A DNA stretch of 64,000 nt from Brettanomyces bruxellensis (taxonomy: Eukaryota; Ascomycota; Pichiomycetes; Pichiales; Pichiaceae), in contig NC_054690.1 in NCBI RefSeq assembly GCF_011074885.1, positions 2,733,001-2,797,000 of the forward strand, in the 5' to 3' direction. The notes under the pieces were generated by a model. That model was not told the DNA's origin. It searched no databases and saw nothing but the letters and a program-made list of their open reading frames with translations. A program made the translations under genes and the position numbers. Within the stretch, counting starts at the first letter, position 1. Each line of letters opens with the position of its first letter. This document shows, one piece after another, positions 1-64,000 of the stretch.

Positions 1-2915
1 AAACTTTTGGAAGAGTGTTTCTTAACGTCAAATTTTGAATGATGGTGTATCGGCATTTGATCAAATACCACAGATATTGCTTCATCCAAAAGTTGTAACA
101 ACATCATCAATGAATTCTCTAACGGTGGGGTACATTCAATTTTAAGGCCATCAAAACTCAATCTATGCCTTAATATAGGAATGTTTCGTCGTATAGTAAC
201 CAATGACTTCATTTCAATACAATACTGTTGAAGCTGATAAATACACCGGCTCGAAAGTGATTCCTTTATAGTTCTATTAAGCAGCTCAAAAAACATTTTG
301 GTAGAACCAATAGGTACATTGCAAGTAATATTGTCTATTGTCCTTTGAATGTTCGACAAAATTTCCGCAAATGTGCTAACTTCATAGGTACATATAGAAA
401 TTTTTGCCATCCATTTCAACAAAGAATGTCGGGCCTTATTCAAGTGTTCATATTCTGCTCTAAGCTCGAGAATATAATTCGCAAATTGTCGTAATGAGTG
501 CAGTGCTTCATTTTCTTTAGTCTGGGTAATGCTGGAAGAATAAAGATCCTCAGCTTTTAAAAAATCTTGCCAAGTAGAATTGATAAGAATAGTAATACAT
601 TTTTCAATCGGAGGAATTTTATGAATCATGAGTAATCCAAGGCTTCCTAGTTTGTCAGACGTATCTAATAGATTTGAATAATTGAGAAATGCCTGCTGCA
701 ATGAGATAACATATGGATGCAATCTTTTAACAGTATTAGCATACTTGGAAATTATCGAAGGAATATCAAATGTAAGGGCTCTAAGAAATAACATATTTCG
801 AGGAACATTTAGTGAATCTGAGTCAAAATTCACCTGAACTTTTAAATAGTCATTCTCCGATTCTATAAGTAAAGGAGAATGTCTCCAAACAGGATCCGCC
901 AAATCGTTAGTAATAGTAGCACACCAACTTTTAAACAACGAGGAGGCATCAAATTTTGAGTCGATCAACTCCATTTCAGACATAATTTTTTTACCTTCAG
1001 GATATTTTTCCCAATGCTTTGATAAAACAATCTCCATATCATTTGACAATTGATCAAGTCCATCTTCCAGTTCAAATGTACTAATAATATTAGCAGAGCC
1101 TTCTGGGATGTTTCTTAGGTTTAAAATAGAGCAAAATCTGTCTTGCTTTGTCAATTCATTTTCTAGCGTATAAAATTGGTTTTCCAAATAGTTTGTAAGT
1201 TTCTCCCGATAATTCTGAAGGTAATTGCTGACTTTTGGTCTCTCCAATAAAAATGAAAATTCCCAAAAAATATGTAGCATATTCTCTGGACTTGATTCAT
1301 GTTTCCGAAGTTCAACCTCTAAACATTCTGCAATATCTTTCTCAAGCTTATTAACTTTAGTGTTATATTTTTGGACGCTTTCTAAAAAGGTTTCTTGGCC
1401 AGGCGATGATGTATCAAGTAACGCGGGCGTTTCAAAAAGCTCAACGATTGAAGGGATTCTGTCACTTAAACTTCTGCCATCAAAGGTGTCCATACCATCG
1501 AGTCTTCTAATAGCCTTGACCAACTCATGATGATTCGAACGGATGTCCTTGATATCACCCAACCGCTTTTGCAATTCACTGGAATCAGAAATACGAATCA
1601 TCATGAATTTATCAGATCTTTTTCTTAATAACTCTCTTGCCATCAACGTAAAATCTTTTATCTCTATATCCAGGTTCTCACAGATATCAGTAAAATGTTC
1701 ATAAATGTTCATAAATTTTAAGTAAGGAATGCTCATCAGCTTCACTCTCTTTAAAACATCTGATGTAGTACTAATTATCTCTTTAATAATCGATTGAACT
1801 AAAGATGCAGCTCTAGGAATTGGGTATTTAACCACCCTAAGTTTCTGTAGATAATCAAAAATTTTTGTCACAGAGTGGTTTATCTTTTGAAGATCGCTCG
1901 AAGAAAGTAATTCCTGTATTGGCAAACTTTTGAGAAGTTGATTATATTTGGATGCAATAGAAAGGGAATCATGAATATTCGAATCCGATAAATACGTGAT
2001 ACCACTATGAAACCTTTTACCCCTTTTTAAAATTTCTAATGTTAATTTAACAGTAGGTTCCTCCAACTGTTGAATTATAGATCGTAGGCTAGATTCTTTT
2101 GCTGCCCAGAAGCGAATCTCCATATCAGCACTGCCATTTTCGAGGTCATAAGAGGCTGCAACTGTATCTTGAATATCCTGAATCCAATGGGTAGCCACAG
2201 ACTGTATTTCATTTAGAAATGATGAGTCTTGAACCAAGCTATCATACCTTGAAAATTCGGGCTTCACATTATTCAAATCAGCGTTGGAAGCAAGCTTTTT
2301 AATTTGTGATGGTACACCAATTAATAGATCAGGTGTGTGAACAGTTTGCTGTGCTTGCCGCAAAGACAAAACAAGCTCGTTTATTTTCTTTCTAATTGTA
2401 AGTAGTTGTTTATTTGCAATTGCTCTTGAATTCTCTGATTCAGATCTGAATGACTTTTCTTCGTGAAGTCGTGAAATAACGTTAAAGTAAACTGAAACCA
2501 CATATGAGACAAAATATCTCAACTTATCCAAATTGTTGAGATATCCATCAGCCTCGAGCATAAAATCACTAACAAAAATTTGCTCTTCTAAAGGCCATTC
2601 TGCAACAATTTGCCCTTGACCTTTGATAAGTAATGCAAGCCACGAAGTTTTCTGGTTAAATAATGTCTGATCCAAACCTGGGATGACTTCAACCAAATGT
2701 CCATTCTCGATGATGGAGCCCTTCAAAATAATAAAGGACGGATTTTCATCTTTCACGAAGGAAGGAATTAAGCTATCATCATAAATCTTAACTTCCTGCT
2801 CACTTAACGCCGGAAACAACACTCCTGCCACACGATTCAAAAAGGCGTAGAGCTGGTCCGGATTAACGGTTTTGGCAATTCCACTCTGGGTTTGCAAATT
2901 ATTTTCTTTATCCAT
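1..2915 (-). CDS. DYN1: Cytoplasmic dynein heavy chain, N-terminal part (runs off left edge)
   Basis: The minus strand is open for 971 codons from the ATG at 2915-2913 to the window edge, with an in-frame TAA just upstream of the ATG. The translation matches the N-terminal tail (DHC_N1 region) of yeast dynein heavy chain as I remember it. Shared stretches include a TPDLL..VPS.IKK segment, a KRFH segment and an ASKYNQ.L.S.PI segment, in the right order and spacing. This region carries the dimerisation and intermediate-chain binding stem. The AAA+ motor, linker and microtubule-binding stalk lie outside the window. In budding yeasts the protein moves the mitotic spindle into the bud neck and works with dynactin at the cell cortex. 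An SBF-like motif lies about 175 bp upstream. The family call is firm; completeness cannot be judged. Confidence 0.88.
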   Translation of the reverse strand, partial: MDKENNLQTQSGIAKTVNPDQLYAFLNRVAGVLFPALSEQEVKIYDDSLIPSFVKDENPSFIILKGSIIENGHLVEVIPGLDQTLFNQKTSWLALLIKGQGQIVAEWPLEEQIFVSDFMLEADGYLNNLDKLRYFVSYVVSVYFNVISRLHEEKSFRSESENSRAIANKQLLTIRKKINELVLSLRQAQQTVHTPDLLIGVPSQIKKLASNADLNNVKPEFSRYDSLVQDSSFLNEIQSVATHWIQDIQDTVAASYDLENGSADMEIRFWAAKESSLRSIIQQLEEPTVKLTLEILKRGKRFHSGITYLSDSNIHDSLSIASKYNQLLKSLPIQELLSSSDLQKINHSVTKIFDYLQKLRVVKYPIPRAASLVQSIIKEIISTTSDVLKRVKLMSIPYLKFMNIYEHFTDICENLDIEIKDFTLMARELLRKRSDKFMMIRISDSSELQKRLGDIKDIRSNHHELVKAIRRLDGMDTFDGRSLSDRIPSIVELFETPALLDTSSPGQETFLESVQKYNTKVNKLEKDIAECLEVELRKHESSPENMLHIFWEFSFLLERPKVSNYLQNYREKLTNYLENQFYTLENELTKQDRFCSILNLRNIPEGSANIISTFELEDGLDQLSNDMEIVLSKHWEKYPEGKKIMSEMELIDSKFDASSLFKSWCATITNDLADPVWRHSPLLIESENDYLKVQVNFDSDSLNVPRNMLFLRALTFDIPSIISKYANTVKRLHPYVISLQQAFLNYSNLLDTSDKLGSLGLLMIHKIPPIEKCITILINSTWQDFLKAEDLYSSSITQTKENEALHSLRQFANYILELRAEYEHLNKARHSLLKWMAKISICTYEVSTFAEILSNIQRTIDNITCNVPIGSTKMFFELLNRTIKESLSSRCIYQLQQYCIEMKSLVTIRRNIPILRHRLSFDGLKIECTPPLENSLMMLLQLLDEAISVVFDQMPIHHHSKFDVKKHSSKS

Positions 2916-3089
2916 ATGTGTGTTAAGTTATCCGTAATAGAGGAATTCAAGCTCCTTAATGTGCTGTCTAAAAGAAGTACGAATCTGACGCCTTACTTCA
3001 AAATTTAACTTATTGGTTCACCTTCTCGCGCTTGTTTACATAAATATAGTGAGAATGAATGGAAAAAAGTCGCAATTTGGAGCAAAACG

Positions 3090-3096
3090 CGCGAAA
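3090..3096 (+). promoter_or_regulatory. SCB/MBF-like element upstream of DYN1
   Basis: CGCGAAA overlaps ACGCG in AAAACGCGCGAAATTT, about 175 bp upstream of the DYN1 ATG. It resembles the SBF/MBF G1/S element. Function is inferred from position only. Confidence 0.3.
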
Positions 3097-3556
3097 TTTA
3101 TTTGTCGATAGGGAAGCTCGCAAGTGGCTGAATTAGGAAATATGTTAATTTGATTTATATTTCTAATTCTCAGTGTTGCAAAGAGATGCTTCGCAGATAT
3201 GGTGTGAAATGTTATTACAAGAAAATATTTAATTGGCAAATTCTAAAAGCTTTATTATTAACTATAAGGGAACGAGAATGATTCTTGTTGATATTTTATT
3301 ATCATATAACCTAATTAACAAGGAAAAGAATCCCTTGAAAAAGGAAAAAGAACCATTTTCTATCTTTTCTTTTAGCACACTGCTTTAATTGAAACAAAAG
3401 TAAGTTTATTTTGGTGTAAATATGCTCGCAATATACATTTATTTAACACTAATTTTAAATATAGAATTATTATTTTTGAGAAGATAGTGTTAGAATATTA
3501 TTTATAATTCATCTCTTTTTCTATCGTTTTAAACTTATTGTTAGTTATAGATCAAG

Positions 3557-3715
3557 ATGATCAAAATACACAATTTTTTGACAAGCTTATATTTTTTCGT
3601 AACCGTATATTCATATACCAACACAAAGCACTCAAGACTTTTGGTCAAAACAATGAAGCTCTCAAACAATGAAGTTCAAGTAAGAAAAGATGGTATTGTT
3701 ATATTATCTTATTAA
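3557..3715 (+). CDS. Possible small secreted peptide (52 codons)
   Basis: An ATG ORF of 52 amino acids begins with a hydrophobic signal-like segment (residues about 8-20, LTSLYFFVTVYSY), followed by a basic, polar tail. It has no recognised homologue and lies alone in a 1.6 kb intergenic region. An ORF this short can occur by chance in AT-rich DNA, so it is listed only as a candidate. An alternative is that it forms part of an unspliced transcript, since GTAAGA occurs inside it. Confidence 0.15.
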   Translation: MIKIHNFLTSLYFFVTVYSYTNTKHSRLLVKTMKLSNNEVQVRKDGIVILSY

Positions 3716-4546
3716 TACAAGAACTACATATATATAAAGTGAATATATTCCCTTTTGTATATCATTATACATACTCTTTATTACATACTATAATAAACAT
3801 CGAAATACTATATAAATCTGATAACACTAACTTTAACACATTTTTTTAACCCCTTACTTTGACTAAGCTTAAAGCTTCCTGCAATTCAAAAAATGAAAGT
3901 GATACCCGTACAATTCAACGACTACTCAAAGTTTTTGTAATCCTGTTTTAAGAAACTTTTTTTATGGTACCTCTTTCTGGCTAAGCTGGGATTGAATAAA
4001 TGATAATATATATATATATATATTTTTTTGCAATGCGATTTTATTGTATATTCTATAAAAGTTGAAGTTTACTCCTAATGAACAAAAAATATAACTTTTA
4101 TCTTCTTTTAAAAATGCCGATAGACCAAAAAAGAATCTTGTCCGTGAACCACAAATTCAGGGCCAAAAAAATTGAACAAAGTAAAAAGTGTTATCATTAC
4201 GTATCCACACGAAAACTCCACTTAATCATATTTACCTTTTATCAGACACTCTTGTTATTTTATTTAACCTTGATTACAGAATGCTCACTTATTTGAAACG
4301 AAGAAAGAAACCACTTCATACTCGCCAACATCAATAGATTAGCAAAGCTATTGGAAAGTTTGTCATCTCAAATTTTTATGCACAACAATTTTTGACACTC
4401 CATTTTCCCAAAGTTCTTGCGACTTGTGTTCCGGAAAAAAGAAAATCCTTGCGGCAATCAGAAGAATTTGAACAACCATCTGCAGAAATATTTAATGAAC
4501 TCAGAATCCTAGTTTTGAATGAATTGACTTTTTACTTATCGATACA

Positions 4547-6169
4547 TCACTCCTTATGAATCACCCGAATTTTTCCTTCGAAGTGACTGCGCGAAACAGG
4601 TGAAAGAACTCTATCAAGTTCGTAATTACTGTCAACATCCTCTTCCTCCAACATAAAATCTGTTTTTATGGAAGTATGGAAACGTTCCGGTCCCAAAAAC
4701 AAAACTATAATTAAATAGCCAAACACACAGCCCATAAAAATGCACATGACTTTACCATAATCATATGCATCATCTCCTGATTCTTTAAGGGGAAAGCGAG
4801 AACCAATCTTTGATTCAATTGTGGATGATGCCGATGAAGCTAAATTTCCGAGTTGATAAGCAGTACCTGAAATCATTGTTCTAAGGGAACTTTTTGAAGT
4901 GAGCTCGGTAAGATGAATTGGTATAATACCCCAAGCTCCCATCACAGCAAACTGAAGAAGAAATCCACATGGAATGATGTAAGCTTCTGAGTGTTTAAAA
5001 AATGTGGGGTAAAGAAACGCTCCTCCACAGATTGCACAAAGTATGACGGCAAGACGACGACCAAGAAATTCTGAAATCTGACCCCAAAAGATGCCACCAA
5101 AGCAACCACCAAGATTGACAACAACATTAGTAATTGTTAAAGCATTCCTAGAAAGCTTGGCCTGCTTTTTGAGCATTGTTGGGAACAAATCCTGAGAACC
5201 ATGAGACATGAAATTTGTACCGGACAGCATCAATATCAAATAAATCAACATTGGCCACTCTGCTCTAAATGTTTCCTTTAATTCGGACCAAAAAGTAATT
5301 TCCCTCAAATCTTCTTCATTATCATCTGTGGAAATTCCAAGCTCACGAGCTTTGATGGCTTCTTTGACTCTTTGGTTATGCAATTGTTTAGCCTCATAAA
5401 GATCTTTAAAATATTCCAATTCACCAAACGATAACCTCCATATTAACAGAAGAAATGGTGGCCCGGCAGAAAACCAAAATAATGCCTTCCAAGTGAATTG
5501 CGTGGTCTCAAATCCTCTATAAAAAGCAGTAGCAAGAACATACCCCAAACTGTAGCCCGGAAGAAAGATTCCACTCAAAAATCCTCTGGAAACTTGAGGT
5601 GCATCTTCTAATGATGTTGCTGCGGCTAATCCATAACAACCACCCATTGCAATACCAAATAATGATCTAATTGCAAGAAATTGATTCAACGTCTTGACAA
5701 ACCCAGTAGCAATTTCAAGGATAGTAAAGAGCAAGTAACAAACACACAATGGCCATTTTCTTCCCCACCTATCACCGCAATAACCAAATATAATAGACCC
5801 AACTGACCTGAGCATTAAAACCAATGTAATTCCCCATGTAATGCTTGTAACATCTGTGTTTAAATCCTTGGCAATATCGGAAACACTGATAGAAACACAA
5901 AAGAAATCCATAGAATCCACTGTCCAAGCCCAAAACCCATGCCAAAATAAATTCCAGTGATGTAAACTCATTGATGTTATTGCTTTCTTTAGATTAAATG
6001 TCTTAATTCCATTTTTCCCTTTACTTGCAGGGATACTTAGTAATGTGGAAAGCCTTGTTGACAAGTAATTGCGACATGATCGCAAAGACACATCAGCCTT
6101 TGGTGTCTTTTCAATGTTTTGAATGCTAACAGATGACTTTGTGCAGGTACTTTCCTGCTCAGACATCAT
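4547..6169 (-). CDS. JEN1: JEN-family monocarboxylate/dicarboxylate:H+ symporter
   Basis: A 540-residue major facilitator with about 12 membrane segments and long hydrophilic N-terminal (1-70), central (250-300) and C-terminal parts. Between TM6 and TM8 it carries the JEN signature N-x-x-S-H-x-S-Q-D-x-x-x-T at residues 319-331 (NFMSHGSQDLFPT). The first cytoplasmic loop has the MFS motif GDRWGRK (132-138). The family imports lactate, pyruvate or C4 dicarboxylates with protons at the plasma membrane and is normally glucose-repressed. The sequence alone does not separate a JEN1-type from a JEN2-type substrate range. Two ATGs are adjacent (6169 and 6166). The upstream region has GTGGGG at 6903-6908, a possible Mig1 core, and a Gcn4-type site. 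Confidence 0.85.
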   Translation of the reverse strand: MMSEQESTCTKSSVSIQNIEKTPKADVSLRSCRNYLSTRLSTLLSIPASKGKNGIKTFNLKKAITSMSLHHWNLFWHGFWAWTVDSMDFFCVSISVSDIAKDLNTDVTSITWGITLVLMLRSVGSIIFGYCGDRWGRKWPLCVCYLLFTILEIATGFVKTLNQFLAIRSLFGIAMGGCYGLAAATSLEDAPQVSRGFLSGIFLPGYSLGYVLATAFYRGFETTQFTWKALFWFSAGPPFLLLIWRLSFGELEYFKDLYEAKQLHNQRVKEAIKARELGISTDDNEEDLREITFWSELKETFRAEWPMLIYLILMLSGTNFMSHGSQDLFPTMLKKQAKLSRNALTITNVVVNLGGCFGGIFWGQISEFLGRRLAVILCAICGGAFLYPTFFKHSEAYIIPCGFLLQFAVMGAWGIIPIHLTELTSKSSLRTMISGTAYQLGNLASSASSTIESKIGSRFPLKESGDDAYDYGKVMCIFMGCVFGYLIIVLFLGPERFHTSIKTDFMLEEEDVDSNYELDRVLSPVSRSHFEGKIRVIHKE

Positions 6170-7849
6170 ATTTGTTTTAAAAAAATACCTCTAAATTCGA
6201 ATGTAGTTCCAATCCCAGACAACCCTGTCCATTTATTTTCCAGCATTCTAAGCTCACAACTTCCAACAACAGAGGGACACACCTAAAACTGATTTGGGGC
6301 TATACATATAATACTTATAGTCTCTTTATAGATTTGCATTCCACAAGACTAGCGAACTAAGATTAAGTAGTTATCGCCAAATATAGCAACAGATGAAATA
6401 ATTACAAATGGATGTACATAAATCACGGCTGTGCAGACTTGAGTGGGGAAACGGAAGCGGAGTCACGGGGAAGGAGAATCAAAATCCCTGTTATCTTTCT
6501 GCTGTCAAACACACCAGAATTTTTTTAAAGCCATGAAACAATTGGTAGTTCATCTGCTGTTTCGACTAATTGGTATATAGCTATTTCGTTTATCTAATGT
6601 AAGCGTATATGATATTGATAGAAACATAATCCAAAGAAAACATTATCCTTTAATAAGATGAGCTTTTTCATATTTTCCCCTACTGATAAATTGATCATCA
6701 CTTGTTTCTGTCAACTATGATTAATTAGGTATCCTCAACTCCATCTCTCCGAGTACATTTTACAGTTGAATCATCTTAATTATTTGAAGTATTTTGAGAA
6801 AAAGTCAAAGATCTGCCCCTTTTTTTTTGACTCATTTCACAGATTTAGAAATAATTGCATATTCTGGATTCAACACCAGTAACAAACATCATATGCGAAA
6901 CTGTGGGGTAAATTTAAAATAATCGATTATAATAATTATAAATTGAAAGTAAATTGTAGCTAAATGCAATTATTGTCCCGGGGTTAAGCATTGATTAAAT
7001 ATATTTCAAAATTGCGAGGATGAGTATTCTCAGATACTTCCGTCAGCCCTCTTTAAGAACAATGCTTGATCAGAAAAGCATTTTTGATTGTGTTACATTT
7101 ACAAAGAATTCCGTTCATCCAGAAAATATACTTTTTTTTTGTTAATAGATGATAATGTTTTGATTAATTTCTTTTGTTTATATGCGCAGCAGATTGAGGA
7201 GTATGTGTGTACCTTTGTCTAGAAATTTTACCTTAATCCCTGAGCTGTTAATCTCCGTACTTTCCTACTACTGAAAGAAAATTAAAAATAAAAGATGTTA
7301 CATATTGGATTTTCGTAAATGGTGAGGATGGAGGTAAATTTGAGTCAAGTTCTGGTAACATTGATTTGCCGATTAAAATGAAAGGAAATCCTTAGCAGAT
7401 GAAATATAGCATCGTAATTTATATTCGAAAATGCTATGCAAAGTATTTTTAGTAGAGAATATTGATTGTACTTCACGGTTGAACATTCAAACTTTTCTAC
7501 AATGTAATATCTATTGGATTGACTTTAAGTGTGCCAATATTACTTTATGAAAATTCCCTGAACTACTTAATTGAGTTTTGATCAGACCAAATAAAAGGAA
7601 ACGGTACAAAGTGAAGAATAATGATAAAGTATAAGAAATATTAGTTGAAGGAGAAAAAGCACATACCTAAATACCATTAATCCTTATGTGAGGTCTTTTC
7701 GATATAAACAAAGCAGGCCAGCTTTGTATAGATACTACTACTGACGAATCTATTTCATATCGTATCTACGTGACCATAAATTTTTTTTTTCTTATAACCT
7801 TGTATGCTATTGTTCATTAAGACATTTCTTTGTGTAATAATCATATATC
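6170..7849. other. Intergenic region: JEN promoter and F-box gene 3' flank
   Basis: A 1.7 kb AT-rich stretch with no convincing ORF. It should contain the JEN promoter at its left end. I see TGACTCA (6828-6834), a GTGGGG core (6903-6908), and closely spaced CGG triplets (6452-6454 and 6458-6460) of the kind bound by Zn2Cys6 factors. The rest is unremarkable. Confidence 0.45.
6828..6834 (+). promoter_or_regulatory. Gcn4-type TGACTCA site
   Basis: A perfect palindromic AP-1/Gcn4 core preceded by a T run, about 660 bp upstream of the JEN ATG. Its relevance to that gene is not shown. Confidence 0.3.
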
Positions 7850-9625
7850 TTAATCATACGCACAAATCCATTCATCAGTTTTACCCAACTTCCTCTCAAA
7901 GAACTCGCCATTCATTATAACACGTTTCAAGCTAGGAATTGCTTCCCCGTACGTATTGACATAATTCATATAGAAGTGTGCCAAACATTTAGTTAGGGGT
8001 TTGAAGCAACTTTCATTAAACTGACAATCTTCACTGTCTGTATCATCATCAAAATGTGTGATTCCATTACCAGTATGAAAATCCCAGTATGTATCAAGTT
8101 GTGGATACTCTAAAAATGACAAATCTAAATCGTTAATCAATCTACGGAAAAGAGTTTTTCCGGCACTTCCAAAAAGAACAGGCGTTATCATATCAGTCAT
8201 ATAACCTTCTAAGCCATCATAATATTGGTGGTGCATCACATAATAGTCAAAAATTGATAGATACGATTTACAATGATCGCATTTGCAGCCATTCCACAAT
8301 AAATCTGACATCACCTGCTCATAGCATGCAGCATTTTCCAAGAAATGAGGCATTACAAGAGTTTCCAAATTCGCTACCTTCTGAATTGTGTCCTCAAAAA
8401 GCCGTTTTCTTTTCAAAAAATTGCCCTGAATGCCATTACCTTTCACACTGTTACCAATATTGAAATCGCCTGGTACATCATAGCTAATCGAAAGAAATCT
8501 CAAGCTTAATCTGCTAGGGCTCTTGATTAGGAATTCGGATAGATAGTAGTCGAATTTCTCTGAATAATTGTGATCACGATGAACGGTAAGCTGTTTCACT
8601 GCCAATTTTCTCAAACGCAAACCTCCAGTCTCCGACAATTCCTTAATAAGGTCTGCCAAACAATTACAAGCCATATGGTCACACCCGATAACTATCTCCA
8701 GATTCTTAAATGATGATGGATTAAGGACTCTTAGAAAATCGAGAACCAAGTTTTGATTGCCAATATCATTATCATTGAAACCATGATAATATATGATTTT
8801 TGCTGACTTCAATGAAAGCATTTCCTTGGGGTTCCATATTTTAAGGAAATGGTTCAAGAATATAGATTGTGTACGGTAATCATTGAACTGTAGCAACTGT
8901 AAATTTTTTACAGCCTTGGAAAATGCATCATCAGAAATACTTATTTCATTATTGGAACTAACCATGGGATTCACAACCAGATGCGTAATTTGAGTATCAA
9001 CAATATGTGTTAAGTATTGAAAATCAGCAATATCCAGTCTTTTCAACTTCGGTAAGTTTGAAATATCTTTCAACGATAATGTAACCTCTGTATATGGCTT
9101 TTCACCAATAGAAAATATTTGCTCTAAATTCGTGCAATTTCTTTTAATAAAATCCAGAAGGTTCTTGTTCATAGAAAACCGCGGAGGTTCCTTTCTTTCC
9201 TCTAGAAACTCTTCTTCTTCTTCCTCGTTGTCTTTTTCTCCTGGTAAACCTTCCGCAAATGTGTCTATCACTGTTGTTGGATTTATCATTACTCGTTTGA
9301 CATAGCCACATAGTTCTTTGTTAAGGCTTAAGGACTGCAAAAGAACATCCTGTCTCATCTTAATCATTTCCAAATTAGACTTGGACGTCACTAGGGGATT
9401 TTTCATTCCACCCACAACAGTCCACAATCCATCCTGAAAGTTCTTGGAAGAATTTAGAATGCTCCTTTCTGTGAATAAAATATTTGCGTAAAGTGATTTT
9501 TGCACCAATTTGTAGAGCTTGTAGTTCGTTTCCGCAACGTTCACCTTGGTTTGTTGAGGTAGCAGTTGAATAATCCTGAGAAGTATCTTATCAGGTAGGT
9601 TAAATATTTTAGTTTCAGATGTCAT
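7850..9625 (-). CDS. F-box protein, leucine-rich-repeat-like
   Basis: 591 residues from the first ATG at 9625; a GTG two codons upstream is not used as a start here. Residues 6-45 (IFNLPDKILLRIIQLLPQQ...) fit an F-box, the Skp1-binding helix bundle of SCF ubiquitin ligase adaptors. An acidic run of glutamates follows around residue 140. The middle (about 165-430) has irregular leucine-rich segments with repeated L.xL.(x)L.I spacing, as in LRR-type substrate receptors. A CDHC.. cysteine pair occurs near residue 450. I cannot match it to a named yeast F-box gene. The inferred role is substrate recognition for an SCF complex. It is divergent from LSB6 and shares a 0.75 kb promoter region with it. 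Confidence 0.7.
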   Translation of the reverse strand: MTSETKIFNLPDKILLRIIQLLPQQTKVNVAETNYKLYKLVQKSLYANILFTERSILNSSKNFQDGLWTVVGGMKNPLVTSKSNLEMIKMRQDVLLQSLSLNKELCGYVKRVMINPTTVIDTFAEGLPGEKDNEEEEEEFLEERKEPPRFSMNKNLLDFIKRNCTNLEQIFSIGEKPYTEVTLSLKDISNLPKLKRLDIADFQYLTHIVDTQITHLVVNPMVSSNNEISISDDAFSKAVKNLQLLQFNDYRTQSIFLNHFLKIWNPKEMLSLKSAKIIYYHGFNDNDIGNQNLVLDFLRVLNPSSFKNLEIVIGCDHMACNCLADLIKELSETGGLRLRKLAVKQLTVHRDHNYSEKFDYYLSEFLIKSPSRLSLRFLSISYDVPGDFNIGNSVKGNGIQGNFLKRKRLFEDTIQKVANLETLVMPHFLENAACYEQVMSDLLWNGCKCDHCKSYLSIFDYYVMHHQYYDGLEGYMTDMITPVLFGSAGKTLFRRLINDLDLSFLEYPQLDTYWDFHTGNGITHFDDDTDSEDCQFNESCFKPLTKCLAHFYMNYVNTYGEAIPSLKRVIMNGEFFERKLGKTDEWICAYD

Positions 9626-10374
9626 ATTCACAATATTTATATCTAAAACGTGCTAATGGTGAGTATTTGTAATTATTTTGCAGCTTGGTTTAAATACCAT
9701 GCATCGAAATCGGATATATTCAGAACTTCCTGAAGATAGGGGTGACAGACCTTGTTATCATTTAACAGCACAAAAACACAAACAGTATATTCATAATTAG
9801 AGCATAGTGGAATGTCCAATGTTCCCAGTCTTTAAATTCACACTCATATACCTCTTTCCTTTTATATATAAAGATGAAAATTTGAGTGGGTCAACAGATC
9901 AAGTCACGAAGCTAAATTGTTGGGAACCCAAAAGCGCGGCTGAATTGAAGGGAACGACTATGCAGACGAAAATGAAAGGAAAGATCTTTTCGATTTGCTT
10001 TCTCTCAATTATTTTTCGATGCTTCTTTCTCTCCCACTATTTGGGTGAGGAAATTTTTGCGATGAGTTTTCCCCCAGATATAAACGAATTATCTATCGAC
10101 GCGTCTAATTAATTTTAAATCAACATACAATATGAAGACAAAATACTAGTCGAGGTTCTTCGCAATTGTTTTTTTTTTTGGCACAATCCTTGTTTTCTAC
10201 GAACATAAGCAACACCCCCTGTAACCCAAACGATTGGACGAAAACCTTCTCAGCTATACCTAAATTTTTTGTGATAATACTTACTCAAACATAAAGACCT
10301 TTGTTCCAGAAGATTTTATCTTTCAATATCAGCTATATTTACAGCGGAACTTCAAATTGTTGTCCACAAAAGCC
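9626..10374. promoter_or_regulatory. Divergent promoter region between F-box gene and LSB6
   Basis: 749 bp between two divergent start codons. It contains a TATATATAAAG element near 9858, an ACGCGT MluI-type box at 10099-10104, and a T run near 10168. An ORF over 9807-10112 begins with GTG and looks like chance. Confidence 0.45.
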
Positions 10375-12153
10375 ATGAGGCTATCGCAACCAATATTGAC
10401 ACAAGGGCCCGAGGAGCTGCCAAACAAATATATATGTGAAAATACGGCACTCCTTAGTTCACCTCACACGAATAATAACTCTGCCATTGATCGGGGAACA
10501 AGTCTTCCTAATTCATTTTCTATTTTAGCAAAAAGTATCTCCAGCCTTTCACAACTTTTTTCATTGTACCAAAGTCAAAAAATTCATAGAAGAGACATAT
10601 TATATTCGGTTTTTCAAAATACTGGAGATACCACTCCAATAAGCCAAAAACCAAAAATATCCAAGTCCGAAAAAAAAGATAGAACACACTTTGATCATAT
10701 AGTACTTGAAGCTATATATGCAATGAATACAGACAAAGAATTGACCCGACCAAAGTTAATTGATACCGGATCATCTGGATCATACTTTATATACGATCGC
10801 CATGGTCTGAATATTGGGGTTTTCAAGCCACGGGACGAGGAACCGTACGGGTCACTTTCACCTAAAATGACAAAGTGGGTGCATAGAAACCTTTTTCCAT
10901 GTCTTTTCGGCAGATCTTGTTTAATTCCAAATATAGGCTATATTGCAGAAAGTGCAACTTCTCTTCTTGATAGACTTTTGGAGCTTAATCTGGTTCCTTA
11001 CACGGATATAGTAGAGTTTCAATCAGAAAGTTTTTTCTCTCCTATTTCAGAGAGAATAAGGAATGCTTTCTCTGGAAATATTTGCTGTCCACGAAAAATA
11101 GGTTCATTCCAGTTATTCCTTCAAGGTTTCGTTGGAGCAGATACATTTTTTAAAAAATATCCATTACCTGGATATCAATGTTCAAATATCATGAAAATAT
11201 CATCAGGCCATAAAATCTGGTCAGACGAACATGTTTTTAAAAAATTTAAGGTGCAGGTTGAAAAACTAATTATCTTAGACTTCATAATTAGGAATACTGA
11301 CAGGGGTCTTGACAACTGGATGCTTAAGTTGGAGAGTAATAATAGCGAGGAGCCGGAAATTATTGCTAAAGCAATAGATAACGGACTTTCATTCCCATGG
11401 AAACATCCAAACGAGTGGAGGTCATTTCCGTATGGTTGGCTTTATCTTCCATTACAATTTCTTGGCATGCCATTTTCGGAAGAAACAAGGAACCATTTTT
11501 TACAATTTCTTACATCTGTTACCTGGTGGAAAAACGCCATAGATTCCTTGCATGAAATATTTGCGAGAGATCCCGATTTCACAGAGAGCCTGTTTGAAAA
11601 GCAGATGCAGGTTCTTAAAGGGCAGGCATGGAATGTAGTTCAAACGTTAAAAAATAGTCAAGAAGGGCCACTAGACCTTGTACGTAAGCCCCAAATAATT
11701 GTGATAGACGAAAAAATAACTGTACCAAATAGTTGCTACACAAACATTATATCCTGCCAAGGGATGGATAATGAAGAGAGAGCATGCTCTTTCTCTGAAT
11801 ATTTCAATGAAAACCAATGCCCTATTCAAAGTTCGAATAGCGCTCCAATTTCACCCAACATGAAAATTACTGATGATAATACAGCGTTGGATCGTCTTCA
11901 AAGTGACTGGGTTCAATTTCTAAATGGTGGTACTAATGATATGAATTACGAGCACTTAAGTGCAGAATTATCAAAACATATAACTGCAAGAAATCCATAT
12001 GTAATCTCGAAAGCGAAATTTGCGCATAGTACGGGAAACTTAATCGGCCGATTACCGGATGAGCTGCGGGAGACCACATTCGTAAAAAAGCAGACGTTCA
12101 TAATGGAAAGGATTCAAGCAATAGATAGCTCAGCGTTTTTCACCTGTTGTTGA
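10375..12153 (+). CDS. LSB6: Type II phosphatidylinositol 4-kinase
   Basis: 592 residues from the first ATG at 10375; the open frame extends six codons upstream only through TTG. Type II PI4-kinase motifs appear in order: a glycine-rich nucleotide loop at about 132-138 (GSSGSYF), the nucleotide-binding lysine in GVFKP (K151), the catalytic loop IRNTDRGLDNW (D309 region), and the metal-binding DNG (D335). This enzyme makes PI4P on vacuolar, endosomal and plasma membranes, and Lsb6 also affects endosome motility through Las17. The protein ends in two cysteines (FFTCC) and has another CC near residue 237. These could be lipidated to anchor the enzyme. The N-terminal 110 residues are low in complexity and serine-rich. 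Confidence 0.88.
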   Translation: MRLSQPILTQGPEELPNKYICENTALLSSPHTNNNSAIDRGTSLPNSFSILAKSISSLSQLFSLYQSQKIHRRDILYSVFQNTGDTTPISQKPKISKSEKKDRTHFDHIVLEAIYAMNTDKELTRPKLIDTGSSGSYFIYDRHGLNIGVFKPRDEEPYGSLSPKMTKWVHRNLFPCLFGRSCLIPNIGYIAESATSLLDRLLELNLVPYTDIVEFQSESFFSPISERIRNAFSGNICCPRKIGSFQLFLQGFVGADTFFKKYPLPGYQCSNIMKISSGHKIWSDEHVFKKFKVQVEKLIILDFIIRNTDRGLDNWMLKLESNNSEEPEIIAKAIDNGLSFPWKHPNEWRSFPYGWLYLPLQFLGMPFSEETRNHFLQFLTSVTWWKNAIDSLHEIFARDPDFTESLFEKQMQVLKGQAWNVVQTLKNSQEGPLDLVRKPQIIVIDEKITVPNSCYTNIISCQGMDNEERACSFSEYFNENQCPIQSSNSAPISPNMKITDDNTALDRLQSDWVQFLNGGTNDMNYEHLSAELSKHITARNPYVISKAKFAHSTGNLIGRLPDELRETTFVKKQTFIMERIQAIDSSAFFTCC

Positions 12154-12547
12154 AAAATAAAATAATGAAATGATCAGAGACGAACAAAAATTGGATCCCC
12201 CTGGAAGTGGGACTCAAATCTGTTACGTTCGCTATTGCTAATTGAGGAAAGCTTTATTATCTATCGGATTTGAAAATTTCTTTTTCGTGGGAGGAGCTTC
12301 CGAATTTGAAAATTTGTTATCAAAAGTTTTTTTTCTTTTAAGTGAGTCGAGAACATAATTAGATTTGAAGATCGATCGCTCAAGAAAAAATAAAAAGATT
12401 TCCGTTCCTCTCGAAACGATCTGTCTGTCTATTCAGTTCATTTACAAAAGTACTATGACATAGTAAAAGCAAAACACCGACTTAAAAGGTGATGAGAGTT
12501 TGTAGAATAATAACTACTTTGAAGTTGAATTTTGCTTGTACTTCCAA
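12154..12547. promoter_or_regulatory. Intergenic region, BUD16 promoter
   Basis: 394 bp between tandem genes. It is AT-rich, with a TTTTTTTTCTTTT tract near 12328 and a short CTGT repeat near 12421. No factor site stands out and no RNA gene is seen. Confidence 0.4.
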
Positions 12548-13516
12548 ATGACAGCCATTGAGATATCACATTTACCTCCCAAAGCAAACAAAATTTTGTC
12601 AATTCAGTCACATGTTGTTCATGGTTATGTGGGAAACAAGGCAGCTACGTTCCCATTACAGACTTTGAACTGGGATGTTGATGTATTAAACTCTGTTAAT
12701 TTTTCAAACCATACGGGCTATGGTGCTGTTGAAGGTGAATGTTTTTCGGGCAAAGACATTCAGGATGTTTTTTCGGGTCTCAGGTCGATAAACATGAATT
12801 ATGATGCTATGCTAACGGGCTATATACATGGCGCAAATACATTGGATATTGTTGGGAGAGAATGCATGGAGATTAAGAGGAGGAATGAACAGGCTTTATG
12901 GCTCTTGGATCCAGTTATGGGAGATGAAGGTCAGCTTTACGTAAATAAGAATGTCATCCCCATATACAGAAAGATCCTAAGGTCAGGCTTGGTAGATATA
13001 ATCACACCTAATCAATTTGAGCTGGAAGTATTATTAGGACACAAGATTCACGATTTGCAATCTTTAAGACAAGCGGTGAAGCATCTTCACGATGTTTTCG
13101 ACATCAAGTATGTTGTGATATCATCCCTTAGTTTAAGTGGAGAGCAGTTAGGCCTTAAAGGAAACAGGAGCAATAAACTATATTGTTGCGTTTCGGCGTG
13201 TCACCTACAGAAACTTGTATTTTTTGAGATTGATAAGTATGACTCATATTTCACTGGAGTTGGTGACCTCTTTTCAGCCTTGCTTCTAGATCGTGTTTTC
13301 AGGAGTCATGACATCTTACAATCTACAAATGAAGTTCTCACTATTATGTCTAAAGTTTTATATGTGACACGAGAGCTTTGTATAAAACATCTAGGAAAAG
13401 ACGTGAAGGCCAAAATCGGTGACTTTAATAGCATGAAAGAGTGTGAACTTCGTATCGTTGAATGCATAGCTTTATATGGGCAGCGGGACTGCGATTATGA
13501 ACCATTTGAACTATGA
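12548..13516 (+). CDS. BUD16: Pyridoxal/pyridoxine kinase
   Basis: 322 residues from the ATG at 12548; the TTG four codons upstream is ignored. PfkB/ribokinase-fold pyridoxal kinase features are clear: an N-terminal SIQSHVVHGYVGNKAATFPLQ-like start, WDVD..NSVNFSNHTGYG, the LDPVMGDEG segment, TPNQFE, and the ATP/anion-hole motif TGVGDLFSALLL near residue 235. It phosphorylates vitamin B6 vitamers to pyridoxal 5'-phosphate in the cytosol. In S. cerevisiae the gene is called BUD16 and its loss causes genome instability through low PLP. Length is close to the usual 312 or so. It lies just upstream of MET3; many sulfur amino acid enzymes need PLP, but I infer no co-regulation from this. Confidence 0.9.
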   Translation: MTAIEISHLPPKANKILSIQSHVVHGYVGNKAATFPLQTLNWDVDVLNSVNFSNHTGYGAVEGECFSGKDIQDVFSGLRSINMNYDAMLTGYIHGANTLDIVGRECMEIKRRNEQALWLLDPVMGDEGQLYVNKNVIPIYRKILRSGLVDIITPNQFELEVLLGHKIHDLQSLRQAVKHLHDVFDIKYVVISSLSLSGEQLGLKGNRSNKLYCCVSACHLQKLVFFEIDKYDSYFTGVGDLFSALLLDRVFRSHDILQSTNEVLTIMSKVLYVTRELCIKHLGKDVKAKIGDFNSMKECELRIVECIALYGQRDCDYEPFEL

Positions 13517-13764
13517 TTTTGCTCCCTATCTTTTGGGACATCTCATATAACTTGTCTTTTTTTTTCACCATTTAATGCATTTTCCTTTATAGAATCTAAT
13601 ATAAGTTTCAGGGACGGAAACATACTTGTTTTATATTCAATTACATGCACATTATTTTTTGGGCTTCTTCAAGTTTTCCGAGACAAATAAACCTGTAAAG
13701 GTTGGACCAAATTAGGACTAAGCCAAAAAAAGCATGTATGATGAACCAAAAAGACTTCGCCGGA

Positions 13765-13772
13765 TCACGTGA
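13765..13772 (+). promoter_or_regulatory. Cbf1-type box TCACGTGA (distal)
   Basis: A perfect palindrome TCACGTGA. In yeasts Cbf1, with Met4 and Met28, binds TCACGTG before sulfur-assimilation genes including MET3. Assignment follows from motif plus the neighbouring gene. Confidence 0.65.
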
Positions 13773-13825
13773 TATTCAGTGCCGGAGTTTTTTGAAAATA
13801 AATTTCATCGGTTGACTAAGTGAGG

Positions 13826-13832
13826 TCACGTG
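13826..13832 (+). promoter_or_regulatory. Cbf1-type box TCACGTG (proximal)
   Basis: A second TCACGTG, 61 bp from the first. Paired sites are typical of methionine-regulated promoters and support control by the Cbf1-Met4 complex. Confidence 0.65.
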
Positions 13833-14123
13833 TTTTGAAAAAGATATCTGAAAAATGTGGAGAAATCTGTAAACCACAATGAAACCAAAAGTTTTATTCA
13901 TAATGAAGATGCAATGAATCAACATGATGAATTGTGAAAATTTCAACCAGGAACAAGTTTGTTCAAAAAAATGGCGAAAAAGTGATATAAATAACACATT
14001 TTGGTTTTTTTTACGATTATTCTGTTTTGCTTAGAAGAATTGTGATGCTGCTTCCATCTTCACAAGCTGAACTTTCGGTAACTCAATATTTGTTGAATAG
14101 GATAGTCAACATAACAAAGGTAG

Positions 14124-15789
<1,666 letters not shown>

Positions 15790-16718
15790 TTTGTAGAATG
15801 ATTACAGAGTTGTTTAATATATAAAATAACCTTAATAATAACAGAAACATCACCCACTTTATAGTTGTAAGCTGTTTTCCATTAGTATTTTTTTGTCCAC
15901 TTTCATTGGTTGGTACAAACTGAAATGTGTTAAAAAATACCAGTGGCTTCATATTTAAACAAAAAAAACATGTCTTTAAAGTCTAACGATAAGGGACGGT
16001 TAGATAAATGTAGCAAAATGACATTTAATATTAATTATGCAAAGGTAGTTACTAATTGAAGAAGACCTATAGTATTTGAGTAAAAAAACGACCTGCGTCG
16101 ATAGGACGATAGACCATTATTTTGTTGCTTCCGGATATTGGAGGAACCCTATATTAATTAATTTAAAGGCGGGAATATTTCGAAAAGTCGACCGACGTGA
16201 AGAAAAAAAAATTTTTAAGCACATTATAATGCTTACTTTAACGTTAGGAAACATTCATTTCTTCTTTACGCTTCAACGAATGCAGAAGAGTTCAAACTTT
16301 ACCAAAGGTTATCTTTTTCGCATACTCGAGCAGTGCTAGTTCAGTTAAAGAAGCATATAAATCTATCCGCAGCGAGGAATTTCTGTCAAGCGAGCGAGCA
16401 CCAGGTGAAAAAAATTTACGTTTGGTGCGAAAACTAGAAATTCACGCTCTAGAGTTATATTTACAGTTTACTTCAAAGAGCGAGTGCGTTATAAGAATTC
16501 AAGGAGTGGCAGCTATATAAAGTTATATACAAGACTCCACGGTGTTGAATACATCCTGCTGCTTAAAAGTACACACGTGTATTATCTGCTAGTCTCAGAA
16601 GGGTAGAGTCTCCTTTTGCAATTATTGTCAGGCGTTCCAATTTTTTGTTAGAAGGATTGTTTGGATAATTATTAAAGATTCATCTTAGAAATAAAGATAG
16701 AGAAAAGCCTAACTAAGA
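15790..16718. other. Intergenic region upstream of the zinc-cluster gene
   Basis: 929 bp with the MET3 terminator side and the next gene's promoter. TATA-like ATATAAA occurs near 16355 and 16515. An ORF over 16076-16339 starts with TTG and looks like chance. I see no RNA gene. Confidence 0.4.
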
Positions 16719-18014
16719 ATGTCAACAGCTCCAAGATATTATTATATCAATGGTAAGATTTCAACCTGCCGAAGATGCAAGAGAAAGAGAACATTGGATG
16801 AACCACCCGAACATCTTAAGTTTAAAACTTGCTATAGGTGCAGAATGATCGAGAGGGATCAAAAAAAGGGACACCAAGGTAGGAGAAACCACTCAGCTCA
16901 TAGCATCAGAAAGCCTCCACATCATACTCATTCGGTTAAGGTAGAAGCAATTGCACAGCAGATAAACTCGTCTAAGCCTACCATATATTTGCCGCAAATG
17001 ATTACAAACACGTCATTGGGTATGATGAGCCATGCCGTGAATATGAATCAAAAAATCGAATTACAACATAATGCGAATGTTCCAATTACCGATATGGGAC
17101 CAACAAGATCAGATGTATTTATTGATATGACGCATACCAACATAAGCAATTCCAACGGTTCCATTCCTGCCAAGGATGAGAACTTTATATTATACAATCC
17201 CCAATTTAAGGAAGCTAGAGAGACTAATTCAAAAAATCTTGGCTTAAATACGACGAGTGCATCCACAGGGTACCCACAATCAATTTCCACTTCGTATCCT
17301 ATGCAATTATTAGATGATACAGGAAAGAGCGAACAGTTATTGATGTCACCGGAACAGGAAGAAGCGATGCTGAACAGCTTTTTATTTCAATTAAGAGAAG
17401 ATCAACAACAATCCAAATCTTTGCGGTCTGTTTACACAATTCCTGCTGTTAATCAATGTATGAATTGCCTTGAAAATCTCGAACAGAACAAATTGGGAAT
17501 ACAAATTTGTGAGGCATGCCAACATCAGAAATCAGTTATTCATGCGTTCAGTTACTATCTTACAATATTGAGACGAAACAAGAAAGATGAGCTATGTAAA
17601 GTAACACTCATATCCCAAATTCCTTTGAATGAGTTGCTCGCCTTAAGCGGTGAGAAAACAGGCAAGGATGTTGCAACCTGCTTATACGAAAAATTCATTT
17701 TTCCGATTAATGAAGCCACTGGCGCTGAATTTGTCGTTCTAGATCAGAAAGGAGACCAAGGGAAAAAGTCCGAGTCAAAAGTGATCAGTCTTATTCTAAA
17801 ATGCACAAACGATCCAGGATGTTCCAAAGACGTGAGTAATGATAATATTGATCCGGAGGCTCTTTTAATGGATAGTACCAATTCTCAATCTGATAAATAT
17901 TACGTTACGTCTACTAAAAAGCAGAAAAGAGGATGCAATTCTCTTATAACTATTTCATACGATCTCAGAACTGGTGATCTAGCAATGTCCTTTTCCCACA
18001 AAGCCCATCAATGA
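16719..18014 (+). CDS. Unrecognised protein with three cysteine clusters, probable DNA-binding factor
   Basis: 431 residues; ATG at 16719 in a good context (AAG before it). I do not recognise the family. Three cysteine groups are visible. N-terminal: C17-x2-C20-x17-C38-x2-C41 within a very basic stretch (residues 17-57), with GATA-finger spacing but no TxxWRR or CNAC. Central: C247-x2-C250-x13-C264-x2-C267, followed by a helix-rich segment. C-terminal: C362, C368, C406 then H427-x2-H430 around the pattern GCNSLITISYDLRTGDLAMSF, reminiscent of WRKY-GCM1/FLYWCH-type zinc folds. Residues 75-240 are low-complexity (N, S, T, Q), as in yeast transcription factors. It is convergent with the protease gene, with only 4 bp between stop codons. 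A transcription factor role is an inference; a Wor3-like or Rbf1/Aft-like relative is possible. Confidence 0.6.
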   Translation: MSTAPRYYYINGKISTCRRCKRKRTLDEPPEHLKFKTCYRCRMIERDQKKGHQGRRNHSAHSIRKPPHHTHSVKVEAIAQQINSSKPTIYLPQMITNTSLGMMSHAVNMNQKIELQHNANVPITDMGPTRSDVFIDMTHTNISNSNGSIPAKDENFILYNPQFKEARETNSKNLGLNTTSASTGYPQSISTSYPMQLLDDTGKSEQLLMSPEQEEAMLNSFLFQLREDQQQSKSLRSVYTIPAVNQCMNCLENLEQNKLGIQICEACQHQKSVIHAFSYYLTILRRNKKDELCKVTLISQIPLNELLALSGEKTGKDVATCLYEKFIFPINEATGAEFVVLDQKGDQGKKSESKVISLILKCTNDPGCSKDVSNDNIDPEALLMDSTNSQSDKYYVTSTKKQKRGCNSLITISYDLRTGDLAMSFSHKAHQ

Positions 18015-18018
18015 TAAA

Positions 18019-19323
18019 CTATTTTTGGAGGGCTGCTAGTGCGTGTTCCATTTCTTTGCCTGAAACCTGTATTTTTTTGTATCCGTTGATCAATGTTGAG
18101 TTGTGTGAAATTGACTTTGCTTTTTGGTAAACATCCCATTGACGCACTCCTGTGTTGGCAATTTTGTTAGGACTTCCTGGGCGAAGAAGAAGGCTAGTTC
18201 TCGGAATAGAACCAGAAATAGCTAGTCGGGTGATTTCACCGCGAATATCAATCATTGACGTTCCATTTCCTAGAAGTTGTGCAGCTATACCCGCGACTAC
18301 TGGACTTGCCATTGATGTTCCTGACATTTGTTTGCTTTGTCCAAAATCGTATGGATTGTTAGAGACACTTTTTACATCAACACCGCTGGAGAAGATGTCG
18401 ACACAGTGACCCCAATTTGAAAAGCTTGCAATTTTATCCTTAACGTCGTTGATGGCACCAACCGATATTGCATTTGTCGAACCAGCCGGTGATGTTCTAC
18501 AGGCATCAATGTTGCTATTTCCAGCTGCAGCTATAATTAGTAGGCCGGACTCAACCGCCGCCTCAATTGCTGCATCTAATATTGTGCTTCTTGCTGCTCC
18601 AAGCGAGAGATTGGCAACACCTGGCTTTTCAGCCTCCGCTCTATGATTAACTGCGTACTCAAGACCTGCGATAACAGATGAAAGGGAACCTTGTCCATTA
18701 TGATCCAATGTTTTGATGGATATAATTTGTGCTTTTTTTGCTACGCCATATGTTTTTGAGGCTGCAATACCAGCGACGTGTGTTCCATGTCCGACGTAGT
18801 CTATATGCCTTGCATCATTTGAATAATTTGGTCCTAGTAAGGCTCTTCCTTCAAACTCAGGATGTTCAACAAACACCCCCGTATCAATTATGTACACGTT
18901 GACACCACGTCCTAGCAGATTGGAATCATAGAAATATTCGTTATCATCATCATTCTCAATGGGTCCATCTTGTGATAATCTTACTAAGTGGTTCGGTGCA
19001 TTATATTGCGTACTATAGTCGGCTGTTTTTACAGTGATATCGGGACTGATTCTTGCGACCAATGGATTGTCTGCCAATCTTTGAATAACATCTTTTGTGA
19101 ACTCTCCTACCATCCCTTCAAATTGGCCGAAAGAAAAGACTTTTCTAATTCCGGACCTTACATGATTTGCACTTTGTACTTTGTCATCTTGAAGACATAA
19201 CGATTCCATAGTCATGGGATTTTTCAGCTGGAGGAGATATCTTGCTGGTTTCCTCCATGTATTATCAATTGGAGAAGCAAATACTCCTGCTGCTATTGTG
19301 AAAAACAATAATAATGCCAACAT
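18019..19323 (-). CDS. Subtilisin-like serine protease (proteinase K / Prb1 family)
   Basis: 434 residues with a cleavable signal peptide (about 1-16, LLLFFTIAAGVFAS), an inhibitor I9-type propeptide (about 26-100) and an S8 catalytic domain. The catalytic triad is visible: D147 (YIIDTGV), H179 (GHGTHVAG) and S337 (SGTSMASP). The oxyanion asparagine N269 lies in AAAGNSN. Cysteines around 275 and 307 could form a disulfide. It is much shorter than vacuolar proteinase B (635 in S. cerevisiae), lacking the long acidic pro-region, and nearer in size to Ysp3/Rrt12-type or secreted proteinase K-like enzymes. It could be vacuolar, spore-related or secreted; the sequence does not decide. Confidence 0.85.
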   Translation of the reverse strand: MLALLLFFTIAAGVFASPIDNTWRKPARYLLQLKNPMTMESLCLQDDKVQSANHVRSGIRKVFSFGQFEGMVGEFTKDVIQRLADNPLVARISPDITVKTADYSTQYNAPNHLVRLSQDGPIENDDDNEYFYDSNLLGRGVNVYIIDTGVFVEHPEFEGRALLGPNYSNDARHIDYVGHGTHVAGIAASKTYGVAKKAQIISIKTLDHNGQGSLSSVIAGLEYAVNHRAEAEKPGVANLSLGAARSTILDAAIEAAVESGLLIIAAAGNSNIDACRTSPAGSTNAISVGAINDVKDKIASFSNWGHCVDIFSSGVDVKSVSNNPYDFGQSKQMSGTSMASPVVAGIAAQLLGNGTSMIDIRGEITRLAISGSIPRTSLLLRPGSPNKIANTGVRQWDVYQKAKSISHNSTLINGYKKIQVSGKEMEHALAALQK

Positions 19324-19920
19324 AGTTACCGTTCATATGTACTTGTTAATATAAACACTGTAATAAATTAGTTAGTTCATTTAAACAAATGATCTATACA
19401 TCTTTATATACGAATGCAAATAAATTTAAGATCACAAAAGAGAATTTCATATTAGAAATGATTTAACCGGGCGCCTAATTAGACAATTTATTTTACTAGT
19501 TATTACGGTCTTTGTCAATTTTTATCAAATTTGGTCCGAACAAGAATCCCTAAATTTATCTCCTTCTATTTGAGAACAAAGGTATGGTAGGGATAAATTG
19601 AAGAGAAAAACTTTTACACCACTAAATAAAAGTGAAGTTATTTCATGATTTTATCCCTCTTCATATCTAAAAATTACATGAATAACCAGAACTTTGAATC
19701 GTATTTAACTGAACTACAATGGGCCAATAAAAATGAACTTATTATAATTGCAAAATGAAAGAAATAAAAAGGTACAAAGGGAAATATTATTATTACACCC
19801 TTGTTTCCACTAGAGAGAGAAAATTTCAAAAAAGAATGTCAGCTGCTTACAAACAACATATAAAAAAATATTATGTGAATCGAACATACTCATATTAGTT
19901 TCACCACGACTAACACAAGC
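19324..19920. other. Intergenic region: protease promoter and ACC1 3' flank
   Basis: 597 bp between two tandem minus-strand genes. TTTATATA near 19401 is the likely TATA of the protease gene. AT-rich; nothing else stands out. Confidence 0.4.
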
Positions 19921-22900
19921 TTATTTAAGACCCTTGAGGATCTTCTCTTTCTGCTTAGCAGGAAGCAACGACATTATTTCTGCTAATCCTTCGGCAGTGT
20001 GCTTTGGATCGATCTTGAAGAGACGTGCGAGTTTTTGTTTCACAGCATCACCCTTCAACTTCTTAATCTGAGATTCTAGATTCTTGTGATTCTCTTCTAT
20101 CCACAAGGCGACCTCACGATCGTTCTTTGTATTCAACGTTGATGGTAACCAAGAATTAAGTCTAGCCACCCTTTCGAGACGTGTGGAGTCCGTAACTTGT
20201 TCTGATATACGTTTAATCAAATACTCTTCATTCAATCTTCTTCTAACTCTCCAGAAAAAGAACCTTCTGGCTTCACGCCATTCCAATTCCTTTCTAATCA
20301 CACCTTTGGCAACCATTCTGTTTGAGCGATCGTGCAAATCTGCAAATTGAATTGACACTTGCTTATAGATAGGCATCAAATGATAATGACGATCATTTAA
20401 CTTCTTCGTTATCTCTGCCTTTTCTGTATCCGAAATGTCAGAGGATTGTAGCTTTGTAGAGTACTCGCGACATTGACCATCAAGACGATCCATTGTCTTC
20501 AGAAGTTTATTTTCCCTGTACTTAATACCAACAAGACCTGCTGGTTCAAGAACACCAGCACGTGATTCCACATCCGCATACATTTCCATCATATTTGGAT
20601 TGATGGTTGGATCAAGAACAACCCATGAACCACCACGAAGCTCTCCAGTAGGAGGGATGTAGACAAATATAGGCTGTTTGTAGTTAACGAAAGCATCCAC
20701 AATGTAAGAACCATACTTCAACACTTCATTATACATATCCCTTTGACCACCGGAGAAGCCACGCCAATTGGCCAAAACCATTAATGGCAATTGTTCACCA
20801 TAGTTAAAATCATTAATAGCCTGGGCAGTCTTAAATGCAGAGTTTGGATACCAAACCTGACCGGCTTCTTGAACCAACAACTCAGTTGATTTAGGATTGG
20901 CTGGATCAGCTGGAATCAAATTCTGAACCGTCTTAGGATTAACAGCAATCACACCCATCGGAATACCTCCCAAACGAGCTCTACCAACAACAACACCACG
21001 TGCCCAACCGGAAAGTGTTTCTTGGAAAGAGTCTTTATCGAACATACCATACTCAAATCCATCTTCAGTGCTACGACCTTCAATAAGCCATTTAGCATCA
21101 TAAAGTTCATCGGCCACAGGCTTAAAATCAATGGCTCTGTCCCATGGATCTTTAGGATCAACAAAAACTGGAACAGGGACACCTCGTTTCGATGGAATAT
21201 AAGATAACCACTTCAGAATCTTTTGAACACCAGAAAGATCATCAACAGCAGTCAAATGAGAGACACCGTTGGTATACATAATCTGAGTACCACCTAATTG
21301 CAAATTTGAAGCGTAAACTTCACGTCCAAGCAATTTGTTGATAGCCCTAGCACCAGTCAAAATAATTGGTTGACCTTCAACTTGAATGGATCTCTCGCCT
21401 AAGCGGACCAAATAAGCACCAATGCCGACACTTCTGCAAGTAACCAAGGTAATAGTAAAGATGTCCTTATATGCACGTGAAGTGGCACCAGCAATCAAGC
21501 CAGAGCCTCTTAAACATTCAACACCAAGACCATCCTCAGCTCCAATAATGGCTTTAATGATATAACGAGTTTCTCCATCTTCGACTATCTTGTCGACAAC
21601 AACCGAATTCCACTTATCCTCCTTTTCTAACGCCTTTTTATCATCATCAGTTAGATACAAGTAGCTGAATCCCTTTGATGGATCTTTGTGATCCAACCAG
21701 GCAACTTTATAGAATGGAAGAAGTTCTTCAGCAATTCCAATACGAGCACCAGAGTTCGCAGCCAAGTAGATTCGAGGAATTCCCAATTTTTCGGCTTTCT
21801 TCGTCACTTTTTCAAAGAAAGAATCCTCCTTAGGCCCGAAGGAACCAATTTGGAATGTAATATCATTAGCAACAATAATGAATTGACGGCCTTTTGAATA
21901 TTCAGGTGTCTTAGCAGTAACAAGGAAGGCCACCATGCCAATAGTATTGGCCCCCGGTTCACGAGAAACAGTTGTTAGCTCTCCAGATTCATCAAGAATC
22001 AATTCCTCATAAGTAAGGAAATTGTCTTTAAATTTCATTCCGGCATCAACCTTCTTCCATTGATCAGAAAGAGCCTGTCTGAATAACTCAGGGAAGTCAT
22101 ACACATACGTTGTTCCCATGCTGTGTGCCTTTTGCCTCTTTGGCTGAAGCCATTCCTTAGTTGGGTATGGGGTGGAGATTGGACGCATATGCATTGAGCC
22201 CGGGGCTCCAATTGACTTGAAAATCCATTCGCCTTTGCTGTTTCTTTCCTCAACATATAACTCCGACTTCACAACGTAACCACTAACGTTATTAATGACA
22301 GCACGCAATGGGAATGGAACACCAGTTTCAGGGTCAGTGCACATAATACGTATTTCTGCACCCGTGACACGGAGTCTCCATAGTCTTCTTCCGAATCTCT
22401 CCAAAAATCCTCCAAACGCATTCTCCACATCCTCTGGGGTGATGTTGAACACGGCAGAAAAGTTAATGAAAATATGATTCATATCTGTGTTAGAAGTATC
22501 CAACACTTCCAAAGTGTCGAGAATATCAGAGATAAGTCTATGAGCCTCTGAAATAAGATATTCCGGAGCAGTAATATCATCCCTTATGGAACCAGTTCTG
22601 ATAATGCCTCTGGTAAAATACCGCTTGTCAACACCAGCAGAATTCTTTGCCACGGCCTCGTAAACATGAATGTTCCGATTATCAGTTGGGATGAGCTTAA
22701 TATTGAAATTCGAAAGACGGCCCAACTCAAGCTGATAAGCCAAAGCTGGCTCAATATGGCGAATAACCTGATCTTCAACATACGGTTTGGCAGGTGACGA
22801 AGTTTTGAAAGTATAATACTTCGGATAGCAGCCAGCCTTATCACCAAGAACAAAAGTGATTCTTCTAATCCGAGCACCGTTGAGATCAGCTCTATTATCA

Positions 22901-25900
22901 TCAACAATCTCCCTCATACGTGACAAAACATGCTCTTGGTCAATATAGCCATCTGTAGAATTGATAACAACATTACAGACATTGATAAGTGAAGATTCAG
23001 AAGTACTGCTCTTAAGCTCCAAGAGACCCTTCGAAAGAGCCTCTTCAGCATCATCCAAATGAGGGGCAGAAACCAGAACACCAGTTCTCAAAGGCTGTTT
23101 ATCATTTTTGCTAATCATGAAGGTAAGATCTGAAACAGAGACGGCACGGTTCATACTTTGGGATGCTGTAGGCTTCCTGAGTGCAGGAGGAACAGCATTA
23201 TATTGAGAAGTAGCAAGACTTGGAAGCTGAAATTTCCAAAGGGCAACAGGCACATTACTCGCAGCAATATTCTTATCGGAGACTAAATGCTTCACTTCAG
23301 TAACGGAATATGCTCGATAAGCGCGACGAATGTAAACCTCGGCAGCAGCAGCAGCAACCCATGGATCGGCGGATGTCAGGAATTGAGTAAGAACATCGAA
23401 AACAGTGTACTTAGAATCAATAATATCGCGAAGGACAGAATCATCAGGCATCTTATGCTCTGCCACCATTGAGCCCTCATACTTGTTGGTGATCACAGAT
23501 GACTTTAAGATGTGCTCCAGCTGATCACAGCGTTCTTTAATAGAAGGCATCGAACATTGAATCAAAATCTCACGGGCCCTTAGAGTGGCCTTAGCAGTAG
23601 TTCTGCTTTCCAAATCAACAAACTTCTTAAGAACAGGCTTAAAAATCTGAACGGCGACAGGCGATTCCTGCAAAACTGGCTGGTAGAAATCGATAATAGC
23701 AATAATGAGATTGTTTTTAGCGGCAATTCTGGAGTGGGAAAGTGCAACATTCACAACCTGGTTGAGGTCATTGTTATACTTATTTCTGAGAGCAAGAATG
23801 ACTTCTTCAGTCCGTGGCTTAGAAGAAGAAAACATGGATTCAACCCTGTAGTACTCTTTAAGCAAGTCGGCAAATGTGGTAAATTCATGGGCAACCAATC
23901 CGTCTTTGTAAGCATCGGCAATTTCAACCAGAGGGGCAATCACCTGGGAGAATATCAACAAGTCTTCTTTAGGAACATCGGTTTTAGATTTCTCAAACAT
24001 CTTCAAGACCTGACGAGCTGGGAATTCTGCAGAACGCTTTTGAGATCTGTCCACCAACTCTCCAAGGGACTGGTCAAGCTTTGGAGGAAGTCTGCTGTGC
24101 AAAGCAGAAATCTTGTGGTTCCACTCGGAATATGGAAGATCCTTTTCCCTAAGAACTTCAACCAGATTTCTGATGGTCGAATCCATAACCATTTGATCGT
24201 CATATCCGGCCAAGATATTTCTTAAGATAGATAAATACTTGTGGTATCTATGCACAGATTGTGTTCCCTCGATAAGTGGAGTACCATAGTCAGGCAAAGT
24301 TCCCTCGAATGACATTGCATGTTTGACCTTTGATGGATCGTCCAGAGCCAAAATTGCAAGAATATCTCCAGCCTTCACAGTACTTCCAGGCTGCTTCAAA
24401 AGCTGAACAGTACCATTCTCCTGAGCCACCAAAGGCATACACATTTTCATCACTTCAACCTCAGCAAACGGTTCACCTGCGTTGACATGGTCACCATTCT
24501 CAACTAGAAACTTAGTTAGCTTACCTGGAGAAGGTGTCCGCAACTGTGTAGGATCATTCTCTTCCTCTAACTGGCACGTCTTTCCATCAATTGAAACCCT
24601 AGTGGAAGCAACCTCATCCTTCCAGTACACAGCGTGCGATTTTCCTCCCAGAGAAAGAAGAAGACCTCCATCACTCAAATGCTTAGCATTGACCTCACAA
24701 CGGGAGCCATTAATAAACAACATGTAAACTCCAAGTCCAGCTTTAGCAACAGTGAACTTGTACTTGTTACCCTCATAGATAAATTCAATATTGAACATTG
24801 TCTTCAGTAACTCCTTTGAAGGAACCTGACCCTTTTCCAATGAAGCCACATACTTCTTTCTGCATGCGCAAGACTGCTGGTAAGCCTTCACAACAGCGCC
24901 GCAAATGACAGCAATAAACTGATCCGGACGTTCGGCCGTCAACTTCTTCGAAATTAATTCATCCAACCAGGCCGTCGTCATAGTATTACCAGAAAAGGCC
25001 GGTGTCTCCAAAAGTCGAATAAGGTATTCAGTGGTAGTTCTGAAATCACCGCGAATAGACAGTTCTTTCAAAGCAACAACCATATGCTTTCTGGAAGCCT
25101 CTCTGTTTTCTCCAAACGCAAAAATATGACCAAACTGTGAGTCCGAAAACGAATGAATTGAAGACGTAGGAACAACAGAGAAATAACCCCAGACGTTTGA
25201 GGATGATCTAAAGTTGAGTTCGTACAATGTACCACCAGATGGCTTGAAACCTTCACTAGGATCCTCAGATGTGATACGACAAGCAGTACAGTGTCCCTTT
25301 GGAACAGGTTTTCTCTGAGTTTTGAGACTGTTTGGATCCTTGAACTCGAAATCAATTGGGGTAGAAGTGTGCGGGTCAACACCGTAAAGTAACCGGATAT
25401 CTTCAAGAAGGTGCATTGGTATACCCATAGCAATTTGTAACTGAGCAACAGGTAAGTTAACACCGGAAACCATTTCGGTTGTTGGATGCTCAACTTGCAA
25501 TCTAGGATTCAACTCAAGAAAGTAAAACTTATCTTCGTCGTGAGAGTACAGATACTCGACAGTACCGGCAGAAACATAACCAACAAGTCTTCCTAAACGA
25601 ATTGCGGCTTGTTCCATCTCATGAAAAGTCTCTGGCCTTGCAATAGTGACCGGAGCCTCCTCCATAATCTTTTGATGCCTTCTCTGAACCGAACAATCTC
25701 TTCCAAACAACGAAATATCGGTTCCGTACTCATCTGCCAACAACTGGACCTCCAAGTGTCTGGCATGAGAAGCCAATCGCATAACAAAAATCGGGGAGCC
25801 CGGAATCTCGGCTGATGCCTGGTGATAGAGTGTAATAAAGTCATCAGGATTATCAACCATACGAATACCCTTACCACCACCACCTTCGGAGGCCTTGATC

Positions 25901-26598
25901 ATAACAGGAAAGCCAATTTTTTGGGCCTTCTTCAAACCATCCTCAGGACTAGTACAACAGCCCTTGGCATATGTCTCGTCATCAACGGAAACTAATCCGG
26001 TTTCTGGATTAACCACCACGTTGCTAACACCAGATCCAGACCATGGAATCGTTGGGACATGAGCATTCTGAGCAACGATTGTGGAAGAAATCTTGTCACC
26101 AAGGGACCTCATGGCTGATGCGGGTGGACCAATAAAGATGATTTTGCGTGAGGAAGCAGCAAGCTTTTCTGGTAGTTCAGGGTTTTCCGAAGCATGACCC
26201 CAACCAGCCCAAACTGCATCGGAATTGGTTCTCTCGGCAAGCTCAACAATCAAATCAACGTTGGCATAGTTGTTGTTGTTCGTACCACCTGGAACCTCAA
26301 CATACTCGTCAGCCATTCTGATATACTCTGCATTTGCCTTGATATCCTCGGGGGTAGCCATGGCTACAAATTGAATGGCATGCTCATCCCCAAACGTTTC
26401 ATAAGCCCATTTACGAACAGATCTGAGCTCTTTAACGGCAGCAATACCATTGTTGGCAATCAACACCTTTCTGATAACCGTGTGACCTTCGTGCTGGATG
26501 ACAAAATCTTTGACAACTGATGGCTCCGCATTCTCAATAGTGTGAAGGCCGATAAAGCTTTTCGGAAGCTTTTTCTGCCTCTCTGTGAGGGTGGCCAT
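19921..26598 (-). CDS. ACC1: Acetyl-CoA carboxylase (cytosolic form)
   Basis: 2225 residues from the ATG at 26598, which has a strong context (AAACATGG) and matches where fungal Acc1 begins. It is the multifunctional eukaryotic type: biotin carboxylase first (ATP-grasp, EGGGGKGIR at about 235), then the biotin carrier segment with EVMKMCMP (biotinyl lysine K718), a long central domain, and the carboxyltransferase domains (GANSGARIG-like and WRGFSGG segments). It makes malonyl-CoA, the committed step of fatty acid synthesis. The frame stays open for 114 codons upstream, including an in-frame ATG at 26784 (separate entry). Two Ino2/Ino4-type elements lie upstream. It appears to be the only ACC gene seen here, so it may serve both cytosol and mitochondria. 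Confidence 0.97.
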   Translation of the reverse strand: MATLTERQKKLPKSFIGLHTIENAEPSVVKDFVIQHEGHTVIRKVLIANNGIAAVKELRSVRKWAYETFGDEHAIQFVAMATPEDIKANAEYIRMADEYVEVPGGTNNNNYANVDLIVELAERTNSDAVWAGWGHASENPELPEKLAASSRKIIFIGPPASAMRSLGDKISSTIVAQNAHVPTIPWSGSGVSNVVVNPETGLVSVDDETYAKGCCTSPEDGLKKAQKIGFPVMIKASEGGGGKGIRMVDNPDDFITLYHQASAEIPGSPIFVMRLASHARHLEVQLLADEYGTDISLFGRDCSVQRRHQKIMEEAPVTIARPETFHEMEQAAIRLGRLVGYVSAGTVEYLYSHDEDKFYFLELNPRLQVEHPTTEMVSGVNLPVAQLQIAMGIPMHLLEDIRLLYGVDPHTSTPIDFEFKDPNSLKTQRKPVPKGHCTACRITSEDPSEGFKPSGGTLYELNFRSSSNVWGYFSVVPTSSIHSFSDSQFGHIFAFGENREASRKHMVVALKELSIRGDFRTTTEYLIRLLETPAFSGNTMTTAWLDELISKKLTAERPDQFIAVICGAVVKAYQQSCACRKKYVASLEKGQVPSKELLKTMFNIEFIYEGNKYKFTVAKAGLGVYMLFINGSRCEVNAKHLSDGGLLLSLGGKSHAVYWKDEVASTRVSIDGKTCQLEEENDPTQLRTPSPGKLTKFLVENGDHVNAGEPFAEVEVMKMCMPLVAQENGTVQLLKQPGSTVKAGDILAILALDDPSKVKHAMSFEGTLPDYGTPLIEGTQSVHRYHKYLSILRNILAGYDDQMVMDSTIRNLVEVLREKDLPYSEWNHKISALHSRLPPKLDQSLGELVDRSQKRSAEFPARQVLKMFEKSKTDVPKEDLLIFSQVIAPLVEIADAYKDGLVAHEFTTFADLLKEYYRVESMFSSSKPRTEEVILALRNKYNNDLNQVVNVALSHSRIAAKNNLIIAIIDFYQPVLQESPVAVQIFKPVLKKFVDLESRTTAKATLRAREILIQCSMPSIKERCDQLEHILKSSVITNKYEGSMVAEHKMPDDSVLRDIIDSKYTVFDVLTQFLTSADPWVAAAAAEVYIRRAYRAYSVTEVKHLVSDKNIAASNVPVALWKFQLPSLATSQYNAVPPALRKPTASQSMNRAVSVSDLTFMISKNDKQPLRTGVLVSAPHLDDAEEALSKGLLELKSSTSESSLINVCNVVINSTDGYIDQEHVLSRMREIVDDNRADLNGARIRRITFVLGDKAGCYPKYYTFKTSSPAKPYVEDQVIRHIEPALAYQLELGRLSNFNIKLIPTDNRNIHVYEAVAKNSAGVDKRYFTRGIIRTGSIRDDITAPEYLISEAHRLISDILDTLEVLDTSNTDMNHIFINFSAVFNITPEDVENAFGGFLERFGRRLWRLRVTGAEIRIMCTDPETGVPFPLRAVINNVSGYVVKSELYVEERNSKGEWIFKSIGAPGSMHMRPISTPYPTKEWLQPKRQKAHSMGTTYVYDFPELFRQALSDQWKKVDAGMKFKDNFLTYEELILDESGELTTVSREPGANTIGMVAFLVTAKTPEYSKGRQFIIVANDITFQIGSFGPKEDSFFEKVTKKAEKLGIPRIYLAANSGARIGIAEELLPFYKVAWLDHKDPSKGFSYLYLTDDDKKALEKEDKWNSVVVDKIVEDGETRYIIKAIIGAEDGLGVECLRGSGLIAGATSRAYKDIFTITLVTCRSVGIGAYLVRLGERSIQVEGQPIILTGARAINKLLGREVYASNLQLGGTQIMYTNGVSHLTAVDDLSGVQKILKWLSYIPSKRGVPVPVFVDPKDPWDRAIDFKPVADELYDAKWLIEGRSTEDGFEYGMFDKDSFQETLSGWARGVVVGRARLGGIPMGVIAVNPKTVQNLIPADPANPKSTELLVQEAGQVWYPNSAFKTAQAINDFNYGEQLPLMVLANWRGFSGGQRDMYNEVLKYGSYIVDAFVNYKQPIFVYIPPTGELRGGSWVVLDPTINPNMMEMYADVESRAGVLEPAGLVGIKYRENKLLKTMDRLDGQCREYSTKLQSSDISDTEKAEITKKLNDRHYHLMPIYKQVSIQFADLHDRSNRMVAKGVIRKELEWREARRFFFWRVRRRLNEEYLIKRISEQVTDSTRLERVARLNSWLPSTLNTKNDREVALWIEENHKNLESQIKKLKGDAVKQKLARLFKIDPKHTAEGLAEIMSLLPAKQKEKILKGLK

Positions 26599-26784
26599 GT
26601 TTCTTTCGATACCGATATTATGATAAAATGTTACCAATGAAAATAGTGAATTTGGCAGATTTCGATTGAATTGGTGATATTTATGGTTGCCGCGGATAGT
26701 ATGAAAGGCAAACCTTTGTAACCTGATGAACGTGAATAAGTGTTTTCTAAATTTCAAATTTCTTGTTAGTAAGGGTAATGCCAT
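26599..26784 (-). other. ACC1: In-frame upstream extension of ACC1: candidate mitochondrial presequence
   Basis: An ATG at 26784 opens 62 codons that run without a stop into the ACC1 ATG. The peptide (starting MALPLLTRNLKFRKHLF) is rich in Arg, Lys, His, Phe and Leu. It has only one acidic residue, near its end, as expected of a matrix-targeting presequence. The upstream ATG context is weak (TTTATGG) and the downstream one strong, which would allow leaky scanning. The open frame reaches back to 26940 without another ATG. In S. cerevisiae mitochondrial Acc is a separate gene, HFA1, started at a non-AUG codon. Here one gene may encode both forms. Confidence 0.6.
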
Positions 26785-26962
26785 AAACGAGAGGCAAATG
26801 CCGTTGAATAAGATCTTCACGTCCGCACCTGTACCGATCCTAACTAAGTTGATCTTTGGAGAACAAAAAATAAATTGAAATAGGGGATTCCAGCAAATCT
26901 TAGCATAAGAAATGAAAACGAAAATATCGTAAAACGGCAAATGAAAACTTCCTGGAAGGTAT

Positions 26963-26972
26963 CACATGAAAA
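26963..26972 (-). promoter_or_regulatory. UAS-INO / ICRE element (proximal)
   Basis: TTTTCATGTG on the minus strand fits WYTTCAYRTG, the Ino2/Ino4 site of phospholipid and fatty acid genes including S. cerevisiae ACC1. It lies 179 bp upstream of the ATG at 26784, inside the candidate leader intron. Confidence 0.55.
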
Positions 26973-27111
26973 CTAACCGTTTATTTATTTCAACCAAAGC
27001 CTTAGGCTCTCTCGGTTTGGAACGAATAACAATAGCAAAATAATGAAAAAAAATAATAATCATCAAATGACGGAAGTGGGAAGTATGCGCGCCCATTCAT
27101 TGCATAGTGGT

Positions 27112-27121
27112 TTTTCACATG
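27112..27121 (+). promoter_or_regulatory. UAS-INO / ICRE element (distal)
   Basis: TTTTCACATG, an exact match to the best-known ICRE, 328 bp upstream of the ATG at 26784 and also within the candidate leader intron. Confidence 0.6.
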
Positions 27122-28844
27122 TTAAGCGCGTCTCGCGAAGTTGACGGTTGGAACAACGCTGGATATAATAGGAAGACAAAGAAATCAAAAGGAAACTGTG
27201 CTGATTGACAAAGATGGAAGTTGTGAAGAAAGAACAACGTTATAGGATATACTTACCTCAATAAAAAGTTCCTTGGATGGAGGGAGGCAATGTAATGTGA
27301 ATGTATCGAAATTCCTAGTGAATGGAAGATCAATATGATATGCACAAACGAATCACAAAAACTTAACGAGATTCAAGTTATAGATTGTCTGTCCCAGTTG
27401 AAAAAGGGAAAGGAAATATAAATAGTTATAGCTGATAAAGCTGATTGATTATTCAAGGCAATAAACAGCCAGTGCTGATCGTTAAAATAAAAAGGCTCTT
27501 CTGTAAGTAATGAAATTCCACAGATCGGATGGTGAAAAAAATCTGAGGATTCAATGGGAATAGAACAGAAAAGGTAGCACAACTAGCCGAATATGTAATA
27601 TTAGGTGCTTCTATCAGTAATCCGTACAAATACGTATAATGCAAAGTTACACTTAACTAAGCCTAAATCAATTGATAAGTGGACAGAATTAATTGTATAT
27701 ATATATACGCATGTATATCTGATTGACATTTTAGTAGGCGGGGTCAACTTTCGAGAATCTTGTTGAGTAATGCGGGAGATGCTCAAAACTCTAAAGTGAA
27801 GCGAATTTTCAAGGGTGGAGAAAAAAAAAAAAAAATAAAAAATAGTATAGAAATCTGAAGTTGGAGACTAAATGTTTGTCAAAACCCTTAATACCACCTA
27901 TATGCGTCTTTAATGTTTTCCTTAAAGGCATAATTCAAATATATTTGGTCAACGACTCCTAGTATAAATCTATGAGCATGTAGATTTGATACGTAATCAA
28001 GAAAATAATGTAACTGACTTTGACGATGCAAATATAGTGATCAAATATTTGTCTTACTATTTAATTCAGATACACAGGGATTCCAGTTTCATTATTAGAT
28101 CTCTATTGCGTACTAACTATCCACTACGACTAAGCCGCAACTACAGCAATCTCCAGCTTATGAGTGATCAAATTTTTACCGGTACTATGATCAGAATGTT
28201 TTCTTCAAAAAATATATTGCAATGAGTTAAGGACCTTTGGTTTGTTTTGATCGTTTAATGACTACTCTGTTCCATGCTTTCACCCTTACGTCAGAAATGG
28301 AAAATATATATATTTTTCAGGTAATCGGATTTAGCCTATATTTGGTAAGCAGAATTTCTCCCAACAAATTCTGCCAACAAAAAAAAATTGTGTCAAAGGA
28401 GAACAGAGGGAAAAGAATGAACGTTTTTACCTTGGCTTATTCAATTGGTACAGCATATGAGCTTTTTTACTCCAGTTCTGGAATAAAAGTTCAATAAACT
28501 TTATTATCAATAATTCCTCCAGGATTTGGAACTTATATTTATGTCACTTTAGACCTAAGAACTGTTTGTAGATATCTTGTGTAACACACAACCTTGAAAC
28601 AAAGAACTGTGATCTTTTTTGAAATTGCATAATGGAATTCGGCTCTCGCGTTCGATTATTTTTTGGTGTAATGTTTCTCATACAGCGCACAGCCTTTCAG
28701 AAATAATGTATGACTAGTTCCATTCTAATTAACTGCTTTTCATGAATGATTTACAGCTTCGTTACCAGACGAGTGGGAGAAAAATCAAACCTTTTTAGAT
28801 AATATATATTTAAACAAACTGGTAGGAGTCTGTGAATAACTATT

Positions 28845-29999
28845 ATGATGATGACACAAGAGGATGAAGAGGAAATAGTTCGGGGTACAGATGTTGATGC
28901 ACTTTCCAGCAGACTTTCCTGCTTGCTTAAAGGGTACTTGCCTGAAGATAATTCGTTGGTAACATTTGTACCATTGATGGCCCGGTACAAAGTTTTTTTG
29001 GTTGATTCTGAATTCAGGCAATTTGCCTTACTCAGGAGTTTGCGTAAGTCTTTCTTCAACTTAATAAGTTCCAGAAATATCACTAATGATACTTTTAAGA
29101 TGAATGTACAATCTGCTAAACGAAATGTTTTGAAAAGCCCAGTAATAAATCGGGGGACATGGCTTCGGACGATATCAATTGACATGATTATTAACAAATT
29201 TTTACAACAGTTTAAAAACGAAAAGGTTCAAATTTTATCTCTTGGTGCTGGAAGTGACACTAGAGCATTTCGTATTCTCCCGAAGCATCATAAGAATGTT
29301 GATTATTTCGAAGTAGATTTTGAGAACAGTTGCAAGATAAAGAAATATGCAATTTTGAGCAGCGAGGAGCTTTGTAAAGCGTTATTTATTACAAAGACAG
29401 AAGAAAAATTGCCAACAAATCATAATGAATTTGTGACCCAATCTTCCAGTCTTGAGTCGGATTGCTATCATTTAATAGCTTGCGATCTTCGGACGTTGAA
29501 GGATCGTAAAGATGCTCTTCCAAGCTCGTTTGATTGGAACAAAAAAACTTTAGTTTTAAGCGAGTGTTGCATTTGTTACATGGGTACCGAGGATTCGAAC
29601 AATCTTCTTCTTTCGTTGAAGCAAAACCTGAGCCAAGGAATCTTTCTTGTCTATGACCCTATGGGAGGTGAAAAATCAAACGAGAGCAGATATGGTGAGG
29701 TTATGGTGAGAAATTTACGAACGAGAGGTATCGAAATGCCCAACTTGATGGTTTATAACACAATCGAAAAGCAACATCAACGATTTTTACAATTTGGGCT
29801 TTGTAATTCAAATTTAATTGTTTGTGATATGAGATTTGTTTACGAGAATTGGATTCCTCGGGATGAAATCTTTAGAGTATCGAAGTTAGAGATGCTTGAT
29901 GAACTTGAAGAGCTGAATTTGATAAATTCACACTACGCTCTTATCTTGGGATGGTGGGGATTCGAATTCCGACCAAATTTGAAAACCGAGTTACTTTGA
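28845..29999 (+). CDS. PPM1: Leucine carboxyl methyltransferase of PP2A
   Basis: 384 residues starting at three ATG codons in a row, the first taken as the start. The order of motifs matches Ppm1/LCMT1: DVDALSSRLSCLLKGYLP near the N-terminus, INRGTWLRT, the SAM-binding LSLGAGSDTRAF (about 131-142), LIACDLR, LSECCICYMG, YDPMGG, and LDELEELNLINSHYALILGW at the end. The enzyme methylates the C-terminal leucine of the PP2A catalytic subunits (Pph21/Pph22), favouring assembly with certain B subunits. TAP42, another PP2A regulator, is 12 kb away on the same window, but this is not a functional cluster. The protein is about 55 residues longer than S. cerevisiae Ppm1, mainly in loops. Confidence 0.9.
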   Translation: MMMTQEDEEEIVRGTDVDALSSRLSCLLKGYLPEDNSLVTFVPLMARYKVFLVDSEFRQFALLRSLRKSFFNLISSRNITNDTFKMNVQSAKRNVLKSPVINRGTWLRTISIDMIINKFLQQFKNEKVQILSLGAGSDTRAFRILPKHHKNVDYFEVDFENSCKIKKYAILSSEELCKALFITKTEEKLPTNHNEFVTQSSSLESDCYHLIACDLRTLKDRKDALPSSFDWNKKTLVLSECCICYMGTEDSNNLLLSLKQNLSQGIFLVYDPMGGEKSNESRYGEVMVRNLRTRGIEMPNLMVYNTIEKQHQRFLQFGLCNSNLIVCDMRFVYENWIPRDEIFRVSKLEMLDELEELNLINSHYALILGWWGFEFRPNLKTELL

Positions 30000-30523
30000 T
30001 TGGCCTCGAGAAGGACGACTTACACAACTTGCTGGAATTTATCATAAACGGGTTTTTATATTCAAGATAGTTCGTATGTGGGATCTGAAGTACCCAATCA
30101 GTGCTAGATAAAATGTAGATGTATAAGTAAGCACGAATTTTGGAACAACAAATGAGAGAAGACATATTGGAAAACAGAAGCAAAGAGAAGCACCAAGGTA
30201 GTAGTATATCAAAAAAAAAAATCAAATGCGCACCAGAATGACTGACTTAGAAGCTAAGAGAAGTTTCAGTCCAAAAAACATAGTGCACATAGAACAACCG
30301 ACTAAAGATGTGATAATATAAAAGCCATCAAGAAAAATCAAAATGAAAAAAAAAAAATAAAAATAAAAATTCGACATGGGAACTTAATGTTTGAATTCAG
30401 AAATGGATAAACCATTAAAACATCCATTCCAGATTGATAACATGTGAAATAAAATTATCTATAGCTATGATTCGTCCCTCAACATAAATTTAATTAGCAC
30501 ACCAGTGTCAGCAGTAATGATGA
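30000..30523. other. Convergent intergenic region (PPM1/TIM23 3' ends)
   Basis: 524 bp between two convergent genes. It has A-rich tracts at about 30211-30220 and 30348-30369 that probably belong to 3' processing regions. Nothing else seen. Confidence 0.4.
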
Positions 30524-31219
30524 CTAGTTCTCGAACCTTGAAGTGGCCTGTTTATGAGCGACAAACCGCTTTAAACCACACCAAGATGCAGCTACTCCAG
30601 TCATAAGCATGGAACTTATTCCCATTGCTTTTAATCCAGATGTACTCTTATACAACGCACCTGATAAAAAGCCGCTTGCAAGCGAATTCCAATCATCATG
30701 CTTACCTCTGTAATGATCAAAAGATGAATTAATAATGTTGTACATTATTCCCAAAACTCCAGCAGTATTTCCGGCATGGGGACCAAACTTAGTGACCTGA
30801 TTTAAAATTGTGTTTAGTTTAAGTTTAAATGGTACTGGACGTAGTTTGTTAGTGAGCGGGTCGACTTTAGGTTGAGGAAGACTTTTAAGTCCTTCGTCAA
30901 AACCTCTCAAACCACCGAAACCTAATCCCAGAACATACACTGTACCCGCACCATAGCAGAGGTCATCACCCCAGCCCCTTGTTGCAAGAATTGGATTGCC
31001 ACTTCCTTCCATTGTACTCAACTTCTCATCGTCAAGATCCAAATACTCAATGTCCTTATTCAAGCCTGCTAACGGGTGAAGCTTTTCAGGCTCAAAATCA
31101 ACCGTATTTAAAATATCTTGAACATTTTCTTCTTTCTTAGGTATACCTTGTTCTTTTCTTAAAATCTCTCCGTTTTGTGGTGTACTACCGGATTCATCAG
31201 ATTTACCAGAAAACCACAT
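30524..31219 (-). CDS. TIM23: Mitochondrial inner membrane translocase subunit Tim23
   Basis: 231 residues. The N-terminal half (1-95) is hydrophilic, like the intermembrane-space domain of Tim23. The C-terminal half has the Tim17/22/23 (PRAT) channel domain with four predicted membrane segments, starting at GAGTVYVLGLGFGGLRGF (about 92-109) and followed by the glycine-rich FGPHAGNTAGVLGIMYN segment. Tim23 and Tim17 form the presequence translocase that imports matrix proteins. Length equals the 222 or so of S. cerevisiae Tim23. It shares a 586 bp divergent promoter region with the next gene. Confidence 0.92.
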   Translation of the reverse strand: MWFSGKSDESGSTPQNGEILRKEQGIPKKEENVQDILNTVDFEPEKLHPLAGLNKDIEYLDLDDEKLSTMEGSGNPILATRGWGDDLCYGAGTVYVLGLGFGGLRGFDEGLKSLPQPKVDPLTNKLRPVPFKLKLNTILNQVTKFGPHAGNTAGVLGIMYNIINSSFDHYRGKHDDWNSLASGFLSGALYKSTSGLKAMGISSMLMTGVAASWCGLKRFVAHKQATSRFEN

Positions 31220-31805
31220 ATTTGTTTGCTCGCCGGTGAATTAAGACTTGCCCCAAACTGAACACTTTTCCGTATCAATATACCAATAAATTTACTCTTA
31301 AAAGAGCATCAAATGAGAATAAAACTTTAAGCAGAAGATAAGTATGTGGTCGGAAATATAAATTACTCGAGATGACGGTAATTAAAATCAGGTAGATTGT
31401 ATCACTCGTATCTCGAATTTTTCACCAACCTACTTCTTTCCCCTCAACCACCTTCTTTTCTTCGATCAAAATTTGTTTTTTTCTTTGTGCAACGTTGACC
31501 ACCGAGATTCATCGAGTTCTCATGGTTACGTAAGCAGTAAAACTATTTTACTGGTAACGAACAAAAAAAACTGTGGCTGATTCTCTACAAAGAGGAAGAG
31601 AAATAAAGCCTATCTATCATCTTTGAATACAAGTATTATGCCTGGGTATGATAACATCAGTTTCTCAGATTCAATAAATCGATTCGGAGTTTCCTGGTTT
31701 CATCTTTCAGTAACTTTTTTGGACTCTTTTGGTGATAGTTTCTCATCTCTGTATTACACTTTTATCGGTGAAGTTAAACATTTGAGATAATAATACTTCA
31801 TTGAT
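31220..31805. promoter_or_regulatory. Divergent promoter region, TIM23 and YML018C-like gene
   Basis: 586 bp between divergent start codons, AT-rich with pyrimidine tracts. I see no recognisable factor site or ORF. Confidence 0.35.
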
Positions 31806-32999
31806 ATGGTATTGGTTGGGTTTAGAGACAAAATAAGGAAATCGCAAGATTGGTCATTAGGTCTCTTTTTCTTGCTATGTGTGGTGCTTCTCTGGGTCCT
31901 TTCTTCATTTCTTTTAAATGATCTATTTGAAAAAGGAATTTATTCTAAACCATTTTTAATCACATGGATTAATACTTCTGCATTCACGTTTTATCTTATT
32001 CCATACTACTTACGATATCATTTGAACAAACTATCCGAGAATTCTCCTATTGTTAGAGTTTTGTCTTCCATTTCTTCTTCTGCCGGTCAGGAGTCAAGAG
32101 ATCAAAATGATATAAACGATGATATTGAGGCTGAAGCGGAGGCTTTTGACGCTGAAGCAGCAAACATAGAAAGTTCCAATGAAAATAACGATAACGCATC
32201 TATGAGTGGAACAAGTGCATTGATCATAGTTGATTCTCACAAGCCAGAACCTCTCACATTTTTAGAGACCATACATCTCTCTTTCTGGTTTTGCATCTTA
32301 TGGTTTGTTTCCAATCTTTTAAACAACGCATCCCTCATATTCACGTCTGTTTCATCACAAACAATATTAGCATCAACATCATCATTTTTTACTATAGTCA
32401 TCGGCTATTTCACAAGCTTAGAACTTTTATCCAAAACGAAATTAATTTCCATAGCGCTTTCTATTGCTGGAATCATTCTCGTTACAAGCAACGATAACCC
32501 AGTTAAAAACGAAGCTGCTGAGCAGGCCATCATGTGGGGTAATCTTCTAGCCTTGGCTGGTGCTTTATGTTATGGTGTATACTCGATTCTGTTAAAGTTG
32601 AATGTCAAGGAGGACTCGCGTATTGATATGAAACTATTTTTCGGATTCGTCGGCCTTTTCAATTTCCTGCTTCTATGGCCACCGCTAATCATTATGAACA
32701 AACTTGGCTACGAAAGATTGGAGCTTCCTCCTAACAAATCTGTTTACATCATAATCATATTTAACTGTATTGCTTCCTTTTTAGCAGATTTTCTTTGGGC
32801 CCGAGCAATGCTTTTAACATCACCTCTAACGGTAACCGTTGGTCTCTCTATGACAATCCCTGTGGCGATGGTCTGTGATTTCATTTTCAATTTAAAATGG
32901 AACTCACCTGTGTACATGATTGGTGCCATGCTCATTTGTGCATCATTTTATATGGTTAATAAAGATGAGCAAAACGATAACAATCAAAGGATTGATTGA
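31806..32999 (+). CDS. Drug/metabolite-type transporter, YML018C/THI74 family (SLC35F5-like)
   Basis: 397 residues with about ten membrane segments of the EamA/DMT fold. The start (KSQDWSLGLFFLLCVVLLWVLSSFLLNDLFE) closely follows yeast YML018C and Thi74 as I recall them. A hydrophilic acidic loop (about 95-140, rich in Glu, Asp and Ala) separates TM2 and TM3, also as in that family. Later segments include SQTILASTSSFFTIVIGY and the LLALAGALCYGVYSILLK repeat. YML018C is reported in the vacuolar membrane and Thi74 in mitochondria; the substrate is not known. It is convergent with OST3 with a 137 bp gap. Confidence 0.82.
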   Translation: MVLVGFRDKIRKSQDWSLGLFFLLCVVLLWVLSSFLLNDLFEKGIYSKPFLITWINTSAFTFYLIPYYLRYHLNKLSENSPIVRVLSSISSSAGQESRDQNDINDDIEAEAEAFDAEAANIESSNENNDNASMSGTSALIIVDSHKPEPLTFLETIHLSFWFCILWFVSNLLNNASLIFTSVSSQTILASTSSFFTIVIGYFTSLELLSKTKLISIALSIAGIILVTSNDNPVKNEAAEQAIMWGNLLALAGALCYGVYSILLKLNVKEDSRIDMKLFFGFVGLFNFLLLWPPLIIMNKLGYERLELPPNKSVYIIIIFNCIASFLADFLWARAMLLTSPLTVTVGLSMTIPVAMVCDFIFNLKWNSPVYMIGAMLICASFYMVNKDEQNDNNQRID

Positions 33000-33136
33000 A
33001 TCAATATTTGCTTCACGTTAATCTATCTAGTACGTTACATCGGCGTATAAGCAGCTTGCGACATATTATGCATCATTAGAAACAGTCTAGTTATGTTATT
33101 TATTTTAAATACTTTTTTTTTGCTTTATTTTCTTTT

Positions 33137-34186
33137 TCAGAGTTCTTGATGGAACATTTCGATCGCATTAAACGGATAATCATGGTCTTTTGCAATAAAC
33201 ATTGTGGTGAACACGTTGTATAGTAGAAATAGTCCTGTAGAAGCTGATATTATGAATAGTGAAGCATTTGGTCCAGAGAAGTACTGCGGAACAACTATGA
33301 GTGCTGCTAACATTACAGTAAATCCAAGCTGAAAAAGAATGCTGATAATCATCTCACTACCTTGCTGATATTGAGCACCTCCAGCAAGCACCTGAACTTT
33401 GCCTTTTTTGCTTTGTGTAAGAAATGGAACTCCTCTTTGGATGCAGAAATTAAAACCAGACATATTTATATAGATCAAAAATAGACAAATGCATATATAC
33501 ATGTTTTTGTCCGTGAGCATTTCTGAAAAATTGCTGTATTTCTTCTTCAACAACCTGAAAACAACTGTAAATATTATAAACGACTTTAAAATTGATGAGA
33601 TATCTGTCTTTTTGTCTATGTGCACATTGACATTGCAAATACTTGAAACAAACTTGGCGTATAAAAGTTCATAATCACCGACTGGTGCCCCTTGGGGAAC
33701 ATTGAATTCGTAATGTGCGCTTGTCAAATTTATATTTGAAGGAAATGGTAATCGTGTGTCATAAGGATCTGCATTACTTGATTTGTATACACTATCAAAT
33801 GGAGGATATATCCATAGTTTTGGAATATCCCTCAAACCGGCTTCTTTCATTTTTGCCAAATGATCTTTCGCATCAATTTCCACAAAATAAACATTAGCAT
33901 TTGTAACTTTCTTTCCAACGGTGTATGCAACACTTTCAAATATTGGATGAAGGGTCTTACACAATTCACATCTTGAATCGGGACTGGCAGCAGTAAATTC
34001 AACTGCAAGATAGTAATCACGATCTCCAGCACCATCAAACACGCTCACGAATTCATCTGAATTTATTGTAATAATATTTCCGTTCGAATTTGAGGCCCTT
34101 TCAGAAAGCACCTCTCTAGGAAGGGATGCCTTCACAAGGGAAATAGCAATAAAAAATAGTAAACAAAAAGTGATCCCCAGATTCAT
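33137..34186 (-). CDS. OST3: Oligosaccharyltransferase oxidoreductase subunit Ost3/Ost6
   Basis: 349 residues with a signal peptide (1-20), a luminal thioredoxin-like domain (about 35-190) carrying the redox pair C73-E-L-C76, and four C-terminal membrane segments, the typical Ost3/Ost6 (TUSC3/MAGT1) plan. These subunits hold substrate cysteines by mixed disulfides and improve N-glycosylation of nearby sites in the ER. It ends in DYPFNAIEMFHQEL. Whether it is the Ost3 or the Ost6 orthologue cannot be decided here; non-WGD yeasts may have either. Confidence 0.88.
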   Translation of the reverse strand: MNLGITFCLLFFIAISLVKASLPREVLSERASNSNGNIITINSDEFVSVFDGAGDRDYYLAVEFTAASPDSRCELCKTLHPIFESVAYTVGKKVTNANVYFVEIDAKDHLAKMKEAGLRDIPKLWIYPPFDSVYKSSNADPYDTRLPFPSNINLTSAHYEFNVPQGAPVGDYELLYAKFVSSICNVNVHIDKKTDISSILKSFIIFTVVFRLLKKKYSNFSEMLTDKNMYICICLFLIYINMSGFNFCIQRGVPFLTQSKKGKVQVLAGGAQYQQGSEMIISILFQLGFTVMLAALIVVPQYFSGPNASLFIISASTGLFLLYNVFTTMFIAKDHDYPFNAIEMFHQEL

Positions 34187-34720
34187 ATTTCTATTTTCGG
34201 CAGACGCAAATCAAAGGTGTTTCCTTCTTACTTTAATGTTTAATTAATATAAGATATGTTATGCATGTTATATCGTATTCAATCTGCATCTTCGCCATTC
34301 CAGTGAGATTTAGGATAATTTGATTTGAAATGCATTGTCGCGTCGATTGGCCTACCAAATGTCCGCTGTTCTCAAGAAATTGTTTCAGTCATCCTAGTTC
34401 CAGCCTTCTAACATATTAAAAGTCCCTGCTTTCCGTATTATATATTAGTTTGTGATACGAAGAAACTTTTCTAAAGCTTTTAAATAGTATCCTTAAGTAT
34501 TAATCAATACTTATTACTCTGATGCTTTCTTTTCTTTAACAATCGTGAAAATCACTTTTAATCATGTCACTTGAAAACACCAAATATTTGCAAAAAATAA
34601 TGATTAAGAGAGTTTATTATCTTACACATATTCTTCATGAAACCTCCCAATTCTTGGCATAATTATAATACATATGAACGAAAATTTTCGAAAAGAAAAT
34701 AGAAAAGTGCAAATGATGCT
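34187..34720. other. Intergenic region, OST3 promoter
   Basis: 534 bp between two tandem minus-strand genes; AT-rich and without notable motif or ORF. Confidence 0.35.
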
Positions 34721-35644
34721 TCAAAACGGTTTAAATGATTCAATGACATATGTAGTACCATCATGATCACAATACTGGGGCAAATTTGTAGTGTACAAAG
34801 ATCTGGTTGGTTCGGGAAATGTTTCCGATTCATTGATCAAACTAGAGCTACTCCCAATAAAGTTTTTATTGGCTTTTATAGCAAGCATCGAGGTGTGGAG
34901 CATATCAAGAGATCTTTCGCGTTCTACCATACTTTCTTTGGCTTGAATCTCAAGCTCCGCCACCCTCTTCTTTAGTTGTTCAATTGTTTGCCGCTGACTT
35001 TCAATTAATACGCTTTTCTGCGTATGTAGTATGGTCGTGTTCATCTCTTTGGTAAGCGGTATGACTTGCGTATGGTTCTGCCCGGCGAATATTTGTGAAG
35101 CGTGTTTCGTAGTTTGCTGAGGTTGTTGTTGTGGTTGTTGTTTCGAATCATAATTATCTGGTGTTGTTGAAACAGATGTTTCGGGTGTATTTCGAAGCAG
35201 CAGTGATGTATTATTAGTCTCGGAGGACGACTGACTGTCTCGTAAGTCAGATCTTGTGGCATTTGCTAGATTTTTTTCCAATTGCAGGTTTTTCTGCTTC
35301 ATCTGCAAAGTGTCCTTCTTCTCAACATCCAATTCAGTCGTTAACCGCTGTATGAACGATTTCTGTTGAGCCACCTGTTCATGAAGCATGTTGTTTTCAG
35401 TTTTTAAATTCTCAATCTCCTCATAATTTACAGATATCCCCCTATTCATACCCCCTAATTGTTTTTGAATGATACCTGAGGTATTTGGAGCTTTACTCAC
35501 ATTCCCGACAACGAATGATTTAGACGTTGTGTCTGGCACGTTTTTGATCTGCGGTATCTGTAATATTGTTGTTCCCTTGCTGTGTGATGAAGAATGACTC
35601 TTGGAAGCAGTTTCCCTGTGCAGAACTCTGGAAAATAGACCCAT
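34721..35644 (-). CDS. Unrecognised coiled-coil protein
   Basis: 307 residues, not recognised. The N-terminal 60 residues are Ser/Thr-rich. Two coiled-coil stretches are visible: about 74-130 (YEEIENLKTENNMLHEQV onward, with heptad leucines) and about 212-255 (ESQRQTIEQLKKRVAELEI onward). They are separated by a low-complexity linker with a QQPQQQPQQ run near 168-177. The C-terminus (residues 290-307) is Tyr-, His- and Pro-containing and looks like a conserved tail. This plan is seen in spindle, septin, autophagy and trafficking adaptors; none can be chosen. No membrane segment and no signal peptide. Confidence 0.6.
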   Translation of the reverse strand: MGLFSRVLHRETASKSHSSSHSKGTTILQIPQIKNVPDTTSKSFVVGNVSKAPNTSGIIQKQLGGMNRGISVNYEEIENLKTENNMLHEQVAQQKSFIQRLTTELDVEKKDTLQMKQKNLQLEKNLANATRSDLRDSQSSSETNNTSLLLRNTPETSVSTTPDNYDSKQQPQQQPQQTTKHASQIFAGQNHTQVIPLTKEMNTTILHTQKSVLIESQRQTIEQLKKRVAELEIQAKESMVERERSLDMLHTSMLAIKANKNFIGSSSSLINESETFPEPTRSLYTTNLPQYCDHDGTTYVIESFKPF

Positions 35645-36749
35645 TTTCCCGTGTTCGTGATAATTCGAGCCTATGAAGAGATAAAGTAAAGTCTCACCCT
35701 GGGTCTTTCAAAGTTGTGGTCGATGCAGAATCCTCTATATATTGGACAAATGAAAAGGATGCACCTTGCTATTCCGATAAATATGTTCTCCGGTTAAGTG
35801 TACGCAAGGATGTCTATATGGTTCCGTAGTTGACTAAGCTGGAGCTTGGGTTGTTTCCGGGGTATTCTGATATATTAAAAGTAAATGGGGCTTCAAAAAT
35901 AAGTAACGTCCGAAGATTCAAGAGTAATATTCACGATTTGCTTATTTTTTGTCTTATTTTTTTTTTTTAAGTTTTCTTTTTTATTATCATGCCTCTTCTA
36001 ATGTTTGGGTGCGCGCATTATCTGAAAAGGAATTTTTTTTTGTGTTAATAGGATAATTTCATCATTCCTCTTCTCAACTTTGTTAAAGCCTGTCGTTATT
36101 GTTCACATTTTCTTCGATAAAGAAATGTCAGCCAGTAACCTCCTTTTCACTATCAATACTTCTTTATAATATACATATTAAATTTTGATTTCTATATATT
36201 CATTTACTCCCTGTTAGCTATCTCTGTTGATATTGATAATATAGAATAAAATTCGTGATGTTATCTTATTAGTTATATGACCGCTTACTCGCGTCATACT
36301 CTAAATGGGGCTGGTCATCTTTTATTACCCGATTCGTAAAATATAAGACGCGTCTGCTGGATTTAGTTTTTCTTTATTTGTCCACCTGCTCCTCGTCTAA
36401 CTGGTGTAAGGAACTATACTGACAATAGAGAGATGTAAAGTACCCCTTTGAACATATCCAATTCTATCTTCCGGTATCTGTATCGAGCTGCATGCGAGGC
36501 CAAATTTATTTCTCATCAGTCTTGCGATCCGATTTTGGCCCTTGAAGTCTCGTTCTAAAAAGGTGTTTCACAATCAGAAAGTTTTAATGAAAACAAAGTA
36601 GTTACCGTTCATCCAATTATTTCTAGATCTAAAAACTTCTTGAAAAGCTAAGATTTATCACACTGACAAAATGTGAATACAATAGTATTAATATTTTTAT
36701 TAGTTAACTATGAGCAGCTTCCTTTTTTCCCCACCGCCTTCCCATTACA
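35645..36749. other. Intergenic region upstream of coiled-coil gene
   Basis: 1.1 kb. It holds an ACGCGT MluI-type box within GACGCGTC (36348-36353), about 700 bp from the coiled-coil gene start, a T9 tract near 35961, and a GCGCGC patch near 36012. No ORF of interest. Confidence 0.4.
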
Positions 36750-38297
36750 TTAAGAAGATTGTTTGTCACAATGAGCATCAAGGTACTTGGATCGATCAAA
36801 ATACTGGTTTGGATGAACAATAGAGCTTTCATCGATTTTAACACCCTTCTTGAGGCAGTCATCAATCCGATCTTTATTTAAAAGTTCAAACACTCTTGTA
36901 CATGCTGTTTGGTACTCTCCTTTCTCACTTAAGTCAAGAACTTCGTTTAAACGAGTGTCATCTGCAAGACCTAACTTCTGTAAATTAAAGCTAAGTTCGT
37001 CCCTGTGCCAATCCCGGAATGGGCAACCATGATATTCATTTCTACCTGGAGCGGGCTTTGAAAGAATTGTCCTGCAATCCCATGGTTTGTAGTGAATATG
37101 ACCTCCCTCAAGTCCATAATTATGCCTAAAATTATAACGATATTCCTTGTTGAATCGTTCTACAGTCATTGATCCAACTCCACCGGCGGTGAACTGCTCT
37201 TGCCAAAACTTCAGTGCTTCCTCAGCATTTAGGCCTATTCCTTTTAAAAATAACGATAATTGTTGTCTGCCACTATATCTTAAATGATGATCTTTCTTTA
37301 AACCGTCCATCAAATTCTGCATGCACAAAGGCATATCCTTTATGTACATTCCGACACTCTCAGCAGTAATTCCTGAATTGTCACCGCTTCCGTTTGCATC
37401 CTCACCGTATCCGCCATTTAACTTATAATCTAAAGAAACATATCCCTTAGAAAGATTGTTTAAAACTGGAACCAATCTATCATCCTCATCAAGAGTAGGA
37501 AGAGCTCTCATTGTGGCTTTCAACTGACCCATCAAAAAGTCACCAAACTCGTTTGCAATTAGTGATAAGCGCTGGAATTCACCGACATACGCATATCCCA
37601 TATGTATAAAAGATTGTCTTGTTGACACAAGTTCTGGCACATACTCAAATGGAAGCTTATAGAATTTGGTTGAAATCAAATAGTTATTTATCTGTTCCTC
37701 CGTCACCCTCTGGGTTCTTTGGTATTCGACAGTTTGCATTAGTGCAGACCTAATAGCATTATAAGAGCATCTTAAAAGTTCATCTTTAAATTCTGTTCTC
37801 TCCTTTTCGGAAACTTCCTGCCAAGGAAGATCGATGCTTTTCACAAAATCTCGCTGTTCCTGAACACTGAGCATCTGATACCTCATTTTAAAAAGCATCG
37901 TCTCTGCTCGAACAAATCTCTTTCGCAATTCCTCTGATCTACAGAATGCAAGTCTAAGTATAAAGTGAGAATAGTGATCCTTTTTGCGTTCTTGGAACAA
38001 AGAAGATGATTCCTTATTTGGCGTGTTTAATGGAAGCAGCTTATTTAGCATTGTGCTGACTATAGCACCAGTTTCCCTGAACGATTTTCCTCTACTTAAA
38101 CATGACTCGATTTCAAGTAATACCTGAAGCCTATCTATTGCCCATGTTTCAAATTCTTCTAAGGTTATCTCTTCTGTAGGCGGTAATCTATAGAATGAAA
38201 GCCTGTGAGGATATTTCGCCAAATCATCTGAGAAGCCTTTGCCATCCGACTCGAAATTCCTTCTACCATCAATTCTTCTCTTAACTTTTCTAAACAT
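36750..38297 (-). CDS. PRI2: DNA primase large subunit
   Basis: 515 residues, close to the 528 of S. cerevisiae Pri2. The N-terminal all-helical half (SFYRLPPTEEITLEEFETWAIDRL start) binds Pri1. The C-terminal half carries four conserved cysteines at C325, C408, C425 and C466, which match in spacing the ligands of the 4Fe-4S cluster of Pri2. Flanking motifs (LRYSGRQQLSLFLKGIGL, MTVERFNKEYRYNFRHNYG, GCPFRDW) are typical. It forms the primase of DNA polymerase alpha, which makes RNA-DNA primers. An MCB box ACGCGT sits 110 bp upstream, consistent with MBF control at G1/S. Confidence 0.94.
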   Translation of the reverse strand: MFRKVKRRIDGRRNFESDGKGFSDDLAKYPHRLSFYRLPPTEEITLEEFETWAIDRLQVLLEIESCLSRGKSFRETGAIVSTMLNKLLPLNTPNKESSSLFQERKKDHYSHFILRLAFCRSEELRKRFVRAETMLFKMRYQMLSVQEQRDFVKSIDLPWQEVSEKERTEFKDELLRCSYNAIRSALMQTVEYQRTQRVTEEQINNYLISTKFYKLPFEYVPELVSTRQSFIHMGYAYVGEFQRLSLIANEFGDFLMGQLKATMRALPTLDEDDRLVPVLNNLSKGYVSLDYKLNGGYGEDANGSGDNSGITAESVGMYIKDMPLCMQNLMDGLKKDHHLRYSGRQQLSLFLKGIGLNAEEALKFWQEQFTAGGVGSMTVERFNKEYRYNFRHNYGLEGGHIHYKPWDCRTILSKPAPGRNEYHGCPFRDWHRDELSFNLQKLGLADDTRLNEVLDLSEKGEYQTACTRVFELLNKDRIDDCLKKGVKIDESSIVHPNQYFDRSKYLDAHCDKQSS

Positions 38298-38677
38298 ATT
38301 CTTTTATACAAGTCTTCTGAATGTTAACCTTAAATTATATTGTAGCGTCCAAAGAAAAGTCATCACGAACAACATTTACGCAAGCATTAAAGAGCGAGTT
38401 ACACGAACGCGTCCCCGTCAGTTCGTTTTTTTTTCTGAGTACTTTTTTATCATTATTTTTTTTTCTCCACCCGTTTGTCTAACTACCACTTTAACTATTA
38501 CACATTTTGCATGAAAGTTATCCCAATAACGAATTTATTTCCCTGGTGATGCGTCCGTTAACTGCTTAAATACCTGGTTTTCAGGCTTTTCAAAGTAGTC
38601 CAAGCATTAATGCACAATTATATATATTTTGGCAAAGATAATCAAAGGTATTCCGTATTTGTGCAGTCCTTGTCCTC
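38298..38677. promoter_or_regulatory. PRI2 promoter and ATG15 3' flank
   Basis: 380 bp. It contains the MCB box at 38407-38412 and T-rich tracts around 38427-38463. An overlapping plus-strand open frame (38239-38514) is probably chance. Confidence 0.45.
38407..38412 (+). promoter_or_regulatory. MluI cell-cycle box (MCB) before PRI2
   Basis: ACGCGT in GAACGCGTCC, 110 bp upstream of the PRI2 ATG. MBF sites of this type control DNA replication genes, PRI2 among them, in S. cerevisiae. Confidence 0.65.
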
Positions 38678-40210
38678 CTAATTAATTACACTAGTAGCAT
38701 CGTACTTTTCATCGTTGTCATCGTTATCATCATCCCACTTATAGCATTTTCCATACCATGTCCTTTTCAAGCATTTCCGTTCGTGAGGTTCGTCGGTTGG
38801 GGTACCTGACGGCAGGGATGTGGATGAAGGAGTTGGAAATAATGATGTACCGAATTTTTCGTTTGAATGATCTATGAAATACCAATTGTAGCAATCAACG
38901 CATGGTGGAGGTTTTGTACACACAGGAGTATCATTATACACCACTATGATGTCATCAATAACCTTTTTCAACCGATGATTCAACATATTGATATGCCATC
39001 CAAGATCGTTAACTGAATCATAAGTGCACACAAGACCAGAATGGCATTGTGTTTCCATTGCATATCCTGCTATGTTGCAAGAAGATGATGCGCCATTACA
39101 GACACCCAGGAATATTGGATCCGCATTGTTTCCGAAATGCCAAATGTATTCATATTGTTCTGGTAATCCAGGAGGCACAGGTAAATGTAATCTGCGAGAT
39201 GGTAAGAGCTCACCGGGAGCTTCAAATGTAACCGCGGGTAATCCATATGTACGTCCAAGAAGTGACGCTAGAGCACCTCCTAAAGAATGCCCAGTTACCC
39301 AAATCTCCGACGAGGGATATATGGCCGTCACATTCCTGTATATTTCCAATGCAGCCTTGTAGTATCGATCTGGCCTCCTCATCTCCCGCTCAATACAATT
39401 TTGATTGCACTGATAAGAGGAGCCCTCATAACAATCACAAACGGTGGACCATAACGATGATACTCTGGCACAACAGCACGAAAAAAGAAGATTGTCATTA
39501 ATTTTGTCATCCTCCACGGTATCACCGGCATCATCAGAATCACCACCAAATGTGATGCCCGCAGCCGATGTTCCCTTCAACGCTATGATAACTCTAGGAG
39601 ACACCTTTCTCTTTTCCACAAATATATGGCCCCTTAATCCCCGGTCTTTCCATCCAAATCCTTTTCCAAGATCATACTTATCACCCACATCACGCCATGT
39701 TGGATCGTCCGGATGATGTGCATAAGCGTCAGATGACATCATTGCCAATGCTAGCACCGTATATCGATCAGTAATATTTGGAACACTAATCGTCTCCTTT
39801 TTCCAATCCAATTTGATCATTGAATTCAATTTGTCGAAGTCCCCCAATTCCAGTGCATAATTTAGGTAAGATTCAACAAAATCAGGATTTCGGTCAGCCA
39901 TTCGTATGATTTCTTTTCGTGTACTTTTAACCTTGAATTGCATATCAGTGTCGTTGATTTCTTGGCCATTGATAGCGACACCATCTTTCTCTTCATTTGA
40001 ACTTTTGGAAGCCACATCACAAAAGGCATCTGCTAAGTATCCATCGGCATTATTATATAAAATATGTTTCAGTTCAAATTTCCTCGCACCACTTGCATCT
40101 TCCGTGAATTTAGGCCCGGACACTACTGGGTTTTGTGAATATGACGCCACTAGTATAGTGTGCATCAAAAGCCAAATTAATATTGAACATTTAATTTGTC
40201 TCAGAATCAT
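38678..40210 (-). CDS. ATG15: Autophagic body / MVB lipase Atg15
   Basis: 510 residues. One N-terminal hydrophobic segment (about 8-22) acts as a signal anchor. The lumenal lipase domain (class 3, alpha/beta hydrolase) has GHSLGG with nucleophile S309, a likely acid D364 (NNADPIFLG) and a likely histidine H406 (GWHINML). N-glycosylation sequons and many cysteines (245-272) fit a lumenal protein. Atg15 reaches the vacuole through multivesicular bodies and breaks the membranes of autophagic and Cvt bodies. The C-terminal tail is serine- and threonine-rich then acidic. Family and order of motifs match yeast Atg15 (about 520 residues). Confidence 0.93.
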   Translation of the reverse strand: MILRQIKCSILIWLLMHTILVASYSQNPVVSGPKFTEDASGARKFELKHILYNNADGYLADAFCDVASKSSNEEKDGVAINGQEINDTDMQFKVKSTRKEIIRMADRNPDFVESYLNYALELGDFDKLNSMIKLDWKKETISVPNITDRYTVLALAMMSSDAYAHHPDDPTWRDVGDKYDLGKGFGWKDRGLRGHIFVEKRKVSPRVIIALKGTSAAGITFGGDSDDAGDTVEDDKINDNLLFSCCCARVSSLWSTVCDCYEGSSYQCNQNCIEREMRRPDRYYKAALEIYRNVTAIYPSSEIWVTGHSLGGALASLLGRTYGLPAVTFEAPGELLPSRRLHLPVPPGLPEQYEYIWHFGNNADPIFLGVCNGASSSCNIAGYAMETQCHSGLVCTYDSVNDLGWHINMLNHRLKKVIDDIIVVYNDTPVCTKPPPCVDCYNWYFIDHSNEKFGTSLFPTPSSTSLPSGTPTDEPHERKCLKRTWYGKCYKWDDDNDDNDEKYDATSVIN

Positions 40211-40657
40211 ATTGATCTCTTAACATCACTTGCTTTAAAATGCAAAATAAGAAAGCCAAGGTAATGAAAAGATATAAAATGTAGGCAACTTTTTGTGATC
40301 GAAAGGTAGGAGGAGGATCATAATATTATATCTAGGGGGGGGGGGGGGGGAAAAAAAAAGATTATCGCATTAAAATTGTTCTGGTAACGCAAGATAACAA
40401 AAATCACACTAAAAAAGCATGGACATGCACGAACTTATCAAAAAGGAATAACGTACAATCATTAACGACAATTTAAACGTGTGAAAGTAACTAATTCATC
40501 CGCATTATCTAATTTCGGATTATATTAATCAATATATTTCTTAAAATATTATATTTTTCTAAAACCAAGTCAAAAAGAATGAGATCGACTACAATAAAGT
40601 AATGTGAAGGGGTTGTTATAGCTATCTCTTCCGTTCAAAAATGTATGGCCGTAGTAC
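40211..40657. other. Intergenic region with G16-A9 homopolymer
   Basis: 447 bp between two minus-strand genes (ATG15 promoter side). The striking item is a run of 16 G followed by 9 A at 40335-40359. Otherwise AT-rich. Confidence 0.5.
40335..40359 (+). repeat. G16-A9 homopolymer tract
   Basis: Sixteen G followed directly by nine A, about 125 bp upstream of the ATG15 start codon. Such a G run is rare in AT-rich yeast DNA and is likely to vary in length. Confidence 0.9.
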
Positions 40658-41266
40658 TCAAACATTCTCTGAGTATGCAGCAATAACAGGCTTATCCATA
40701 ATAGAAGCATGAGTTAAAACCAAAGCAGCACTAATTAGTGTAAGCCATATGAGTGTGCTGAAAGGGCTCGCTATAAATAGAACTGGAAGATTAATCACGA
40801 GAATAATAGTGTATAAAGTATTCTTTTGCAACACTAAAAACCTTAGATCTAAATCATCACTTTCGCCAAAGAAGTAGTTAATCAAATAAAAGCTGGCCAC
40901 GTCAAACACTATTAGTAATAGTAACGGAAGATTGGTGACAATCATATATAGAGCAATTATTGCAATAATGAGGAAATAGTTGGATCCAAAGTAGCCAAGG
41001 TTGTAAGAAATTCTACTTTGGAGATCGGACATACTAGATGGTTTGCTCATCCGAGAAACATCCAAAAAGTCTGTTGGTTTCCGAAGATCCTTGAATCTAG
41101 AACTAAATGATCCATCTGGTCCCGACTATATTTACGATGGTATCTGGATGTTAGTACAAGAATATCATGATTCACTTTGATTTTCTTCTAGAATACTGAC
41201 CTTAAATCTATCAAGATTGAAATTCGACGTAAATGTCGAAAATTGAGCAGGAACAAACGAATTCAT
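40658..41266 (-). CDS. YIP3: PRA1/Yip3 prenylated-Rab acceptor (two exons)
   Basis: Exon 1 is 41266-41201 (22 codons, MNSFVPAQFSTFTSNFNLDR..) and exon 2 is 41125-40658. They join in phase 0 to 177 residues, against 176 in S. cerevisiae Yip3. Exon 2 alone would lack an ATG before residue 48, so the spliced model is needed to recover the conserved LRKPTDFLDVSRMSKP..DLQSRISYNLGYFGSNY segment. Two broad hydrophobic pairs (residues about 72-107 and 124-160) are the PRA1 membrane hairpins. The protein sits in ER/Golgi membranes, binds prenylated Rab GTPases and works in ER-Golgi traffic. An MCB-like ACGCGT lies 125 bp upstream. Confidence 0.88.
41126..41200 (-). other. YIP3: Intron of YIP3
   Basis: 75 bp on the minus strand: donor AAG|GTCAGT (unusual C at +3), branch point TACTAAC at 41156-41150, acceptor ATATAG ending at 41126, 25 nt after the branch adenosine. 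Removing it gives an in-frame protein of the expected length. Confidence 0.8.
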
Positions 41267-41722
41267 TTCAGATCAAACAAATTCGCCTTATAACCTGTTA
41301 ATCGTATATTAAATTTGCCTGTATGTAATCAGTCGATTTGTTGCACAAGCTTGGAAAATGATCCTACCAGAATAATAATATCAGAGCATACGCGTTGGGC
41401 TAGGAGGAGAGAGCCCAGCGAACGAAAAAAAAATTTCGAAATCTCTCAACTTTGTTGAAATTTTTGGTTCCTCCGTGTCTAACAATCCGTTCACGCTATC
41501 CAATAAAATATTTGTCAACAATTCACGTCGATCGACCCATTTATGGCACTGTTACATGTATATAAAATGTTGATATCATAAACGTTATCTATTCAAGAGT
41601 TATCCGCCTTATTAAGACAAAATTGAAAATTCATCATTAAAGGATACTGCATTGACTCCTTCCTACCTCAAATCATATCATACGGCATGTCAAAAGTAGT
41701 CTCAAATATCTGTGGAATCGAA
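41267..41722. promoter_or_regulatory. YIP3 promoter and TAP42 3' flank
   Basis: 456 bp. It has ACGCGT at 41390-41395, overlapping an imperfect 9 bp inverted repeat (41393-41401 and 41412-41420, CGTTGGGCT / AGCCCAGCG). No ORF of interest. Confidence 0.45.
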
Positions 41723-42820
41723 CTAACCCATATTTCCCTTCATGTTTCCACTCCCCTTTGTATGATAATCCTTGAAATCATCAAATTCTCTTTGCCTATA
41801 TGTCTCTTTATCCTGAGCTTCGTAGTCATCTTCATTTTGAGTTGCGTCATTTGCTTCATTCTTATTTGATTTTGCAACCATTCCACCATTCTTTAATTCA
41901 TGATTTACAAATTCTTCCACAGTCATCGTAGGGAGCTCTTGGCCCGTTCCCTGAACCTTTTGTCTCAGTTGATCCCTTTTTTCGTGAGAAGGAACAATGG
42001 TAAATGGTCGAAGAATTCGTCCATTTTTCGAAAGAACTGGTTTATTAAGATTTTCCAACCGATCAGTAAAGCCTTTATCAAAGGAGTGATCATTTGATTC
42101 TCCATACTTTGGCCTTATGTTATCTTCACCCCCGGAACTCATTATTTCTTGCTTAATATAGTTCTTTAGTAGTTGTAATTCCATTAGGTTACTTTCCAAA
42201 GACTCAAAACTTTTCAACGCATCAAATTTCAACTGATCAATCATTATATTGCGCAAATTCTCGTCGTCCATACTTTCTAACGCCTCCTTGTCGTTGAGTA
42301 CATTTAAAGCCTTCTGGAATTCCTTTTCGTGTTTATAATTTGCGATCTTTGATGCACGCCGTAAAGTAGGGTCCCTCACTTGAATTTCCGAAAGTTGTGG
42401 ATGCATACTATCTTTCATTGTATCCATTATTTTGCTTTGTTTTTTATCTAATAACCCATAATCATCCAATTTCTGTAGGAATTGAAGATACAATTGGTTA
42501 GCTTCTGTTAGCATACCAAACCTGACTCTCTTGTTTGGTACACCATTGACTCCAAAGGTTCCATGCTGCTCGATAAAACTGGCCAAATAGTAATATATTG
42601 CTAAATATTTGATATCAGCCGTAGTCACTTCATCTAGAGATTCATTTGAGCTAAATAGCTGAAGTTCTTTTACTTTGGATTGAATGTCCTTAAGTTGTTT
42701 AAGTATGCTATCAAATGTGCTTTCGCCCGGCACTGGTTTACTTTCTGAAGAGAAATTTTCTGCCCTTTTAACCACTACTTGAAATTGTTTAGATAACGAC
42801 TGTGTTTTAAGTTCAGACAT
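41723..42820 (-). CDS. TAP42: TOR-pathway PP2A phosphatase-associated protein Tap42
   Basis: 365 residues from the ATG at 42820, against 366 in S. cerevisiae. The frame is open further upstream only through non-ATG codons. The N-terminal part is all-helical, 14-3-3/TPR-like. A conserved RAGMLTEANQLY-like segment reads VRFGMLTEANQLYLQFLQ (about residues 96-113), followed by RDPTLRRASKIANYKHEKE and a C-terminal tail with PTMTVEEFVNHELK and acidic residues. Tap42/alpha4 binds the catalytic subunits of PP2A, Sit4 and PP4 and carries TORC1 signals. A two-codon uORF (ATG CAG TAG) lies at 42864-42856, 36 nt before the start. Confidence 0.93.
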   Translation of the reverse strand: MSELKTQSLSKQFQVVVKRAENFSSESKPVPGESTFDSILKQLKDIQSKVKELQLFSSNESLDEVTTADIKYLAIYYYLASFIEQHGTFGVNGVPNKRVRFGMLTEANQLYLQFLQKLDDYGLLDKKQSKIMDTMKDSMHPQLSEIQVRDPTLRRASKIANYKHEKEFQKALNVLNDKEALESMDDENLRNIMIDQLKFDALKSFESLESNLMELQLLKNYIKQEIMSSGGEDNIRPKYGESNDHSFDKGFTDRLENLNKPVLSKNGRILRPFTIVPSHEKRDQLRQKVQGTGQELPTMTVEEFVNHELKNGGMVAKSNKNEANDATQNEDDYEAQDKETYRQREFDDFKDYHTKGSGNMKGNMG

Positions 42821-43354
42821 CTTGAGAATAGTTTTTGAACCTTCAAATTTTGTAGCTACTGCATGATAATTAAAAGGGCAAGAAAAAAATGAAGTAAAAG
42901 CAAAAGTCACGCATGGGACGTCAAGATGAAGCAATATATATATATACAAATGTGCATAGTTGCATTACAGCACAGCCTCGAAAGAACCTGTAAAACGCTC
43001 ATGAAATTACGCAGTCCCATAAAAAAACACCTTTCTTTTATTTAACAAGATATAAAATACATCCGAGGCATGAGATAAATTCAATGGAATATAACAACAC
43101 ACTTGGAAGGAAAAGCAGAGCGACGCTGAAAATGGCCTGAACAAATGAGTGAGTGATACACTCCGTTGATAAGAAGACAACGTCAAGCCGCAGTAAAGAA
43201 TAAAAATAAAAATAAAATAAAAATGCACGTGTCGTGTATAGTCTTCAACAGTATGATGAATGAAGGGTAAAATAATGCATAATAAACATACAGATACGTA
43301 GGAGTCATAAACTTCTTATCAAATAGGCTTCATGTGTATAATGCATTAAACATT
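42821..43354. promoter_or_regulatory. TAP42 promoter and GATA-factor 3' flank
   Basis: 534 bp. A TA run near 42934-42946, a CACGTG box at 43226-43231 and A-rich tracts are present. The GATA-factor gene ends at its right edge. No ORF with an ATG of interest. Confidence 0.4.
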
Positions 43355-45481
43355 TTAACGGTCCAGCTTCACTCTTTTAAAATCCCCACCAGTCTGTGAT
43401 GTATGCTTATTTTCATTTTTTGGTGGCGAATCCCGTATTTGAGGCAAACTCTGTTGCTTTAATTCTTGTTTAACCTTCTGCTGCTTATGATCCTGGTTTT
43501 GTGGAGATGCTTGCGGCCCTAAAACTGAACACCTTGGAGCAGGACTACCATGTTGAGAACGCATTGTTTGCTGCCTTTGCTGGCGCGGTTGCTGTGCATG
43601 GGGTTGGGATTGATTCATGTATTCCATTGGATAGCCATAGACCTGTCGCCTACGTAAAGTCTCAGTCAGTTCATCTATTCTCTTCTTCAAAAGCATTTCC
43701 CTTTGCTTTGCCGCATTATCCATAGCCTCGAGTTCCATAATTCTGGTCTTATAAAGATCATTCACCAATTCCAGCTCGGATATGCGTGTTCTAAGTTCTT
43801 CACTTGTGGCATAAACCGATAGTTGTGCTTGTGTTTGGTTACCCTGAATTGGTTGTTGTGATTGAACCGGAACATTCTGTGGCATCTGCTGTTCCGACTG
43901 ACGGGAGTGCTGTTGTTGCTGTTGTTGTTGATAATCCACAGTCATTTGGTTTCTGCCTATGGATGGAAGTCTACCGGATCCATCCACTGCCACAGCGGAA
44001 ATCATTGGTGAAGCCATTTGGGAGCGGGAAGCAATCTGTTGTTGGGCTTGTTGCATTGGTCCAAAATTTGACGTGGTGGACCCATTCGAACCATTTGGAG
44101 AAGAACCGCCTGTAATACTCTTGATTGGTGGAAGTATTTCCCCATTTGGGGAGCCCTGGGAAGGCTGACCGGCAAATGCCGGATTGACAATTGTACCTGC
44201 AGTAGGTGCGAAGTTTGGAGAAAGTGCGGGTAATTTTGAAGCCCCGGCCGGTAGGAGAGGAGGCGTAGCATAGCCGTTGAGCTCTGTGGAAGGAGAATAT
44301 GGCTTTCTGATATATCCAAGAGGTGGAAGCGTTTCGATCTTATTGGTCGAATTGCTTGTAATACCGTCTAGTTTCATCCCTGGGATCTTCTCGTTTGAAT
44401 TCTGCTGACTAAGGGTTTCTAAAGCACCGGCAGCATTCAAGACCGCATCTCTTCCAAGATTTTGCTGCGAGCTTGATCTCTCTGAGGATTGAGAAGGATT
44501 AAATATCGGAGGTGCCGTTGAGGACAAAAGTAGCGGTGATGTAACCCTTGTCAAATTTGGAGCAAATTGAGTAGGAGTCGATGCCGGATAATGAAGTGGT
44601 TGAATACCACTTGATTTGCCATTTCCATTCGGAGCTCCAAACGAGCTCTGACCCCTTGGAAGTAGTGGAAGAAGGCCTGGTGAGCGAGTATTACGAACAG
44701 GAATAGAGCCTGAAACTTTGCCCAAAGAAGCCATTGAATTTGTCTGCCCATTCTTAACAGCTTGGTTCTGCGAACCAGAATGTTCAATGTTACGAGAGCC
44801 ATTAGAAGATGATCTCTTGCCTGATCTCATTCTTGGCTTGTACTGTTTCGATGAGAACTTGTTGTGGGAATCTTTGGCCTTCAATTCCGGTGTGTTTGGA
44901 CTTGACTTTGAGCCATTCCCGTTGTTATTATGCTTCACTCTATTTCTTGATTTTATCACATCACTTTTCAAGGAGATTGGCCTTGGACGTCCGTGAAGCT
45001 TAAGAAATAGTCCACATGCGTTACATAGAACCTGTCCTGATTGGTCCCTTCTCCATAATGGAGTTGTCTGTGTTTTACAGTTTTTGCAGATGGGAGTCGA
45101 CATATTCTGACGGGTCGTAACAGACCCATTTGATTGTTTTGTCGACGTCATCTTAGCGTTTGGGTGTGCAGGTTCACTCGTAGAAGATGAACGAACTCTT
45201 TGAGGACCCGAATCCTGGCTTCCAGCCTGCGAATGATCGCTTTCTAAGGAGGAGGGTGAGCCATGGTTTTCAGCCGTCTCACGCTCAGTCGCTTTTCCGT
45301 CCAATTTACCACTAAATGATGAATTAAGACGCATCGAGATATCGGAGGAATTAGCACCAGTCTGTGCACTTTCGTGTTTACCGTTATTTGAGCGAACATT
45401 CAAATCTCCCTCTGTAGAAACAAGCGAAGTTGGACCACGATTTTGGTTCACAACAACCTCTGATTTCGTTGTTTGTAGCAT
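43355..45481 (-). CDS. GZF3: GATA zinc-finger transcription factor with C-terminal coiled coil
   Basis: 708 residues. One type IVa GATA finger: C132-x2-C135-x17-C153-x2-C156 with TTPLWRRD and [17 protein letters not shown], followed by a basic tail. Long low-complexity parts (Ser, Asn, Gln, Pro) surround it, including a polyglutamine run near residue 520. A coiled coil at about 558-612 ([21 protein letters not shown]..) has heptad leucines, as in Dal80, Gzf3 and Aspergillus AreB. These negative GATA factors dimerise through that zipper and repress nitrogen-catabolite genes. The symbol marks the Gzf3/Dal80 type, not proven orthology. GATAAG motifs upstream could mean autoregulation. Confidence 0.82.
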
Positions 45482-48247
45482 GGTACAGTGGCTATCAATG
45501 TGAGGTAATACTTGATATTAGCGTATTTGTCTATCTCACGTTCCCAATAAACGGCTATGTATATATATAGGATGGCAACAAGCAACTAATGCAAGTTGAT
45601 TCCAATTCAATCTATGGTTGTAAATACCGATTAACTTGTCAAACAAAAGTTCGTGGAATGTGAATATCGATAAGGGTGCATATGCCTATCCTATATCAAT
45701 ATCAACGTATTTTGCTTGCGTTTCCGATTCTGATCTATTCGACAGCAAAAAATCCAATATCTAGAAAGGAGAAAAAAAAAGGGAAAACTAGCAAATATAG
45801 CTGCTGTTTCCTGTAACTAGTAGCGAGTGATTGTAATAATTGGTAAAAATTAAAAGGCTTTCTGATGTGTCAACGTAAAAGAAAAAGGTTACGATGCGCC
45901 AGATAAAGATGATGATGTATACAAAATTTTTTCAGATGATAACCAATTCTTACTCCAAAGATTTTGAAAAAGCGAGAAAAACTCGCCAAAAAAATGGGAG
46001 AGATGAGCGATAAATCGAATGTGCGCGACGATGGATAGAAAAGATTAGCAGATTTGGTATCAGTCCAGATGAAAAAGTGAAGGGTTGCATACAATATATT
46101 TCGTTTAAATCCTAGTATCTCATCTAAATTGATTATCACAAAAACGTTTAAACACACCATTAATTAAAAAGATATTATAAATACATCATAAATTAAGTAT
46201 ACGGAAAAAAAAAAGCATTTGTACTCTAAAGGCATGGAAGATTGATTGTAAAGAATATTTTAGAAATACTTCCAGATTGTACCGTACCGTCAAAAGCCAA
46301 CCTGTTTCATAGTCGAAAGATTAGATAAAGTGATAACGTCGATTTCTAACTAAAAAAAGGAGCGAGTGGGAAAAATTTTTCTCGACCTGACTGACTTTAT
46401 TTCCGCTTTTTAACGTTCGAGAAAAAATTTTTATTGGAGAAGGCGGCCACGCATGGTTGTGCAATAAACAATTTATCTTTAATGCCATCATTTTGTGGAT
46501 TACCCGGATGAGAGTGGTTGATGAGATGAGAACTTGCCCACTATATTAATAAATTTCAAAGGAATGCCTTATTTTCTATATAGGGACTATCAGCGTGTAA
46601 GAAATACTAAAATCGATTTGTCTTCATTTTAAAATGATACCGCAAATTGATACGCAAATTGTCAAACGTATAATTAGTTAGTTCATTGGATAATAAATAT
46701 GGTTACTACAATAATGAATACTATAAAAATAATTTGAGTGGTTGATTTTACATCGGATTTTTTTAGCCGTGCTAACAGAGAGCATCGGAAATTCCCTTTG
46801 GTTTCTACCCCTTGAATTCCAATGTTTTGTTCAAAATTGAAAATTGAACGATGACTATATTCATTCTAACTATTTTGGATATACTGCGATATAAATTCAA
46901 TATGTTATTTAGTATAAAAGCAGCCTTGTTTTTGACGTACTGACTTATTACTTATCACATGCCTTGTGATAAGATAAGAATGAGAAAAAAATATGCTGAA
47001 TGAGGAAATATATAGTCATATAGTCACCAGGGTTAAACTATCAACATATTTGCAACTGAACATTTAGTTGAAGAATTAGCAGGTAATAAATAGTACAGAT
47101 TGATTATCACCTAGTAAAACATTAGATAAAAGTGGATTTGATACTTGGTGAAGAAGGTATTAACGTGATTCTGGTCACGTGATGAATGTATTGAATATTA
47201 TCATGTCATAGTAAATAGTTTTACCATCGGAAATGATATTGGCGTTAGAAATCATTCTAATGCCTATATCAATACATTTTAACTTTGAATTCAAATCTAA
47301 TTGTAAGCAAATCCGTAAATATCAATACTTAATCCATAATCTTTAAAAATTGTATAATTGTTGTAAATATCAATATCCTCCATATCCTCCACTGTTCAAA
47401 CTTTTCCCTTTGAATAATGAATAATTGCTTGGGTTAAATCAAAAAATGTTACAAACGATACTTTAAGCGTACCAGAAATTTGTATTCTTGCTTTATTTTA
47501 TACGCTACTATAATCCTCTTTAATTTACATAAAAATATAATCAATTTTATATAATAGTCTCTGATCATACAAGAATAATGAACATTAACATCCTTAAAGG
47601 CTTTATTATTTTTTTTGTAATATTAAGTATTCTTTTCTAATATCCACACTATTTTTTGATTTCGCCTGTGCTCTTTAGAAATATTTTTATTTCTATACAG
47701 GTTAATACTGTAAGAAATTTATCTTGGAAGAAGCCCCTTAAAACAAGAACAATACTACTGTCCGCCACTCAGATACAATCCCAAAAAATAAAGTTAGCAC
47801 TTTGCACTATTTTATTATATGAACACTGAAGTGCTAAAAGTTAGCAACTACTTTCGGAGTAGCCAACATAGTTTTTTTTTCTGTCAATAGGAATTGGTAG
47901 GTTTTGTTACTTTTTGCGATAAATGATTCTAAATATATATCCTTACAAATTGCAATATAATCTTCTGGTCTTTAAGTCCTTGATAGATATACAAATTGAG
48001 TGGTGTATAGATGTTGTGTCATATTATCATTTTTAAAATTACACAACTTTTCTTGTTATCCAAAATAGGGAAAAAAGAGGATTCTGTATCAATTAAGCGC
48101 TTTGTGCGCTTCTTTGTGCCAAACATTTAAATGCTGCCGATCCCACTATTTTAAAGAAAATTTTTGTCGCTTTCTGCTTCATATTACATACTTTCCTTTT
48201 ATACCTTTTAATTAATAGCTGATATCTCTTTAAGGGAAACAAGGAAA
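45482..48247. other. Long intergenic region between GATA factor and SOD genes
   Basis: 2.8 kb, the largest gap in the window, between divergent genes, so it is promoter on both sides. TATATATATAGG (near 45560) is a likely TATA for the GATA factor. A GATAAG motif is at 45668, a palindromic GATA cluster at 46951-46978 and a TCACGTGA box at 47175-47182. The longest ATG ORF (45870-46160, minus, 96 codons) has no recognisable features. No tRNA seen. A non-coding RNA cannot be excluded. Confidence 0.45.
46951..46978. promoter_or_regulatory. Palindromic GATA-factor site cluster
   Basis: CTTATCACA, 5 bp spacer, TGTGATAAG: a perfect 9 bp inverted repeat carrying GATAAG in both orientations, with a further overlapping GATAAG at 46973-46978. 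Paired GATAAG sites are the known target of dimeric Dal80/Gzf3-type factors and of Gln3/Gat1. It lies 1.5 kb upstream of the window's own GATA-factor gene and 1.3 kb upstream of the SOD gene. Confidence 0.55.
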
Positions 48248-49057
48248 ATGGTTTTTATTCAAAGTTATAAGTATTCAATTGGAGCATTAATTTTGCTCAA
48301 AGGCATTACGACATTGGCAGATCCTGCTCCGGTTATTGAAGATAATCCTGAGAATGTCAGATATAAAGCTGATATTGATACAGGTGATGTTCATGGCATT
48401 GTCGAAGTGTACACGGCAAAAAACGGTACGGCAAAAGTGAAGGTCGATATCACTGGTTTGCCAGAAGAGGGTGGACCATTTTTCTATCATATCCACAACA
48501 ATAAAATTCCTGACGGAGGTGATTGCGAAGCAGCAGGAACACACTTTAACCCATATAATTCCGAATTTGAGACATGTGGAGAGCAAGATGATGCTTATTG
48601 TCAGGTCGGTGATCTATCCGGAAAGCATGGTTTTATCAACACAACTTGCTTCCAGCTCAAATACTATGATCCATATCTTTCATTGAATCCAGACGATACA
48701 TCTTTTATTGGTGATCGTTCAGTTGTTGTCCATTATAATGACATGAGTAAAATGGCATGTGGAAACTTCCGCAAAGCCAAAAAACGATTCTGGAAAAAAG
48801 AATACGAGGAAGAAGAATCTGACTATTTGGATATTACCGGAAATAACGAGACAACTCAAATTTTAAGCTCTTCAACTTTAATTCCGACATACTCTGCAGG
48901 TCCATCTAACTTTACTTCTGGAAACCAGACAAACGGTACTGCCTATAATGATGATGGGACCCCAGAAGTATCAAGTACTTATTGTGATAGTGCCTTTAAA
49001 GATATCGCCTCTGGCTTGATCGGCACTTTAATCAGTTTGCTCATCTCCATATTCTAA
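48248..49057 (+). CDS. Cell-surface copper-only superoxide dismutase, GPI-anchored
   Basis: 269 residues. A signal peptide (about 1-24), a Cu-SOD beta-barrel domain (35-178), a Ser/Thr/Asn-rich stalk with N-glycosylation sequons (195-245) and a hydrophobic GPI-attachment tail (252-269). Copper ligands are visible as H81, H83 (YHIHNN), H99 (GTHFNP) and H162 (VVVHYN); C93 and C171 fit the conserved disulfide. The zinc ligands and the electrostatic loop of Sod1 are missing, as in Candida albicans Sod4/5/6. These extracellular enzymes detoxify superoxide at the wall. K168 stands where an arginine is expected three residues before the second cysteine. Confidence 0.85.
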   Translation: MVFIQSYKYSIGALILLKGITTLADPAPVIEDNPENVRYKADIDTGDVHGIVEVYTAKNGTAKVKVDITGLPEEGGPFFYHIHNNKIPDGGDCEAAGTHFNPYNSEFETCGEQDDAYCQVGDLSGKHGFINTTCFQLKYYDPYLSLNPDDTSFIGDRSVVVHYNDMSKMACGNFRKAKKRFWKKEYEEEESDYLDITGNNETTQILSSSTLIPTYSAGPSNFTSGNQTNGTAYNDDGTPEVSSTYCDSAFKDIASGLIGTLISLLISIF

Positions 49058-49585
49058 CTGGTTGAGGGTATTTAAAAAATTGCTAGAATTTGATATTTGC
49101 TTGTTTTAAGAGTTCACATTATTTAACTTCAACAGCCAGGAATAAAATACAAGTACAAGAATTTAAAATATGTTTAAGGCTCAGATGAAAGCAGCTATCT
49201 GTCATTTGAGCTAAATACGTGTAGGCGCATAATTTTGTTCAATGTAGTTCAGTCCAAATAATCTGCGTATTACTAGAGAAGTAAAATTTACAAAACGATG
49301 AAGCAAGAGGTGTGTATTAAGCAGAAAGAAAGATGCAAGCAAACAAAAGCTACAAAAGAAGCAGGGAAGAGAGAGAAAAGGGGAGGCGGGACAAAAAAAA
49401 AAAGACAAAATAAAGTTAACTCCGGAAGATGATTTTTCAAGGCATCTATCTCCCTGTGATATCCTTCAATTATTTATTCTGCACATTCTTGTATGATCCA
49501 GTTGTGCAATTAATTCCGTTCTGTTTGGGATCCAATCTGTATAATGCAAAACTTAACTGTTGAATAGAATGGAACATATACCAGT
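49058..49585. promoter_or_regulatory. TPS3 promoter and SOD 3' flank
   Basis: 528 bp. It has AGGGG (49379-49383) in a purine-rich tract, a candidate Msn2/4 stress element about 205 bp before the TPS3 ATG. Nothing else is prominent. Confidence 0.45.
49379..49383 (+). promoter_or_regulatory. Candidate stress response element (STRE)
   Basis: AGGGG upstream of a trehalose-complex gene. Short and in a purine run, so weak alone, but Msn2/4 control of TPS genes is well known in yeast. Confidence 0.35.
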
Positions 49586-52500
49586 ATGACCGTTTTTATT
49601 GCATCATTGTAAGTTATGATTGCGAATTTCACAAAAATAGTAAATACCATTGAGTTTTTTCACAATTTTAGAATAGAACATACTAACCGTTTATAATTTT
49701 ATTCCAGATTCCTTCCCTACACAATTCACTTTGAAGTGGAGAGATCGAAAATCCCAAAGCTTGCAGGTGATGAGATGATTGAACCAATTGGCCCAATAAA
49801 TACAAACTATTCGTCATCTTCCGAGGGAAAGATCGCTACTACTGATAATGGGATCCGTCGATTTCAAGGAACGAAGGTGAAGGACACTGACAATTCCGCA
49901 GGCTCGGAAGAATCGACCGTTTCAATATTGAAGACTCTTGCTAATAGTAATCCGGCCACAAAGTCGTCTGAAGATTTGGAATGTGGATCTGTGTCAAGCA
50001 CTGATACAGATATGGAGTCGGAAATCAAAGAAAGACAGCAGCGGCAGAGATCACAACTGGGAGCAATTTCAAATGCATCAGGTGTGGTGTCCGTGCAGGA
50101 TTTTTTCTTTAACAATCCTAATAGTTCAAGGCTATCATTAAGCTCTGCATCATTAAACGATTCTCGATTGTGCTCTTCAACAGATTACTTGGGATCCAGT
50201 GTTCCCGAGCCATTCTATACAAACGAGCCATTGTCTTTGCAGGGCAACTTATCCACAAATAAAAAAGTCTACGTGAGGCCTAGGCCGTTTACTTTTCATA
50301 ACTCATCAATGGGTGACTTGACATTACGTCCCGGCGTGGATCGACACAGACCGACTCGAAGTTTTGTGGGAAGCTTGGGGAAAACTTTGTTATCAAGAAA
50401 ATTTACAAAATCCAGTCTATCGTCACAGAAGTCTCCATTTGATAGTAAAAAGGGTTTTGAAGGAGATGGAGATACAGCAGAGCTAACAATTGATCCGCAA
50501 ACTTCTCCGGATTCTGGTAGTTCGGTAGAACAATGCAAAATATCAGACCATACACAATCTCTGAAGCCGGCATCAGGGGATAAAGCTGATAAGGAACTTG
50601 ATGCATACTTTGCTGATAAGACGGATAGTGGGCATGTGATACCATTCGGTGGATTTGCAAAGGATTATGGATCGATACTCGAAGATAAAAACAATGTATT
50701 TGCTACTGCTCCTTGGAAAGTTGTTACATACGAGCATGGAAATGGCGGACTTCGCAATGCCGTGAGATTGGCCGAGAGTAAAAATAAACTTCGGGAAGTA
50801 AAATGGATTGGTACACCTGGCATGCCATGCGACTTGGTACCAAAATGTACAAGAAAAGCAATTTATAAAACATTGAAGGAGGATTATGATTCAGAAACTT
50901 TATTTATAGAGGACAATGTTTTTGAAGGTCACTATGACAGATATTGCAAGCAAATATTGTGGCCGATGCTTCAGTACCAGTTACCAGAGGAGCTAAAGGC
51001 AAATTCATTTATTAATTATTCATGGGAAGACTATGTTTATGTTAATCGTCAATTTGCCGACAGAATTTCAAATCTTTATAAAAAGGGAGACGTAATCTGG
51101 ATTCATGACTATCATTTGATGCTTGTTCCGGGAATGCTTCGTAAATCTTTGCCTAATGCTGAGATTGGCTTCTTTCTGCATGTATCATTTCCATCCAGTG
51201 AGGTATTCAGATGTCTCGCTCAACGTGAAAAGATATTAAAGGGCATGCTTGGTGCAGATTGTATTGGCATGCAAACAGATGAATACGTAGCTCATTTTCT
51301 TCAAAGCTGTAATAGACTTCTTTTGGCTGATTTCGATGAGCATGGCGTTCGTTATGATAATCGAACAATAAGTGTTACTCATAATCCAATTGGAATTGAT
51401 GCACATGCGTTACGAAAAGTTCTTAATGGTGAGGTGGTGAGAAATTGGAGAAGTTTGGTGAGGGAAAGATGGCCAGACAAGACATTAATTGTATCCCGTG
51501 ATAAAATAGATAAAATACGTGGTGTGAAGGAAAAGCTTTTGGCTTATGAAAGGTTTCTTACAGAAAATCCAGAGTACATAGAGACGACACTACTCATTCT
51601 AATATGCATACCTGGAAGAGCCTCTGCTGATGAGAGAATGGAAAATGAAATTCTTACTATTGTTGAACGAATTAATTCTTGTGCTCCTAATATTGCGAGT
51701 GAAAGACCAGTTGTGGTTTTGAATCAGGATATTCAATTTGAGCAGTATTTAGCGTTGCTAAGTGAAGCCGGCCTTTTTATTGTTTCTACCCTCCGAGAAG
51801 GAATGAATTTGACATGCCATGAATTCGTTGAAGCCTCATATGGGGATCACTCACCATTGATATTGAGTGAATTTGTCGGATCTGCAACTGTTTTATCTGG
51901 AGGGGCATTAATTACAAATCCTTACAATATAAAGCAAGTGTCCAACGCTATCAGAACATGTATGCAAATGAGTCCTGACGAAAGAGAACGGAGATGGAAA
52001 GCAATGCATGCGGCAGTGTTAAGGCATGATTCACTTCATTGGACAAGTGAATGTATGCAGAATATTGGGCAAGGGCACAAGCTAAATACAAGTCAGCAAT
52101 CCAGCGATGTGAAGCAGTTGATGTGGTCTCATATTAATGATGCCATTGTGAAAAGTGCAAAAGCTAACAAATCAAGCACGCTTCATTCTCGAATATTTTT
52201 CATTAACTTTAATGAGTTGATTTCAAATTTAAAGATTCAGGGAACTTCTATTAATCCAATTCAACAGAGATTCATGGATAACATCTTGAACAATCTTGCG
52301 GCAGATAAAACAAATGCGATTTATTTACTTGGATCGTCTACAAGATCTGATATGTGGATGAGATGTCGCAGTTTAATTGATATTGGCCTTATAGCTGAGA
52401 GTGGTGCCTATGTGAAACTCACTGATAAATCTGAGTTCACACCCTTGATATCAAATAAAATGCTCTCCTGGGTTAGTGCTGTGGAGCAGACAATGAAATC

Positions 52501-52963
52501 ATGGAGTGAACGTATTCCCGGAACATATGTTGAAAAGGAAACCTGTGTCGTAAAACTGCACACGGAAGGTAGTCATGATATTGATAAAGAGCATAAAGAA
52601 AAGTTGATCGGAGAGTTAATGACACATATAAATGAGCTTTATGGACATGACTATAATGTCCATGCCAAAATTGTTGATCAGATCATTATAGTAAGACAGA
52701 TGGATTCTATTACGAAAGCTTTGGACTACATCATAAAACAAGGAACACAGATTGGTGGAATAAATAACATTTCGTTTATTATGGTTGCAGGGGGTACCAG
52801 TCCTGATGACGAAGAGCTTTACAGCTATTTTAATAGCACTCGAAATAAGTTTAATGGTAATGTTTTAAATGTCGAAGTTGGTGTTTCGAAAAAAAGCACG
52901 AGCGCAGATTTTAAATTGCAGGGTGTCAACCATTTACTGATAGCATTATCACAAATTTCTTGA
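49586..52963 (+). CDS. TPS3: Trehalose synthase complex regulatory subunit (Tps3/Tsl1), two exons
   Basis: Exon 1 (49586-49608) and exon 2 (49708-52963) join to 1092 residues. The join restores the N-terminus MTVFIASLFLPYTIHFE, nearly identical to that of yeast Tps3. Without splicing the first in-frame ATG is at 49775. A 300-residue Ser-rich region follows, then a GT20 glucosyltransferase-like domain (about 340-800, with VIWIHDYHLMLVPGMLR, FFLHVSFPSSEVFRCL, LREGMNLTCHEFV) and a phosphatase-like domain. The phosphatase motif DxDG(T/V) is replaced by FINFNEL (near residue 830), so catalysis there is unlikely, as in Tps3/Tsl1. The protein stabilises and regulates the Tps1-Tps2 complex in the cytosol. 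Confidence 0.9.
49609..49707 (+). other. TPS3: Intron of TPS3
   Basis: 99 bp: donor TT|GTAAGT, branch point TACTAAC (49681-49687), acceptor TTCCAG ending at 49707, the first AG after the branch point. The codon TT|A (Leu) is split. The joined protein matches the conserved family N-terminus, strong support for the model. Confidence 0.9.
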
Positions 52964-53165
52964 AAGCTCAAACAGCCAGCATCGAAAAGATGCTTCATTT
53001 CATTTGAAAAAGATTGCTTCCGATTATTTGCTTACACATTATATATGACAATCAGAACCCTCGTCCTCTTCTATTTTTACAAATTAGCCAATGTCTGTAC
53101 ATACGTATATATATATATATATACGATAGGTCACACCCAACCGTGGTAGTGTAATCGATAGATCA

Positions 53166-54296
53166 TTATCGCTTTTTAAGACCAAAGCCCGCACGACCTC
53201 TTCTTTGTGGAGGATGACCCCTCATATGGCCATTGAGAGAGTGAGCTTTTGACGGAAAAGGGTGCTGTTTCGATTTTCCACCTTTACATACATTATAAAG
53301 GGCATTAAGCTCATCCATGAGTAGTCGATCACCTTTAGGGTCAAACTGCCCTAGACTATTCCATATGTGACGAAATTCAGGTTTATGTATTTTATTATCA
53401 GGTCGCTTGACGTGCCAGAGAAACTCCTTACCCTTTTTCTGTCTCTCTCGGTCCGCTTCTATTCGACGAAGCATCTGTCTCTGTGTTAGTAAAAGAGGAC
53501 TATGCGTTGGGCTTGAAGATTGGGACGGAGAATTGGGAATACTCTTTGTACCCGGAGCATTATAATCTCTATGTTCGACATTAGAAGATTCAAGATGACT
53601 GGAACATGTATCGATCATAATCCTCTCATACTGGGATTGACGCTTCTTTCCAATAATAAAATTCCATGCTTGGGTCAATGGCTTAATAAAGATTTCCTCG
53701 GGGTGAAGAAGTGGATAAACGGCATTTTCATTTTTCTCTGCATCATCCATTTCATCTGGAACAAATTTATACAAAGAACTATCATCAAATTGGATATCAT
53801 TTTTAATATTTCGGACATCATTTTGTGTAAGAAGAGCTGTTCCATATTTATCTGTGTATTCGGAAAGTGCTGGAAACTTTAAAACTTTGCTGATCTCAAC
53901 CATAATGGAATAAGATGCCGGCAAATTCGTAAGACACCTTATTTTCTGTAATTCCCTTTCGTCACATCCAGCCTTTGGTTTCTGCGGGATCACCTCTGCT
54001 AAAAGTTTTGGAAGAGCTTTCACGATAAGCTCAACGTATCTATAAGCCGGAGAACCTATCGGAAATCTGCTGGGATCAGCTATTACCATCATAATAAGTT
54101 CCTCGAGAAACTGCAAAATACTTATACGAGTATTCAAATCGACTTTCATGATCGTTTCAAGTACTGCAGGGAATAAGTCATCTTGAATACTAGCATAGTG
54201 AATTAAGAACTTTGCAAGATTTTGGGCTGCAAGCTTTGATGCTGTTAAAGTAGCAAGTTGCTTTCCAAAGTGAGCTCTAGCTTCAAAAGGATCCAT
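53166..54296 (-). CDS. CTK3: CTD kinase gamma subunit Ctk3
   Basis: 376 residues. The start MDPFEARAHFGKQL parallels MDSLEARLQF of S. cerevisiae Ctk3, and the first 120 or so residues are a helical CID-like domain. The C-terminal part matches best: RRIEADRERQKKGKEFLWHVKRP, then an EFRHIWNSLGQFDPKGD segment (about 278-325). It also has a Ser/Pro-rich linker and a basic C-terminus (RGHPPQRRGRAGFGLKKR). With Ctk1 and Ctk2 it forms CTDK-I, which phosphorylates Ser2 of the RNA polymerase II CTD during elongation. It is convergent with TPS3 (202 bp gap, with a TA-rich palindrome at about 53103-53125). Confidence 0.85.
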   Translation of the reverse strand: MDPFEARAHFGKQLATLTASKLAAQNLAKFLIHYASIQDDLFPAVLETIMKVDLNTRISILQFLEELIMMVIADPSRFPIGSPAYRYVELIVKALPKLLAEVIPQKPKAGCDERELQKIRCLTNLPASYSIMVEISKVLKFPALSEYTDKYGTALLTQNDVRNIKNDIQFDDSSLYKFVPDEMDDAEKNENAVYPLLHPEEIFIKPLTQAWNFIIGKKRQSQYERIMIDTCSSHLESSNVEHRDYNAPGTKSIPNSPSQSSSPTHSPLLLTQRQMLRRIEADRERQKKGKEFLWHVKRPDNKIHKPEFRHIWNSLGQFDPKGDRLLMDELNALYNVCKGGKSKQHPFPSKAHSLNGHMRGHPPQRRGRAGFGLKKR

Positions 54297-54772
54297 AATA
54301 TGAAGAAATGCTCAAACACACCACTCAGCTAGTTAGAAGGTATTTTTAAAAAGATGATAGTTATTTTTTGGTATGAATGAATAACGTGCCTGTGAATCAA
54401 GCAGCTCAGCGTAGGGTAACTAATTCATTCACCAAATACACAACTCAATTACGTAATCAAGAAGAAGGAATAACAAGAACGAAAAGGATACATACAATTA
54501 TTTAGCCATATGTAAAATATAAAATACAGCGGCTTGTTTCTGTGCAAGGAGGTAAGAATGGCGGGCACAGAACGGGTGAAAAATTTTATGAAATTCGTCT
54601 TGTCTTCAGGCATTTTTTCTACATTATTAGACTGAAAAATTGAAAATAGAACGGTTTTCTAAAGCGAATAGTTTGACTAATTATGTTGATGATTAATTCT
54701 TTTTAATATCACATTATTTCAGAGCACGCTGTGTCTTTTTGAACGATATTATAATAGTACGGTACTGTAAAA
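54297..54772. promoter_or_regulatory. Divergent promoter region CTK3/TIF11 with candidate leader intron
   Basis: 476 bp between divergent start codons. It contains a possible TIF11 5' UTR intron (54552-54722). No other ORF. Confidence 0.4.
54552..54722 (+). other. TIF11: Possible 5' UTR intron of TIF11
   Basis: Donor GAG|GTAAGA at 54552, a branch-like GACTAAT at 54675-54681 and acceptor ATTATTTCAG ending at 54722, the first AG after it. An ATG inside the segment would be removed. The branch point departs from TACTAAC, so this is tentative. Confidence 0.3.
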
Positions 54773-55234
54773 ATGCCATATAACGGAAAGGGAAAAGGTA
54801 AAGGAGGAAAAAATAGAAGAAGAGGAAAGCACCAGAACTACTCTCAAAAGAGAGAATTGGTGCTAAAGGAAGAGGACCAAGAATATGCACAGATCACAAA
54901 AATGCTCGGTAATGGACGAGTCGAGGCCACATGCTTTGATGGAAAGAAGAGAATTGCTCATATTCGTGGAAAACTCAGAAAGAAAGTTTGGATGCAGCAA
55001 GGTGATATTATTTTAGTTGCCTTGAGGGACTTCCAAGATAACCAATGCGATGTTGTGCATAAATACAATTCAGATGAAGCTAGAACGCTAGTCTCCATGG
55101 GAGAATTGCCAGAAAACTCCAAGATCAACCAAACCGGAACATTTGATATAGATGAGGATGAAGACGCAAACTTCGAGTTCAGATCAGAGAGTGCGGATGA
55201 GAACGAAGAAGAGTTAGATATTGACGATATCTGA
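54773..55234 (+). CDS. TIF11: Translation initiation factor eIF1A
   Basis: 153 residues, the same length as S. cerevisiae Tif11. It has a basic N-terminal tail ([15 protein letters not shown]), the S1-like OB fold (about 28-110; [37 protein letters not shown], split here only for description) and an acidic C-terminal tail ending ELDIDDI. eIF1A binds the A site of the 40S subunit and, with eIF1, promotes scanning and start codon choice. Identity to the family is very high. Confidence 0.97.
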
Positions 55235-55392
55235 TTCTACTAAATGTGGATTGTGTAATCTAATATATATATGCATTTTTTTGGTTAGGTAAAGTATGCT
55301 GTCTCGTAACCAAAAATAAATAGTGTTCGTTATAAAAAATTAGATGTCATTTTGCTGTCCCAGTGCTCTTCACAACACGTACTGGCGCAAAG

Positions 55393-56463
55393 TTAGTTCA
55401 ACTCAAAACTATCTGAACGTCTGAACTCGGAGCCTGCCTGCAAAGGTATTTCTGAGTATGAACTACCCAGAGGCCTTTTTGATTCTAATGATTTTCTGAA
55501 CTGATGATATGTAGAAACATCATTATTCAAAGGAATATCACTTGGACCATCTTGGTTAGCGGAGAAAAGAGCGACATCATCCTCTGTCTCTGGCTTCTTT
55601 CTGGCAATATTAAGAATATAGACTCCGGAGAATATAATGAGGAACCCGCATATGAGTGAAATGACATCCACAGTTGAAGCTGCATTGAACCCACGAAATA
55701 ATATGAATGATGCCAAAAGAACGGCAGTAGTAAACGTGACATAATATAATGGATTGACAATAGAGGTATCAAATTGTGCTAGAGCCTTGTTAAAGTATGT
55801 CATCTGAATGACGATACACACGGCAACTGCAATAATAAATAAATAAGTGGAAATATGAGTAAATTGATTATTCCCACTCAACGTAAGCTTTAAGGCAATT
55901 CCAAAAGCCTTTATAGCACAAACAGAGAGGGATCCAACTCCAGAGCAAATAGAAATGTATACCATTGGATTCTTAGAGCCATATACGGGAGCAACACTGT
56001 AGATCATGATGACGGAAAAAACAATAACAGAAAAAGCGTACAGGAGAAATAATGGCCTTTCGGCATATTTCATGATTTCATCTACCGTAGTCACTTCCTT
56101 GTCACTTGGAGCATGTAACACAATGATTACCGATCCTAATAGACAAATTGCACATCCCAATTTTCCAAGTATCCCCAATTTTTCTTTCAAAAATACAGCA
56201 GCCAAGACGGCACCAATGATGACCGAAAGTGCGCCCAATGGGGTGACCAAAATAGGTGGGGCAAACGTGTATGCAGCAAAATTCGCAAACTCACCAAGTG
56301 CCATAAGAGCTGTCCCTAAAATCCATATTGGATTTTTCACGTATGTATATGATTCACCTTTTGATCCATCTCTTAAAAGTCCAACTTTTGTAAGAACAAA
56401 GGAAGCGCCAATAGCGAAAGATGAGCTTATTGCTAAAGCCAATCCAATATACTTTTCCTCCAT
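55393..56463 (-). CDS. NIPA-type magnesium transporter
   Basis: 356 residues with nine predicted membrane segments. The N-terminal segment YIGLALAISSSFAIGASFVLTK and the following VKNPIWILGTALMALGEFANFAAYTFAPPILVTPLGALSVIIGAVLA are the hallmark of the NIPA (DUF803/Mg_trans_NIPA) family. Other hallmarks are KEKLGILGKLGC and NPLYYVTFTTAVLLASFILFRGF. The C-terminal 70 residues are hydrophilic. Animal and plant members carry Mg2+ at the plasma membrane or endosomes; the yeast substrate is not proven. It is convergent with TIF11 (158 bp gap). Confidence 0.85.
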   Translation of the reverse strand: MEEKYIGLALAISSSFAIGASFVLTKVGLLRDGSKGESYTYVKNPIWILGTALMALGEFANFAAYTFAPPILVTPLGALSVIIGAVLAAVFLKEKLGILGKLGCAICLLGSVIIVLHAPSDKEVTTVDEIMKYAERPLFLLYAFSVIVFSVIMIYSVAPVYGSKNPMVYISICSGVGSLSVCAIKAFGIALKLTLSGNNQFTHISTYLFIIAVAVCIVIQMTYFNKALAQFDTSIVNPLYYVTFTTAVLLASFILFRGFNAASTVDVISLICGFLIIFSGVYILNIARKKPETEDDVALFSANQDGPSDIPLNNDVSTYHQFRKSLESKRPLGSSYSEIPLQAGSEFRRSDSFELN

Positions 56464-56563
56464 AATTTCGAGTTACCTATCCTTTAACGATTTTATGTGG
56501 TGTTGGTAATTATTGTGCTTCATAAATTGAAGTAATTTTCGAAATTATAGGATGATGTCAGCA

Positions 56564-56761
56564 CTAAGTTAACAGATAATTGAGATTACGAAGGCTTTTT
56601 TTTTTATTGTAGTTTTTAAGATTATCTTTTTTGTGCTCACCGGCTTTCTGCTTTCTTCTGGTATTATGCCGAAAAATGCTAATTTGAAGCTTTTTAGCTT
56701 TAAAAGAGAGTAAGCTTAGTAGTGTGAAAGTTAGAGCTAATAATACTCCGTATAATTTCAT
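56564..56761 (-). CDS. Possible small membrane or secreted protein (65 codons)
   Basis: From the ATG at 56761 the product starts with MKLYGVLLALTFTLLSLLSF, a clear hydrophobic signal-anchor, followed by a strongly basic tail (Lys, Arg, Asn). It sits 100 bp upstream of the NIPA-type gene on the same strand. I recognise no homologue. The split of hydrophobic head and basic tail is protein-like, but in AT-rich DNA a short ORF can arise by chance. Confidence 0.25.
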   Translation of the reverse strand: MKLYGVLLALTFTLLSLLSFKAKKLQISIFRHNTRRKQKAGEHKKDNLKNYNKKKSLRNLNYLLT

Positions 56762-57020
56762 CAATGAAGCATATTATTGTTCTCTAACAAATTGAACGAA
56801 GAAGCATGCCTTGAAAATCGTCAAAGCTTGATATTTTGATCATATTTTTATGAATATATATTGTAGATATTCCTCTTTTACATTCACATGTACAAAAGGT
56901 ACGAATTGTAAGAGCATGTGCACTCAGACCCATGTGTAAATTGTTAGAATATCATCACCATTAGGCGATAAAAAAATATTAAATACCGATACTAACTACC
57001 AGATCAAGAAAGTGAAGAAT

Positions 57021-57173
57021 ATGGAAAAGGAAGGACTCGCATCACAATCTGAAAAATATTATTTTCACCCCACTGTTTGGATACAATTGGAGCGAAAAAT
57101 TTTCGCATCAACAGAGATCTTAACTGGGCACGGATGCATACAAGAAGGAAACAACATATTTCGAACCTTATAA
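57021..57173 (+). CDS. Possible small protein or long uORF before TRM732 (50 codons)
   Basis: An ATG in good context (A at -3) opens 50 codons of mixed, soluble-protein-like composition (MEKEGLASQSEKYYFHPTVW..., ending GNNIFRTL). It ends 97 bp before the TRM732 start on the same strand. It could be a separate small gene, or a uORF if the TRM732 transcript begins upstream. No homologue recognised. Confidence 0.25.
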   Translation: MEKEGLASQSEKYYFHPTVWIQLERKIFASTEILTGHGCIQEGNNIFRTL

Positions 57174-57270
57174 CTTTTGCTTAGAATAGAGGATCCGTGC
57201 ATTATCATTAGTAACATAAATTTGAGGAGAGCTTTTTTCATTATTTGTCGAGAAGTTTTCGTTATAAAGA

Positions 57271-60200
57271 ATGACAGTAAACTCACTGGCATTCCTCGAT
57301 TCCCAACCTACGGTGCTTTCTAAGGATAATCTGAAGGATCTTAAGACTTATCTAATTAAGAACACCAACTACCTTGATGAAGAAACTGGAAAAATCAACA
57401 TTCTTGACAGGGTATTTCCTGTGTTGATTCTCTGCTTGAAGAAGAATTCCCGGGAAGGTGATAAGGCTGGATATGGAACAATATCCTACGATACTTTCTC
57501 TATCTGGTTGTCTAGAGCAACACATTTGGTCAAAACAAATGGATTAGAACATCCTGAAATTAGAGAAGAGTTAGACTCGATGATAACTACCGAAATAGCT
57601 GATGAGCTTTACGATCGAGTCATTAATTTATGGTCTGATTCGGGAGCTCCTCTTAGTAATGCCTTGAATGAAATGTTTACAAAACTTATATCATTTATTA
57701 GAGTGATGAAAGAACCATCACTAAGGAACTCAATATTTGAAAAATGGATTTTGAAAACTTTGGAGATACCTTATTCAAGAAGGGTCTTTTACTTTTTGAT
57801 TGAACTTTTATACAAAGAAGTTGATTCTCCGATGTTTATTCTTGTCCATGAGCCACTATTTGTTAGATCTTCACTCTCTTTTATTTGGTCTAACTCTTTA
57901 TCAACCAATATTGGAAAATCTGTTTCAATGGTCTTACGTCGTGCTTATAAAGAATTTGAAAACGAGGACAAATGGATCCAGCTGTGGAAGGATGATGTAC
58001 TATATGCTCTTCTAAGTAGGGAGTTGCAGCCTGGAATTGAAACATATCTTCTTCCACATTTGTTTAGAATCTCAAAGTCGGCCACTAGACAATTTCTAAA
58101 ATATGTTTCTGAATTATGTCCGATTTCAACATTACTAGGCTGCCTTACTGTGGCACAAAATACGTCAATTATTGTCGAACCTTTTGATGGAGATAATGCT
58201 ATAATTTCAATAGATCAGGTAAAAGATCTTTTGATGCAGGATAATAAATACTTTAAAGTTACAGCTTTTAAATTGTTGGTTACATCACCTAAGCCATCGA
58301 GCCCTATAAAGCCATACATTTATGATATAATTCAGTGTTGCACGGACTCGTTTTTCTGCGAAATGGATATAGAGACGAGAAATAAGATCATCTCATTGTT
58401 GAAATTCTTTATATCTAGAATAAGGGACTCTACCCATAAGCTTGATAGAGACTGCAAGAAGATGATAAATTCACAACAAGACAAATTTAGGGTAGAGATC
58501 GAGCAAAAAAGAATTGCAATTAATCTTGCGGAGAAGTTTTTGAATAGATTGTTGAATGATACTTTGTTTAACTTAAGACCTGGTTCCTCTCATCAGCGAA
58601 AGGCATTTGCATTTATGGTGTTGCTATTGCTTATTAGATCAGGATTGGATTCAAGACTTGAACCTTTACATCACGACAAATTCAAGATAGTTGAGTATCC
58701 ATTTCATATTCAAATATATTCCTCAGATCTCTTAAGAACTATGATCGATAATATAACAGATGATTATGGTGACAACAGAATTGATTCTGTGAGAATTTTA
58801 TCGATGTCGCCTATTTCCATAAACCAAAAGCTTTTAAGCCTTGCAACAGAGAGAGCATTCGTTTACTTGCAAAATATGAAGGGTAAAACTGTGGATTCAG
58901 GGGCTCGATATTTTGCCTTTTTGTTCAAATATTACCAATCACACGAAGAATATGATAAATGTATACTGATACTACAAACACTCGAGGGCATGTTAGTCAA
59001 TGGAATTGACGACGCGAAAAATAATCTAGCGGAGGCTTGCTTCAAGTCTAATATTCATGGCTTTTTTTTAACTTTTGGACTCCTTTTTGAAATCATAGAT
59101 TTCGAAAGATTCGGAAAATATGAATATGTGAATCGATTGATTGATTCACTAGTACAAAATGCAATAGCTTCTTGGAAAGTAACCCGGGAAGTTCTTCAAC
59201 ACGATTCACCTGAAGGAAATCTCCCAGAAGAAATTGAAAATAACTACAGTTCCAAATTGGAGGCACAATATGGTAAAGGAACGCAAGTTATATCAAGTTA
59301 CGCTTGGCGAACTTTGAAGGAATCTTCGGTTCTTCTTGATTCATTAATCAACAATGCACCATTAAAGTCAGATTTAATCCTTCTTATTGGGCCTTTGCTT
59401 AGAGAGCAGTTAGCAACCATTCGTCATAGGGGTGCATTTTCTGCTGTATACCCAACATATGTTTCCTGTTGTTTGAAATGTAGGAAGATTCCAGAGCTAC
59501 GGTTTCTGGGCCGAAAATGGTTGGATAAAGACCTTGAGTTGGTCACCGAAAAATCAGACTTTATTACACGTCGTTCGGCAGGCATTCCCTATTTGATTAC
59601 AGGTAACCTTACTGCAAATCCAGAGTTGATTGGAAAAACTTTTAAAACGCTCGAAGAAGTTGCACATATAGTAGCGGATCCAGCCCAAACAATGGAAAAC
59701 GTGAACTTGCCGCAAGTGAATGCTTTTAATTGTATGAAGGCGATTTTTATCGATAAAGCTCTTTCAAACGTCTCTATGGATTATATCAATGACTGTATGC
59801 AACTCTCCTTAGTATCATTTGAGTCACCAATCTGGGCCATTCGAAATTGTGCAATGATGCTTTTTACCGCTTTGGACAACCGGATGTTTTCTTCAAGAAA
59901 GGTGCACAATAATTTTACATCAGGATATCCTGCCAAAATGTTCTTTGCTAAATTTAGTTCTATTAAAGAGACCTTCCTTATGAATCTTAAAGAGGCCGCT
60001 GACTCCAATGTTGATAATTTGAAGCAGATTGAACGAACATTTCCAATTTTGACTATTATGGGTCGTCTAGAACCATCCCCAGATAACAATGGCATGGATG
60101 CCTTTAAACCATTAATTCTTAAATGGTTACACAGTAAACAATGGAAGGTCCGGGAGATGGCAGCAAGATCTCTTCCTGCTTTATTTGCTTCCGATAAGGA

Positions 60201-61824
60201 TCTTGCCGAGGAACTTCATCATCAATTGGATATGCTTGCTGATATGTTGAACAAGGGTAATATAAATGGTGCACATGGCTCTTTACTCGCTGCAATAGAA
60301 CTTCTCAAAAGAATTTGTGCAAACACAATTACTCATACGAGAAATGGTTTGCCTAGCAGTGCAAAAGATGCTAACAGCCTAGTTATGGGGGCCAAAATGG
60401 AAGCTTTGGATAAATTGGACATTGTACTTTCATCGAAGTCTCACGCAATTGCCCTTGAATATTTTAAGCTACTAGATATATTTCCAGATATTATCGAGTT
60501 CGATAGTGAAGTAAAGCGAATTTCTAGGTGGCTTGAAGTAGAGTTGGTTGCTGATCATAAATTGGAGGGTCTTCGGAATTTAGCTGTCTCAAAAGTCAGT
60601 ATGATTCTTCTTAAAACTTCCATTCAAGGATATCAGAGCAAAGAAGGGCATTGCTCTTTTCAGAGTATCATTCATAGGTGTATGAAGTCTGATATGTACG
60701 AGGTGCATCTTGAAATCATTGACTTTTGCTGCCACAATGAAGACAAACTTAAGGATGCAGAAATCTCATCTTTGATCAGTGAAATTTGGGATCTTGTTAA
60801 AAGACCTGTTTGGAGTCATGTGAAATCGAAGTCATTAAATTTGTTGAATTTACTTTTCGTTAGAAGAAATGTTGATTTGCCAATCTCTTTCGATAGGCTT
60901 ATAATGCGATCGAATCTGATGTTGCAGTCCAACGATAATAAGTTTTTAAAACTTGCTTGTGTTGAAGCATTGGGGCCTATTGTTGGAAAGTTGTACAGCC
61001 AGAAGCATCATTCAGATTTAAGAGAATTAACTATTGTCCATGAATGGATTACTAGGGTTAGATCATTGGTTGACGATAATATGGAATACCCAGCGAGAAG
61101 GGCCGCATTATATTCTTTAATAGCGTTCGGTCAAACTTGTGAAATAAGCAGGGGACACATCTCAGACTCTACAGAATTTGAAGCTTTACTTTTAATTTTT
61201 CATTTTCTAAGTGATGATGATTCTGGGCTTAGAACTTTAGCGTCAAAATACCTTTCAGGCAATATTTTAGGTGTGAATTATACACTTATTCCAGCAATGG
61301 CAGAAAATAGGATGGTGCAGTGGATATCAAAAACATTGAAGGAAAATAATGAATTTGTTTCTCTTATTTTTGATTCGAAGATTTTCCCGGTTGCAGATTC
61401 AAAGAAGAGATTTGAAGATTTATTTACTGGTAACGAGCTTTTGTTTAGTTTCGAAAAGCAGAATCTATACAGAGATGAAATTTCCAGTTCAAACCAGTTG
61501 AATGCAATTTTAAAATGCATGAATCCTGCGATACTATCGGCTAGTGTGACAGCCTTTGCGCATGTAATAGAAAGAAATGTGCGTGATGTTTTGGACTGGT
61601 TGGATAATAAACGACCTGTGGATGGATGCTTTGGCTGGTCAACAGATCAACAAAAAGTTGAGTTTGTTTATGAAAATTTCAAGACATTTGCCACTTTACT
61701 GGAAATAGGTGCTCTTTCTGATAAAAGTGAGTTAACTCAAAAACTTTCTGATCTATGTCTCGATGATAACCTTCAAATCCACCCAATCATCGTTCATCTT
61801 GTTGAAAACTTGCTATCCATTTAA
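57271..61824 (+). CDS. TRM732: tRNA 2'-O-methylation adaptor Trm732 (THADA family)
   Basis: 1517 residues, a long HEAT/armadillo-like helical protein. The middle region (about 670-870) has the DUF2428 hallmarks: SSYAWRTLKESSVLLDSLI, ITRRSAGIPYLI, FNCMKAIFIDKAL and SPIWAIRNCAMMLFTALDNRMF. Trm732 (S. cerevisiae YMR259C, about 1420 residues; THADA in animals) pairs with the methyltransferase Trm7 to 2'-O-methylate position 32 of the anticodon loop of several tRNAs. HEAT proteins such as tubulin cofactor D were considered, but the DUF2428 motifs decide. ATG at 57271 (AAAGAATGA). A small ORF lies just upstream. Confidence 0.85.
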   Translation: MTVNSLAFLDSQPTVLSKDNLKDLKTYLIKNTNYLDEETGKINILDRVFPVLILCLKKNSREGDKAGYGTISYDTFSIWLSRATHLVKTNGLEHPEIREELDSMITTEIADELYDRVINLWSDSGAPLSNALNEMFTKLISFIRVMKEPSLRNSIFEKWILKTLEIPYSRRVFYFLIELLYKEVDSPMFILVHEPLFVRSSLSFIWSNSLSTNIGKSVSMVLRRAYKEFENEDKWIQLWKDDVLYALLSRELQPGIETYLLPHLFRISKSATRQFLKYVSELCPISTLLGCLTVAQNTSIIVEPFDGDNAIISIDQVKDLLMQDNKYFKVTAFKLLVTSPKPSSPIKPYIYDIIQCCTDSFFCEMDIETRNKIISLLKFFISRIRDSTHKLDRDCKKMINSQQDKFRVEIEQKRIAINLAEKFLNRLLNDTLFNLRPGSSHQRKAFAFMVLLLLIRSGLDSRLEPLHHDKFKIVEYPFHIQIYSSDLLRTMIDNITDDYGDNRIDSVRILSMSPISINQKLLSLATERAFVYLQNMKGKTVDSGARYFAFLFKYYQSHEEYDKCILILQTLEGMLVNGIDDAKNNLAEACFKSNIHGFFLTFGLLFEIIDFERFGKYEYVNRLIDSLVQNAIASWKVTREVLQHDSPEGNLPEEIENNYSSKLEAQYGKGTQVISSYAWRTLKESSVLLDSLINNAPLKSDLILLIGPLLREQLATIRHRGAFSAVYPTYVSCCLKCRKIPELRFLGRKWLDKDLELVTEKSDFITRRSAGIPYLITGNLTANPELIGKTFKTLEEVAHIVADPAQTMENVNLPQVNAFNCMKAIFIDKALSNVSMDYINDCMQLSLVSFESPIWAIRNCAMMLFTALDNRMFSSRKVHNNFTSGYPAKMFFAKFSSIKETFLMNLKEAADSNVDNLKQIERTFPILTIMGRLEPSPDNNGMDAFKPLILKWLHSKQWKVREMAARSLPALFASDKDLAEELHHQLDMLADMLNKGNINGAHGSLLAAIELLKRICANTITHTRNGLPSSAKDANSLVMGAKMEALDKLDIVLSSKSHAIALEYFKLLDIFPDIIEFDSEVKRISRWLEVELVADHKLEGLRNLAVSKVSMILLKTSIQGYQSKEGHCSFQSIIHRCMKSDMYEVHLEIIDFCCHNEDKLKDAEISSLISEIWDLVKRPVWSHVKSKSLNLLNLLFVRRNVDLPISFDRLIMRSNLMLQSNDNKFLKLACVEALGPIVGKLYSQKHHSDLRELTIVHEWITRVRSLVDDNMEYPARRAALYSLIAFGQTCEISRGHISDSTEFEALLLIFHFLSDDDSGLRTLASKYLSGNILGVNYTLIPAMAENRMVQWISKTLKENNEFVSLIFDSKIFPVADSKKRFEDLFTGNELLFSFEKQNLYRDEISSSNQLNAILKCMNPAILSASVTAFAHVIERNVRDVLDWLDNKRPVDGCFGWSTDQQKVEFVYENFKTFATLLEIGALSDKSELTQKLSDLCLDDNLQIHPIIVHLVENLLSI

Positions 61825-62533
61825 ACGTCTTATATCTTCGAATGTTTTAATCATAAATCTGCCTCAGTTTCAATAAACTACCTACTACTTTGTTTGCTGT
61901 ATTACGAAGAACGAAACTCGTAGTTTACTCAACAAAATATAAATAAAAATTAGATAAATCAAAGTTAAACAAGAAGAAAAACAATTGAAACAAAAATAAC
62001 GACAAAATGCAGAAAACACGACGGAATTGATATAAAATAAAATTAAGTGACACAGATCTAGCAGTACCCGCAGCAAAAAGAACAAGAGAATAACTTCCAC
62101 TAAAAAGGCAGGTGGCTGTTCTCTTGCTGTATGAATCAAACGAAGGTTCGGTGTTCTTTTGTCACGATCCCTATGACAAAGGTAAAAAGTCCAAATATAG
62201 CTTTCTATGAGTCCGATAGCACATCTGAACTAATTATCAAAATTCATGGCTTGATTATCTTCTGACGCAACACTGTCGAACAAGAAAGCGAAATGATGCT
62301 GCGTTTAAAAGCCTTTCCTCTTCTCGTAACCTTCTTCTTTTCTTTCTTGCTCAAAATATGAGTTCCTATAATAAAAGAGTTAGTCCACAACTTTGCAAGA
62401 AACTGGAGAATAAGCTATGCCAGGGTATCAAATAAAATATTAGGATCCCATAAGTCAGAACAATGAACCATTGAAAACAAAATGAACAATAAAAACTAAA
62501 AAAGACAAAAGGGCAAGAACTCAATCAAGACTA
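61825..62533. other. Convergent intergenic region TRM732/SUR7
   Basis: 709 bp. On the minus strand GACTAAC (62385-62379) followed by TTATAG (ending 62366) looks like a branch point and acceptor. The following 61 bp encode a short charged peptide ending in a stop at 62305. No matching donor was found between it and SUR7. Open frames here start with non-ATG codons. Confidence 0.35.
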
Positions 62534-63466
62534 TCAAAGTGATTCCTCATCTGTATTTCTTCTGTTTCTTTTGATTTTAAAGAACCTAATTCCACCCTCG
62601 TTTGATGGAAGTGCACCCTGTGTGAATTCGTTTCCTGTATCACTTGCGGAGACAACTTTTTGAGATTGCTCTGCACTTAATGGAACATTAATCTGTGATT
62701 GCTGGGCAGCCGTCTGTGGAAGAGATTCAAGGTCATCTTCTGGTCCGGGCTGCATTTGCTGCTGCTGATTCAATTCCATGGCCCTCTGATTTGCAATGGT
62801 ATCTCTATGAATCACGTATGCTTTACGAAGTGCTCCACAACAGGTAAGGAAGAACACTATAAGAAGGCATGCAACTGCAGCCCAGCATAATCCCATCATG
62901 GTAGGACCAATCTTTGCCGATCTCCCAGAGTCAGAAAACTTTTGTCTTGCAAGAACAGAAACTGCAGTTTGACATGCAGAACCTGCGAGAACAAAAATCA
63001 TGGCAAAAGTAACGAAAAACGTTGTAACCCGTCTCATAGATTTCCAGCATGGGGAAAAGATATAACAAATAAAAGAAACTCCTGAAAATATAAGTGCAAT
63101 TAGAAGGAAAGGAAAGGCAAACCTTGAAAGATAGTAGTACGTATCCCTGTTCACAACAAAGTCTTGTGGTAAGCTTGTACTGTTTCCAAAATTATCCAAT
63201 GGAGATAAAGGCGAGTCTGGTCCCTGAGATGTACAGTTCCCGTTTTTCGAGGATTCATAAGCAGTTGGATGACACAATCCCCAGAATGTCCATCTTGTGA
63301 CATCGCCACCAGCATCGTGAATTGTGGATGTATCAACCTGAAGCCAATAAAACTCGTTGAACGGGAAATTGCTGACTGAACCCGAAAACACGACAAACAA
63401 AAGGCACAACGTAGCACCTGCCACTAGTAAAAATGATAAAGCCTTGTTGATAAATGCAAGCAACAT
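62534..63466 (-). CDS. SUR7: SUR7-family eisosome/MCC membrane protein
   Basis: 310 residues with four membrane segments: one at the N-terminus (about 8-30), then three at about 115-137, 150-170 and 188-210. The first extracellular loop holds the family signature FPFNEFYWLQVDTSTI (about 35-50) and RWTFWGLC with its cysteine (about 58-65), plus N-glycosylation sequons. The cytosolic tail is Gln-rich and ends with the basic-acidic FFKIKRNRRNTDEESL. Sur7-type proteins mark the furrow-like plasma membrane domains (MCC/eisosome) and affect wall and sphingolipid balance. The family has several paralogues (Sur7, Fmp45, Ynl194c); the exact one is not decided. Confidence 0.88.
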   Translation of the reverse strand: MLLAFINKALSFLLVAGATLCLLFVVFSGSVSNFPFNEFYWLQVDTSTIHDAGGDVTRWTFWGLCHPTAYESSKNGNCTSQGPDSPLSPLDNFGNSTSLPQDFVVNRDTYYYLSRFAFPFLLIALIFSGVSFICYIFSPCWKSMRRVTTFFVTFAMIFVLAGSACQTAVSVLARQKFSDSGRSAKIGPTMMGLCWAAVACLLIVFFLTCCGALRKAYVIHRDTIANQRAMELNQQQQMQPGPEDDLESLPQTAAQQSQINVPLSAEQSQKVVSASDTGNEFTQGALPSNEGGIRFFKIKRNRRNTDEESL

Positions 63467-64000
63467 TTCTGGATTCTTGTGGATATGAATACTTCAAAAA
63501 TATGATGACAATTAATTAGTCGAAGAATGTGGTCCAGACTTTGAATTCAAGTGAATAAATTGCGAAGCCTATGTCGTCGGAATGAAACGATATTTAAAGC
63601 CTAATGGTGCTTGTATCCAACTGAATAAAGGGTAAAATGTAGTGAGTACCGAGGTTATTTACTCAATATTCCAAGCTTGTTGTCTGCTAATGCTTCTTGA
63701 ATGAGATGAAACGTAAACTTTTCAAAGCCTCTTCCAGGTAAATTCTTATTGTGGGTAGTTCTTGATATGTATACAACGTCGTTAAAAATATCGATACAGA
63801 ACTGTAAAAAATTGATATTGACTTGTTTTGTGGGTTTAAGATACAAAAATTAGAACATAAACTCTAAAGACTGTTTATGTGAAGAAAATAAAGTTGAAAA
63901 TGAATGCAGGAGGCAGAGAATAAACATATTTACCTTTGTGCTGCTCCTAGTAAGGGAAAAGAAAAATATAGAAATAAATAAAGGAAGCAATTAAAAAGAA
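63467..64000. other. Right-edge region, SUR7 promoter
   Basis: 534 bp with the SUR7 promoter and a candidate 3' exon on the minus strand (separate entry). AT-rich; the neighbouring gene to the right is outside the window. Confidence 0.4.
63655..63801 (-). CDS. Possible 3' exon of a spliced gene entering from the right edge
   Basis: On the minus strand a pyrimidine-rich acceptor TTTTTTACAG ends at 63802. It is followed by 48 codons of protein-like sequence (FCIDIFNDVVYISRTTHNKN..., with LPGRGFEKF, ending DNKLGILSK) and a stop at 63655. The frame has no ATG before an in-frame stop upstream, so it would need an upstream exon. A GTAAAT donor-like site lies near 63933. I do not recognise the protein, and it may be a chance open frame. 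Confidence 0.25.
   Translation of the reverse strand, partial: FCIDIFNDVVYISRTTHNKNLPGRGFEKFTFHLIQEALADNKLGILSK

Follow-up and report, generated by a model that had tools for sequence, protein, structure and literature searches.

A putative leader intron of ACC1 in Brettanomyces bruxellensis and the possible supply of cytosolic and mitochondrial acetyl-CoA carboxylase by a single gene

The ACC1 locus and the signals of its leader

The window analysed here is a stretch of 64,000 nucleotides from Brettanomyces bruxellensis, taken from a contig of 3.85 Mb in a genome that totals 13.1 Mb and nine contigs. An open reading frame on its minus strand (26784-19921) encodes acetyl-CoA carboxylase (ACC). 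Counted from the AUG at 26598, residues 6-2225 match residues 2-2212 of chain 5csk_A (Acetyl-CoA carboxylase) with 3415.7 bits. A genome search with the N-terminal 866 aa of ACC1 gave nine matches, one of which was full and identical, and the other eight were partial (19-46% identity); a second, HFA1-like copy of ACC was not found with this query. A biotin-carboxylase-like match (L002, G000:C7:79040-80488) contains one TAG and one TAA in its matched part, and the open frame of that locus has 974 codons. Brettanomyces nanus is the nearest named full-length yeast relative among the best 120 of 4520 ACC proteins. In a quick tree of 54 proteins, the near-identical allele P0001 groups with P0002 and B. 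nanus (SH-aLRT 100). The features of the locus are collected in Table 1.

Table 1. Features of the ACC1 locus and its leader (positions in the window)
Position	Strand	Feature	Basis or remark
19921..26598	-	ACC1 coding region, 2225 aa from the cytosolic start AUG 26598	5csk_A match; single full genome match
26599..26746	-	Exon 2 leader, AUG-free; presequence residues if read from 26784	Sequence
26599..26784	-	Presequence frame with its own AUG 26784, 62 codons in frame	Translation
26747..26751	-	3' splice site TTTAG (AATTTAG); AG within presequence Arg codon AGA	Sequence
26747..27256	-	Putative leader intron, 510 nt	Splice signals
26765..26771	-	Branch point TACTAAC, in codons TTA CTA ACA (Leu-Leu-Thr) of the presequence frame	Sequence
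26904..27120	-	Seven intron upstream AUGs (27120, 27105, 27100, 27096, 27063, 26967, 26906), with stops before 26784	Sequence
27112..27122	-	ACATGTGAAAA, intronic match to the Ino2/Ino4 (ICRE) consensus	Weak internal-promoter lead
27249..27256	-	5' splice site GTAAGTAT, context TGAG/GTAAGTAT (slash, splice junction)	Sequence
27257..27711	-	AUG-free exon 1 region; in the spliced RNA the open ACC1 frame would reach up to 27372	Sequence
27696..27707	-	TATATATATATA run that may act as a TATA element for the long transcript	Function inferred

The first-pass annotation had proposed a leader intron upstream of ACC1, and its donor, branch point, acceptor and two AUGs all lie where it had placed them, with the branch point indeed inside codons of the presequence frame. 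The donor is the sole GTRNGT between 28000 and 26598, the branch point is the sole CTRAY between 27256 and 26598, and the three signals are at a workable spacing for a spliceosomal leader intron. The 62 presequence codons are divided into 12 in the intron, one across the acceptor and 49 in exon 2. The arrangement GTAWGT, TACTAAC and YAG within 1 kb occurs four times in the window and ten times in 200 kb more, whereas simulated sequence (both strands, mean of 10 simulation runs) gave 0.6 and 3.4, respectively, so that 14 arrangements were observed against 4.0 in 264 kb. Arithmetic from the simulated counts gives about 0.005 arrangements (0.5%) for a leader of 700 nt. Of the 14 arrangements, six lie near the start of an open reading frame of at least 150 aa, and ACC1 is the only one whose longest open reading frame begins inside the intron. 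These signals point to splicing of the leader intron in ACC1 RNA. Elsewhere in the window, a 99-nt leader-intron signature on the plus strand (49609-49707; GTAAGTTA, TACTAAC, TTCCAG) is found 67 nt before the open reading frame 49775-52963 (+), which encodes glycosyltransferase family 20 and trehalose-phosphatase domains.

The distribution of AUGs was compared between the exons and the intron. As had been claimed for the spliced RNA, no AUG is present in it from 27711 down to 26598, while the intron contains eight against 7.1 expected. The AUG-free 603 nt of the spliced leader have P = 0.0002 under an order-2 model of the upstream sequence of this genome, an optimistic value because the stretch was chosen to start just below the last upstream ATG. 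Such an avoidance of AUG, confined to the exons, is predicted by splicing, with the 148-nt exon 2 part alone being AUG-free by chance at P = 0.12.

The presequence frame and the choice of start codon

The 62 residues encoded between AUG 26784 and AUG 26598 are stop-free and, as first described, basic and nearly acid-free (10 Lys/Arg, one acidic residue, net charge +9). The chance of 62 stop-free codons is P = 0.025, and an equally basic and acid-poor composition is found in 3.7% of 622 translated non-coding 62-mers and in 2.2% of 90 real N-termini of open reading frames. The helical moment of the presequence is not above that of shuffled sequences (P = 0.37), and an amphipathic-helix signal was discarded on this count. 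The initial description of a "typical" matrix-targeting signal was therefore too strong, and the segment is modestly presequence-like by composition. The window and P0001 differ at 2 of 62 residues in the presequence, 3 of 2225 in the body of the protein and 2 of 51 in the frame further upstream, so that the presequence peptide is without visible constraint in this pair. Starts of machine-predicted proteins may be wrong; at the position of the first Met of P0001, for instance, a Leu codon is found in the window.

All of these values could be accommodated by a plain 5' UTR intron that regulates or enhances ACC1, with the upstream frame arising by chance and no mitochondrial form produced from it, and the leader-intron signature before the open reading frame at 49775 fits such a role as well. 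This explanation is nevertheless improbable, since N-terminal extensions recur in ACC proteins: among the best 120 of 4520 proteins, 45 of the 119 that could be anchored extend by 15 residues or more upstream of the presumed cytosolic Met, which was assigned by a simple criterion that fails for a few proteins. Moreover, PMC4263661 describes the extension of Kluyveromyces lactis ACC as functional. A FabF-type condensing enzyme on C6 (509 bits), apart from a weaker match on C8, together with the lack of a second ACC in the search described above, suggests a need for ACC in the matrix. The weaker C8 match would represent type I FAS and the FabF-type enzyme would belong to mitochondrial FAS.

Other genes were inspected for similar layouts. 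In the FabF/CEM1-like gene (L030, G000:C6:1216443-1217738), the first in-frame AUG lies directly before the enzyme domain (MSQRVV), and the basic in-frame residues above it are themselves without an AUG; its mitochondrial signal may be non-AUG, intron-borne or absent. One gene for biotin ligase was found in the genome (L029, G000:C2:86482-87321). It has an AUG-started, basic extension of 50 residues before the second Met, so that another enzyme of this pathway is a candidate for dual targeting, and no TACTAAC occurs over the whole locus. A hidden mitochondrial form of biotin ligase was proposed on the same grounds in PMC4263661. The genes of ValRS, HisRS and AlaRS (L032, L034 and L036) have dual-targeting layouts of the ordinary kind and resemble ACC1 in that an in-frame upstream AUG adds a basic extension. 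Dual targeting is familiar for synthetases of these types, in part from PMC4263661. Unlike in ACC1, no TACTAAC was found in the three genes over a stretch that runs from the locus edge, 957-1356 nt upstream of the frame, through the first 600 nt of the frame itself; the choice of start in them would rest on the transcription start or on leaky scanning. The ACC1 arrangement is thus not the local default, and a leader intron as a general dual-targeting device was rejected, given the absence of TACTAAC from the searched stretches of the three synthetases and biotin ligase.

The route by which AUG 26784 could be reached was then considered. According to the first-pass annotation, either unspliced RNA or RNA started inside the intron would use this AUG. 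The former route needs revision, as seven intronic AUGs precede 26784 and open frames, among them ones of 44, 33, 32 and 20 codons, that all reach a stop before it, and RNA that retains the intron would be a poor source of the long form. Regulated intron retention, in which unspliced RNA of full length reaches the cytoplasm and is read from AUG 26784, would use the same anatomy and make a second promoter unnecessary. The seven AUGs should however block scanning and invite decay, and retention is very improbable as the main source of the mitochondrial form. The latter route is the better one if the RNA starts below 26906, the last decoy AUG; transcripts with their 5' ends in the ~120 nt directly upstream of 26784 would be a better source of the long form. 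By the usual rating of start contexts, AUG 26784 is weak, with T at -3 (TCGTTTATGG), and AUG 26598 is strong, with A at -3 (AGAAACATGG). No AUG is present between them, and leaky scanning could therefore yield the long and the short protein from one internal transcript.

Candidate promoter elements were also noted. The run TATATATATATA could contribute to transcription of the long RNA and ACATGTGAAAA to that of the short RNA. The genome contains 34 exact matches to the Ino2/Ino4 (ICRE) pattern of ACATGTGAAAA, no more than the 43 of its reversed control; ACATGTGAAAA was thus rejected as proof of an internal promoter and is kept as a lead.

Imprint of the branch point in ACC proteins of other yeasts

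One of the three frames of ACTAAC has a stop, so a branch point located in a presequence is readable only as ACT-AAC (Thr-Asn, TN) or N-CTA-ACN (Leu-Thr, LT). These dipeptides were counted in 36 ACC proteins, namely the 38 with at least 30 residues above the cytosolic start minus two copies of P0049; three proteins were trimmed at an inner start and P0001 was cut to AUG 26784. Within the first 25 residues, TN is present in 18 of the 36 proteins against 5.96 expected, a value reached by none of 4000 shuffles, and LT in 17 against 7.8, counts that are to be read with the idea and the test sharing the same proteins. In a z-like ranking of the enrichment of dipeptides, TN is first and LT fourth, and the reversed dipeptides are not enriched (NT, 7 vs 6.1; TL, 5 vs 7.7).

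Clades were taken from the 54-protein tree, and the grouping covers 34 of the 36 proteins; it sets aside P0022, a Kuraishia protein with TN, and P0103, which has a long branch. In the CUG-Ser clade, 15 of 18 proteins have TN in the first 25 residues (shuffle mean 2.95; 0 of 20000 shuffles reach this); for this and the other counts, kinship makes the proteins dependent on one another, which shuffling does not correct. The misses are P0067, P0084 and P0043; in P0043 TN comes later, after an inner Met, and two of the 18 presequences are without TN anywhere. LT is mildly raised in this clade (8/18 vs 3.9, P = 0.02). In the Pichiaceae, all seven proteins, including the window's own allele P0001, have LT in the first eight residues (shuffle mean 0.40; reached by 0 of 20000 shuffles). 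Nine extensions of the Saccharomycetaceae/Saccharomycodaceae type carry no imprint, with TN in 2/9 and LT in 2/9, which is the chance level. In the cytosolic part of the proteins, TN and LT are not significantly enriched (4/18, P = 0.06 and 1/7, P = 0.31, respectively).

The imprint sits a few codons past the predicted first Met in the Pichiaceae and CUG-clade proteins, and TN is preceded by different residues (L, H, N, I, T, R, F, V). The two clades keep different dipeptides, which correspond to both readable frames of one DNA motif, and this is unlike a conserved peptide. In 18 of 36 proteins, against 3.8 expected (0/3000), TN or LT precedes by at most nine residues an Arg whose preceding codon can end in a pyrimidine, as an acceptor YAG/A would require. 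Two tests of codon capability were set aside as uninformative: residues with no codon ending in T before TN (2/19, both Met at position 1) and residues with no codon ending in a pyrimidine before the next Arg (1/19) are no fewer than the background of 10-11%. The spacing from TN to the next Arg has a median of 4 against 6.9, a marginal difference (P = 0.05), and the mean spacing is not different (P = 0.60). Searches for more relatives with the presequence regions as queries returned four and three matches, none of them new.

These patterns suggest that ACTAAC codons lie behind the TN and LT of the relatives. A leader intron of this kind, branching within presequence codons, probably has an ancient origin, and the same arrangement was probably ancestral to the Pichiaceae and the CUG-Ser-clade yeasts; the apparent imprint is what this analysis adds.

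Proposed mechanism, published ACC systems and evolutionary reading

A single ACC1 gene likely serves both the cytosol and the mitochondria by means of the leader intron, through spliced long RNAs and internally started RNAs. Long transcripts would start above 27256 and be spliced, which would take out AUG 26784 with the first presequence codons, and ribosomes would scan the AUG-free leader to AUG 26598 and produce cytosolic Acc1. Other transcripts are predicted to start within the intron, between 26905 and 26785. Such transcripts would be without the 5' splice site and so could not be spliced; they would keep AUG 26784, give presequence-ACC for the matrix and also yield some cytosolic enzyme from AUG 26598. 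The branch point and the acceptor would double as presequence codons. The original proposal of one gene making both enzymes is thus favoured by the AUG-free spliced leader, the single ACC and the imprint, and the unspliced-RNA route that formed part of it needs to be corrected.

Upstream mitochondrial signals of ACC are already known. They are listed in Table 4 of PMC4263661 for several species, including K. waltii, K. lactis, A. gossypii and P. pastoris, and in the same paper the complementation of hfa1 by K. lactis ACC required the upstream region of the gene. In the HFA1/ACC1 systems of PMC4263661 and PMC2704937, one ancestral gene carries a targeting signal upstream of, and in frame with, the cytosolic AUG, to which the 62-codon frame of B. 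bruxellensis may correspond; as in non-WGD yeasts a single ACC is found, and the mitochondrial form has been shown genetically for K. lactis (PMC4263661). The published start is non-AUG, whereas the presequence in B. bruxellensis has an AUG, located inside the intron. In PMC4263661, non-AUG initiation is almost always the stated mechanism, the start of S. cerevisiae HFA1 is an AUU at -372, and no evidence for alternative splicing of HFA1 is reported. The word "intron" does not occur in the main text of PMC4263661, and neither "intron" nor "splic" occurs in that of PMC2704937.

The ACC1 of Yarrowia lipolytica (YALI0C11407g) is also a single ACC with a putative targeting signal, and its GFP fusion was punctate and partly overlapped with mitochondria, as stated in parts of PMC5210315. 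The leader introns mentioned in those parts are those of fas1 and fas2. An ACC leader intron was not found in titles and the starts of abstracts or in passages of PMC4263661, PMC5210315, PMC2911113 and PMC2704937, a body of literature mostly outside subscription papers, and such an intron may already be annotated.

An HFA1-like start was weighed for ACC1 of B. bruxellensis, in which the mRNA would always be spliced and a near-cognate codon in exon 1 or 2, in the presequence frame, would initiate the long form. The spliced frame stays open for 88 codons above AUG 26598, into exon 1, and contains a TTG at codon -75 (A at -3), ATT at -68 and -61 and a CTG at -20 (A at -3), which makes such a start possible, and the AUU of HFA1 and the upstream region needed by K. 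lactis ACC (PMC4263661) are precedents for it. The stop-free codons of exon 1 can, however, be due to chance. In the HFA1 type no usable AUG exists for the long form; here AUG 26784 is in frame in the intron, though missing from the spliced RNA. An imprint a few codons past the predicted first Met would be superfluous with a non-AUG start, which is accordingly unlikely.

Under the favoured reading of a spliced long RNA and an internally started RNA, an origin can be tentatively proposed for the non-AUG starts, one that may well prove wrong: an AUG-hiding leader intron would be ancestral to most budding yeasts, with its branch point and acceptor fixed as codons of the presequence, and its loss via spliced mRNA would have led to the non-AUG starts of S. 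cerevisiae HFA1 and K. lactis ACC. Such a loss would delete the AUG and keep the rest of the presequence in frame, so that only near-cognates would be left. The spliced leader of B. bruxellensis, AUG-free and open for 88 codons, resembles the proposed state after intron loss. The absence of the imprint from Saccharomycetaceae-type proteins fits this reading and is not proof of it.

If the proposed mechanism is true, intron removal would determine where in the cell this enzyme, on which fatty acid synthesis depends in both the cytosol and the mitochondria, is placed, and a concrete switch would replace the vague "alternative start" of dual-targeted ACC. A splice signal would constrain a targeting peptide, and the intron would be readable from the protein sequence alone. 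A testable origin would be offered for the non-AUG start of HFA1, and gene models begun at the cytosolic AUG may miss a mitochondrial isoform in many yeasts.
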